From Acorus gramineus (Eukaryota > Streptophyta > Magnoliopsida > Acorales > Acoraceae), in NCBI GenBank assembly GCA_030737835.1, contig JAUJYN010000013.1, positions 3,957,354 through 4,021,353 on the forward strand: a stretch of DNA of 64,000 bases, written 5' to 3'. The notes below the pieces were generated by a model that did no database searches, was not told the DNA's origin, and worked only from the letters and a program-made list of their open reading frames with translations. The position numbers and the translations under genes are program-made. Below, one piece after another: positions 1-64,000 of the stretch. Each line of letters opens with the position of its first letter. Within the stretch, counting starts at the first letter, position 1.

Positions 1-240
1 TATGTTAGAAGATATGATGAGGAGAGATTTGAAGGTTATAGAAGGATATGAGCTCTTGAGGCTGGGGTGGTCGTGGGGATTAAGAGAGATGTATGGAAGG
101 TTTATATAGACTTTGAGAGAATGAACACTAAAGGGGATCTTTCAATTGACTATGTCTGGTTATTAATTGGCTTATATTATATGCTGTTTTGAATAGACTT
201 TCAAAAGCTCTGTAATACAAACAGCAGTATCAACGAGGAT
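1..240 (-). promoter_or_regulatory. Promoter and 5' leader of a DUF538 gene whose coding part lies off the left edge
   Basis: This stretch matches 3533-3770, the promoter of the DUF538 gene at 3098-3523, almost base for base, including the TATA box (CTATATAAA on the minus strand, 101-109) and the surrounding GAGAGA-rich leader. Because the matching segment sits directly upstream of a start codon in the other copy, the start codon of a further array member should lie within a few bases to the left of position 1. The coding part is not in the window, so the gene itself is inferred. Confidence 0.75.
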
Positions 241-2430
241 GACTAATAATTGAGTTTTCAAAGGAGGCCATCACATAAAAAACCAAGGAGATATATGGTG
301 TTGAAGTCAAGACAACTTTATGGACTGAATCAAAAGGAGTTTGAGTAGAATCGAGTTCTCTACAAGAGACTGCATTTGTGTCTTCTAGTTGGTGCATTTA
401 ATCCGTTTCTGATATTTCTATGTTAATGTTTTTTCATACATTTGTTTGATTTGTTTGGGACTCTGATGTACTTGTACAGAACAAGTTACAACTATAAAAT
501 TGGTTTTAGGCAGAACAAAAGAAAGAGTAACTGCTGAACCTTTTATGATTCTCTTCCATGTAATGCTACTCAAAATGACATGTGATTGTTCTTTGTAATC
601 AAATTTACTACCATATTGTCAGAGTCACCACTTCCATGTTTGCTGATAAAGAAATATGGTGGAAATTAAATGATATGAATATCTGATACGATATATTTAA
701 TTGTTGTGTGACCAAATTGATATGTATATGTGTGTGCACAGATATATGGTGATCACAGAGATATGGTGATTGTCTGTGGCATAAAATACTACTCGACCCA
801 GTTTTTTGCAAAGGCGCAGGGACATTTTTATGTTTTATTAATTAGAAGTTATAAAAAAATATAATTTTTTTTTGAAAAATGGTATTCCCTAGGATTTTTT
901 ATCTCATTCATAGAGAGAGAAAGTGCTTGTTGATTTAACTAAAACTCGATTCGTAAAAAGTTATAAAATTAAACATAGTTTTATACTACGCCCATAATCT
1001 AACAAAAGAATAAGTAAATGATCTACAACTAATAAAGTTATTGTGCAACATCTCTAAATGTGTATACTTTATGTAACAAAATATACACATATATTTATTA
1101 TAGTGGTTTAATTTCGTGCGTCCTTAGGTTTTTTTTTAACATTAAAAATAATATTATTAGAGTTCCTCCTTACCAAAAAATTATAAAAATTGAATAAACA
1201 TAAATCCACCAACTCATCCAATGCCCTATTAAATCACCTTCCATCACAAGATGTCAAATTAGGCAGCCACACACTATTTAAGTTGTGTATGCAGACAACC
1301 TCTGTTTTATGTTTTACCACCCCAAAAAAATATGTTTCATGTGACTATCATCACATGTATTTCCCATATACAACTTGGATTATAGGTTGTAGAGCGAAAA
1401 ACTCCTGCTTTTTCTGAGGGCATCACATGTCCTTGTCAGTAACGAGTGGTATGACCTGGTCCAAAGTACGACGGATTTCATGTGCCATTATTTATTTTTA
1501 TATGCAATCAGCTGATATTTATATGGTTTGTCAATCATTTATATCTCTCGCCTTTGTGTTTAGTTATAACCTAATCAACATACCCATCCTTTGTCGAGGA
1601 ATAGATCAACAGGGACACATGAAAAAACTTTATTAATAACTGTAAATGTGCAAACTGTTCAACATAAAATGTCTAGTTGGATACAAACATAATGAATGTA
1701 ATATGTGTGAAAATGAGTGAGTGATCACGTCATTTCCTATCCAGACGTCCCTTTGTCTCGGTTGGAATCTTCTGACATGGAAAGTTCTACGAGGTATATG
1801 AGTGGGGGTTTGTTATGATGTCGTGACCACGTGGCGCAATCTTGTTGGCCGTAACCATGACTCTGACGAGCAATGGCAGGTGGCTTGTCTGGGCTAGGGC
1901 ATGTCTCTACCAATTCGGTAGAGCAGAGCAGCCCTGGCCTTGTCTTACAGTGTCAGTGATCCCCTTTTTCTATGGTTAGGACTGAATCCAAATACAAGTC
2001 AGGATGATTAGACTTAAAGACACTCCAACGATTGTATTCTGTGTAAGTGATTAGTCTTGATTGTCCTCGGTGCAGTGGTGGTCTGGTTGCCGAGCTATCC
2101 TACCCTGGTGAGAAGGCATTCCCCAAATAGGACCTCACGAGCAAGGTTTCCCGAGCGAGACTTCTCGAATAGAGAACCGGGTTGTTCTCCTCGTGCAATC
2201 CGGAGAATAGATCTCACTCACTCCTCTGGTGTAAGAAAGCACACTAGGATAATGTTATGTCTAACTATGGTTAGCCTCACTTACAGTTTCCACGTGCTTT
2301 CATTTTTTAAAAATGTGTATACTTTATGTAACAACACATATATATATATTCACAAAATAAGGTATATTATCCAAGTGAAATAGTATGAATCTGTAAGAAG
2401 TGAAAATTTATTTTAATGGGAGTACATACT
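241..2430. other. Array spacer, no gene, degenerate repeats
   Basis: AT-rich intergenic DNA. Bases 241-735 continue the similarity to 3770-4199 and then jump to about 10241-10280, so this copy is the unoccupied version of the MITE and copia insertion site. Patches near 1080-1400 and 2280-2350 resemble 10680-10860 and 11080-11130. Only short open frames occur and none looks like a protein. Confidence 0.6.
1735..2290. repeat. Dispersed repeat fragment, related to 62.65-63.24 kb
   Basis: It shares a series of landmarks in the same order with 62650-63240: a CCTCGGT block, GAGGTAT, the string GTGACCACGTGGCG, a GCTTGTC block, and an AGTCTTGAT..CCTCGG block followed by TGGTCTGGTTG. The similarity is patchy, so this looks like an old copy of a transposon or LTR. 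The class is not identified. Confidence 0.5.
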
Positions 2431-2680
2431 CGGGTTGTAAATGTGACTGTGCAACAGTACCATGGACCATATATAATGTATTCTAATGTTTCACCTTATT
2501 CAATTTGAAGAACATCTTGAGGTTCATTTGTTCTGGTGCAACATTGCTTAATTAATATAATGCCATCCTTATTAATTTGATGGATTTAATCAATTGTATT
2601 CTTTTGTCAGCGCGCCTGACAGGACAGAACTCTGCTAATACAGTATGTCTTCCTCAGATTCAATACAAGATGTGAATGAT
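2430..2680. repeat. Duplicated 3' flank of DUF538 unit, copy 1
   Basis: Sequence downstream of the DUF538 gene at 3098-3523. It is related to 13315-13540, which lies downstream of the gene at 13730-14152. Shared blocks include GTGACTGT, CAACATTGCTTAAT, TTGATGGA and GACAGAACTC. This shows that the tandem duplication unit included 3' flanking DNA. Confidence 0.6.
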
Positions 2681-3097
2681 GAAAGAGTGGATTTTATATA
2701 AGAATTCTATAAATAAAAAAAAATTGAAGAGAGTTATAGACATTCCTATTTTAACAATCAGTATAAAAATAAACAATGTTCAAAAGGGATGAAAGAAATA
2801 CATGAACAGAAACATAAAAATCAAGCAAAACCAAAATAAAGAACCAAAAGACCCGGGTAAAAAAGAATTATATATATCATTACAATTTATCATCTACTGA
2901 TACAGTGATACATGCTCACATTGATCAACAATACAAATATACAATCCAAACAAACAATCTCTTCTTACTCCAACAACACCACATATAGAGGAAAACCAAA
3001 AAAAGAAAGAATAGACAATACAAACTCTGAATGAGGAAGCCAAATAAACCACAAATCCAAATATATAATTACCAACATTTCCAGTTTTCAAAAGTCC

Positions 3098-3523
3098 CTA
3101 CTCGAGTTCAAAAGCTGAAGTGGGGAAGCTCTCAGACAATCCGGTTCCAGTCTTGAAAGTGATCTTCCCCGTTGAAGGGTCCTCTATGTACACATCAGTG
3201 ATGGTGAGCCAAAGGAGTAGCTCCCTTGTCTTCACCCCACTCATCTTCTTCATCCTATGCTTCTCAACGAAGGCAGTGACCTCCGTCGCGTAGGATACAG
3301 TCTGTTTGATCTTCTTGAACACATGGTCCTTCTTCTTCTTGTGTGTCAGCCACATGAACCCCGATGATCGATTGTATCCGAACTCCTCGATGTCGTCGAG
3401 TGGGAAGAGTCCCTTTGGGAGGGAGAGCTCATCGAGCAATTGTTGGATGTTCTTGATGCATGGAGAGTTGCCATGGTAAACCTCAGCATTCTCTCTGTGA
3501 GCCTGGATTGCTTGGGAGGCCAT
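3098..3523 (-). CDS. DUF538 family protein (SVB-like), array copy B
   Basis: A single-exon gene for 141 residues, the usual size of the short DUF538 proteins related to Arabidopsis SVB (SMALLER WITH VARIABLE BRANCHES). The family core is plain: LPKGLFPLDDIEEFGYNRSS, then GFMWLTHKKK, a lysine-rich stretch, SYATEVTAFVE, KTRELLLWLTI and a C-terminal GKITFKTGTGLSESFP. No signal peptide or membrane segment is seen, so a cytosolic or peripheral location is likely. The start is supported by the same MASQAI opening in the other copies and by a TATA box about 105 bases upstream. It is the most divergent of the four full copies, with H-N-S-P and QQLLDEL near the N terminus. The family has been linked to trichome and growth traits. 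The biochemical role is not settled. Confidence 0.92.
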   Translation of the reverse strand: MASQAIQAHRENAEVYHGNSPCIKNIQQLLDELSLPKGLFPLDDIEEFGYNRSSGFMWLTHKKKKDHVFKKIKQTVSYATEVTAFVEKHRMKKMSGVKTRELLLWLTITDVYIEDPSTGKITFKTGTGLSESFPTSAFELE

Positions 3524-3626
3524 TTGTATATGTTATAAGAGATGATGAGGAGAGATTTGAAGGTTATAGAAGGATATGAGCTCTTCAGGCTGGGGTGGTG
3601 GTGGGGATTGAGAGAGATGTGGAAGG

Positions 3627-3635
3627 TTTATATAG
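3627..3635 (-). promoter_or_regulatory. TATA box of DUF538 copy B
   Basis: CTATATAAA on the minus strand, 104-112 bases upstream of the ATG. The same word occurs at nearly the same distance in copies C and D and in the off-edge copy. Confidence 0.65.
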
Positions 3636-3779
3636 ACTTTGAGAGAATGAACACAAGAGGGGATCCTTCTATTGACTTTGTCTTTTTTATTGGCTTATTA
3701 TATGGTACTTTGAATAGACTTTCAAAAGCTGTGTAATATAGACTGCAGTATCAACGAGGATGACTAATAATTGAGTTTT

Positions 3780-4199
3780 CAAAGGATGAATAAGTTCAAA
3801 GTCTGACTTTTATGAGGAGGGCCCATCATGCCAAAATCTGGTGTTGAAGTCATGACAAATGTATGGACTAAATCAAAAGGAGTTTGCGGAGAGTCGAATT
3901 CTTGTCAAGTGAGTGACCTTGTTTGTGTCTTTTAGTTGGTGCATTTATTTACCTCTGTTTTTATTTCTTGTGTATGTTTTAAGGTATTTGGTCTGATTGG
4001 GACTCCGATGTAAATAAAAAGTTACAGAAATAAAATTGGTTCAGGAAAAACAAAAAAGAAAAAAGTTCTGCCTTTTATGTTTCACTTCCATTTAATGCGG
4101 CGGCTACCCAATATGACTTGTTATTGTTCTTTATAATAAAACACCACTTCAATGTTTGTTGATAAAGAAATATGATTGAAAAGGTATGTTTATCTGATA
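3780..4199. other. Spacer between DUF538 promoter and nested transposons
   Basis: This is duplicated sequence related to 240-690. It ends with ATCTGATA (4192-4199), which recurs as ATCAGATA at 10241-10248 and occurs once at 680-687. No gene is visible. Confidence 0.6.
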
Positions 4200-4377
4200 G
4201 GTGTTATTACACCAAATCCATTTTCAACCCCAATTATAATTTTATATGCGTCGATAGATTTCTATCGATGCATATGCTCACATTAACAAAGCATATGTTT
4301 TGAAAAAAAAATTTAATTTTTTATAAATGCATCCAAGCAATTCATTGAAATATATGCTTCATTTTTTATAAAAACAT

Positions 4378-4382
4378 GTACC
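4378..4382 (+). repeat. Target site duplication GTACC, left
   Basis: GTACC precedes the left LTR and is repeated exactly at 10145-10149. The unsplit MITE at 61619-61623 has it once. Confidence 0.9.
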
Positions 4383-4666
4383 TGCTGTAAACTAAATAGA
4401 ATATGATATATAAGAGTATATAAACAAAGCACACAAGCATATAAGAAGAGAAGTAGAGAGAGATTCTTATTTACTATTTGTTGGTTGGTGGAATACAAGA
4501 GAAACCCCTCTATTTATAGGGTGCATAGAGGAATCCCAAAGGTGGGAGTTACAAGTCTATAGAGGTGAGGGGGAGATAGTGGGGCAATAATGGGAGTGTT
4601 ATGGAATAGAAGAGTGGGGGAGGTTATGGCTAGGAGGAGTGGTGGTTATCCACTATATTCACAACA
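4383..4666 (-). repeat. 3' LTR of copia element
   Basis: 284 bases starting TGCTGTAAAC and ending TTCACAACA on the plus strand, nearly identical to 9861-10144. Its outermost TG is kept although the third base differs from the other LTR. Confidence 0.95.
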
Positions 4667-4675
4667 CTCCCCCTT
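4667..4675 (-). other. Polypurine tract of copia element
   Basis: AAGGGGGAG on the minus strand directly abuts the 3' LTR, which is the expected place for the plus-strand primer. Confidence 0.8.
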
Positions 4676-4700
4676 GGATGACCACCACGCTAAGAAAATT

Positions 4701-4869
4701 GCCTCATTAAAACCTTGCTTGGAAAACCCAATGGGAAAAAACCAAAGCGAAGGAAAAAGAGTACAATGTAACTTAATCGTATAATAGTGTATGCGTTTGA
4801 CACTGCCTCATTAAAACCTTGCCAGGAAAACCCAATGGGACAAAACCTAGGCGAAGGAAAAAGAGTACA
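4701..4869. repeat. Two 65-base direct repeats in the copia 3' region
   Basis: Units at 4701-4765 and 4805-4869 share GCCTCATTAAAACCTTGC, GGAAAACCCAATGGGA, GCGAAGGAAAAAGAGTACA in the same order with few mismatches. They lie between the pol stop and the polypurine tract and do not code for protein. Confidence 0.85.
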
Positions 4870-4916
4870 GTTCGCAAAATGTCATAAAAATTACTCCCCC
4901 TCATAAGTACAAGATT

Positions 4917-6989
4917 TCAAGAATTTTGGTCGCAAACTCGTCGCATCCCGATTTCATACACCAGCTTCTTGAATGTTGATGTCGACAAAGCTTTAGTAAA
5001 CAAATCTGCAAGATTGTCCTTTGACTGAATTTGTTGAACATCAATTTCATGTCTCTGCTGGAGCTCATGAGTGTAAAAGAATTTTGGAGAAATATACTTC
5101 GTTCTATCACCCTTGATATATCCCCCTTTGATTTGAGCAATGCATGCTGCATTGTCTTCATATATAGTTGTTGGAACATCTGTAATGAGAGATAGTCCGC
5201 ATGCAGTACGAATATGATGAACCAAAGACCTTATCCACACGCATTCCCGGCTTGCTTCGTGGAGTGCAAGAATCTCAGAGTGGTTAGAAGACGTGGCGAC
5301 CAAAGTCTGTTTCGTAGATCGCCAAGAGATTGCTGTGCCACCGCAAGTGAATACATAGCCTGTTTGTGAGCGAGCCTTGTGAGGATCTGAAAGATATCCT
5401 GAATCTGCATAACCCTTTAGTTGTGCACCATTATTGGAATCCTTTGCATAGAATAGACCCATGTCTGACGTTCCACGAAGATAACGAAAAATGTGCTTCA
5501 CACCATTCCAATGCCTTCGAGTTGGTGCAGAGCTAAATCTGGCCAATAAATTAACTGAAAATGCAATGTCAGGTCTAGTGCATTGGGCCAAATATAATAA
5601 GGCACCAATTGCACTAAGATATGGTACTTCAGGACCAAGAAGATTTTCAGTATTTTCTTTTGGATGAAAAGGGTCCTTTTTTGGGTCAAGTAACCTTACT
5701 ACCATTGGAGTACTTAATGGATGACATTTGTCCATATTAAAACGCTTCAGGATTTTTTCAACATATATTGTTTGATGAACAAGTATCCCATTTGAACTTT
5801 GCTCAATTTGCAAGCCGAGACAATATCTTGTTTTTCCAAGATCTTTCATTTCAAACTCCTTTTTCAGATATTCAGAAGCCTTTTTGAGCTCTTCAAGAGT
5901 CCCAATTAGATTAATATCATCAACATACACTGCAATAATGGCAGATCCGAGTCTTCTTTTCTTTATAAATACACAGGGGCATATTGGATCATTGACATAT
6001 CCTTCTTTTATTAAGTACTCACTAAGACGGTTATACCACATTCGTCCAGATTGCTTTAATCCATACAAGGATCGTCTTAGCTTGATTGAGTACATGTTTC
6101 GTGGTTTTGCTTCAGGCAATTTTAGTCCTTCAGGAACTTTCATATAAATGTCGGTATCTAATTTTCCATATAAATATGCAGTAACCACATCCATTAGCTG
6201 CATGTCAAGTCCTTCTGAGACTACAAGACTAATTAAATACCGAAATGTGATTGTGTCCATCACAGGAGAATATGTCTCTTCAAAATCTATCCCAGGTCTC
6301 TGCAGGAAACCCTGTGCCACAAGACGAGCTTTGTATCTAACAATCTCGTTTCTTTCATTTCGTTTTCTCGCAAACACCCATTTACATCCTACTGGTTTAA
6401 CACCTTCAGGGGTTAGGACTACTGGTCCAAATACTTGGTGTTTTGCAAGTGAATCCAATTCTGTTTGAATAGCAGCTTTCCATTGTGGCCAACAATTTTT
6501 TCGTCTGCATTCATCCACTGAACGTGGTTCTAAATCATTATCTGAAATGATTTCTGTAGCTACTGCAAATGAGAATATATCATCAACAAGCACTTGCTTT
6601 CGATCCCACAATATTTGTGAATTTGCATAATTTATGGAAATTTCTTCATTTCCATGTACTTGTTCTTCATGCACGGGCGTCACTTCAGGGACGTCAGTCT
6701 CTTCAGGGACTTGTGTCACTTCAGGGACTTCTTCCTCTGTAGGAGTTATTATTGTGGGTCTTTCAAGTGTTTCATACTCTTCTAGAGAATTATTCTTCAT
6801 TGTTTTTCTCCTTCGGGGAGCTGAATCTTTTGAGCCTATAGGTCTTCCACGCTTCAGGCGTGTTTTTGTTGATTCATTAGCCGGCATATTAACAGTTTTT
6901 CCTATTGGAACATTAATTCGAGCTGGAGTATTAGCAGCTGGAATATGTGATTTCATCACTTTTGCTGCATCATTGAATGCATCTGGCAA
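4917..6989 (-). pseudogene. Copia pol fragment: reverse transcriptase and RNase H
   Basis: An open frame of 690 codons without internal stops. It opens in the linker after integrase (a proline- and glutamate-rich stretch, residues 70-115). It then enters the copia reverse transcriptase at about residue 165, with GCKWVFARK (201-209), KARLVAQGF (220-228), the LMDVVTAYL aspartate (about 267) and the catalytic YVDD at 355-358. RNase H follows, with the YADSGY aspartate, a SRSQTGYVF-like block and SSNHSEILALHEA. The first ATG is internal to the polyprotein, so this is the 3' half of a broken pol and not a gene in its own right. Upstream sequence continues the polyprotein in other frames. Confidence 0.9.
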
Positions 6990-8521
6990 TTGATGCGCAA
7001 TTCTTTGAAGATGGTGATTCTTTGCACTTCAGTTTCACATTGATTAGTGCGAGGATCAAGATGAGACAAAGATGGAGTTTTCCATGTAAGTTCACGTCGT
7101 TCTTCTGGCGACGGATTTTCTCCCCCTAACGACGGGAATATTGTCTCATCAAAATGACAATCCGCAAATCGAGCGGTAAAAACATCCCCTGTCAATGGTT
7201 CAAGATATCTTATAATAGAGGAGAATCAAAGCCTACATAAATTCCCAATCGACGTTGAGGGCCCATTTTAGTTCGTTGTGTAGGGGCAATAGGAACTTGT
7301 ACAGCACAACCAAAAATTCGAAGATGTGAAATATTTGGTTGATGACCCAGTACGAGCTGTAAAGGGGAATATTGATGATAAGCAGTTGGCCGAAGGCGAA
7401 CTAATGCTGCTGCATGCAATATAGCGTGACCCCAAGCTGAAACGGGTAATTTTGTCCTCAAAAGCATAGGACGTGCAATTAGCTGAAGATGCTTAATAAA
7501 TGATTCAGCTAATCCATTTTGGGTGTGCACATGAGCAACAGGGTGTTCAACATCGATGCCATGCGACATACAATAGTCGTTAAAAGTTTTCGATGTGAAT
7601 TCACCAGCTCCATCAAGCGTATTGACTTTATAGGATAATCCGAAAATGAGACTGTAATCGGATTATCTGAGCAAGTAGTCTTGCAAATGCAGCATTCCGA
7701 GTGGATAATAGACAAACATGCGACCATCTAGCAGATGCGTCTATCAATACCATAAAATACTTGAATGGTCCACATGGGGGGTGGATTGGGCCACATATAT
7801 CCCCTTGGATTCTTTGCAAAAATGTTGGTGACTCAACATTGACTTTTGTAGGGGATGGTCTAACTATCAATTTTCCTTGTGAGCACGAAGTGCATTGATA
7901 GTGATTAGGTAAAAGAATCTTCTGGTTCTTTAACGAATGCCCAAATGAATTATCAATTATTCGACGCATCATTGTAGATCCTGGATGCCCGAGACGATCA
8001 TGCCAAAGTGTAAAAATATCTGAATCATAGAACTTCTGGTTCATTACAGCATATGATTCGATTGTTTTTATGGTTGTATAATACAACCCAGATGAGAAAG
8101 CATGAAGTTTCTCTAATACATGTTTTTGGCCTGAAACAATTGAAGTAATGCATAAATACTCCATATTGTTTTCATTGATAGTCTCAATATGATATCCATT
8201 AAGACGGATATCCTTAAAACTTAGCAGATTTCTTCTGGATCTTGCTGAATATAATGCATCATTAATACAAAATTTTGTACCTCCTGGTAATATTATATTT
8301 GCTCTTCCGGAGCCTTCAATTAATTTCGTAGTACCAGAAATGGTATTAACATTTGCATTGATTAATGTCAATGTCGAGAAATATTGTTTATTTCGTAGGA
8401 TCGTATGTGTTGTAGCGCTGTCTGCTAGACAAATGTCACCAACCATAGCCATTCTTGTAAAAAAAAAAATGAAATAAATAAGATAAATATAAAAATAAGA
8501 AAAATGGATTTTAGATAACAA
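6956..8521 (-). pseudogene. Copia pol fragment: protease, GAG-pre-integrase and integrase, frameshifted
   Basis: The frame 8521-7628 holds a protease with the active site in CLADSATTHTIL, the GAG-pre-integrase LWHDRLGHPGS, zinc-binding cysteines in CTSCSQGK, and the first integrase aspartate in GDICGPI. Reading then moves to another frame near 7640 (DYPIKSIRL), again near 7605, and runs to a stop at 7210 with the integrase glutamate region HVHTQNGLAE. A further shift near 7212 leads into 7195-6956 (TGDVFTARFADCHFDE), and another near 7000 joins the reverse transcriptase frame. These breaks mean no complete polyprotein can be made from this copy. Confidence 0.85.
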
Positions 8522-8524
8522 AGA

Positions 8525-9846
8525 AAAATTATAATTATAAAAATTATAAAAGTCTGATCGTACATCAGGTACGTGACCATATTTTTAAAGCACCAAATAC
8601 ATAACAATCATTTTCCTTGTGTTAGGGGTTTGTTCTGCAACCCTTTTCCCTTCAATTATGCTTTTGTTTAATAGCAAATCACTTCTAGTGATTTGAGATA
8701 TTTTACAAATTTATGATTGTTGTGCTTTCAACTATATAAATCATGATCTCATCATTCATGACCACAACTTCCATGGCGAACATAAAATAAAATGCATTTA
8801 CTTCGGGTAATGATGCTATGCCATTGAGTTGAGTTATATGATATTTTAAAAAAATCGTTGTTCGGCAACGAGAATATATAAAATTGATGCTCTCAATATT
8901 GCTACAACTGGAGCATATTTGAGGCATAATGGCCGGTGGACCTTTGTCAATGAGGTATTAATCTTTAAATCCTCTTCATTTTGATGATGATGGTGAAATC
9001 TAATCATAATTTACATGTTCCTGCTGGGATACATGGATCTTTTTTTTTATTATTTGGTCCTTCAAGGACCCGAAAAATATATCATATAACTTTTGTTTGG
9101 TCCTACAGGGACATGAGCAATCATGATTTGTGTATATATATCCTTCAGGGATAAAAATTATACAGTCCTTCAGAGACACATTCTAATCATATCTTTCACA
9201 TGATCCTCCAAGGATCCATGTAATAATTTTTGTAGTCCTTCAGGGATAGAATAAAATTTGCATGGTCTTATTCGAACACATTATTCATAACTTCTACATG
9301 GTCCTTCAGGGATCCATGTAATTACAATTTTTGTATGATCCTATAGGGACATATGACATTGTAACATTAAAATGAATTTCAAATCAAATATAAATATCAA
9401 ATTAATTGATATTTGTGAGAACTTCTGGTTCTACACATAGATGTATAATATTTAAATTTTAATAAAAGATGACAAACATGGAATAGTTACATGAAAAATA
9501 AATAATCAAATGATAGATGCCGCATACTGTTGCATGGGAAAATTGCATACTAGTTTTCATAAATTAATCATATCATAACATATGTATGGAAAATTTTCAC
9601 GGGGATTGCATGCATGGAAAATAAAAGATAGATGTATGCAGTACATCAGATGAAAATAAAAGATAGATGTATACGGGTTCTACACATGATTTGCATACGG
9701 TTCCATGCATATTGAAAAAAAAATTAATCATATGTATGTAGTAGATGATTTACATAAAAATACATAACATCAAGGGGGAGTATATTTTTTATATAGATCA
9801 TTAAGAACCCACCGAATACAAACCTTTCTCTTTAACAAAGAGCTTC
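8525..9846 (-). other. Copia leader region without recognisable gag
   Basis: About 1.3 kb between the primer site and the protease, where gag is expected. No frame shows the gag core or a CCHC knuckle. It contains an AT-rich stretch next to the protease start, a run of short palindromes (9055-9360), and a stretch with repeated AGATAGATGTAT and GCATAC words (9470-9720). Gag appears to have been lost or replaced. Confidence 0.65.
9055..9360. repeat. Array of short palindromes in the copia leader
   Basis: Eight or nine variants of GTCCTTCAGGGAC, each able to form a small stem of GTCC with GGAC, occur about every 20-45 bases. Examples are near 9058, 9102, 9141, 9165, 9204, 9235, 9303 and 9338. 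The sequences between them are unrelated and AT-rich. Confidence 0.7.
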
Positions 9847-9858
9847 TCGTGCTGATAA
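9847..9858 (-). other. Putative primer-binding site of copia element
   Basis: TTATCAGCACGA on the minus strand lies two bases inside the 5' LTR. It does not begin with TGG, so it cannot pair with the CCA end of a tRNA. It matches the anticodon-arm region of plant tRNA-Ile(AAU) as I recall it, with the anticodon first base represented as G in the complementary strand. That suggests priming by an internal half-tRNA. Confidence 0.5.
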
Positions 9859-9860
9859 TG

Positions 9861-10144
9861 TGTTGTAAACTAAATAGAATATGATATATAAGAGTATATA
9901 AACAAAGCACACAAGCATATAGAAGAGAAGTAGAGAGAGATTCTTATTCACTATTTGTTGGTTGGTGGAATACAAGAGAAACCCCTCTATTTATAGAGTG
10001 CATAGAGGAATCCCAAAGGTGGGGAGTTACAAGTCTATAGAGGTGAGGGGGAGATAGTGGGGCAATAATGGGAGTGTTATGGAATAGAAGAGTGGGGGAG
10101 GTTATGGCTAGGAGGAGTGGTGGTTATCCACTATATTCACAACA
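9861..10144 (-). repeat. 5' LTR of copia element
   Basis: 284 bases, TGTTGTAAAC at the left and TTCACAACA at the right. As the element runs on the minus strand, this is the promoter-bearing LTR. On that strand the sequence contains TTATATA-type AT-rich words suited to a TATA box, but I cannot place the start of transcription. Confidence 0.93.
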
Positions 10145-10149
10145 GTACC
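10145..10149 (+). repeat. Target site duplication GTACC, right
   Basis: Exact copy of 4378-4382. Confidence 0.9.
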
Positions 10150-10248
10150 TTATTAGATAAGATATACTATTTTAAAAAATGCAAACCACATGTAAACTGG
10201 AATTGAGGATGAAAATGAGGCTAGATATAACTTTATCCTTATCAGATA

Positions 10249-12192
10249 CAACATATTTTAATTGTTGTGTGACTAAATTTGGGGTGTGTCTGAAAATGGA
10301 GAAATACAACTTCCAGGTCCTTGATTGGAATTGGAAATGGAAAAATAAAACATACTTACAAAACTAAAAACTGTAACAAACTAAAAACTTTAACACAAAG
10401 ACTTAATAACACAACTTATAAAACATAGGTTTTTGTATTTATGTTTTCCTTTTATATATTATGTAATCTCACTCCCATTCAAACATTACTATTCTAAATG
10501 AAATAGAAATGACCACATTCCAGTAAAAAAAAAACTTATAAAATTTAGAAATGCCTAACTCTACAAATACATCAACTACCAAAGAGAATGTGAGCAAGTC
10601 AACAATCACTTAGTCAATCCTTTAGTGTCATTTTAGTAGAGTATATGTTCCTGCATCAAGTTGATTTTATACATCAATAGTTTTTTTTATTCAACATTAA
10701 AAAAAGTTAAATATTATTTCCTCCTTACTAAAAATAGAAAAATTGACAAACATAGGTCCACCTGTTCTACGAAATGAACTATTAATACAGCTTCCGTCAC
10801 AAGATGATATGTTTCTCATTTACAACTTGAAGTATATATAGGTGCATATCTATAAAGCACTCAATCAGATTATCTCAATCCATGAGAATTAGCTAATTTT
10901 CCAAACATTATACTCATTATATTTGTATCCAACTATAAATTTCATGTTGAACATTTTTCACATTTACAATTATTAAAGAGGTTGTTTGCGGATGTATCAA
11001 ACTACATTTTGCGCATTCATAATTTACAATTATGTTTTTGAAAGGTGCATACGGTCGTCTCACTTGTAATTCTCACGTGCTATCATATTTTTTTAATGTA
11101 CATATAATTTATGTAACTAAACATATATTTTTATATAATAAAATACTAGTCATGCGTACACGCACTTGTGCGTGTTATTTATTATACTTTAAATATATTT
11201 TCATGAAGTAACAAATTTTTTAATGAAAATTATGAACATCTAACAGTCTAATAAATAAGTGATAGATAGAACTTCAAAAGACTAATATAGAGGTTTTTTT
11301 TAAAAAAAAATGTATGGATATAACTTCATAATTCTTTACACAAAAAGGTATATCAAAATGATTAGTAGATAAAATAACTGCTAGGTGTCATTAATGTTGT
11401 TTGTGGTGGACTTTCTTTTAATTTTCATGTAACTGTAAAGTAAAGCTTGAAGAATCATCAAAGCCACAAATTATAAATTTTACATATGATCACAAGGATA
11501 TAATGAAATAACTTTAAATACGAAACCACATCAAAATCAAAGTCTTAAAAATTTGATTATGAACCAAACTCACAAGTCACAATCACAAATCCACGAATAT
11601 GCAAAAGAATTATGCAATTAAAAAAATGGATAATATTACGTATAGCCTTTTTCCATCCCAAATTCTGGTCTATATGTGTTTCGAATTTTTTAATTATATA
11701 CATTATCTAATGATATACATGTTTTTATAGGAAATATGAAAGTTTTAAAAAATTGTGTATCATATTTAATGAGATACATGTTTTTAAAAATTATATACAT
11801 CATCTACTGAAGCATATACTCTAATGATTTACGTAGATATATTTAAAAAAAAATATAAATTTTTTTAATTAAAACATATATCTTGTTAACATGAATATAT
11901 GTTTTAATAAATTTTTTATCAAAAGATATGAAATTATAAATTAGGATATGAAAAAAAACTATGTATAACAGTACTAAAAAAAATCGATCTATATGATAAA
12001 TACTTTCATATCCTCTCAATCCCAGCGATTATCACATGTTATAACCCAATAAATAAATAAAATAAAAAAGTTTGCAAATCAGATGAATGCATGAATGATC
12101 GACGAAATGCATTAATGACCGGCGTGAATTTACCAAACTACCCCGTTGGCGAAATTGTTCGACGGACCAATTTATATATACGTACAGTCTAA
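10249..12192. other. AT-rich array spacer, no gene seen
   Basis: The start matches the spacer at 688-735, and patches near 10680-10860 match 1130-1400. The rest is AT-rich with no coding signal. The stretch 11640-11960 carries repeated ATATACAT and GATATA words but no clear element ends. Confidence 0.55.
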
Positions 12193-12718
12193 CCCCCCCA
12201 GTATGAGGTGTGATATTAGGTTATTCAGTCTTAATAATTATATTAGGATAGATAACAATTTAGACTGAATAAGTAATTTTTTGTTTGGTTACATTTTTTG
12301 TTATTCACATTGAAAAAATGATTTTTTTGTTGTTTGATTTATCTTGGATAAAATGTGATAAATAGTTGATAAAGAATGAATAAGAGTTTATGACTTTTTA
12401 AATGACAACTATACCCCGGGGAATAGTGTGAGAAATGCATGATTGATTTGATAGATGTGACAGTTTTTGAAAACTGTGTGAGACTGTTAGGTGAGATAAA
12501 TTTTTTAAAATGACAGAGAAGGGTATTTTTATCCATTGGCATGGATAAGGCCTGATAAGCAATTCCAACATTTCCTTAGAATAGTTATCAGGCCTTATCC
12601 TACCTTATCCAGACATAACTATCGGGGTTTATTATGTCAAAACAAACAACTTTTTTTTACTATTCTTTTGTATTATTTCTTATTCTAGGCTTATTTCTCA
12701 CGCCATACGGGGGGGGGG
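12193..12718. mobile_element. MITE with C-rich inverted ends
   Basis: The left end is CCCCCCCAGTATGAGGTGTG and the right end, reverse-complemented, is a C run followed by GTATGGCGTGAG. That gives about 20 bases of imperfect inverted repeat around a 526-base body with no coding capacity. Internal GGCCTGATAA and TTATCAGGCC words can also pair. The target duplication is unclear. Confidence 0.65.
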
Positions 12719-12724
12719 TAGTAA

Positions 12725-13309
12725 AGGGCTGGCTTGGCAAAGAGATAAGTGGTGGGATAATTGATAATTATGGGGATAAATGAGTGGGATGACAACTTAT
12801 TCATGTTTGGGATAAAAAATAATCATGATAAATTGCGGACAGTTGTCCTAATTTTGAAATGAAAATAAATATATTTTTTTCATATAAAGACTGGGATAGC
12901 ATTTATCCTAACTTTTAGTCTCAATTTTAACAAATATAAATATGAACAAATTTGATAGATTTTTTATCCTTTAAAATTAGAACAACTTATCCCTGAAACT
13001 TTAACCCATTGCCAAATAGCTCTAAGAGCTGACTTGGTAAGGGTGGGGGTAATTATGGGATAAGTGAGTGAAATGACAGCTTGTCCCCATTTGATATAAA
13101 AAAATTATAGAGATAAACTGCGGATAGTTGTCCAAATTTTAAAATGAAAATAAAGATATTTTATTCCAACTAAAGGCTGAAATATGATTTATCCTTTTTA
13201 TCATAATTTTAACAAATGTAAATGTGAATAAAATTAATGAATTTTTTATTTTTAAAATCTGAATAATTATATATTCTCCAAATTTTAACCGCCTGTCAAA
13301 TCAATCCCA
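12725..13309. mobile_element. Two Tourist-like MITEs head to tail
   Basis: Copy 1 (12725-13022) and copy 2 (13026-13309) have matching bodies with the shared words GGGATAA, TAAACTGCGGA or TAAATTGCGGA, AGTTGTCC, and ATTTTAACAAAT. The ends are GGGCTGGCTTGGCAAA and GAGCTGACTTGGTAAG on the left, and TTGCCAAATAGCTC and CTGTCAAATCAATCCC on the right. TAA stands before copy 1, between the copies and after copy 2, as expected for PIF/Harbinger-type insertions. A looser relative lies at about 44312-44560. Confidence 0.7.
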
Positions 13310-13314
13310 TAAGG

Positions 13315-13540
13315 GGTGTGTTTGTTAACGTGACTGTATGACAGTATGCAAACACATGCACTTCCAGTATAATCTCATATTTCAACTAATTCATGTGTTC
13401 TGATACAACATTGCTTAATATAATGTCAGATATCCTTATCAATTGATGGACTCAATCAATTGTTTAGTTTAGTTCAAAAAAACCTTCTCTGCTGTCCGCC
13501 AGACAGAACTCATCATCAGAAAGAACATTTTCTAATGAGA
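13315..13540. repeat. Duplicated 3' flank of DUF538 unit, copy 2
   Basis: Related to 2430-2680. It lies downstream of the gene at 13730-14152, and the shared blocks are listed under that feature. Confidence 0.6.
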
Positions 13541-13729
13541 TCATGCTTTTTTCAATCCCAATTTAATTGTTTGAAACATTGGTGGCCAGCTTGTATTAAA
13601 TTGATCTACAGATGGTAAAATCATAACAAGAAATTAAATTCCATTGATTAAACATTTAAACAAAGCAAACACATAATAGCATGCAACACATTCAAACATT
13701 ACATATGACAGTCCAACATGATCCCCTAC

Positions 13730-14152
13730 TCAAGCTCCAAAAGCTGTAGTGGGGAAGCTTTCGGAGAGACCGGTTCCGGTCTTGAACGTGATCTTCCCCG
13801 ACGAAGGGTCCTCTATGTAGACATCGGTGATAGTGAGCCACAGGAGCATCTCCCTTGTCTTCACCCCACTCATCTTCTTCAACCGACGGTTCTCAACGAT
13901 GGCGGTGACCTCTGTCGCATAGGATACAGTCTGTTTGATCTTCTTGAACACATGATCCTTCTTCTTTGTATGTGTCAGCCACATGAACCCCGATGATCGA
14001 TCGTATCCAAACTCCTCGATGTCGTCGAGTGGGAAGAGACCCTTTGGGAGGCAGAGCTCCTCGAGCAGTTCAGCAATTCTCTTCTTGCATGGGAGGTCTC
14101 CATGGATGACTTCTGCGTTGGCACGATGGCTGTCTATGGCTAGAGATGTCAT
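13730..14152 (-). CDS. DUF538 family protein (SVB-like), array copy C, altered C terminus
   Basis: A single-exon gene of 140 residues with the DUF538 core: LPKGLFPLDDIEEFGYDRSS, GFMWLTH, SYATEVTAIVE, KTREMLLWLTI, GKITFKTGTGLSESFP. It is closest to copy E, with which it shares KKRIAELLEEL and the HTKKKDHVFKK stretch. Its last residues are TTAFGA, where the other copies end in SAFELE. Comparing the DNA shows one extra base near 13740, which shifts the frame in the last three codons and uses a TGA a few bases before the original TAG. The change is outside the conserved core, so the protein is probably functional. The opening MTSLAIDSHRANAEV replaces MASQAI. Confidence 0.92.
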   Translation of the reverse strand: MTSLAIDSHRANAEVIHGDLPCKKRIAELLEELCLPKGLFPLDDIEEFGYDRSSGFMWLTHTKKKDHVFKKIKQTVSYATEVTAIVENRRLKKMSGVKTREMLLWLTITDVYIEDPSSGKITFKTGTGLSESFPTTAFGA

Positions 14153-14245
14153 TATGAGTTTGAGGAGGAAAAAGAGTGGTGAAAGCGGTTGTAGAAAGAG
14201 GAGTTTGAAATGATAGTGTGTTTGGAGGGTGGGAATGGAGGTGGC

Positions 14246-14254
14246 TTTATATAG
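14246..14254 (-). promoter_or_regulatory. TATA box of DUF538 copy C
   Basis: CTATATAAA on the minus strand, 94-102 bases before the ATG. Confidence 0.65.
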
Positions 14255-14349
14255 GAGATATAGGTAATGTAGGATGGGTTTTTATATATTAAAAAGCTTG
14301 GAGAATTATTCTTCTCTTTGACGGATACATAGCAGCACATTAGTTTATT

Positions 14350-15600
14350 AGGCCGGCCCCGGAGTTTCAGTTAGTTGCAGGACTCTTGACTTTGGAACAT
14401 TGAACAAGGTTGGGTTAGATGATCAAAACAATGCATCAGAAATAGTCAAATGAATTGGGAGGTGTGGTTGTGTACACAGGAAACTTAATTTCTGTTGGGA
14501 TAGAAGAATAGACGTGAAATATGAGTTTTGTTTGTTTATAATTAATGAATTAGATGGATATAACTATAACACGGAATTTAAGTGATATTATGTTTCAAGG
14601 TCTTCTAGAATTGTATTGTTCTATCAATTATATTCTCTACTCGTATAAAAAAGAATCACATATTATCATTTTTTATGAATCAGGGTATTCAAATGTCAAA
14701 TCATTTTTTTAATTTTTATAACTATTTATTTATATTTTATTCATATATTTTTTATAGTTTATTTATGGTTTATCAAAAAAAACTCAATTATTAATTACGT
14801 TGTCTGTTAAATTAATAACAAATTTTAATATATTTAAAATTAATAACAAATTCGATGATTTAGTTGGGATAATTTTTTATCTCCACATTAAATGCATATT
14901 TATACATTATGATTATTTATATATGTACGTATAATATGGAATGGTGTACTACGTGCTTTTTCACTTGCACAAAACTACTAGATAACTGCCCTAACAAAGG
15001 AATCCATAAAAACAAAAACATCCACTATTTTTATGATCTTGATAAAAAAAAAAAAACCTACTGATCAGATTATATTGCATTTCGTGGAACATATACCGTT
15101 CAATATCCAATCTCAATGGCATACATTTTGAGGAAGAAAAAAATGCATCAAAATTGGAAAGTAATTGTAAAAGAACAAAAAAACAGAAGATGTTCATCCA
15201 GTTGAAATTCCAAAATATCAATAATTGTCTGTCTGATTGTGCAACACTAAAAGTCACAAACTCTCATTGAATATGATAGTCTAACTAAATGCATGTCTCT
15301 TTATTTATAAAGCTTCTTCATGTGCTGCATGCATGCCCCTGGTGACAAATTGATATGGCCATCTCATTTTTCAAGTTTTCTTACAACGAATCGAAATTCA
15401 AACCATCCATCATGATGTAAAGTACTCTGTATAGAATTAATCCAAAACATATTCGATCAACCAAACGTCCCTTTTTATTCCAACATATATAAAACTCTTC
15501 AAAAAAAAACATATATATAACTCACATGAAACAAGTACCACACAGACACCCAAACAATTTTTCTATTACAACAGGCATATATGATATATTGGATATATAA
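14350..15600. other. Spacer between DUF538 copies C and D
   Basis: AT-rich spacer of about 1.25 kb. Only short open frames occur, in low-complexity sequence, and I see no element ends or gene. Confidence 0.5.
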
Positions 15601-15606
15601 CAGACT

Positions 15607-16032
15607 CTACTCAAGCTCAAAGGCTGAAGTGGGGAAGCTCTCGGAGAGACCGGTTCCGGTCTTGAACGTGATCTTCCCCGATGACGGGTCCTCGATGTAC
15701 ACATCAGTGATGGTGAGCCACAGGAGCATCTCCCTTGTCTTCACCCCAATCATCTTCTTCATCCTCCGCTTCTCAATGATGGCGGTGATCTCCGTCGCGT
15801 AGGACACAGTCTGTTTGATCTTCTTGAACACATGATCCTTCTTCTTCTTGTGTGTCAACCACATGAACCCCGATGATCGATCGTATCCGAACTCCTCAAT
15901 GTCGTCTAGTGGGAAGAGTCCCTTTGGGAGGCAGAGCTCATCTAGGAGTTCGATGATCCTATTCTTGCATGGGAGGTCACCATGGATGACCTCTGCGTTG
16001 GCACGGTGGCTGTCTATGGCTTGAGATGCCAT
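15607..16032 (-). CDS. DUF538 family protein (SVB-like), array copy D
   Basis: A single-exon gene for 141 residues: MASQAIDSHRANAEVIHG, then the DUF538 core LPKGLFPLDDIEEFGYDRSS, GFMWLTHKKKKDHVFKK, SYATEITAIIE, KTREMLLWLTI and GKITFKTGTGLSESFP, ending SAFELE. It differs from C and E by KNRIIELLDEL and by MIGVKTRE in place of MSGVKTRE. No signal peptide, membrane span or intron is present. The start is shared with B and E, and a TATA box lies 95 bases upstream. Near-identity with E over the core fits recent local duplication. Its role beyond family membership cannot be read from the sequence. Confidence 0.93.
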   Translation of the reverse strand: MASQAIDSHRANAEVIHGDLPCKNRIIELLDELCLPKGLFPLDDIEEFGYDRSSGFMWLTHKKKKDHVFKKIKQTVSYATEITAIIEKRRMKKMIGVKTREMLLWLTITDVYIEDPSSGKITFKTGTGLSESFPTSAFELE

Positions 16033-16126
16033 GATCTATATATATTTTTTTGCAGGAGAGGAGAGAGTTTCAAAAATAAAAGAGAAAGATTGTAACTGGT
16101 AAGAGGGGATCAATAGAGGAGGGGTC

Positions 16127-16135
16127 TTTATATAG
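16127..16135 (-). promoter_or_regulatory. TATA box of DUF538 copy D
   Basis: CTATATAAA on the minus strand, 95-103 bases before the ATG, in a GAGG-rich leader like that of copies B and C. Confidence 0.65.
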
Positions 16136-16259
16136 GAAATGTGGGGTTTCTTGGTGTAGACATGTAGTTGTTCTCTTTGACAAGTAGCAGCATCAGTGGT
16201 TTGATAGTAGTGGCCATGATTTGGTGTTGCATGCAAGACTTTTTTGACCAAGGCCGGAC

Positions 16260-17594
16260 GATTTTATGTAGATTGATATGAAAGCAAACAAAGTCAAGGT
16301 TCAAACAATTTTGTGTACATATGTTGACTGACAAAAAGGTGCTGAAAAGATCAGCCCTAGCCATTGATTCATGCATGTTGTTTTGGTCCTGCAAATCTAC
16401 CAAAGATGTGTTGTAGTCCTTTTTATATTGATAAATAAAGAGACATCTAACCGTGACTTTTGACTGATTTTGCAAAGAGAGTGATACACTTTGAAACTTT
16501 AATAAATGCCAGCGGTCAAGGCTGGCTCAATATATTTCGAGGCGTACGACGATTAAATAATATTATTTTAATTTTAATTTTAAATTATTAATTTTTTATT
16601 TAAAAAACATTCTTTCAGATGCAAAATTACTAATTAAATTTTTATATGCAAATTTTTATGCATAATTAAACTGAAATTATAAGTAAAATTTGGGAACTTG
16701 TAATTGGTTTCCAAGTAAAATTTATGGATTAAAAGTCACTTTTCACGGATCAAATATGAGTTCCCAACCAAAATGTTTGGATTGATAAATGAAGAACACA
16801 GTGAGAATATGTAATTGGGGTGGTACTGAGTGGGGAGGAGAGGGATTGGGTGCATCATATCGGACGGCTGGATTAGGAACACCATTAGCAAAATATTTGG
16901 TGGGTCTCTTAAAGTTGATGATATTTTGGTTTTTTTTAAAGATTCATGAGGATGTTTAAGTATTTTGGTACATATTAAATTTTAAAAAAAAAATGCCCCC
17001 ACTCACCCCAACGTTGCTCCGCCCTTGCACACCATGTAGTATTGTGGTATAATATATGAAGTCTTTTACACACGTGTCAAATAAACGTGGACTCAAATGT
17101 ATAAGATGTAACTATAATTAGCTATAGTCTCTGTACGTCAGTAGTAAACCATCGAAAAAGGTCATTCTAGGATAATAAATATGTATTTCATTTATTATAT
17201 TTTTTCATATATGTAAAAAATAATTATGTAACTAATTTATAGAAATGAATTAAAATAGATGTAGTGAATATTATCTTTATTAAAATTTCAATGTATTGAT
17301 ATGATTTATCAGAAATCTGATTTTAAAATTAAATCTTATGATTTATGTAAATAAACTTAAATAGTTTAAATAATAATCGATAAAATTTATATTAAAGTTT
17401 TTTGCATGTATACCATCAAAAATATGATATTTATTTTTATACCATAAAAAATTAAAGCGTGTTTTTGAATGATATAAATGCTAAAAACCCTTTAGATTAT
17501 ACGGGAAAAGAAGAACACAAAAATGCAAAACAAAACACAATAACGGGATGGATAGAAAAGGCTTCTATCCAAACTTTATGGTGCAAGCCCCACT
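16260..17594. other. AT-rich spacer, no gene seen
   Basis: Long AT-rich runs, with only short open frames and none protein-like. A stretch near 16640-16770 repeats AAATTT-type words. No element boundaries could be set. Confidence 0.5.
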
Positions 17595-17960
17595 TGTCAT
17601 GCCCCAGGAGTGACCGTTCCCAAGGGGTGACACATGGACAATATCAAGTATATCATAATCAGAATAAATCATAAAGAATAAATGATTGAAGCACAATAGA
17701 CAACAGCGGAAGGGCATATGAGATCTTGGACATTAATAAAATTAAAACCGAATCATGTCAAACATGCAACTTAAGGTATAACCTAAGCATACATAAACTT
17801 AATACACTCTAAATGAATAATAATATGAAATAACACATATCATTATGCTATCCATTAATCCAAACATATAAAAGAATAATCTAAGCCTGGATAGAGGCTG
17901 GGGTTATCACACCACTAATCAACAATTCTTATTCCATTATTACCAAGATAGATACTCGTG
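17594..17960. repeat. LTR-like end fragment
   Basis: Opens with TTGTCATGCCCCAGGAGTGACC, related to TGTCACGCCCCAGGGCGGCC at 40190, and like it is followed by a T(A)TATCA stretch and a GCGGAAG word about 110-150 bases in. It appears to be a degraded copy of the same LTR-type repeat end. The other end was not found. Confidence 0.45.
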
Positions 17961-19560
17961 ACCCCGCAGACATGGGTGCCCCAATTATCACCAAGATCTA
18001 CAAAGATAAGCTCCAGTTCATCTAAGATCATTAGAAATTAATATCGGGTCTTGCTACATGGGCTTCAAAATTTAAGCCCTATTGAGAAGTCCCAATAAGT
18101 ATCACTACTTGATTGGTTACATGTTTGAATTTTTAAAAAGTTAAAAAGAGCAAAGACTATACTACCATTTCTTTATATTTGAGTTTTTTACTCCAAAAAA
18201 CAATCCCTCATTTATAGGGATTGTATAACGGTCTTCTAGCCCTCTCTCCTTTGAAAAATCTAATGCATCCGCCATTTCAAAAATTCATTTCGGCTGGCCT
18301 CCTTATCTCCGGTGATCGGCATTACTACCCTTGGATTCCCCTCGTCGCCCTCTATCATATGAGAGGTGGATCGGCTAACTTTTGAGTCCTCGTCCGGCCT
18401 CCACCTCCTCCGACCTTTACCGTCACTTTTTTTCAGATACAGCTACAAATACAGAGAATATATTACAGTTTCAGATACATATGAGTATATTAGTTTTTTC
18501 AGATACTTATACAGATTTGGATGTAGTCCTATATTAGTTTAGTTTTTCAGATATAATGTATCTCAAAATTTTCATATATAGGTATCTTATGCACATTGTT
18601 CATTTTTGTATATGAGAAAAGTGATTTACAAACATGTATATGATTAATAAATATCTTTAAATATACATGACAAACACAATTAAATATTATTCAGATACAC
18701 ATTAATCAAATCATCAGAACAAATATGACATACAACACATTGGGCTGGATAAATTATTCAGATATACATTACGTGTATTTGGAATAGCCATTAAAAAATT
18801 TACATTAGACAAATGTATATGAGTTGAAAAATGATTATGCAAGATTAAAATATACTAAAGGATTCAATATGCATAATTATACACATAAACAACAACATAA
18901 ACGATTATACAAATCATACCTAAACAAAAAATGCATATAAAATCCAGATACAGCGGACATGTATCTGAATTTATATTAAAAAATCTGATCTCACAAATGT
19001 ACATAAGGATTCAAAAATGAATGTAAAAAATCTGAATTTATATATATCGACTCAGATCAAAATGTTTTATTTAGATCGAAATAGCCTAACATGAAAGCCT
19101 AATAAATTTGAAATTCAAGAGAAGAGTTTTTATATCTTCTTCATAATTTCCCTACAAACGAAATGACTGATAGATGAAACAAAAAAAAAGAAATGACGGA
19201 TAGAGGAAGCAATTGTCTTTGATGCTGCAAAGTATTTATGCATCTCAGATGGTAGAAGTGAAATAACAATAATACAACAAGAGCCGGCCATAAAACGTCT
19301 ATCATTTGGCATAGCCGTCCCATGTTCGAGTCGGACATTAGATGAACATCTATCTCCATTACTTATTTCACGAGCCATAGAATTTCTATCCTTATGGTAC
19401 ATGAACCCCATTCCTTTAATCCAATTGAATTGATTGTTTTTTAAAAAAGAAAGAACAAACCAAATCGCAACCACCTCATAAATTAAGGGGTCTGTTATCG
19501 TATGAAAAGCATAAATTACATTGAAGAGTATATTGGGGATTTCAATCTTGCCACCTCATG
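17960..19560. other. Intergenic, no gene recognised
   Basis: It holds a short GC-richer patch (18230-18420) and then AT-rich DNA with many TCAGATAC and AGATACA words (18430-18990) in both orientations, possibly a decayed MITE. The overlapping minus-strand frames at 19130-19474 look random and hydrophobic, and I do not call a gene. Confidence 0.4.
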
Positions 19561-19561
19561 T

Positions 19562-20045
19562 AAGCAAGCATGTCAATCGGATGGATACGGATCGGATATG
19601 CTAATATCCATATCCTAAACTTTCGGATTTGGATGCAGATGTTAATTTTTGGATTCGGATTCCTTCAGATATGGATCAGAAACGAATATTTTTTGGATAA
19701 TTGATATGTTTAAATATTGACATTAATTTAGATAATCGAGTGATATTTTAAAGAGATGTCAAAATTAAAATTGAGATTTTTGAAGCTTATTCTCTCTTTT
19801 AGACATTATACATTAAAAATTTAATAATATTATAATATTTTATCATTGTGTTTAATCATACAAAATAACAATATGGATAATATATAATTCAAATATATAT
19901 ATTTTTATAATATATGTCGGATACGGATATTTTTCGGATCGGATAGACTGATATCCATATCTGCACTCTGAATCTTCGAATATCGGATATTTTTTTATTT
20001 TTCGGATACGGATTCTAATTTTTTTTGGATAATTAACAAGCTTAA
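19562..20045. mobile_element. MITE-like element rich in GGATACGGATCGGATA
   Basis: The outer parts carry runs of CGGATATCC-type words, and the outermost bases GCATGTCAAT and (reverse complement) GCTTGTTAAT form a short imperfect inverted repeat. The centre is AT-rich. This resembles non-autonomous hAT elements common in dicots. No clean target duplication was found. Confidence 0.45.
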
Positions 20046-20232
20046 CTTCATGGGGCTTGGAATGGGTTCTACCAATTAGGCTAAAAAATCATTATTGATT
20101 AATATTTGATTATTCAATGCATTATAAGCTCATGACAGATCCTTCGAATCTAAAGCTATGGCACATATTTCCAAGCAAACGGTCCTCTTTATTCCAAACA
20201 CAAAAAACTGACTACACTAACGCAAACAACAC

Positions 20233-20262
20233 AATCACCACATATATATATATATATATAAC
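20233..20262. repeat. (TA)n microsatellite
   Basis: About ten TA units close to the 3' side of DUF538 copy E. Confidence 0.85.
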
Positions 20263-20324
20263 AAGGTAACACTAACAACAAATCCAACAACAGCAAGTCT
20301 TCTTTCATATGAAACAAATTTTCT

Positions 20325-20750
20325 CTACTCGAGCTCGAAAGCTGAAGTGGGGAAGCTTTCGGAGAGACCAGTCCCGGTCTTGAACGTGATCTTCCCCGAC
20401 GACGGATCCTCTATGTAGACATCGGTGATGGTGAGCCACAGGAGCATCTCCCTTGTCTTCACCCCACTCATCTTCTTCATCCTCTGCTTCTCAACGATGG
20501 CGGTGACCTCTGTCGCGTAAGATACAGTCTGTTTGATCTTCTTGAACACATGGTCCTTCTTCTTTGTATGTATCAGCCACATGAACCCCGATGATCGATC
20601 ATAGCCAAACTCTTCAATGTCGTCGAGTGGGAAGAGTCCCTTTGGGAGGTAGAGCTCCTCGAGCAGCTCGGCGATCCTCTTCTTGCATGGGAGGTCTCCA
20701 TGGATGACCTCTGCGTTGGCACGGTGACTGTCTATGGCTTGAGATGCCAT
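20325..20750 (-). CDS. DUF538 family protein (SVB-like), array copy E
   Basis: A single-exon gene for 141 residues beginning MASQAIDSHRANAEVIHG and ending SAFELE, with the complete DUF538 core: LPKGLFPLDDIEEFGYDRSS, HTKKKDHVFKK, SYATEVTAIVE, KTREMLLWLTI, GKITFKTGTGLSESFP. It shares KKRIAELLEEL with copy C, which suggests these two are sisters even though copy D lies between them. One otherwise conserved position differs, with MWLIHTKKK where the other copies have MWLTH. The promoter differs from the rest, with a weaker TATA (TAGTATAAAT, 20875-20884) about 125 bases upstream. No signal peptide or membrane segment is seen. Confidence 0.93.
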   Translation of the reverse strand: MASQAIDSHRANAEVIHGDLPCKKRIAELLEELYLPKGLFPLDDIEEFGYDRSSGFMWLIHTKKKDHVFKKIKQTVSYATEVTAIVEKQRMKKMSGVKTREMLLWLTITDVYIEDPSSGKITFKTGTGLSESFPTSAFELE

Positions 20751-20884
20751 ATATACTATCAGTCAAAATTCTGAACAAAATGAAGTGATGAACAGGAAAT
20801 TAAGGGAAAGAAGAGTTTTGGATGGAAGAACAAGTGAAGTGAAATGATGGATTGTGAGGTGGGATAGAAGGAGCATTTATACTA

Positions 20885-21730
20885 CTAATAATAATGGGAT
20901 ATGGAACTGTTAAATGTTAATGCTTTCATATGAAAGTCTTCCCTCTGTTGACTTGCCTGGTACACTAATTTACAGGGGACGGCAAACCGTGTTGTGGACC
21001 TTTGACTTCTGGATTTTATCATTGACCAGCCAGAATTTAAGCTTCAAAACAGGTAGCAGAGTTTTTTTGAAACCGGCCTGTGGGTGCGGCTTGACCAGAA
21101 TTGGCCGTTCTGACCTGACCAGGGAATGAAACCAAAGGAGTTTATTTTATACGACTGGATTAAACAATGTATATGATATAATGATAGTGACACAAGGCGT
21201 AAGTACAATATGTATGGACTATCTAGGTATATGTTATTCAAAGTTAACCGGGATAGACGATTAACTGTGGAACTTTGCATAGGGTTATTATATGGATATA
21301 TTGATTTTCGAGGAGTTTATATGTATGTTGTAATTCATGCAGGGGTTAAATTGACAAAATATTGAAGAGATCAGCTTTTATAGAAACAATTCAAAGAAAC
21401 TCTATTTACTCTGGATTTGATCTTTTAACATCTTACGAGAAAAGAGGGTCCTAGCTGATTTTCTCGAAATTATGCTGAGATTGAACATAAACAACGCCTT
21501 ATTAGCAAAATCATAATTTTTCAAAGAAATCATTCATCTTGGAACAACAATTTCATTCATATCAATTATTGCCCGAAACGGCACTCTCTCAATAATAGGT
21601 ATTATATATATATACATACACAGTTCATCAATGTCACCAACTCCCCCCCTCACCTCCTCTCAGCCTCTCAAAGCCCACCCAACAGCACAAACACACCGGC
21701 AAAGTCCACCACTCATCACTCAATCGGCGG
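20885..21730. other. Spacer between the DUF538 array and the E3 ligase gene
   Basis: No gene recognised. The last 100-150 bases are probably the 3' untranslated region of the E3 ligase gene, which stops at 21734. Confidence 0.5.
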
Positions 21731-21733
21731 CCA

Positions 21734-24700
21734 TCATCGATGCCTGCGCTCTCGCTCATGCTCCCGCTCCCTCTCCACCGTGGAAGGTCGCCTCCTCTTA
21801 AAATGCCTCTCATCATCACTAGATTCGTTCTCATACGCCGCCGCACTTCCCCCGCCACTGCCCCCGCCCTTCCGTCCTCCACTCGATGATCCACCACCAC
21901 TTTTCAAGGGCTTATTCTCTTCCTTGTGCCCGTTCGACGAGCGCGACACTGAGTCACGGTGGTGGTGGTGGTGTTCACGATCACGGTCCTTGGAACTGCT
22001 CCTTTCTGCGGCAGAAGACGTGGTCTTCTTCTTGCTGGCGCCCTCAGCCGGGAAGCTGATGCGCGAGAACACGCTCCCCTTATGCTTCTGGTCAAGCTGC
22101 TTTGCTTCATGGGCCGCGACGTCCTCCTGTTCTGCCTTTCGTTTACCAGTGCGGGTTGGTGGAGGGGAATGGCGGCTGGATTCCAGTTCACGTTCACAAA
22201 GTCTTTCCCGGGATGGGCTTGGAGGCCTCTCGGAGGTTCGGTGTGTCAGCCTCTGCATCCAAGCAAATAAACCCCGGTTAAAGACAGCTGATTAACATGC
22301 TAATCCCAATAGGTTATCATAAAAAACTTGATTGTACTTTTTTTGCTCTCTCTTACAAATTGCACCCTAATGGACTACATTAAATTTTGGATTCAAAACG
22401 GTCATGCCCAACTCAAATGAAAGATCATAGTTGAGTAGCATCAGAGCAATAGATTGTTGATCATATGCTCATCACACAATCTGTACAACTAACCTTCCAT
22501 TAAAATTAACACACCATTAAATCCTGCAATATCGGTGCAGAAAATTTTGTGCCTGACCTCTTTTGGCTGTGAATAGAGGTTCTGGTTAAATAAATCTGAC
22601 ACAACCAAAGCAAAGAGAGACCATCAATGGATGGACCAGTATGCATAGGATGTTCTGTTTAAATCAAGCAATTGTCATCACATATCATGACAACGAAAAA
22701 TTATCCGAAATGCAAAGACATCAAATGGAGACAGTAATCAGCCACACTTTTGGTGGTGGTTCGGAGAGGGCTGCATCTAAAGAAGAGCTGGCAAGATCCA
22801 GCTTCTGCACAGCAGTGTGTTTTCTTTTTTTGCAGATGTATATGAACAATTTGCTTTTTTAGTGGCAGACTTAGCAAACACACAATAAACTTATGCCTAA
22901 AGAAAAATAAATGGATGGATGTGATAGATAAAAACACATACGATCTTTGATCTCATTGGAGAAACATCAGCACCATTACCAACTTCACGACCAACTCGGC
23001 GCTCCCTTGACCTTGACCTCTCCCTAAAATGATAAACACAGCCAGTACAGTTGAGTATCAATCTAATATATTGCAAAGGAAATCCACGCAAACTGAATAT
23101 GAAGGTAATAATATAGTCTTAGAAAAAAAATGGCACTGCTCACCATAAAAATTTTAAGCCTAGCCGAGATTCAATTTTTGTGCCATTTAATTTTGATATT
23201 TCTATTCATAATCAAATAGGGGCCTTTTATTGTATTTCATATACAAAAATAACCATACAGATTAAATTTTAAAAAGAAAAAAAAATTGAAAAATATCCTC
23301 ATACTCAGAAATGGTTTATTAATTTCATGATGGCTATCAGTTTGTGATGTTTGATGACTCTATCATGGTGAATAACCCAGATTTTAAATTTAATGGCCAA
23401 GTAAATCAAATAGTTTTGGAAAGATTTGTGATTCTAAAATGGACGGTCTAGGTTTATTTGACATGGAGTTAGAATTTTGAAAAGACTTAGAGCAGTGTCC
23501 AAACCAAATACTTCCTTTGTATAGGTGAAAATGATAGAATAAATCCATTTTATTTTAACCAATACTGTGAAAAAGATTTTAGTCGGTTAAAAGCTAGGAA
23601 GTCATTTGATTTCACATAAAAGTTAGAAATCATTTGTTCACCCTCCATATGATTTACAAATAGCCAAACATGTCATAAAAGGCAATCCTATATTCAGTTA
23701 ACAATACCTACAAGGATAGTTAAGAAATAAATCACAGTCTATCGAAAAGTAAGCATCTGCAAAATACTTTATCAGGTGACCAGAAAATACAGATTTAGTT
23801 ATAGTTTTCCTAAGCACTGGATAAAAGGAATCAAGATAGGCGAATATTTATCGAATTATATATCCTCTTCAAACAAATTGAAAATTTCTGGATTGGGAGG
23901 AACCAGGTTGTTACCAAGGAGCTGTAATATCATACAGCATTAAGTGGTCTCATACTTATTACAAGGTCTGATGCTCCAGAGCATATTCTATATCTCCAAA
24001 CCGCTTTTTAGAGAAAAGAGAATACTCTCATAATCAGTGATGTAGTTTTGTGACCCATGTGGTTAAGTCCCCACAAAACTCAATTTAAACTTAAAATCTG
24101 AAAAAATGGCTTGTAAATCGGAATAAAAATGATTTTTTCCGGTATTGTCTAACTAAAAAAAAAAATTCTATGCATTAAGCTTTAAGAAGCTACCTATCAC
24201 CATGTCGTTCAGCATCAAATCCTCTCCTCTGATCCATTTTTCGAGCCTCAAAATGCTCTCTACTCATACGTGGGGGAACTGGACCTGAGTTTACACTGCC
24301 CATACCCAATTCTGCAAGGTCCCTGTCATTAGAAAGAATATATCAATCAGGTTATGCAACCATATCATAAAAAAAAAAACATTTAAAGACAGAATTTGAA
24401 AATATGAAATGATCAGAAAACAATGTCACCAGCAGAAACATCTATCATCCTACCTTTGGGGAAGCACAGGATACATATACCCCGGCCCTCTAAAGGGATC
24501 TTGTGGTAGAGCACCAACAAAGGGAACATCAAAGGGACCTGGGGTGTAACCCATGAAAGGCATGGAAGCTTGGTATGTCATGTATGGATCCATTCCACCC
24601 CATTGCATGCCACCCCAGTAGGGATTATAGCCATTCGGTCCCATAGGCATTGCTTCAGCTCCAAAATCTTGAAAGTTTCTCCATTGCATGTCAGCAGCTG

Positions 24701-27700
24701 CAACGCATTAAAAGTATAATAAATGACAATTATTAGGTGACGCGGAAAATTAAAATTCTCCTAATATGCCACTGCCGCACAAAACAAGGATCAAATAATG
24801 CTCTCTGGCACATGAGAAACAACACAAAAAATTTATGTCTGTGACGACTGAAGACCATTTAATCATGACAAATATCATTTTCTCATGTTTAAAAACTACA
24901 AAAGTCTAAGTAATTTCTCCCAGATGGGTGGACAATAGTGTACATTCTTGAACAAAAATATTTTACAAACGTGGAACTAACCATTAGGAACAATAGAAGT
25001 CTTCTTTTTCTTCTTCTTTTTTCCTGCAAAATGACAAGGTACACATCAGAAGTCAGTATGAACATCATACACCTCGGGTAAAATATTTCAGAATTGCTTA
25101 ATGGCAAAATGTTTAAAATCAATGGGCAACATGAAAAATTAAAAATCATAAAGAGCAAGGATTAGTGACAGAGACCTTGTTCAACAGCAAGCAACTTTTG
25201 CTGATCCTCCTCCTCAGGTGGTAAACCACCTTCTTGTGATGTCCGATCCTTCGCACTCATCGAATCTGGTGTCGCTTCAGATTGATCAATGCTATTGATT
25301 GCCTTCTTCTCGACTGACTGCAGTGGGACATCATCACTCACATTCTTCTTTGCATTCAGAGCAAGTTCTTCAGGTGCATGCATCTGTTCTTCTTTTGTGG
25401 TGGCAGAGAGGGTAGGTGATGGTGCTTTGGGTTGCCTAGGAAGAGCAGACTCCATATCTGAAACATATGAGCAAAAATGAGTTGTTGAAACTAAAATTAC
25501 TACAATTTCTAAATCCACCAAAAGTACTCTCTCATACCTTGAACTTGTAGTAAACTTCCACCATTTTCTGCACTGCTAGTTGACTCCAGCATACGGTTGA
25601 TAGTGTCTCTAAGTGTCTTGTTTGGCAGAAGATCATCAGCAAGTATATTAGTAGCCCCACAGATGCACATTAATTTTGAAAGAATGTGGTCCCTGATGCC
25701 TGTTAGTGTAGCATACTTTAGTGAAAATTTGGTAATTCGAATCGATAGAAAACACAATAATGGTTCAATTGAAAAGCCCAAAACAAAGGGTACAAAATCG
25801 AATACTGTCCAAAACATTACAAGCATCTTAATCGATAAAAAGAACAAATACACACAACGACAAAATTTATCGAAATTTGGAACCAAAAATACAAACTTCC
25901 ACCGTATGCTGACAAGCCATCTGATGGCTGGTAAAATCAGACAAAAAAACACTCACATTTATCACAGAAACTTTTGCAACAGCACTTGCTAGTTAAAACA
26001 GCATCTCTCATTGCCTGTTTACATAGTGGACATCGTAGTTCTGGGGGGAGATCAGTGATGGGACGAGTAGTGGGTAGCCCTTCAATCTCCTTCTCAAAAG
26101 CAGCTCTGTTTACAGTTGAAAAAAAAAAATCCTCAGCCAGTCATCATTAGCAGGAATAGTACAGAAAATGTTAACAAAGATGTACAAAAAGAAGACAACT
26201 TACTCATTTGGCCTTAAAACAGCAACAGCTCCACTGGGTAATGCATATGACCCATCAGGTGTTGCCATCAACATTGACCTTGGAATTCCAGTTGGAGGCT
26301 TCACCCTTTTTATGTCAAAAGTAGGATCACCATTTGTCGGACAATGCTGAATAAAATGGCCTAATATACCATATATATGATTAGCACATTCTCTCTTTAT
26401 CCATAGCTTAAAAAGACAAGATAATCTATGACAAGACTAATATAAACATACCGGGCACTTTGCATCTGTGACAGACATAACCATGTGGAGGTGTCTTGCG
26501 CTCCAGACCTCCCCCTCCACGACCTTCAGATATAAGTCAAAAGAAAAATATATATGGGGGGCTTAGAATAAATTACTATAGTTCAAATTATGGGAAAAAG
26601 ATGGGAAAAGAGAAGATCATCTTGGCTAAAACGAGCACATCTCAGTCCCTCACAACAATAAGAAAGCAATTTTTATCAAACAAATATCTTGGTACGTATA
26701 TATAGGCCATTGTTCCTGAACCAAAATAGTATGTACTTAAAAAGTATTTGTGCCTGCAGCAACTGACAGATGAGATAATGACAGGAAAAATAGTCATTTG
26801 CTGACTGCTCAGTGTGACCCATAACTTTGTGGCAACTGCTACTCATTTGGAAGATAAGCTGAATAAATGAACCATCCATATATATATATATATATATATA
26901 AGCCAAAAGATAGTGATACATAGGTTCAAAAATGTGAATCAAAGACCAAAATAAGTAACAGAATTTACCAAACCCACGCCCAGCCATCATCCTTCCACCC
27001 ATGCCCCTTCCAAATCCTCTTCCAGAGCCATAACCATCTTGTGTTTGCCTGCAATGCCAAACTTGAATGATGATAGGATGAAAAGTTGAAAACATAACCC
27101 ATCTCACTACAATTGAATGTTCATCAGCCAATCAATCACACCTCTGCCAGTCCAGAGCAGATGTATCAATCAAAGCCTTAATCTTGCTCTCCTCATCAGC
27201 CTTGTTGGAAAGAACAGCATCCTGCACCAGGTTAACGGGCTGAACAGGGTGCATTTCAGGTATAGAATACAAATCATTACCAAATTCATCCCACTCAGAT
27301 TCTTCAGGAGGCTGCAAAAGCCATTAAACAATGTCATTCTTATGTTCCTACTTCCTGCTCCCTGCTGTTTCTCACAGCCAGACTAATAACTAGATATCTT
27401 AAAAAGAAAAGTTCAAAAATCATGAGCTTACAAATCTTGTGAGGGATGAGTCAACAACCGGCAAACTACTGCTAGATGGCACAGCATCTTGTATCTTATC
27501 ATCAACTTTAGACCTGCATATGCAACACAACTTCTAGTCTCAAGATCCAGACTACACATACAACACACAACAAGAAACAATCCCATATGATATGCTGTGA
27601 GATTAAAAAAACATATTTAGGCTCTCATATGCAAGGGAACAACATAAAAAAAAACAACACTATCTTCCTCTCGACGTTTTCAAGAACAAAAATGCAAATA

Positions 27701-28482
27701 CTAGATTCAAGTTGCAAAATAGTACTCAGGTGGTTCAGTGACGATTGGTTTCCGCGGCCGACCAGGAACCCGGCGAACTAACACCGATGTATTCTTTGGG
27801 ATCAAAGTTGATTCATCAGCATACTCTGAAATCAAGCAGCACAAAACATAAAGTTCCAAAATATCCCACATACATTTTTCTAGCATGACCCACCACTCAA
27901 TTTCAAACAAATGGCACCCAAGAAAAATCCCCTTCAACTATCACCAGTTAGAAATCTAGCTCTCTGGGCACGTTCCAAACTTAAACACTAATTATCAATC
28001 ACAAACCCAACCAATTATCCCCATAGAAACCAAAAACTCAGGCTTGTGAGATTGTTCTTCTGCTACCTCCGCAATCCCTTCCAAGAATATTGAATTCAAT
28101 AGCAAGCATGCATTGGGTACAGATTATTCCACCTAAATCAACAACACCATAACCAACCCACAAAGGAGATTGTTTGAAGAGGGACTTCCATGGATAATGT
28201 GTGCATTCAGACCCCTCGCACCCATATCAAATAAAAAAAACACCTAACAACATAAAAAAAAAACAAACACAAAGGGGATTCATTTGGTCTCATTGTGCAA
28301 AAGAAAAGCAACCCACCTTCATCTGTTTGAGCATTAGAGACCATGAGATCGAAATCAGTTCCACGGCCCAAATGCTTGGACTCAAAGATTTTTTCTTTCA
28401 AGCTCCCAACAGATATGAAATGCCCGTCGATGGGCACGGAATCGAAGTCTCGCGCACTCTTGAACTTAAAATACACAGCCAT
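21734..28482 (-). CDS. DWNN-domain E3 ubiquitin ligase, RBBP6/PQT3 type
   Basis: Fifteen coding exons join in frame to 811 residues: 28482-28317, 27825-27726, 27513-27432, 27311-27142, 27048-26969, 26523-26452, 26360-26204, 26105-25957, 25699-25538, 25457-25176, 25023-24982, 24697-24454, 24322-24194, 23023-22942, 22252-21734. All junctions are GT-AG. Domains in order are the ubiquitin-like DWNN domain at the N terminus (MAVYFKFKSARDFDSVPI), a glycine-rich stretch (about 170-205), a CCHC zinc knuckle (217-230) and a RING/U-box-like finger (301-339, CPLC..SKCCCKSFCDKC..MCICG). A Met/Pro/Gly-rich segment and a basic Arg/Ser/Glu-rich tail (640-811) with nuclear-localisation character follow. This order is that of Arabidopsis PQT3 and of RBBP6/Mpe1, which link RNA 3'-end processing and ubiquitin transfer. 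Arabidopsis PQT3 limits oxidative-stress tolerance. Which paralogue this is cannot be told here. Confidence 0.93.
26877..26901. repeat. (TA)n microsatellite in an intron
   Basis: Twelve or so TA units in the intron between 26969 and 26523 of the E3 ligase gene. They create spurious open frames on both strands. Confidence 0.85.
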
Positions 28483-29215
28483 ATTTTCGTATTTTTTATT
28501 TACTTTTTTTTTTCCGTTCTAAGATGCCGCGACAAATATAACAACTAATGAACCTATAAAATAAGCAGAAATAAATCCAATTCAAAGGCCAGAATAAAAT
28601 GAAGGCCTGAAAGGCTGAAACTAATAATAATAATAATAATGAAACAAATCAAACAAACAACAACAGATGTGGTTTACAAGGTAAAACTATTCTCTCAAAA
28701 GCAGATCTTAAGAAACGCCGCCATCCGATCAAGAACGCCTTCGCTAAGAATCCAAAATCCGATAAATAAAAGGCCGCCTTTGCCAAGAATCCGAGATCCA
28801 ATCGAAAGAGAAGACCCTCTCCGAATCGAGAGAGAAGACCACCTCGCCGCCGCCAGAAAGAGCCTCCGATGACTCAAAACCCCGAAATAAAAAGATTAGG
28901 GTTTCGATCGATGCGAGGGGATCCACCAATCGTCGCCGGTGGAACCGAATCCCCAAAAATTAGGGCATCGACGGATCGAATTCGTCGCGGGAACTGATGA
29001 TCTCGGAAACCAGAGACGCCGTACGATCACGGAACGAAGCGGTCGATGCGAAGAGAGAACAGGAGACGAGAGAGAATCGAAGATCGATCGGTGGTCAGAT
29101 TGGAGAAAAAACGGAGGGTCGAGAGAGAGAAGGGACTCTCTCTTTTGCGCAGACACGCGAGAGGCACCGAATTATCGATAGCGAGAAGCCCAGTAAGAAT
29201 GACTTTTTTTATTGT
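28483..29215 (-). promoter_or_regulatory. 5' leader and core promoter of the E3 ligase gene
   Basis: The stretch 28690-29200 is GC-richer than its surroundings and rich in CTCTCT and CGATCG words, as in many plant leaders. Open frames occur on both strands but none is conserved in appearance. A (CT)n run at 29218-29231 marks the likely promoter side. An intron within the leader is possible, but I could not fix it. Confidence 0.45.
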
Positions 29216-29265
29216 TTTCTCTCTCTCTCTCTGGTTTATGTGGAGGGGATGCACGTGCATCGTAC

Positions 29266-29630
29266 GTGTGACTTCTCGACTAAGGAACATGTTGGGCCTA
29301 GTACACTCCACTCCAGCACAATTGAGGGCTGCTACACTCAGTTTTTTTTTTCAGTTCAAAACATACACTTATATAGCGAGATTCAATAAAACACATATCT
29401 CTTTAGATGATGTATATATTTTACTAATTTTTTCTTACACGTGCTAAAAATGATTCATTCAACTCGAAATGAAGCGATATGCACTTTTTATATACCTCAG
29501 TAGATGATGTTACCATTTTAAAAAAATGAAACATGTGAGGTATGAGTTTTGGTCGATGAATGTGACTTAGTGTATCATTTTCTCAATTATAAATAGGTGT
29601 GACTTCTCGACTAAGGAACATGTTGGGCCT
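29266..29630. repeat. 35-base direct repeat flanking a 295-base insert
   Basis: GTGTGACTTCTCGACTAAGG and the following bases through GGGCCTA occur at about 29266-29300 and again at about 29596-29630. The segment between them begins with GGGCTGCTACACTCAG, which resembles the end of the family 1 MITE. Confidence 0.7.
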
Positions 29631-29634
29631 ATAC

Positions 29635-30062
29635 ACTGCGATAGTGTGTAATTATTGTATTATAAGTTTATAACGGTATATGAAAATTAAAATTTTTAAT
29701 ACTTATACAACGAAAAAAATATACTAATATATATCAATATACATTTTTTTATAACAATTTGTATTTCAATAGACGATTGTGTCTTTAAAAAAAATAGTGA
29801 GTGCTCCGTATGCACGTAGGGTTGGAAATATCTTTTCTTTGGGAAAATGTTACACTCAGTCCATTTTACAGTTAACAAGCAGACCACACATGTTTTTATT
29901 TTTTTTAATCATATATACCTCATCTAGTAAGATAGATATTTTTATAAAATGTTAAATATAAATATATACTCAAAAATGAATTAAATTATATCATATGTAA
30001 AAAATATTAAAAAAATTTCAAAGGGATATATACTTTATTACAATAAGCTAAAGGAACTAGTC
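29635..30062. repeat. AT-rich spacer with a MITE family 1 relative
   Basis: TGTTACACTCAGTCCATTTT near 29847 matches the left end of the MITE at 61437 (TGTTACACTCAGATCTATTT). It is followed by the words CACACATG and TACCTCATCTAG also found inside that element. The right end is not clear. No gene is seen. Confidence 0.5.
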
Positions 30063-30065
30063 TAA

Positions 30066-30083
30066 GGGGCTGTTTGGTTCAGC
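30066..30083 (+). repeat. Left terminal inverted repeat of Harbinger element
   Basis: GGGGCTGTTTGGTTCAGC, preceded by TAA. A related CTTGTTTGGTTGGG lies about 60 bases further in. Confidence 0.9.
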
Positions 30084-30633
30084 TTATAAACTGAGCTTAT
30101 TTTGCTTAAAGCTGAATTTCTGCTAAAAGCTTGTTTGGTTGGGTAACTTATAATCACTGAATCTTCTCCTCCTTCAGCCATTTATACCCCAAAAAATTAA
30201 GCTCCGTCGACGTTACTTATGTACTCGGATAACGCCTTCAGTGGTTCTTTTGTGGGTGTGTTTAGACGAAAATGCCCCTGACTGATTGCATTATTTACGT
30301 GAGGTATTTAACCCCTTTTTCAGTCGACTGTCCTCTCTCTCCTCCATTTTTTTCAACGAAGGCAGACCACGAACGGCAGCTCCACCGACCTATTTTCCTC
30401 CGAAAATCGACCCCAACCGGCGGCCTGTTCTGATGCGGTGCGCCGGAGACCCAAAATACTCTGAAATCTAGGGTTCAACGTTCTCATTCGACCACATCGT
30501 CATGTTCGTCGACTGATTCACACTCCGATCTGCTTCTTCCTCACGATTTGGGTCGGATACACACCGATCTCCGTCTCACCGTCTTCGGCGAACCATCCGA
30601 CGCGCGTCTCTGCTACACAGTCTCTTTGGCTCT

Positions 30634-31330
30634 CCTCCCCAACCATTCATCAAGGTAAAACCGAGCAGATCTCCTCGTGAGGTGCTTCTCTGCTTCAGAT
30701 ATATTCATTTTTGCTTATTGTGTGCTCGTGAGGTGCTTGTGTGCTCGTGAGGTGCTTGTGTGCTTCAGATCTATTCATTATACTGCTTAGGGTTTCTGCA
30801 GTGACGAATGTGTGTGGATCTGTCGTCTTGGCTTAAGTTTTTTTACCTATTGTGGGTAGATGAGGTTCAATGTAGGTGTTTGGTAGCTTTTTTGTGCAAT
30901 ACCTAATTTTATATAAGCTAATCTACCATAGATTATTTGCTCTTTTGGTTGGTGATGCCATGATTTGTTCAGATTTTTTAAAGTTTTGAGGAATCATAGG
31001 TTGAACTTACATAGTCTCTTTTAAACATCCTCCCCAACCAACCATCAAGGTAAAACCGAGCAGATCTCTGCGCAGCATGCTTCTGTGCTTCAGATCTATT
31101 GATTTTATACTGTTTAGGGTTTCTATAGTGACAAATGTGTGTGGATCGTCGGGTAGATTATGTTTTTTTTGACATGCAGGGTAGATCAGGTTCAATGTAG
31201 GTGATTGGTAGCTTTTGTATGCAATACCTAATTGTTGAAGTCGAATTGTCTATAGATTATGATCTTTATTGGTTGGTGATGCCCTGGTTTCTGAGGATTT
31301 TTTAAGTTTTTAGGTCTCATAGGTTGAACT
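30634..31330. repeat. Tandem duplication in the Harbinger 5' noncoding part
   Basis: A segment beginning near CCAACCATTCATCAAGGTAA (30643) recurs from CCAACCATCAAGGTAAAACC (31038). Both are followed by GAGCAGATCTC, GCTTCAGATCTATT, TTAGGGTTTCT, GTGTGTGGATC, GGTTCAATGTAGGTG, ATGCAATACCTAA-type words and a TAGGTTGAACTTA end. Unit length is about 375 bases. Each unit includes a GGTAAAACC that could be a 5' splice site. Confidence 0.8.
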
Positions 31331-31339
31331 TAAGCATAT

Positions 31340-32410
31340 GTGTTTTAAAAATGTTGCATTGTAATCAAAGTTACTATACAAAACTCGACTGGCTGCATCA
31401 ATGCTCTCAAAAAATTTCCATATGTTGCATGTTCATAAATTCTTTTAATTGTACATGATCCAGTAAGTCCAAATGTGGAAATTCCAGTAACGGCGCTAAA
31501 ATGAATCATCTAACCTTATTCACCTAAATTGAAAGCTAAAATAAATCATCTAACCTTATTCACCTCAATTTAAAACTTTATTAAATGATACCAAGGCAAA
31601 AAAACACCCTTTTTGTTAAATAAAAATGCAACAAAACAAATATCTCTTCAATTCAGAACTGTTTATCCTGAAGTATCAATTTATGCTTCACAATGTTAAC
31701 TCAGATTATAGATGGTTGTTATTATGGTTGTCCTCCAGTGTGCCTTATATTTAGCATTATAATGTTTAGCTCTAATCACCTGTGAAGAGGATTGAGTCAT
31801 GTGGTGCAGCAAAAGTGTCACATGGCCAGGGATGAAAATTTCAAAATTGCATGTGGACCACTTTCTCATGGGTTTGAAGTTGAAGAGGGGCGAGGAGAGA
31901 GAGGTTAGTTAGGACAATTTTTTATTAACTTTCGTGTCTAATTTTATTCATGTTGCATTGTTGTCTTTTTACCAGTTCAATGAGGTGGTATAGGGACAGT
32001 GAAACAAGACACTGGTTTAGGATCTTTGAAGAAGTTGTTCTTGTTTAGGAAGTCCAATACATTATTACATTATTACATTACGGTTTCCTTCAGACACTTT
32101 GGTTGAATTGAGTGCTCCTTGGGGAACACCCTTGTTATAATTTCTGCTTGTCTATTGCATGGAAGTTTTATTATTATTGGCAAGTGTTATACTCCCATGA
32201 AGCATGTTAGTATATGTGCATCCAACGAGAACCAATGAACAGCCACAAAAAAAAATGCACACACACAACTAAACCATCAAGATCTTATTCAACAAAGTTC
32301 ATTCTGCTTTTCACACCACTCCACAATGCAAAACCCATCTGATCATATTAACATGAACCAGTTTGTTAAATCCATTTGTATGACAAGTTGCTTCCCTCAT
32401 TGTTGTTGGT
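31340..32410. other. Harbinger noncoding leader or intron
   Basis: AT-rich sequence with no protein-like frame, between the duplicated leader and the start of the Myb-like gene. It is probably leader intron. Confidence 0.5.
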
Positions 32411-32415
32411 AGATA

Positions 32416-33393
32416 ATGGAAGGCAGCCGTGGGAGGGCTACATGGAGTCCGGATATGAAAAAAATGTTTATTGATCTATGCTTAGAACAAGTAACATTAG
32501 GGGGTCGGCCAGGAGCAAACCTGAAAACATCGGCATGGAAGAAGGTGAGAGAGGAATTTAATCAGAGGAACTTGGTCAACTACGAACAGAAACAATTCAA
32601 GAACTATTGGGACATGTTGAGGAAACAATGGAATACATGGAAGAGATTGATTTCCCTGACTGGCATAGGAGAGGTTGCCCCTGGCCAAACTGTCCAGATG
32701 GATCAGGAGAGATGGGATGAGCATATTACGGTAATCTATTTCATTATTTATAATTTCTACAGACTGAGATATATTTGATTAACCCCTCAATTATTTTAAA
32801 TACAGGCTTATCCTGATGCCAAACAGTTTAGATACAAACCCCTTCCTCATGCCGATGAGATGGAACAATTGTTTGGGGGAGTCACAGCCACGGGGGAACA
32901 CAGATTTAATTCAACTGATGATGATCACCTTCTTGATGATTTACACACCTGGCCATCCATGTCCCAGAACCCAACACCGAATCCCGAAGACCCAACTCCA
33001 CCACCGGGAAGGGAAGGGCAAGAAGATCCCAACCTTGATCATGTTCAGGCTGAGGCAAACTACGAGGACCGTATGTCTAACATACGACACAAACGGCCGT
33101 GTCCCAGTAGACGTAGAAGGAACAGTTCAGACACCTTTGTGGAGAAGCTTGATGGGGTGTTAGATAAGATTGTCAATTCCGCTACTAGTCAAGCACCATT
33201 CCATGTGTCTTCAGTACCCACCGTTGCAGATTGTTATGAATCCCTCCGACAGACCCCGGGGTTTGTGCCCGGTACCTCGCTCTACATAAACGCACTGAGG
33301 TACATCAACATTCCTGAGAATCGAGAGCTTTGGATGCTTGAGAAGGATCCAGAGTCCAGGGCTATGTTGGTGCGGGCTTCTGTCAAAGATTAG
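32416..33393 (+). CDS. Harbinger ORF1: Myb/SANT-like DNA-binding protein
   Basis: Two exons, 32416-32730 and 32806-33393, join in phase at GT-AG to give 300 residues. The N-terminal 100 residues form a Myb/SANT-like domain with the spaced tryptophans ATWSPDMKKMFIDLC (9-23), SAWKKVREEFN, NYWDMLRKQWNTWKRL. The continuation AYPDAKQFRYKPLPHADEME matches the region that follows this domain in plant Harbinger proteins. A basic stretch KRPCPSRRRR (about 201-210) is a probable nuclear localisation signal. The C terminus ends ELWMLEKDPESRAML, a common feature of these proteins. In this superfamily ORF1 binds the element ends and helps bring the transposase into the nucleus. The frame is uninterrupted. 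Confidence 0.92.
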
Positions 33394-33419
33394 AGTCTCC
33401 GGATTTCTCTTTGTCCCGA

Positions 33420-35340
33420 ATTAGCTATGTTATCTAAACAATGTCCTTAATATGTATGTTTTTTATGTTTTATGAACACAGTCTATGTATGTTCTATTAT
33501 TCAGTATGTAGGGTAGCTTTATGATGTGTTTATGTATTTGAACAATGTTCTATGGATGCTTTCTGTTTCATAGGTGGGTATTATTATGAATGTGTGGAAA
33601 CATGTGTTTGTTGGGTTTATGTATTATGCTCTATTAATGTGGATGCTTGTGTTTGTTTGGGTTAGGATATGATTAATGTGTGGAAACATCGGTTTGTTAG
33701 GTTGTATTATGAATGTGTATTATGTATTATGAATGTTTTTGCTTTTCTTGCATTTCTTACTTTTCTTTTACTTTATAGGAAGGCTGCATTCAGATCCATC
33801 ATTCACCAGTCTTTCTAGATTAAAAATTTAAGAACCCAAATAAATAGAATTTAGCAGATCCTATCAATATGTGTGTTCACCTCACTTATGATTCCATTAG
33901 GTCCATTCAATGTGATTACACCACATCTGAGGCATAATCACATCTTTTTGAATTTAAAAGCATAAATTATATGAACTATCATTGCTATTAAATGAAACAA
34001 ATGGATGAGCTAACATAAAAAATTGCTGTAATTAGGGTCTTGAAGCTCATCTCTCTTCATCATAGAACAATAGAAATAAATATAACAGGGTAAAAAAAAA
34101 AAAAAGCTCTTTCCAGAGTGAATGGTCAAGTGTGACTGAGATAGTAGTTAAAAAAAACATCAATTGCATGCTTGACCATTCACCAGTCATATTATATTTC
34201 AGCATTTCTTTAAGCCGACAAGCAAACCTCTGCTGATGCACATTGGACTACTCTATTTCTATTCAAACATTGACAAATTTGCTGTGATTTTGTTTTGGCT
34301 GAATAAATGGTGATTAGTCTTCAATCCACACATATCAAGAATTATAAGGGATCAAGTCAAATTGGGAATCTGAAATTTGTGCATTAAGGGTACATATGTG
34401 ATTGCTTAAATTTGTTTTAAGGACTAACCGCTTATGCAGTTATTCTCCTATGCATCGGCAAGAGTGACCAGTTTAGAAGGAAGTGTGTTCATTTTTTTGA
34501 AGGGGATGCATCTCAAAACTTCTTTATCACATAGATCAGATTCTTTATCATATTGAAACTCAGTGGAATTCTATAAACTGTGGATCATTTCTTCAATGCA
34601 ACTACAACTCATATTCTAGTTGTTATATTTCTCTTTCTTTTCTGCATATCTCTAAAGATGAGACTCAATTTATTTTTATTATGACAAAGACATAATAAAG
34701 ATCTCATTTATTTTTATTATGTTTCAATATGACAAAGACACAATTTATTGTTATTTATATGTCTCAAAAATAGAGAGAGCCATTGGACTATTGGAGGCTT
34801 AGCACATAATTGTGTGAATACACTCATGAAAATATGCAACAGCACATGTGGTTAGATGGTTCGCAGTCTGCCTTCCTGGTTCCATAAAGTTCATAACAAG
34901 CCTCCAGACATGATTCGAGCCATGGTACTCTGCGCAGGGACCCAACACCACCTTCACCACCTCATTTGTGTTTATAGCATCAGCTACAACAACCATCAAA
35001 CAAAAACAGACTAGGGGATTGACATAAGACATACCAAATGTTAGGAGCTTCTCTTCATAGGGAAGGGATAGGGAAGGGATATTAATTATGTTATTATGAT
35101 TATAGTGTGGGTGAAAGTGAGTGAGCTCCTTGGGGTCCCTTGCACCTTTACTAGAGTTGATAATATGTGGGACTCTTTCTGCTGATAATCACTAATGTTG
35201 ATTATAGTCAATTATATATTGATATAAGGGATGTACATGAAATATCTTTTAAGAGCATGTGTCATGTTGACTTTTGCTTGCCGTATTTGTTATATATATG
35301 CGAAGCTTATATTGTTTGTGAATGTATTCTTTAAGGTATT
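33420..35340. other. Harbinger internal spacer
   Basis: AT-rich sequence between ORF1 and the transposase. Bases 33580-33740 hold imperfect repeats of ATGTGTGGAAACAT and ATTATGAATGT. Bases 34120-34190 contain GAATGGTCAAG and CTTGACCATTC, a possible hairpin. One minus-strand frame (34799-35032) is listed separately. Confidence 0.5.
34799..35032 (-). CDS. Unrecognised 77-codon frame inside the Harbinger element
   Basis: A minus-strand frame opposite to the transposon genes. It has a hydrophobic start (NPLVCFCLMVVVADA), then a composition that looks coding-like, with VVKVVLGPCAEYHGSNHVWR and HLTTCAVAYFHECIHTIMC. The cysteines and histidines are suggestive but match no family I know. It may be one exon of a captured host gene or a chance frame, since the surroundings are AT-rich and this stretch is not. 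I see no promoter or further exons. Confidence 0.25.
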   Translation of the reverse strand: MSYVNPLVCFCLMVVVADAINTNEVVKVVLGPCAEYHGSNHVWRLVMNFMEPGRQTANHLTTCAVAYFHECIHTIMC

Positions 35341-35344
35341 ATGA

Positions 35345-36593
35345 ATGTGGACTTCACAGAATATCATCATCTTCCTCCTTATTGTGTATTACATACATCA
35401 CAAGTTTGGTCAACGTAGGGTGCCAAGAGCAGTGCGTGATGGGGTTCTAAGTGGCCATGATTATGTTGATGGAATACTTAGGGGCCATCCACACCCATGT
35501 CAAGAATTATTTCGCATGGATCAACATGTGTTCCGACGATTGGCAGATTTATTCAGGAGGGAAGGTTGGTTGGAGGACACAAGGAACATGTGGATCGAAG
35601 AACAGTTAGCTATATTCCTCACTATCATTGGACACAATTCAACAAACAGATATTGTCAGGACCGTTTTCAACATTCTGGGGAGACCATATCCCGTCAGTT
35701 TAGGGAGGTCCTATCGGCATGCTTGAAATTAAGCAAGTTGATTATTCATCCACCCGATTTGTCAAAGACACCCATCCAAATATTGAACAATCATCGATTT
35801 TACCCAGCGTTCAAGGTAATAAACATTATCCTTTCTTGAATGTACTTCAACTGCGTATCCCTCATATTCTAGTTTGGAAGTTTAATCATATGGGTAATTA
35901 AACATTGATATGTAGGATTGTGTTGGAGCTATAGATGGAACTCTTGTCCACGCGATCATAGAGACAGAGAGTCAAGTTCCATTCCGGGGGCGCAAGGGGG
36001 AATGCATGCAGAATGTTCTTGCTATCTGCTCCTTCGACATGCAGTTCACCTATGCTGAGGCTGGTTGGGAAGGAACGGCGCACGATTCACGTATCCTTTC
36101 CGAATGCATCCGAGACCCTTCAAGGAATTTTCCAATGCCACCTCCAGGAAAATATTATGTAGCTGACGCAGGGTATAGCAACAATAGGGGATTCCTCACA
36201 CCATTTCGGAACGTGAGGTATTGGTTGGGTGATTATAGGGGCAGATCAGCACCACAAAATAAGGAGGAGCTATTCAATTTTTATCACTCTTCATTGCGCA
36301 ATGTCATAGAACGCACTTTTGGAGTGTGGAAAGCGCGATTCCCCATACTGAAGAAGATGGCATCTTATTCTTTTGACATGCAGGTACGGATCGTCATTGC
36401 AACAATGGCTATCCATAATTATATTCGAAGGGAAAATCAGGCTGATACCCTCTTTCGCGAATTCGAAAACACGAATACAGATGAGGACCGTAGCGCTGAA
36501 ACACTATATGCCCCATTCCAACCGGAGAGAGATCAGATAGAAATGAATAGAACCCGGGATCAGATAGCCGATCTACTAATGGCTAGGCGCTAG
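35345..36593 (+). CDS. PIF/Harbinger DDE transposase (HARBI1-like nuclease)
   Basis: Two exons, 35345-35815 and 35916-36593, join in phase at GT-AG to give 382 residues. Residues 60-140 form the helical region before the nuclease (FRMDQHVFRRLADLF, SGETISRQFREVL). The DDE-4 nuclease keeps all three acidic residues: D164 in GAIDGTLV, D241 in YVADAGYS and E289 in RNVIERTFGVWK, with 47 residues between the last two as usual for this superfamily. The end (NRTRDQIADLLMARR) is intact. Its length fits HARBI1-like proteins, and the lack of stops suggests recent or continuing function. It would cut the element ends together with the ORF1 protein. ATG 35345 is taken as the start because it is the first in this frame. 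Confidence 0.93.
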
Positions 36594-36690
36594 GGGTTTT
36601 TTTTTTCTTGTATCCACGCCCGTGTTTATGCCCTGTTGTAATATTAGTTCTTGTAACAATCCTGTATAATATTGTAATATTTTTGATAGC

Positions 36691-37122
36691 ATGAAGAACG
36701 AAAATTCAGAGATTGAGTGCGCCTGTGGACGAGGACCGATGGTCCTCTTGATGGCTAGGACTTCCAAGAACTATGGCCGATGGTTTTTGAGGTGCCCAGC
36801 AAGATTGGTAAGTTTTTCAACAATGTAAACCTCTTGAATTGCTAATTATGTATTTAAACATGCTTGTGTTGTTTAATGTGTGATATACTAATGTTGTCAT
36901 TCATGTAATCAGGAACACCCACAATGCTTTGTGTGGGTTGATGAAGTGCGTCGGGCGCACGGACCAGAGGCTTACCAGGTGCCAGCTCAGGAGAAGGTTG
37001 AGAAGGCCGTCGCAGTTCAACGCCCTATAGGGATACTCATCTTTGGATGTTGTTCATGCATATGTATCATATTGATGGTGTTTGTGATCTTTTTTTTGCT
37101 TGTACTCTTGGCCATCAAATGA
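36691..37122 (+). CDS. GRF zinc-finger protein with C-terminal membrane segment, third gene of the Harbinger element
   Basis: Two exons, 36691-36807 and 36913-37122, join in phase at GT-AG to give 108 residues, starting 97 bases after the transposase stop. Residues 10-50 are a GRF-type zinc finger: CACG, then TSKNYGRWFLRCP, then CFVWVDE, with the cysteines at 10, 12, 35 and 44 and the conserved N-x-G-R and W-x-D. Residues 78-107 are a strongly hydrophobic segment (ILIFGCCSCICIILMVFVIF and on), so the protein is probably tail-anchored. Small proteins of this layout are numerous in plants (the At4g04775-like group), and their function is unknown. Known GRF fingers bind DNA in repair proteins. 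Its place inside the terminal repeats, on the same strand as the transposase, suggests it moves with the element. Confidence 0.85.
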
Positions 37123-37861
37123 CTGTAGAAGTTGGATTATGAAACCAGCACTGTAATGTAAATATTTACTGATCTTGGACTTTGTCTTTTATTTGAGAAT
37201 GTTGTAACATACTCATGTGGCTATCTATTGTAGAATGAAAAACATATGTAGCATGAGTATTACCTTTTGATGGTTTAGAAATTTGATGATCTACAGGTTT
37301 TTATTTCTGAATCATATAGTGGCAATATTATTCTCTTGTATTTATAATGTGTAGCATGACAGGATATGCCACTTTGTATCAGGTTCTAGGTGAGAGTTGT
37401 AAAAAAAATTATTCAGGTATGTGATTATAAGGGATCATTTCAAAATTGGTAAATATAGATTGCATATTTACAACCCTTCTTAAAAGTCATTATGTCTTGA
37501 GTTAATTTTTTGTAAATCTATATAAGCTTGTATAGGGTTCTAATAAGTAATGAATCTGTAGTATCTAGCCATTTATTAATTAGACATTTAATAAATTGAT
37601 TTTTTTTAATAAAAGGAAAAATAAGCAAGTTTTCAACCAAACACCAAATTACATTCAGCACTTATTAAATGGACCAAAACACCCTTGTCATAAGCTCTAC
37701 TCTTCAGTACTGAACCAAACACACTTATTGCAATAAGTGCTTATAATTTCCGCTGAACCAAACAGTTTTTCTTCTGAACTGATTAAAACTTATCAGAACT
37801 TATACAATCTGCACTTATAAATCAGGACTTAAAATCAGCTATCCGCTGAACCAAACGGCCC
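37123..37861 (+). other. Harbinger 3' noncoding end with subterminal repeats
   Basis: No gene. The last 150 bases repeat CTGAACCAAAC three times (near 37713, 37753 and at the end, 37845). These are copies of the terminal word and candidate binding sites for the ORF1 protein. Paired words such as AAGTGCTTAT and ATAAGTGC could form hairpins. Confidence 0.65.
37844..37861 (-). repeat. Right terminal inverted repeat of Harbinger element
   Basis: CGCTGAACCAAACGGCCC, followed by TAA. Its reverse complement matches the left end with a one-base gap and one mismatch. Confidence 0.9.
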
Positions 37862-38104
37862 TAAGAGGCTGCATTTAAGACTATACAAAAAATCAAGGGT
37901 CCGTTTGGAAACACAGATTGAAAAGTAGCTTTTGGAATAAAGCTGCTTTTTAAGATGAATTTAACTTTTGACCTTTATGGGGATGCTTTTCTTTTAATCC
38001 AGGAATCCAGGACCCCAAGTATTAACAAAGCTTTTTTCCTCCGGGTCTTTCTAAAAACAAATTGAAAATGATGTCGGTGTGCAGTTTCACCCTTTTTTTT
38101 TTTA

Positions 38105-38395
38105 GGGTTTTTTAGTTTTTAGTCCCTGTAAACATATCTATTTAGGGATCGATCCCTTACTTCTTCATATTTTGATTTTAGTCCCTAGATTTAAAGGATA
38201 TGTTCATTTATAGTCCCTCTTAGAGACTAAAAACAAAACCAAATAATTTAGGGATAGGTCCCTCCCAGGGACTAAAAAGGAACATATCCTTTAAATTTAG
38301 GGACTAAAACCAAAATATAAAGAATTGAGGGATCGATCACTAAATCCTATGGTTTATGGGGACTTAAAAATAAGAATCCCTTTTTTTTTAAGTAT
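38105..38395. mobile_element. Foldback MITE, copy 1
   Basis: The left arm (about 38120-38212) and right arm (about 38278-38375) are inverted copies. Pairs include AAAGGATATGTTC with GAACATATCCTTT, AGGGATCGATCC with GGGATCGATCACT, and TTTTAGTCCCTAGATTT with AAATTTAGGGACTAAAA. The whole element can fold into one long hairpin. It has no coding capacity. Confidence 0.8.
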
Positions 38396-38534
38396 ATATA
38401 GTAACCCATTTAAGTATATATTGAGTGTATCAGAGTGCTCAAAACAAATAGAATGACAAAGGAAAATGATATGTCTAGAGTCTCCTGTGCAGCGACATTT
38501 GCCGTCCACAGTTTTTTTATAAAAAAAATATATG

Positions 38535-38812
38535 ATTTTTTATTTTTAAGTCCCCATAAAATATAGGATTTAGTGATCGATCCTTCACTTCTTCATATTT
38601 TAGTTTTAGTCCTCAGATTTAAAAAATATTTTCCTTTTTAGTCCCTCCCAAGAACTAAAAAAAATCAAATAATTTAAGAATATGTCCCTCCCAGGGATTA
38701 AAAAGGAACATATTCTTTAAATTTGTGGACTAAAACCAAAATATGAAAAAGTGAGGGATCGATCACTAAATCCTATAGTTTGTGGGTACTTAAAAATAAA
38801 AAACCCAAAAAA
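38535..38812. mobile_element. Foldback MITE, copy 2
   Basis: It has the same layout as 38105-38395, with matching arms (GATCGATCC..TTCATATTTTAGTTTTAGTCC and its inverse) about 150 bases further on. The two copies share central words such as GTCCCTCCCAGGGA. Confidence 0.8.
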
Positions 38813-39009
38813 AATATGCACTCTTCCATTAAAATATATATTGTTATATAAATTAAAGTATATAGTAAAATACAATAGTATATTTTTTCTCTTTGAAAAT
38901 AATGAAAAAAATGTATACTCCATACGCTATAATAGCATAGTATATATACACACTAAGCTATTATCTTATATGGGGCTGCAAAACAGACTTGAGTGTATCA
39001 GCGCTCATT

Positions 39010-39270
39010 TTTCATTAAGAAAATTTTAGACTCAGTCATTTTTTATCAACCAACTAAAACGCATACCACACATGTTTTTATTTTAAAAATAATAATAAAC
39101 ATCATCAAATAAGGTATATGCGTTGATTAAAAGTGTATATCGTTTCATTTTGACTGATATGAAACCATTTTTAGTAAATGTAAGAAAATATTTAATGAGG
39201 TATGTACATCGTTTGACGAGATATGTAAGAATATATTTTAAACTGTAAAAAAAACTAAGTGTAACAACGC
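39010..39270. mobile_element. MITE family 1 relative
   Basis: Left part TTTTAGACTCAGTCATTTTT, CATACCACACATGTTTTTAT; right part AAACTAAGTGTAACAACGCC, whose reverse complement GGCGTTGTTACACTTAG matches the GGGCGCTGTTACACTCAG end of the MITE at 61437. It is degraded and boundaries are approximate. Confidence 0.55.
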
Positions 39271-39338
39271 CCTTTTCATTTTCGTTTTTCTGGAAGTTGT
39301 TGCTTTCGTTTTCATTATTTAATGATGAACTCTTGGGG

Positions 39339-39858
39339 TAAGGTTGCAACTCGGGCGGTTGGGTTCAGGTTGACCCCAACCCGAACCCAACCCGAATTTT
39401 AAACTACTCAGCCCTAACCCGACCCAACCCGAATTTTAAACTACTCAGCCCTAACCCGACCCAACCCGATTTTCAACTAGAATTAGACCAACCCGAACCC
39501 AACCCGTAATTAAATAAACCAACCCGACCCAACCCGAATTGGATCAACCCGACCCAACCCGATTTTCAACCCAAATTGGATCAACCCGATCCAACCCGAA
39601 TTTCTAACAGAATGTGCAAATTAAATAAATCAACCCGACCCAACCCGTAAGATTAACTAGTTTTACCGAAAATTTGGACTACCCAAATTAGAAGCTAAAG
39701 AATGAACGGCCATGATCTTTTTTTTTAACTATTAGTTTACCCGATTTGTGAGTCAACCGAATTGACGAACCCGAACCCGATTTGGTCAACCCAATCCATG
39801 TAAAAATCGGATTCAACCCGTCGGATTCGGGTTCAACCCAACCCAAGTTGCAGCCCTA
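39339..39858. mobile_element. hAT-like MITE built of AACCCGACCC-type repeats
   Basis: The ends TAAGGTTGCAACTCGGG and, reverse-complemented, TAGGGCTGCAACTTGGG are inverted repeats that continue into GGTTGGGTT. The flanks TCTTGGGG (39331-39338) and CCTTGAGG (39859-39866) match at six of eight positions, as for an old hAT target duplication. The body consists of AACCCGACCC and AACCCGAATT words with two 36-base direct repeats near 39396 and 39432. There is no coding capacity. Confidence 0.7.
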
Positions 39859-40728
39859 CCTTGAGGAAGCTGTTGGGGAAGTTGTTGCTTTCATTCTCCT
39901 AGGAAATGCATGAGGTGGTTATGAAACTTCCTTCCCATATAATTAAACCTAACAGCACATACAGGGTTTCATTCAATTACTAGTATTTTGAATAAAGATC
40001 AACTCAAAAAGTATACAAAAAAGTACACGTTGTTGATACAATACTTTTGATAATGTTATTAAGAATAAGAGTTTGACTGAATTGTATTGAATTTGATAGA
40101 GTTGTATTGGATAAGATCAAATCTCAATTAAATGATTTAATTAACAAACTCTATTGAAATTTGACTCTATACAAATTTAAGTCATCTTATGTCACGCCCC
40201 AGGGCGGCCGTCCCCGGGACGCGGCAAGTGTATATATAATATCAGAAACTACACAGGAAGTCAATAATATATCATACACAAACAACCAGAATGACACACA
40301 GACAACAAAGAGGCTGACATGATATATACACCAAATGCGGAAGCAAAAGACTGAATCTGTAAATAAACATACTACAGACTCGATACTCAATCATCTGTCC
40401 TGTGAGAGCCAATATACACAAATACAACTGAATATATACAAACGCGTGCCAAGCACGGAAATAAAATACATACAGTCAAGAAGGGATGCTGATAGCCTCT
40501 GGCACTCGCGGAACGTAGCGCTGCTCCGCTACTGAAGGAATCCCTCGGAAAGCTCCAACTGCTGCTCTGGCTCCGGCTCAGTGACAACTGGGGAAAACAT
40601 ATGCGAGGGGTGAGCCACACGCTCAGTGAACAGCACAACCCATGCATCACAGACAATATTGACCACAATTCAATCTTTATAATCCACAATCTCTTATTAA
40701 CAACCACAAAATGGTAACAAATAGTCAA

Positions 40729-41625
40729 ACCAGTGGGTCGCTCAATCGCCAACCCACTAGACCCTCACCCTACAACGGGTGACATAGGATTTTGGGACTG
40801 ATAATCATCCAATCACAACTCCAGTGGGTCGCTCATCGCCAACCCACTACACCCTCACCCTCACCCTACAATGGGTGACATAGGATTTTGGGACTGACTA
40901 GGCTGTTGGTCACCCTTGGTCCACCGATAGTCTCTCCTCCACTCCGTAGGCCGCTTGGCTTTCACCCACAACTTCAGCACAGTCCGTCACAAATATCGGG
41001 AGGCGCCTACTGATGGGAGCCCTCACCCCACAACTTTAGCACAGTCCGTCACAAATATCGGGAGGCGCCTACTGATGGGAACCCTTGGAAGGGACGGCCT
41101 TTCTAACGTTGGGGCAGTCTCTACCGGATCCAACGAAGAGAAACCGAACAGCCTATCCATACGCATATGATCCACTCGGATCCGCCGACTACGCATCTCT
41201 ACAATTCTAATGTCCTGAATTCCTCAGAATTCCTCCAGGGCGCATAACCAGGATGCGGGGAACGTGTACAATAATAGCAAGGTTGTAATATCAGTGGGGG
41301 AAAGGAACTTGGGAGGGCAGTGTGAGTTCCCGATATAGGACGCCCCGACAACCAAACAAGGAACACGGTGTATCCTAGCCCGGGTCTCACCGCTGTCCTC
41401 GCGAGGCCCCTCCCCTATAATATTCACTAAGATGCTAATAATCGTACAAGGGGGGGGGGGGTAAACCATTATTTAACAATTAGAGGTGTAGTATTATTGG
41501 GACAAGAACCTTGGGAGGGCAGCATGAGGTCCCGATACAGGACATCCCGACAACCAAACAAGGAACACGGAGCACCCTAACCCGGGTCTCAATGTTGACC
41601 TCGCAAGGCCCCTCCCTATAATATT
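40729..41625. repeat. Three pairs of internal direct repeats in the LTR-like element
   Basis: Pair 1, CCAGTGGGTCGCTC to TAGGATTTTGGGACTGA, lies near 40731 and 40822. Pair 2, CACAACTT(C/T)AGCACAGTCC to GCGCCTACTGATGGGA, lies near 40967 and 41028. Pair 3, CTTGGGAGGGCAG to GCCCCTCCC, lies near 41308 and 41510. They vary by a few bases each. Confidence 0.8.
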
Positions 41626-42039
41626 ATCTAAAGCATGCAATTAACATATACTAGCATTTAATTTAATAAATAAACTAGTAGGACACAGGCCAAGGCTTCC
41701 TAGCATGAGAACAGGGGGACATGATGCATGGCTCATACACATATCCTAAGGGTGCAAGTCCCTAACATACAAGTCTAGGGTAACATGCATTCTACATTTA
41801 AATCATGCTCGCATGAAATACACTTTACAACCGGTTAATATAAATCCATGGTGCCCCAGGAGAGGTCGGTATACGCCCAAATGCGTATAACGCCTTTCTA
41901 CTGGGTTGGATTGTCCCACTCACCGGAATCCGGGTCGTCGCGCGACCGCCCGTCAAGATCTGCAAGACAGACATTTATACGGTGAGTTAAAATACATAAA
42001 TACATCAAAATACTCTAAAATACTCAACACTCGGACAAA

Positions 42040-42990
42040 CGTACATACGGCCCGTACGCACGCGTATCCGAGCATCCCGACTCACTCCCGAACCCACCGG
42101 GCAGCCGCACGCACGGCCACCCGCCTCGGGCGCACAGCCGAGTCCCGGCCCGCGCGCCAAGGCGCCCTGCCGAACTCAGCCCGCACGCCCGGACAGCCTG
42201 CCGAGCCACCCGGGTGCACCGCGCGCCCACTGCGCCCCGCCGCAGCAGCCCGCGCGCACCCCGCACGCACCCGCGCGTACCCCGCGAGCACACCGCACGC
42301 CCCGCGCGCACCACCAGCTCCGCCCCGCGCGCACTCCGCGCCTCTGCAGTGCCCAGCGCCCAGCGCTCAACACCCAGCATCCGCGACCAGCTCCCAACGC
42401 CCAGCGCTCAACACCCAGCATCCGCGACCAGCTCCCAACGCCCAGCACTCGGGACCCTCACCCAGCGCCCACGCGCACGCCCGCGCAACACGTGCCCAGC
42501 GCGCCTGGCAGCACGCGCCCAGCGCGCCTGCCAGCCTGCCCGCGCTGCCTGCCTGCGCGCATCGCCGAGTGGCCCGAGCACCTCTCGCCTGTACGCCTGT
42601 GCACTGCCCGCCTGATGCCCGAGCGCCCCCTGCCAGCTGCCCGAGCATGGCCTGCCCAGCCGGCCTGCCCTGCTCGCACAGCCCGCAGCCATCCTACCCG
42701 AGCTAGCCCTGCTAGTCTACCCTGCGCGCCCCACACGCCCAGCACCCGGCACGCCCAGCGCCAACCCGAGCGCACGCCCGCGCGCACGCGCGTGCGCGCC
42801 CTGCCGCTGCACGCCTGCTGCGCCTGCCTGAGCACCGCCTGTGCTGCCTGCTGCCCGGGACTGCAACCCCCATGGCCGAGCACCTCTACCACCCACCTCC
42901 GGCCACCAATGGCCTCCGACCACCACCCCACCGCCGCCAACGGCCACCCACAGCCGCCGACCACCACCCAACCCCAAAACCAACCTCCTA
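42040..42990. other. GC-rich low-complexity core
   Basis: Dense CGCGC, GCCCG and CCAGC words, including a direct repeat of CCCAGCGCTCAACACCCAGC near 42358 and 42401. The lack of stop codons in several frames on both strands follows from the composition. The Pro/Ala/Arg-rich translations are not credible proteins. Confidence 0.75.
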
Positions 42991-43629
42991 ACATACATCT
43001 AAGCATGAAAAGAGAGGAAAAAGGGCTTACCAAGGGGAGGAAGGGAAGTCCGGTTGCTCTCCGCGCACCGAAACCTTTCCCCAAAGGCTTCCAACGCCCG
43101 GATCTCTCTTGGCCTCCGAAATGGCCCAAAACAGAGGAGAAGAGAGGGGGGGATGGAGGGGCCAAACTTCTCAAAATCCGGATTTGAAAGCACCGGGGTG
43201 TAGATCGGGACCCGATCTACACTTTCTATGCTTTGGGTTTTTAGTTTCAAGCCCTCCAAGGGGCTCAAAACCAAGAAAAATGGAGAAGGGGAGAGAGGGA
43301 GCTCAAGGAGGAAGAAGATGAATAGTGCCAATCTAATTTTAGCTTTCACTTATAAAGCAAGTCACTTAAAATACCCGGATACGCCCCGGAACTGCAAAAT
43401 TTCGAAAACGTTACCGGAATTCGATGAAATTTTCGTGAGAGGCCTAAAATGGCACCAGGACACCAAATATGCAGTTAGATTTTCAATCGGAGTCCTCTAA
43501 CTCAGGACGATAGCTAACAGTCTAAAAATTAGCGGTTCCGATCGAAAACCGAAAAAAAAAATGAAAAACTGCCAAAACGCTCCAACGGTTACCAGCAGGT
43601 TAAAAGTGACACATATATAACATCTTATC

Positions 43630-45024
43630 TATAAAATAGTATCATTGTAATCTCTTTAATTCTGATTATCCAGAATATTTAAGATGTAGTCTTTCAATAT
43701 TTTTGTGTTTCTCTTCTTTCTCTACTCTTCTCTACATTATCTTTTATATTTATCTTAGATTTAGATTTTCTACGAATGTGACATTGTCACTGTAATAATT
43801 GTGGTCCAAATAGAATCGAAGGGAATTAGAAATGGATAAAATTATACTTTAAATTGCCTAAGAATTACCATAGAAATAAAGAATTTGCCCTACATCAACT
43901 TCCAATTCAATCTGATTACCCCTCTTTTTTTGACTTCTTCCATCATGTTCAGTTCAAATTTGTTAAAAGCATTATATATTATACTATGTTAGTATATATT
44001 TAATTATAAAAATACAAAAATATATGTAATCAATTCATACAAGTATCAAAAAATTAGAACGTGTATGGTTTGCAAAAAAGTGACCGCAAAAAAAAAACAC
44101 GACATATTCCAATAGTAATCGTAAAAACCAATTGGAGGGAGAGTTATCACTATTTATCCACCCCAAATTATAATTAACTCATTATAATACAAAATAGAAT
44201 AGACAAAATAAAGATCATGGGATTAAAAAATGCATTCTAGTACAAAAACACAAAAAACACCCTGAATTACTATCCCGCCAAGCCTTTTATGCCTAAATTA
44301 GCATAATGATTAAGTGTCAAGACAAGAGGATAAATAATAGGATAAAGGATTTTGGAATAACTTATCCCGTACATTATGATTAAAAAAATCGGGATAAAAT
44401 GCTAATAATTGTCTCCATTTGAATCAAAATAATAGGTGAAACAACTTTCATTCCCTCTTTATCTTGATTTTAACAAATGCACAAAAAGAAAAAATAGAGC
44501 TTTATTATTTCTTAAAATTATGATAATTTATCCTTAATTCCCTTGCCAAACCAGGCTTGAGGATTGTCCCTGCTCTTCTCAAATCACTATGACCAATGCC
44601 CAATTCATTTTCTCTTGAATTGGGTTTTTACTTTCAAATGGAAACCTTATAAACAGACCGAAACCAAACCAATGAAGACTAACCGAATCTCAGAGGTTCA
44701 GTTAAAGTTCTATTTAAGAGCTGCATATCACTATCAACTAAGCTTTTGTACTTCCATGGCCTGCAACATATGAACTGTATAAATCATATATATATAAGCA
44801 ATAAATTGTGAATTAGAAAGTAGCACATATGATTCCACATATTTTCTCATATAGAACTAGCATTGTTTGACATTAACTATCGCCCCATTCACTAAAAAAA
44901 CGAGGCATTGCTGGTTTTGGCATCAGAAATCAAAACCCCTTAAATGGGTTGAGCTACTACAAAAGAAATCTGATCGGAAACTATCTTTGGGATTGCTCCC
45001 GTATCTGAAACAAACATACTACGG
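43630..45024. other. Spacer before the UBP gene, with a Tourist-like relic
   Basis: No gene. Bases 44312-44560 (GGATAAA, TATCCCG, AATTGTCTCC, ATTTTAACAAAT, CTTGCCAAACCAGGCTTGAG) resemble the MITE pair at 12725-13309. The last 100-200 bases before 45025 are probably the 3' untranslated region of the deubiquitinase gene. Confidence 0.5.
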
Positions 45025-48000
45025 TTATTTACTCAAGGGAACACTTGCTTGTGTATGTACACTGTCGAGCTTTCCATCTACCAACGATGAATCCGAAACA
45101 AAACCATTTGTCTCCTTGAAGAATCTGGTCTGCGACTTGCAAGGCCAGCACTTTTTGCAGGAGATGGTGCTGTTGGGAGGATATTCTGGCCCATAGAAGG
45201 AACTAAAGATTGATGAAATCGAATCGAAGTTTGTGGCATCGGCACAATCAGCTGTACTGAATGAGTCTCTAGTGCTCTCAGTAGTAAAGGACGCCTCATC
45301 GGAACTCGTGAAAAGGGACCAGTCACTCGATGTAGAGTCAGAGAGGTCCATCCAGGCCGACTCACCATATTCTCCTCTGTTTGTTCCAGGTCTTAAAAAT
45401 TGGTCACGACCTTCCCATTCTCGATCATATTCATAGGGAGGAGCTTCTGGCTCGAAAGATGGAACTGGGGACTTGTTTTGTCCATGGTTTGAAGTTTTTT
45501 GGATTTTGAAACTGTAGTGCTTCATTGGAGCTTGTGATGGGACAACTTTGCCATTGTATATTCTTGGAGGACGAGGGTAGGACCTGAACAAGAATATATA
45601 CAATTTAAATATGATGTTATTTGTTGGAATGAGAAAAGGGAAGAGCAAGGAATGGAAGATACAAAAAAAAATTGAGGGAGTTGTAGATCATTAGTCGACT
45701 AAGGCCCCATTTGGAACCAGTTATCAAAAATCAATTATTTGGAAAATCAATTGAAGGAATTGATTCCTTGAAAAGCTCTCTTTCATCAGCTTTTCCCAAA
45801 AATAAAAGATATTGCACACAAAAGTCAAAATATAAAACTATAAGCTTAACCCAATCCTCACCCTAAAATAAAAATATATATAAAAAAAAAATTGATTGAA
45901 AGTGTTTTACTGTTTTGGGAAAATGGATGCTGCAGAAGCATAATCTGCCAAATAATTGGTCCCAAAGAGGGTCTAAGAAAGATAAAGCGCAATGACATGA
46001 ATTCTAATCACAAATCCAATAATGAATTCTACCTGGAGTAAAACAAGATATATGCACCTTCCGACATCACCTGGCTCATTGGAACTGGTTGCACCTGATT
46101 AACAAGCAGGAGGTCCAACAATTAATGGTAGTCAGATAAAATGATATCATGTAAGCATTTGTCCGGCATGGGGAATCAGTGGAAAATTAGTTTCTAGTAA
46201 AATCTCAATAATACTCTTACTAAAACACCATGTACTACAAAAATTTACCAAAAGCCAAAGAATGGACAAGTAAATAACCATTGAAAGCAACACTGACAAG
46301 AATTCTGTGCAATGCTGTCTAGGAAAGTTTAGTGTGTTTTACCTCGGTGTCATCTATCTTGAACCATGTGCCTTGCAAATCTTTCACATATGACACGTAA
46401 TGCCCAGAAAATGATGCATTGAATGTGTCCAAGTGCACGACCACAGCATACAACATGTACAGGGGAGGGCTATCACCAGTCCCAGTCATGAATGGTATCA
46501 TGTCTAACATGTCGGAAAAATTGACACATTTAGTGATTTTTCCATATTTCCCTGATTGGTAGTGCATCACGGCAATAAATTGATCAGTAGGAACAAGTGA
46601 AACACAATAAAGAAATCAAATTTTAGAAAACAAAAGAAAACTGCTTGATTAAAGTTGATCAGTTTATGCACATAGAAAATTGGTCCAATGGAGAAAGCAT
46701 AAGATAATCTTAACATCTTACACGTGTTTTTCTATGTGCATTTTTTAATCCTGCATCATTTAATTTAGACCACATGAAGTAGAAATAACTTAATAAAAGC
46801 AAAGGAGAGAGAGAGTTTTCAAACAAAACTTCATCCCATAAAGAATTAAACATTGACTGGTGACAACTGCTATATTTGAAGTCAACACTATCAAAAACAT
46901 GATATGACATTCAATTAGAATAAGATGATTTGACCGATCGACATATGCATGTAGTACATATACGAATGAACCATGTTCGAAATTTATTAAGGTTTGCATT
47001 GAACTCAAACTAAAATACAATCATGTAGCTAGATTACATATTGAAATTGAAATTGTATAAGTCAGTTAATGTGCACACTGTCAATAATAAGATATTGACA
47101 GTAGTTGTAGTAAGTCATGGCTACCAAACCCACAAATATGAAACCCACACATTGATGGATGAATACATCAATGGCCAGGCCAACTTATTCTTGTAGTAAG
47201 ACAAGTCCACCAATCTGATCACATCATCAATAATCAGAGAAGTTAAGGGCAACTATGATGGTCACAAAATCACAGTACTTTAACCATATTTACAGGACAC
47301 AAAGATCATCAATAAGGAATATTTTTCACCACTGGTCCAGATTGGTGATCTTTTGTTAGTAACAAGTTCAGAAGTCAGGCAGGCTATAGCTTTTACATGT
47401 TATCAGCTTTACATTAACATTGTACATGACAGAACGCATCAATAAACAACTCAGTCAAATATAGTCAGTGATGCATGCAGATCATACAAATAAAGAATCA
47501 CTTCCTAATCAATTGTTTATTTGTGTAGATAAAAAATAATAAAGGAATGGACTAATACAGAAAGATCAACTTTATACTATGTATCATCCATGAGGAAACA
47601 TATTAGTAAAAAACATAAAATGATAAATCCATGAGGAAAGATTAACTTGACTAAGGATAACAGGTTACAGTAACTTAGAAGCATTACCTGGAATCTCTTC
47701 AGGACGATCGTCAGGATATTTGGGGCTTCATGCACACTCAACTGCTTTCGCGCTCTAACATATGTGGCACACCTTTGATCATAGAAAAGAAAAGATATTG
47801 GAACTAGGAATAATTTGCTAGTTGCATAGTACCAAATCAGTTGTCAGCTAATGCAAATCTACAGGCCAATAAAATGTGCATCAGACCTTCCACATCTATA
47901 CATGTTTTCCCCATCCAAATCCTCAGCGGCTGTGAACTGGGCTAGAGCATCCTCCAAGGACTCAACCCAATCAAGAATTTCCAGTGTAAGATCCATAATG

Positions 48001-51000
48001 TTTTCATAGCACTCAGACTCATGATGGCATCTAAGGCATTTCACCTACTCAGATGTTGAACTGGCAAGTGAGTATACAAACAATTTGAAAAATAGCAAGC
48101 CATATAAAATATTGTCATTAGAAATAGACATTGGGAAAGAAAAACAAAATGCAAATCACCTTTGATCTCAGGCGGCCGCCAAAGATCTGTTGTATTAGTG
48201 TAGTTTCTTGTACTCTCGAATCAACTTGGTTCTCACCACCCAGACCCTCGAGGCATATAGTTTGCATAGACATTAGTAGAAGCCTGTCACCTCACAACAT
48301 GTGAAGGAAACATCTGAGTCAAATAGCAGTAATGAACTTAGCAGTTTCATGAATGGAAAATTCCACATAGATCTCTTAGAGCACTTCATTGACAAAAAAA
48401 AATGTATAAAGAATAATAGACTACACCAAAATATTCATTGTTACACACCTTAAGAATTCATGAGCATCTTCCTGGTTACCTCCACCCATTCTACATCCAA
48501 TATTTCGCATGTTTGAAAGTAATCTGCTAGGAGACAACGGGCCTCCACCTTCCAGCAACATTGTAACATGCTGCTCAAGTTCACACAAAAGGCACCAACC
48601 TCTCACACCACCTAAATCAAGAAATGGTTGCACAAATCCAAATAATTCAGCATATGTGCTATGATTCCCAGACGTATATATATAGAGACGGATATGGATT
48701 GCAGGGAAAAGAGATGGATATAGATACACTGATACAGACTGACCATTAAGCATATATTTACATATGGCAAACCTATTGCACATATTCATATTAGGGTTTA
48801 TTCATAGTTATGACAATATCTTATGCTAGCTTTCAATCTTATCCTGGCTTGGGACCAGCAAAGCCATGAAGATGAAATATATTTGAGCACAGCCTAAAAG
48901 CATAGTAGGATTCTTGAAGCACCCAAACAGTTAGAAAACAAGATATGTTACTGTAATTACATTTTCATCACTTTTAAATCCCTTCATGTTGTTTTTTTAA
49001 CATATTACACCTCTTGATTTACATTAAATTTTCAGCATAACACAGCAGATGATGGTATACAAATTATATGATACTATTAGCCGAAACATGTCTAAGGAGC
49101 ATTCAGTAAGTCAGGGATTAGAGATCCAGGTGTCAGTTAACTGATACAAGTTAACCATATGTGTGTGTCTGTACATCACAGCAAATGCAATATGTAGATA
49201 AGATACATTTGCAAGAATCAGAGAAATACATGTTCTTGAATGTAGTCTTCGCTGCAGGTAAATGCTGAGAGGCTTTGTGCTCATCAAACACTGTAATACA
49301 GCATTTGCATAGCAACTGCAAAATTGAGATTCACAAACATATGAATTAGTTAATTTACAAAAACAAACAGTATATAAGGAGAGGAGGATGACATTAAATA
49401 TAAATACTGTTTGTTTTACTAATTAAAATGAATGTAACCAGGCCTTATATATTTTAAATTTCTCCATGTCCATTATCACCAATATTTATTATGGAATGAA
49501 AAAAAAAGAAGATATAATTGTTTCTTCTTGCTGTAAGCATCTTTTAAACAGCATATAGAGTGGAATTCAGGTTCAATCAGAAGAAGAATTGTTCTGCAAG
49601 TGGAAAGGACCTGGGAGAAATTCTTGTTGAAGTTAAAAGTCATCCCTTTCTCCATTAATATATATTTTGTGGATGCTACAGGAGGGGAAAAAAAATTGGC
49701 AGGTAATATTTGTTGTTTTTTTTATTTTCTTAGTTAAATCTTCTCGTATCAGCAAGAACAAGACTCGACCAAGGACCCCTCAGTGAAGAGGGTATACCTC
49801 TACCAACCTGCTAAGAGGTGGTTTGATTCATGGAGGAAAGTCACTGCTTCAATGTGTTGAGGAAGCTTCAAATGTTATAGATGGTGTGATATGCTTCGAG
49901 ACATTATTTAAATACAGTGATATGTTGATAAATAAGAAGTTTCCATGGAGACTGGCTGGCTGGATAAAGAAAATCTTGGATATCTGGGATAGATGGTTAA
50001 GATTTTATATGCTCCAACCTTTGTATTTTCACATGACTATCTTCGACATCATGATCACAGGTTAATCACCTTGATTCAAGGGCGATGGATGAGGTAGTAG
50101 AAGACCAGGATAGTTTGCAATAAAGAGACATTTTTAAACAAGATATAGAAGCAGAAGTAGAGCGAAGTTTGTATGAAGTGGCGGAAAGGGGAAATCTATC
50201 ATACCAAGTTTTTTCAGCTTATTTTCTTCATATGAACTCAGATCTCATGAGTTTTTACAAAATGCAACATCTTTTTCATTAAATGCAATTATATTCTTCA
50301 ACTATTCAGGGAAAAAAAACCCTCAAACAGAACCAAAGGAACATGGGGAAGAAATTATACAGGTAAGAATAAGTCTAAATCATTTGTAACACGGGTTAGG
50401 GACTCAGTTCATTGGTCACTTTTGAATTATTAGCAGTTTTTCATTTGCTTCCATCCTTCGGATTCTGCAGATCGCTCTGGTCACATAAGGCCAGCTCAAT
50501 TAATCTACCTCATAGATATAAACCTGTCAGTCTTAAATAAGGATCTGGGTAGCTTAATAAAATTCCAGAGAAACTCACACATAATATTGATCACTGAAGG
50601 ATCAACCATATCTAAGGAGACATTATGATGATCATACACAACTAGTCTTGTTGGACTTTCAACTCTATTTGCACAGGAAAATAGTTCCACCACAGAATAT
50701 GTATATCTAATGGCTTTAAGATGGATTTGGGGCCAAAAAATGCTAATAAACCAAATTAAACATTTCAATAACCTAATTGCACTGCAGGACGCAGTTAACA
50801 TTGGAGGTCAAGATGAAACATCTGTGAGGTAATCCACATGCACATGCTAAATGAGAAGCAATATGATGAAAGCACAGAGAGAGATATGATTCATCAGATG
50901 GAATTGCGTAAGGAGAAATTAAGATGAACATAATATAAGCCTAACGACAGGGGCAACTGGAAATAAATTTTTGTTTCCCGTTAAAAAGGAAAAGATAAGG

Positions 51001-53910
51001 TCGAATGCATCTGGCAAATCCCAAAAGAGAGATGGTCATAGCATTAACATTTAAAGCCAAAAGAAAAGCTGAACTTTATCTAGTGTCTAATTTAAAGCTT
51101 GGCTGCATTGAATGCTCAACTAACATGCTGATTTACAGGGTCATGTGTGTATGCAAAATAGACAGTAAGAATTAATTGGATATGTTATATATACCTGTTC
51201 CCACAGTTTAAAAGCCCCCTAGGAGAGAAGTCCCAAATTTCACATTGAAAAAATTTCACAAGATCTTCATAAGGAAACAAAGCCTGAAATTTCCAAAATC
51301 AAAACATTAGAAATCATGTCGCAAGATGAATCAAAAGTTACAACTGAGATACAGTTGTGCACTGCACCTTTATTTTTTTAGGACTATCACTTGAGCCTAA
51401 AACATTTCTTTTAGGAATTTTTGGGGCTTTTCTCAGACCTGCCTTCCTTTTATCATCCATGTGTAGCATGTCACTGCCACCTTGCATTGGTAGAGCTGCG
51501 CGAGCACTTGTTTGAGAGATGCCTGCATGATCAAATATTAATTGTTTGTAGTACCAAAAGATGGTGAATTCTCTCCTCAATAATTCTCAACCCTAGGTGA
51601 CCTACTGGATTCTTTTTCGACAAAAGCTTTCTTCTCTTGTCCTGGATTCCTCGATGCTTTTAAAACCGACCTCGGAGATGTGGAAACCGTGGGATCTATT
51701 GTGTATGGCGGTTTCACCAACTTTGTGCTTTCCCAGATTTTTTTCTTTTCAATTGGGGGGCTGAATTCAAAAGTATCACTACTAGAAGACTCCCCAAGTA
51801 GGACATCACTGTCCTCTGAAGTGAACTTCGCCTCAAGTCTTGCACAATTTTTTTCTGAATATGATGAAAGCGGTATACCAGAAGAGTTATCTGGTTTCGA
51901 AAAACTTCTATTGTGGTCTGATAAATTATGAGATTCATGCTTGGAGTATCTTTGAGTACCCTGTCCATGGATAAACGTCGAGGGATTGTTGATGTCGTTT
52001 CTCGACTGAATCCATAGAGGAAGGTGAATGATGGTCAGATCATGAATAAGCAGAAGTCAAAGTGAAAAGAAAAAGAGAATCTATCTTAAGTACTAAAACT
52101 ATAGATAAATTAACTGAATTGGAGGTTGCACGGCTGAAGGTTTCGTAAGTATATGAAACAACATCATCACTTGTTGGGGTTCCTCTTTTCAATTTATTAG
52201 ATGTTTATCTTTCCAATAAGAAGATTTGTGACAAGTTACTCACTGGGCTGCTTGCAGTACCAGTAAACCCAATAGTAGGGTCATCTGATACATTCAAGGG
52301 AACATCGTTAAGCATCTGGCCTTTCTCATCTAATTGACCCCTCCTATAAGCAGACTCTGATGAGGCAAGATTAGCTGACAAATTTGAAATTGCAGCATCT
52401 GCTTCTTGGCATTCTTGTTTGTGCCCTTGCCTCCAGTGAATGATTTGGCACTTTCCAGAACTGTAAATGGGCAATGAATTTATAAATTATGAACAAAATA
52501 AAAAATTGGGATAAAACCTCATAAGATAGTGATTTGATTAGTGACACCAATAACTTTATTACCAGATTTCATAAAAAACATTGATCAGATTATCACGCAT
52601 TCTATCAAACCCACCATCCTTTCTTGAAAGAAATGGACAGCAAAATGAAGAAGAAACAGAGAAAAATATAAATAGAGTAGATTTGATTTGATTGTAATCT
52701 GGGAAGACATTGTCTCCCATCTTCTTGGATGTTTACCAGTTTCAATAAATTGGGTGGCAATTTCACCTTATTTCAAATGCAATAGAAAACTTAATGAGAC
52801 TGTTTTGCAAGTCGAAAGTTGAAACAGTAATTTTAAAGACTTTTATTACCTGGCATCCTGATAATACAGTAGATTGCAAAATAATTAAACTGGCCTAACA
52901 GTTTTTTAAAAGTTGACCTAAATAATGTCTTCTGAAAATAGAGTCCTATATTGGAATTGTGGGATGATATTCCAGTTTGCATGCATAAAATCATAGTGCC
53001 AGGTAAAATAAGAGAGAATTTCAACAATATGTTCACTGATTGGGTATCTAGCCATTTCATAAAACAAAAAAAGATGTATGTATTTCTCAAAACTCATATA
53101 CTTTTTTTATTAATCAAGGGAAAGTAAAACCAGTAGTTATATCACCAAAATAAGCACAACATCACTTATAGAAGCTCGTAACAGCAGAGATGGAAGCATG
53201 TCAAAACCGCATGGACCTTCAAGCATAGATACCAGAAGAAACATTTTTTTTTTTTTTTGGGGGGGGGGGGATTGTATTTGTGCACAATATTGGAGGGAAA
53301 ATGAAAGAAATAGAAGGAATCAAGGTTAAAAAGAAAGCGATGGAAAGTAACTTATTTTCCATTTGACCAATTTTTGTGTTGTTTGTGCATGTGATGAAAA
53401 ATGATCTTTTCCTCGATTCAATGCTATAGAGGGGAAAAATTTTCCTCTATCCTAATAAACAAAATAGGTAAGGGAAAATGAAAGAATTTTTTATTTCTCT
53501 TATTTGGCAAAAATACTAGTTTTTTTTAGCGGTCAAAGGGAACAATTTATCTTTCCCTTATTTTCCTCCACTTTCCTGTACACAAACGCACCCTTGATTT
53601 CATGAAAGATCAAAAAGTCATACCAGTATCTAACGGATTTGCATCTGGAACAGCGAGTCGTGGCTGGGGCAAAGCATCTGGCACACTCAAAAATCCTGGG
53701 CTTTGGAGGAGGAACAAGAGGGATAATTCTGGCAGTAGATGACGCTTCCGCTCTGAAAGCCTCTTCAGCTGCCATTTGAGCAAGCATGCTTACTCGCTCC
53801 TTCTTTTTTGTGGCCTCATTACAAATCCCAAGTAAGATGTAAGTAACGAGAGGGAGTACAACGAAGACCAGAAAGAGAGCAGGTAGATCAGCTTCTCTTG
53901 GCTCGAGCAT
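45025..53910 (-). CDS. MYND-type ubiquitin-specific protease, UBP15/UBP16 clade
   Basis: Thirteen coding exons join in phase to 865 residues: 53910-53624, 52460-52244, 52005-51606, 51522-51368, 51283-51195, 49315-49230, 48611-48449, 48283-48160, 48044-47887, 47772-47688, 46555-46343, 46094-46033, 45583-45025. Residues 8-29 form a membrane anchor and 76-113 a MYND zinc finger (CARC..CSRC..C..C..H..C). A serine-rich linker follows. The USP domain has the catalytic Cys384 in GLLNCGNSCYANAVLQCL, a zinc ribbon (CLRC..CGRC), His640 in FSGHYVSYVK and Asp656. The N terminus resembles Arabidopsis UBP15 and the USP domain UBP16. Such enzymes remove ubiquitin and affect leaf growth and salt tolerance. 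The acceptor before exon 11 reads AA, not AG, and the next AG would truncate the protein before His640. Confidence 0.9.
45703..45973. mobile_element. Tourist-like MITE in the last intron of the UBP gene
   Basis: A 271-base element flanked by TAA (45700-45702 and 45974-45976). Ends GGCCCCATTTGGAACCAGTTAT and, reverse-complemented, GACCCTCTTTGGGACCAATTAT are inverted repeats. It is non-coding and belongs to the PIF/Harbinger type by its target duplication. Confidence 0.8.
46556..46557 (-). other. Expected 3' splice site that reads AA
   Basis: On the minus strand the bases before TCA GGG AAA (Ser589-Gly590-Lys591) are ACCAA where ACCAG would be expected. The upstream exon ends phase 0 after RFQ with a normal GTAATG donor. 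The next AG, four bases in, breaks the frame and meets TAG at 46504-46506. Confidence 0.65.
49320..51190 (-). other. Large intron inside the catalytic Cys box of the UBP gene
   Basis: A 1.9 kb intron between the codons for GLLNCGN and SCYANAV. It includes a plus-strand frame at 49823-50065 that has no recognisable family and no start context. I see no transposon ends in it. Confidence 0.6.
53265..53597. mobile_element. MITE-like element in intron 1 of the UBP gene
   Basis: The left part TGTATTTGTGCACAATATTGG, GGAAAATGAAAG and the right part, reverse-complemented, GGGTGCGTTTGTGTACAGGA, GGAAAATAAGGG are imperfect inverted repeats. A T run and a 12-G run precede it. The target duplication is not clear. 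Confidence 0.5.
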
Positions 53911-55849
53911 GTCACCTCCAACATACTCATGTCCAGTCCCGCTTGAGGCTTTGTTGGCGCTATCTTAGAGATTTGAACACCTGAAGGTTTTGTCTTTGTT
54001 TCAGAAATTGAAGGATGGTCAGCAGAAATAGACAACTGTTCCTTGTGCTATCATTCTTGGCAACAATAAATCTCAATATCAGAAAAAGAGGGAATATGAT
54101 ATGGGTTTTGCCATTGATTTACATATATGGGATAGGCGTGTTTGAATGGAATAAACAGATTGCTTAAAGTATAGGTGGGATATGAAATTTTAACTTTAAA
54201 TCGCAAAAAATTAAAGATTAAGAGCATAAAAATGAAAGAAACAGAATGATCATTGGAGTAAAGGATTAAAATGACACAGAAACCCTCTTAGAAATATACT
54301 TACACAGAAAACAAGCCCTATCAATACATTACTTTAAGAGAAATGCTCAAATTATTTCTATAAATTCTTCTCCTATTTATTAGATTGTCATTTAGGAAGG
54401 ACTTAAATTTAAAAAAAAAATCAGTGTGTCTGTGTTATACAATACCAAAAACATGTCCAAAAATATAGCAACAGTCAAAGTGTCAAACACAAGTTAATGG
54501 AAAGAGAGAAGATCAACTTAAACATTCATAGAATCAATAAACATTTGATGAATAATATAGCATACAAAGATATTTACCAGCAATAAGATTTAATGAAGGT
54601 AAATCAGCTATAAAGATATTCCAAGGGAAGGGGAAAACCTTCTTGGAAGATAAATATCACAGATGCTATTGTAGAGGCCATTTGGGCTACAAAATAAACA
54701 AAGCAAATGCAAATGTGGCCTGCTGCTTACCTAAGATTGTCCATTTTTTGTTTGTTCCAGAAGTATCTGACTCGCTGAGGTTGTTTTCCCTAAATTCCAA
54801 TGAGAATCAATTAATCAACAAAGCAAATGCACATCTTGAAATTCCTAATAATATTCAGCATTCAAGTGCATTTTGGATGAGCACTATTTTATTAAGCTGA
54901 CTTTGAATCTGAGAGCAAAAGAAGAAAAGGTTTAATTTGATAAAACCAACAATTGCATTAATTTAAGTAGTTCACTTCACCAACTTCCAATTTCAAATAA
55001 CTCAATATGAAGAATTCATTTAAAAGGTGCCTCAACCTAAATCAAATCTAACATTTCAGAAGCGATTCAAAATTACTTGCTTCACCAAACTCCTTTCTTG
55101 AGTTTTCAACTGAAAGAAACTAGAAAGAAAACTACATCATAAATATGACAAAGGAGAGACCCAAATGAAATCCAGCCTTTTTTAGCACTAGATGCAGGGC
55201 AACCGAGACTGAATCGAAGGCCACAGCTGGGAAAAAAATGAACATATGGATCCAGCATTCAGGCATTCTCAGGGAGACCCACTTTACTAAACTCCTCTAT
55301 AAGACACAAACAAGTTTAGTCAACACATAGGGTCTAATTTTCAGTGAAAACCACATTTGATCCAGCAATTCAGTTCCTTTACCCGGTAAAAACTTCACCA
55401 AGCTCCTCCTTTGCAGTCACAGAGCATCATAAATAAATAAATAAAATCACGTCTTTACAGCAAAACCCAAATGAAAACCAACATTTTAATCGCGTTTCGA
55501 GATGACCCATTTCACCAAAAACTCCATTAAGGCCAAAATGACTGCAGATTACAAACAAAAAACCCATTTTTAACAAATCCCACATTCAAACCAGACACAT
55601 TAAGTGCGTTTCATGAACACCCACAACATTATAAGACTTCCTGACCCATTTACAGACAAAGAAAACAATGTTTAAACAAAACCCACTCGAAAAAAAACCA
55701 GTATTTCTTGCTGTTGATCTGTCATATGAAGTTATTAGAAAACAAAGTAATACCGTTTCAAGCTTTCGCTTCTTTCCTCTTCAGATTCCTTTTTCACCTC
55801 TCTTGTTTGTTGTGATGAGAGAAGGGGAAGAAAAACTACATAACCCACC

Positions 55850-55901
<52 letters not shown>

Positions 55902-55905
55902 AACG
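53911..55905 (-). promoter_or_regulatory. 5' leader and promoter region of the UBP gene
   Basis: It contains no protein-like frame in phase with the start. The dense CT and CA tracts at 55850-55905, read as GA and GT on the gene strand, are typical of plant leaders, so transcription may begin near 55.9 kb with an intron in the leader. Bases 54060-55800 are otherwise AT-rich and unremarkable. Confidence 0.4.
55850..55902. repeat. (CT)n(CA)n compound microsatellite
   Basis: A CT run followed directly by a CA run. It produces false repetitive reading frames on both strands. Confidence 0.9.
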
Positions 55906-55909
55906 CACA

Positions 55910-58900
55910 CAGAAGCAACGAAAAGAAGCTCGCACAAAACAACTGTTGTCCCCACTTATGTTGAGTTCCGTCCATAAATATTAATAAAGAACACACAAAC
56001 AAAAAGGAAAGCTGAACAGAAAAGAAAAATCCATAAATTCCATCCATGTCCCTCCTCGGTCCACATCCAACCCCTTAAATTGGACTTATTTGGCAATTAA
56101 AATTAATTAAAAACAGATATTTGGTTTATCACGGATGTGTTTTTTCTGGGTTATGCCCCCTTCAGTCTTCTTTATTTACAAATAAGTTTCTTTAATGTTT
56201 TTTTATATATTTTTTATCCCTATCAATAGTGGAATCTCCATTATAAACAATTCAAGTCAAACACATGGAAACTACCTCTAAAATATTCCCCTAGAGAAAA
56301 GAAAAATTCAACTCATAGACCATAAATCCTGTTTTTTTGGTTGGAGGGACACGATGAGATGCTTTATATTGGAAAATTTCATATAATCTTTGTGTGGATC
56401 AATGAAAATACATTATGTATTATGTAGATAGTTAAAAAAGGACTATTTAAGCTGAATAAAAATGTGTTGATTTTGATGTAAGTATATTTTCATTAAAACA
56501 ATTTTATGTTTTCCTGACACACAAATTTCAATGTTTGTAATCATAAAATGAAAGTCTTGAAGTTTTATATTATTTATGTGATGCTCTTCTAACTACTTAA
56601 AAATTTGTTAAGATTCAAACACTAAAATTAACATATCATCGATTGATTATATAATCATTGTCCATTCAATTACTGTAACAACTAGGGTTTGAAATATAAT
56701 TGAGTTTAAAGAAATTAAAATGTGAGGGATAATCTTTCATGCAATTATTTTACAACTCCAACATGTTTTAAAATTTGTTTAGAAGTGTTTACATATGTTT
56801 TTACAAAAAATATTAACTATATATTCAAATCAAACGGATGCATATTTTATTATATTTTTCTACTTTAAAGTATACTAGTTTAACCTAATATAATAGACTA
56901 AGGCCCCATTAAGATTTACGTTCACGTTTTTCAATTTTGCGTTCTCATCTCATGTCAAACATTTTTATCTATTTTATCTTTTTAAAATAAGAGATCACCG
57001 TGTTTAAATCTGACATCCAAATACAATCTTAGAAGATGTGCAAAGTCCAAGAAGCTAGACTCATGTTGTACACTATTGAAAAGGACTTTTTTTTAAAATA
57101 GAGAAGATTTTGAGGATGCAAAACATAAAAACCCTATTCTTGTACTACTAGTAGAATGACTGTGAGAGGACCTTTATCTTTTTCTTTTTTATTACATACA
57201 GTACCATTTGAGATTTGTAACCCTTCACTCATAAAAGCTTCTACTCAAGGCAAAGTTTCCTTCTTTTCTTTATATGTGAATCCCATACAAACCCGTATTT
57301 TGTGGAAACCAAATCCTCCTGTGATTTTGCCACCCAGATATGTAAGACCGTCTGATCAGAGAATCCATGTAAATAAAAACTCCTATTGGACGGTCTTGAT
57401 TGGCTTGTAAAACTTTATTTAATATATAATATATATTCCTTCTGTTTTTTAATCTTTCAATGCATATCGTACGGTTGGCGTCGAAGTATCAGAACGACTG
57501 ACTTTGGCCGAGATTTTAAAATTTTGGTTTTGTCGCGATATGAATACATTTCGTTTTCTCGCGCTTGAGACGTGACGCCTACCGCTCGTTATCGCGTACG
57601 ACTAGGATCACTCGCGGGTGTTGTTTGATATAACGTCACCCCTGACTAGATAATAGATCCTGACCAACCAGAGAGGGAGGTCGAGCGGTAACTTTAACTT
57701 ATCGTGTGAGAAAATAAACAAAAATGTCAGGTGAGGTGACTGTTTTTTTTTATTTTATTTTTTAAAGTTTGAATAAATGAAAATTTTATTTGCATTAATT
57801 ATAATAGACCTCTAAAAAAAAAAATATTATTATGAACTAGTTGAGTTTTAATTACACAGTTAAGTACACACTTGAAAATGGATGTGGATAAGTTTTTAGA
57901 TAAATTGTATTTGATCAAAATTACTTTTCATGCGCTTTTAAAAATTCAATTTTTAAAAAATAAAAAGAAAAAAAAATTATATTTTAAAAATTAACATTTA
58001 AGAAATCCAAACAAAAGTGTGTTTGCTGATCTTTTTCCAAACACTATTTAGCGACGAGCACACACTAAGGAAGCAATGGATTTAGGCACATTTTGAAATT
58101 GATTTTTAAAAATAGTTTATACGTAAATTCATTAAAATAATTAATTAAAAACATTCTCAAGTAGTTCATTCAATTTTATTTATTTTTAAAACATAAAAAT
58201 CAATATTTAATACTAAAAGTTGAAGTTTAAAAATGCTTATTTGAAATTAATTATAAAAGTTATCTAAAAACTAATTTTAAAAAGCAAAATATATTTATGA
58301 ATTAGTTTTAAATGAGGCCTTAATCTTAAATCTCCTGTTTGGGAACCAAAAGGTTCTCCATGGATAACAGCATATGTTACTTTTCATTTAAAAATATAAT
58401 AACCATTTCCCTTCGTTCATATTGCATAAATTGAAGATTAATGATAAATTAGCGATGTAAAAGTTATGAACTTTATATGACATTTTTACATCATATTAAT
58501 CTATCTATTACTAACCAAAAAGAGTTTTCAAATATTTGTAACACAATTTAACATCTTTACTCTTTAATAAATTTAGTAAAATCTATTGTTATCCAAAACC
58601 AATAATTATTTTTCTAATCTTATCTTAAGATTTTAAATAGATAATTACATTTTATATATTTGTTTGGTACATATTTGAATTTTATTTTTATTATTTTGTT
58701 GCTAGATTATTCTTGAGATTTATTAACATATCATATTATTTGGTGGATTATAAGGATATGATGTGAGTGGGGTCCATTTATTTTATTTTATTTGAAAAAA
58801 ATTATTGGAATTAGAGGGGTTTGATCATCAAATTATCTAACCTATTATGTATATGCTAGTTTTTTTAATGATCATCATCTTACTCTAACCTATTATGTAT

Positions 58901-59395
58901 ATGCTAGTTTATTTGAATTTTGTTAAAAAGCATACCTTCAATTCACTCAAATATATATTTTGTTTGTAGTAATGATATGTATTTCATTAGACAAATACAT
59001 CCCTTTAAAAATCTTTTTTGAAAAGAATTGGTGGGCATTCCACACCTTAACTTTATTGCTAAAAGAAATGGAATGCCCAAAACACACCAAGACGACACCA
59101 CACTAAAAGAAAAAGAAAAAAGATGCCCGAGATAGCTAGTGCTCCGGTAGAAGAGATGTCTACCATGCACACGCGGCTCCAATTAAGCACACATGACATT
59201 TCCATTCAAATAATATTGTAAATGATATTTTTTTTAAAATTTTTTTTTTCATATTAGTTTTTATGTGTTAAAAATCAATAAAACATTCATCAAGAAAAGT
59301 TTGGCTAAAAGTAACTCTCATTGGAAAAAAGAGGGATGAATGCATATAGCACTCCACGAACAAATAAAAATTTAGATAACCTCTAGTCTTTTCCT
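55910..59395. other. AT-rich intergenic DNA, no gene seen
   Basis: Only short random frames. A GC-richer island at 57440-57720 (GCGTACGACTAGG, CTCGCGGGTG, GAGGTCGAGCGG) stands out but is not coding. Bases 58836-58910 hold a direct repeat of CCTATTATGTATATGCTAGT. A TAAGGCCCCATT word at 56900 may be a MITE end. Confidence 0.5.
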
Positions 59396-59398
59396 TAA

Positions 59399-60524
59399 GG
59401 GGACGGTTATTTAAACCCCTGTTTAGTGGAAAGCCACCCCAATTGGAAAGCCACCCATCCAATTTTTTAAAACCTATAAAACCACCCCGACTAAATGCTA
59501 TTGCGTAAAACCACCCCTACCGACCACACCTCATTTTGAACCAAGCCCACTCTCTATACTGTTCGACAAATGTAGTGTCGACCGATGCTACATACGTCGA
59601 CACTTCTTGTGTCGAACTGAAGGGTTACACAAATATATTTTTTTTGTTATAATATCGGCACATGTATTGTCGATATGTGTTAAATATGTTGCCAAGCGGA
59701 GTGTCGATACTAGCAGATTATTGAAAAATAAAAAGAGTTATGCTTTTCAAACTAACATCTTCTTCTTGTTTTTTTTTTGTGTTATATATTTAACCTTTGA
59801 AATCCTCGTTGATCAATAATTTTGATTCATTTCCTAATTATTAGTTTGATATAAATTATTTTTTATCTATATTCAAACCAGGCTGGCAATATAAACTAAC
59901 AAGGATTTTTATTCAAATATGTGATTGATGTTAGTTTAAAAAGCATAACTCTTTTATTTTGTGTGTATATAACTCTTAATTTCTTGTATATGATTAAGTA
60001 TTTACTTAATTTTTTACAGTGTAGTATGACTCTCAAGGAACGTATTCGACCTACAACTTTCAATCGAAAAAATTATTCTAAGGACATGACATCGAGTTCT
60101 CGAGATGATGAAGTTCAAGCATATCCATAAGAAGTAACTTGCAATTATCTGTTGGTATCGACACTATCATTGTTGACCATTATCATTTTTCTCGACATCT
60201 TATATGTTGACCGATATTTATTTTTTTATTTTTCAATAATCTGCTAGTATCGACATTCCGCTTGGCGACATATTTAACACATATCGACAATACATGTGTC
60301 GATATTATAACAAAAAAATATTTGTGTAACCCTTCAGTTCGACATTAGAAATGTCGACGTATATAGAATTGATCGACACTACATTTGTCGAACGGTACAG
60401 GGGGTGGGCTTAGTTCAAAATGGGGTGTGATCGGTAGGGGTGGTTTTCCTTTGGTTTCGAGTGCATAAAAACGATTAATCACGGGGTGGTTTTCTAATTG
60501 TATGGGGTGGGTATATAACTCCCC
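59399..60524. mobile_element. Mutator-like MITE with long inverted repeats
   Basis: A 1126-base element whose arms, about 59399-59735 and 60225-60524, are imperfect inverted copies over roughly 300 bases, starting GGGGACGGTTATTTAAACCC and GGGGAGTTATATACCCACCC. It is flanked by TTTCCTTAA and TTTCCTGAA, a 9-base target duplication with one mismatch, as in Mutator elements. The arms are studded with GTCGA and TCGAC words. There is no credible coding frame. Confidence 0.8.
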
Positions 60525-60534
60525 TTTCCTGAAA

Positions 60535-61436
60535 CCCAAATAACCCGCCATAAACATAACTAAATGTCAAATCAGGCCTCTGAGTTAAATAACCACCGAC
60601 AAAATTTAAATATTTCTAGAATATTATGTTATTCTAACCTAGGCAAAATATAATAATCCAATTAAGTCTATTTAAACTAGCAAAAACACAAATAACCCCC
60701 TTCCAATTATGTTTTTACCCCTGTATAACTAAATGTCACGCGAGGTGAATGAATGAAGGTGATAAAGGGGAATGTCAAGTTTAGAGTTTCTCATGTTAGT
60801 GATTGATCGGGGAAAGGAATAAATGTAACTTTACGCATTGGGTTAAATTCAAGTTACCCTTAAATTAATTTAATTGACAAAGAGTATATTTGGATTTTAG
60901 ACTTTTAGTTATGTTTCTATGGGTTATTTGGCATTAGATTGTGGGTTGTTATGTTCATTTATCTCTAAAAAAATGATTGAACATAGTTGCTATATGAAAA
61001 ATCTGATTTTGGTATGGTTTCAAATGGGTCTCAACTTCACTCATAAATTTTATCAAAACCACACAAATCTAATATTAAAATTCCATGGTTATATTTGTTA
61101 GAATTTAAATTAAAAAAATGGTCTTCTATGTAGCAATAAAATTTATCTAATCTAAAAAATTATGACAATTCTTGCAACCCCTCTAACAGTTTCCTCTTCC
61201 TCAATATATATTATTTTGAAAATTTTAAAAATTGTACATTTTATTAAGTGGAGTACCGTTTATATTTTATAAATGATGTAGAATATTGTTAGGCACAGCC
61301 AGTGAGGTACACTCGCAAACAGGCCGCAAATATTTTAATATTTTAATGAGATACACTGTATAAATATCTTCATGATGTATTAAAATAATCCACTTAAATA
61401 AAAACATAAATATTTACTAACAAGATATGTAAAATA
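60535..61436. other. AT-rich intergenic DNA
   Basis: No gene or element with clear ends. Confidence 0.5.
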
Positions 61437-61712
61437 GGGCGCTGTTACACTCAGATCTATTTTCAGTCCCAATTCTAGCCCTATATATGTCGATAGATTT
61501 CTATCGATGCATATGCTTATGTTAACAAGACATATTCTTTGAAAGAATTTTTTTACATTTTTTATAAATGCATTCATGTAATTCATTGGAGTATATGCTT
61601 TATTTTTTATAAAAACATGTACCTCATTAGATAAAATATACTATTTTTAAAAAATTTGAAACACATGCATACTGAAATTGAGACTGAAAATGAGGTTGAA
61701 TGTAACATTATC
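61437..61712. mobile_element. MITE family 1, unsplit copy
   Basis: It starts GGGCGCTGTTACACTCAG and ends near GAATGTAACATTATC, with the inner inverted blocks TATTTTCAGTCCCAATT and, reversed, CATTTTCAGTCTCAATT. It is colinear with 4210-4382 plus 10145-10235 across the copia insertion point, including a central hairpin GATAGATTTCTATCG. It carries GTACC once, at 61619-61623. Confidence 0.75.
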
Positions 61713-61865
61713 TTATAAAAATATATTAAATACATGGGATTGTCTTATAGATCGTATGTAATAGCACTCAAAAAATAAAATACATTAAAACCTAAAAAAA
61801 TAACCGTCCATGACGTTTTCCTAAAAAGTTATAAATGAATAACAGTTTATATGCATATTTTAAAA

Positions 61866-61892
61866 CTATATATATATATATATATATATAAT
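61866..61892. repeat. (TA)n microsatellite
   Basis: A run of TA units, with a shorter TA run near 61931. Confidence 0.85.
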
Positions 61893-62040
61893 ATAATACT
61901 GAAATGTTGCATCAATGCCTACGAATTGTGATATATATATATACTTTTAACATGTTGTTTATATTGTATGATATAGGACCCTTTTAGTCTGTTTGATTGT
62001 TCCAGTTGAAGTTGACAGCATTTTTTATTTATGAATGAAA

Positions 62041-62067
62041 TGTGTGTGTGTGTGTGTGTGTGTGTGT
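62041..62067. repeat. (TG)n microsatellite
   Basis: Thirteen TG units. Confidence 0.9.
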
Positions 62068-62429
62068 TGACTTCATATACGGCCACTGTTTTATCGTCTC
62101 TGATAGATGCTGTTTTGTTGCCTCCTATTATTTGCTGATGTGTATGGAAATTACTTTGTCATTTGGTTAACTGCATGACTTCATATCATTTTCTTTTATC
62201 ATTTTTTTAAATACATATTTAATTGAATAAAACATGTTTAGTTAAAAAAAATTGCATAAAAAATAAAAAATCACATTTTAATTTACAAAAACATCTTTTT
62301 AGTTAAGATAAATCTCAAGGCTCTATTTGGTATTCATTCATCATTATTTTATATGGATTCTTTTTTACCACTAATTATTTTTATCAATATTCATTTTTAT
62401 AACTAAGTGAATGTGGTGATCACCTCTAA

Positions 62430-63245
62430 CAACTGATGAACCGTCGAAGCCCCGCCTTCAGGTGAGGGTCCATGTACTCCTGAGAACGAACATGCACCCA
62501 AAACACCTTTTGACAATGATATGGTGCTGGCCAAAGGAACTCCAATACTCAAGTCAATGAAGAAGACTAGATAGTTTTAGTGGACAAGAATAATTACTTA
62601 CTCCACAGTGTCCTCTCTCTCTTATGCGTTCGTCCCCTTTATGACTAAGAAGGTACATATTTTTTCTTGCCTAACAGTCTTTGTCCCTCGGTGAATATCT
62701 TCAGACACAGAAGATTTCGCGAGGTATTACACTGGGAGTTGGTTATAATATTGTGACCACGTGGCGTTGATTCAATCATGCCACCTATGACTGTGACTCA
62801 TTGTGACAGTTTGCTTGTCGGGTCCAAGATGCTCCTCGCCAATTGTGCTGGACAGACTGTTCTTGATCCCGCCACAGCCATGATTTGGTTGCAATGGCCC
62901 CTTTCTACATGCAACTAGGCTAAGACACCTAGGCATGTTCGGTCGGTTTTAGAGATGCTCCGACGACCTTGCTTTTGAGGGAGTATGATCTTATGACTAG
63001 TCTTGATCTTCCTCGGACCACCACTGGTCTGGTTGTCACCTCTCCTTCAATAGATATTCCGAGCTATACCTCTTTAGGCGAAGGACCAGGTTGTCCAAGC
63101 TGTCCTCGTCGGATGAGGGACCAGGTCGGCCGAGATGTCCTCTTCGAGTGAAGGGCCAGATCGATGATGTCCTTCTCGGGCGAAGGACCAGGTCGGCATG
63201 CAATTTTTAATCGTGATATTTCTGGTCTGGTTGAGTAGCCTGCCT
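62430..63245. repeat. Dispersed repeat with GGACCAGGTCGGC units
   Basis: Bases 62650-63040 are related to 1735-2110. The end (63070-63200) has four variants of GCGAAGGACCAGGTCGGC spaced 30-45 bases apart. It is GC-richer than its flanks and does not encode a protein I recognise. It is probably part of an old LTR or DNA transposon. Confidence 0.55.
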
Positions 63246-63249
63246 ACCC

Positions 63250-64000
63250 GATTTGAGCATTCGGGATGAGTACGAGATTTTTTCTCCACACTAAGAATTA
63301 ATCATTTTATCATTACGAATTGTTTGTTCTTAGTGCTGCAATTACTAAACTACCTTTCCTTCATAGTTGAATCTACTATATACAATTGTAAACATGTCAA
63401 TTCCTCAGGTTAACATACGTTTTGACATACTAGTCATTGTTACAACACATGAGATACAGTAGTTAACATTAAATTCTTAATAAGTTAAGAATAAATCTTG
63501 ATGGAATAAAAGACACATTCTAATAAATTATATATATATATACAAAGACAATTTATCCAAACCAGGAAAAAATAAAAATCTAACATCATTGTATCCTTCG
63601 ATTATTTCAAATACATCTTCAATAATGACTTTCAACACAACAAATTTCGCCTTCCTATGTATTTTTTTTTTTTTCAATCGCACAATTGAATTTGAATACT
63701 GCTATAGTCTCATGATATATATAATATAATGTAACTTGCATCAATCATTTATTCATACTAAGTTAAACTATTAGTATTTGATACTCTCAAAGGCCATAAT
63801 TTGAGTGTACATGCACTAAAATATTTGATTTAGTGACAAAAAAGTTGATAGTAAGTATACCTACATGCATGCTTCATGTATATTAAAAGAACATTTAGTA
63901 ACATCAAATCATGCTCTAAGAACTTTGAAAATTCTATGGTGCCAACATTGTAGAAATAGACATCATAACAGACATCATCAAACTATATACATGTTCACAT
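63250..64000. other. AT-rich intergenic DNA at the right edge
   Basis: No gene, element end or other signal seen apart from a short TA run at 63530 and a T run at 63661. Confidence 0.5.

Follow-up and report, generated by a model that had tools for sequence, protein, structure and literature searches.

A PIF/Harbinger element of Acorus gramineus with a third gene, for a GRF finger protein with a hydrophobic C-terminal tail

Harbinger transposition requires two proteins of the element, ORF1 and the transposase, as stated in the available excerpts of PMC2836001. In Medicago, the core elements measure 3,160–5,965 bp, with the transposase present in them and orf1 in most (PMC2213677 Table 1, in the excerpts available). 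We describe here an element in a 64-kb stretch of DNA of Acorus gramineus (the whole stretch analysed is called the window). Like the MtMaster/MtPH-M elements of Medicago, as they appear in the same excerpts (PMC2213677), it has a TAA-type 3-bp duplication, ends bearing GTTTGG and a Myb-like gene ahead of a DDE transposase gene with one intron. Unlike them, it contains a third gene, with a GRF finger, and it is longer. Its gene order fits MtPH-M, and its ends are closer to those of MtPH-A6 (PMC2213677, same excerpts). In the open-licence PMC literature, no paper pairing Harbinger with GRF was found among the matches listed, and a term search of the accessible part of PMC9179366 returned none of the words third, zinc finger or transmembrane.

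The features of the element are collected in Table 1. Several of them are characteristic of PIF/Harbinger transposons: the 3-bp TAA/TWA target duplication together with GTTTGG-type terminal inverted repeats, a DDE_Tnp_4 transposase that retains D, D and E, and a second protein that is Myb/SANT-like (E 2e-19). In a scripted comparison of the ends, bases 2–18 of the element match bases 7796–7780 at 16 of 17 positions, the left end carrying one extra G. Allowing at most one mismatch, the 64-kb window has four copies of the motif GTTTGGTTCAGC versus 0.26 expected, and all four are within the element, at most 160 bases from an end. The end motif GTTTGGTTCAG has two further copies just within the right end (window 37709–37763), which are possible, putative binding sites for the transposase. 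The left part of the element contains a diverged direct duplication (window 30614–31352), in which bases 549–646 and 688–963 of the element match bases 943–1041 and 1013–1287 at about 79–82%.

Table 1. Coordinates of the element and its parts in the window
Feature	Position	Strand	Basis and remarks
PIF/Harbinger element	30066-37861	+	7,796 bp; ends, TAA duplications, gene content
Target-site duplication, left: TAA	30063-30065	.	identical to bases at 37862-37864
Terminal inverted repeat, left	30066-30083	+	16/17 bases match right end
Myb-like partner gene	32416-33393 (exons 32416-32731 + 32807-33393)	+	open across predicted intron; Myb_DNA-bind_3
DDE transposase gene	35345-36593 (exons 35345-35815 + 35916-36593)	+	382 residues, open across predicted intron; DDE_Tnp_4
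GRF gene, exon 1	36691-36807	+	Pfam, open frame; GC of joined exons 48%
GRF gene, predicted intron	36808-36912	+	phase 0, GTAAGT...ATCAG, 28% GC
GRF gene, exon 2: remaining finger, linker, hydrophobic tail	36913-37122	+	53/69 residues identical to A. calamus P0001 (see text)
Terminal inverted repeat, right	37845-37861	-	sequence, end alignment
Target-site duplication, right: TAA	37862-37864	.	sequence

The products of the two usual genes score above the Pfam cut-offs, with Myb_DNA-bind_3 at E 2e-19 and, in the exon-2 part of the transposase, DDE_Tnp_4 at E 8e-21. The transposase was aligned with 46 of the 120 listed matches (2,206 reported), which with the window's own sequence gives 47 rows (alignment A1). 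Residues D164, D241 and E289 fall in conserved columns of A1, and we take them to be the D, D and E of the DDE catalytic type. Among the best 120 of the 2,206 matches, the three nearest transposases are all from Acorus gramineus, with identities of 98, 75 and 72% in A1 (92, 75 and 67% by BLASTP, over 79–85% of the query). At the N-terminus of the transposase, about 13 residues form a hydrophobic stretch (window 35363–35401); by a simple hydropathy rule, a similar stretch is present in 18 of the 42 transposases with enough N-terminal sequence among the 47 rows of A1, the window's own included.

The third gene begins 97 bases past the stop codon of the transposase (which ends at 36593), on the same strand and within the ends of the element. 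As predicted from the sequence, its two exons would be joined in phase 0 to encode 108 residues. The proposed acceptor is supported, since the closest protein of Acorus calamus becomes alignable exactly at the next residue. In the frame of the GRF gene, a stop occurs just 5′ of the first ATG and, thus, the gene cannot be read as a continuation of the transposase. The GC content of the GRF exons (48%) is similar to that of the other genes of the element (45% in the transposase coding sequence and 48% in the Myb coding sequence), whereas its own intron and the sequence downstream are 28% GC and the stretch separating it from the transposase is 32%. A chance reading frame is ruled out by the Pfam score above the cut-off, this GC contrast and the splice sites.

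The product matches Zn_ribbon_GRF with E 8e-7 and 29.5 bits (gathering cut-off 25.9), residues 9–50 covering positions 2–44 of the 45 of the profile. With this score and its four zinc-ligand cysteines, the domain is a GRF zinc finger (PF06839). Cysteines C10, C12, C35 and C44 are in kept columns of an alignment with plant GRF proteins (A4, see below), where C10, C35 and C44 are invariant and C12 nearly so. The most hydrophobic stretch of 19 residues is 89–107 (mean hydropathy 3.6), after which only one residue follows. Such a lone hydrophobic segment at the extreme C-terminus is, in its sequence, that of a tail anchor, and the protein would probably insert into a membrane with the finger facing the cytosol or the nucleoplasm. 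The earlier note had described a two-exon gene inside the terminal repeats, on the strand of the transposase, with a complete GRF finger and a C-terminal hydrophobic anchor; the exons, the gap, the length of the product, the Pfam score and the hydropathy agree with that description on each point. Of its broader proposal, a Harbinger element with a third gene, what stands is a complete GRF-plus-tail gene in an otherwise ordinary two-gene element. Orf78 was rejected as a Pfam identity for the protein (E 0.007, below the cut-off, residues 70–104 only).

A search of the PDB with the single window protein returned no GRF chain, the sole return being an antibody chain (E 0.16). The profile of A4 retrieves NEIL3 (E 3e-12) and ZCCHC4 (E 1e-4) through their GRF domains and, weakly, that of chain 5u6z (E 0.007), a DNA-AP lyase by its listing, which we take to be APE2. 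By this profile match, their GRF domains belong to the same finger family as that of the window protein. There, however, the finger is part of large enzymes without a membrane tail. GRF domains bind single-stranded nucleic acid. A search of plasmid DNA gave no match, and neither the transposase alignment nor the GRF protein led to a confirmed relative in scans of viral contigs.

Candidate relatives of the GRF product among annotated proteins were chosen by exact shared words and a length of 0.55 to 1.75 times that of the query (60–189 residues). Of the five candidates, only QJS10_CPA06g01343 of Acorus calamus (P0001) matched at E < 1e-3. The two proteins align without gaps from the residue right after the proposed acceptor to the C-terminal end, with 53 of 69 residues identical (77%), distributed as 10/12 in the finger half, 12/24 in the linker and 31/33 in the tail. 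In this one pair of Acorus sequences, the tail is the best-kept part, which suggests that it is under constraint; the identities in the pair are distributed as would be expected if finger and tail were the parts for which the protein is kept. The annotated first exon of P0001 lacks the GRF half, Pfam returns no domain in P0001 and nothing convincing in the window was matched by its N-terminal part. Next to so clear a GRF-tail exon, the first exon may come from an incorrect gene model, or an exon may have become attached to sequence of another origin. P0001 could be a host gene.

With just under an even chance, in our estimate, the third gene is a long-resident accessory gene, the predicted tail-anchored GRF product of which would tether transposon DNA at a membrane. 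The protein would insert by its C-terminal tail into an internal membrane, for example the nuclear envelope. Facing the cytosol or nucleoplasm, the finger would keep the transposase complex, or transposon DNA that is broken or single-stranded, at that membrane, and the tether would act in excision or integration of the transposon. Both the binding of DNA by the protein and its role in either step are conjectural parts of the proposal. Residence of the gene in the element family, which we infer, is favoured because of the same-strand site just past the transposase, the intact splice sites, the GC contrast and the constrained-looking tail, and because no near-identical donor was found among the annotated proteins of 60–189 residues with shared words. 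The GRF score above the Pfam cut-off, the hydrophobic tail, the three nearest transposases being from Acorus as well and the finger family matching NEIL3 also count on this side. Against it count the first exon of P0001 without the GRF half and the failure of the window protein alone to find a GRF chain in the PDB.

Proteins of similar architecture do occur in other plants. A profile search gave 18 proteins at E ≤ 1 among 7,992 scored candidates; the profile held seven artificial GRF rows and the tail of the window protein itself, and the search was therefore biased toward tails. By a simple hydropathy rule, a C-terminal hydrophobic segment is present in 13 of the 17 retrieved proteins other than P0001 (P0138, with a finger cut short, is included), a count that is not a natural frequency because the search favoured tails. 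Alignment A4 takes 14 of the 18 matches; the four omitted are P0001, the short P0138, and P0125 and P0127, which nearly duplicate P0123. These 14 natural proteins are 20–29% identical to the window protein. The small plant proteins share with it the N-terminal GRF finger and the hydrophobic C-terminal tail, but 11 of the 13 with tails are longer than 125 residues, versus 108, and none was seen to be connected with a transposon. The GRF-plus-tail architecture is thus not itself new, being present in several plant families. It had been suggested that small plant genes like At4g04775 derive in part from such elements; the identities in A4 do not bear this out, and no direction of descent is seen.

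The occurrence of such proteins in other plants makes a host donor possible. A host GRF-plus-tail gene could have been picked up into the interval from the transposase to the right end and be carried as a passenger with no part in transposition (Pack-type capture), a reading that we consider plausible, at rather better than one chance in three. It draws, besides the spread of the architecture over several plant families, on the sole A. calamus relative being an annotated gene and on the length of the element, 7.8 kb versus 3.2–6.0 kb for the Medicago core elements (PMC2213677 Table 1, in the excerpts available). On the other hand, with the closest annotated protein found only 77% identical, such a capture must be old or have come from an unannotated donor, and the frame, the splice sites and the tail of the GRF gene are all intact despite that distance. 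Long residence is favoured over passive capture, although the odds are close.

The ends of the element are one base unequal in length and extra end-like motifs occur in the right sub-terminal region, so the boundaries could be misjudged. The GRF gene would then be a separate host gene or a nested insertion and the apparent element two adjoining pieces of sequence, which is improbable, since TAA duplications flank the outermost ends. A strict scan around the gene (36500–36720 against 37090–37700) gave no 12-base end repeat with a 3–9 base duplication; its weight is small because of that strictness and because one of 20 shuffles did give one. The lone insertion with its own target duplication that the earlier note had envisaged was accordingly not found within this limited scan, and a nested transposon bearing the GRF gene is considered a weak candidate.

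If the element keeps a membrane-anchored DNA-binding third protein, this would point to the site in the cell where transposition takes place and would suggest one route for the spread of small GRF genes in plants. A wider proposal, that a lineage of plant Harbinger transposons is built on three genes and uses a tail-anchored GRF protein to moor the intermediates of transposition at the nuclear membrane, so that a DNA transposon of the cut-and-paste kind would code for its own membrane tether, is in our view unlikely, at about one chance in four.

The neighbourhood of the element contains other repeats. About 240 bases to its right, an inverted repeat of 124 bases (81% complementary, with a 30-base loop; window 38104–38381) could represent a small MITE-like element. 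The minus strand at 4917–8521 contains fragments of a Copia-type retrotransposon, with RVT_2 in 4917–6989 and gag_pre-integrs and Pol_BBD in 7628–8521.
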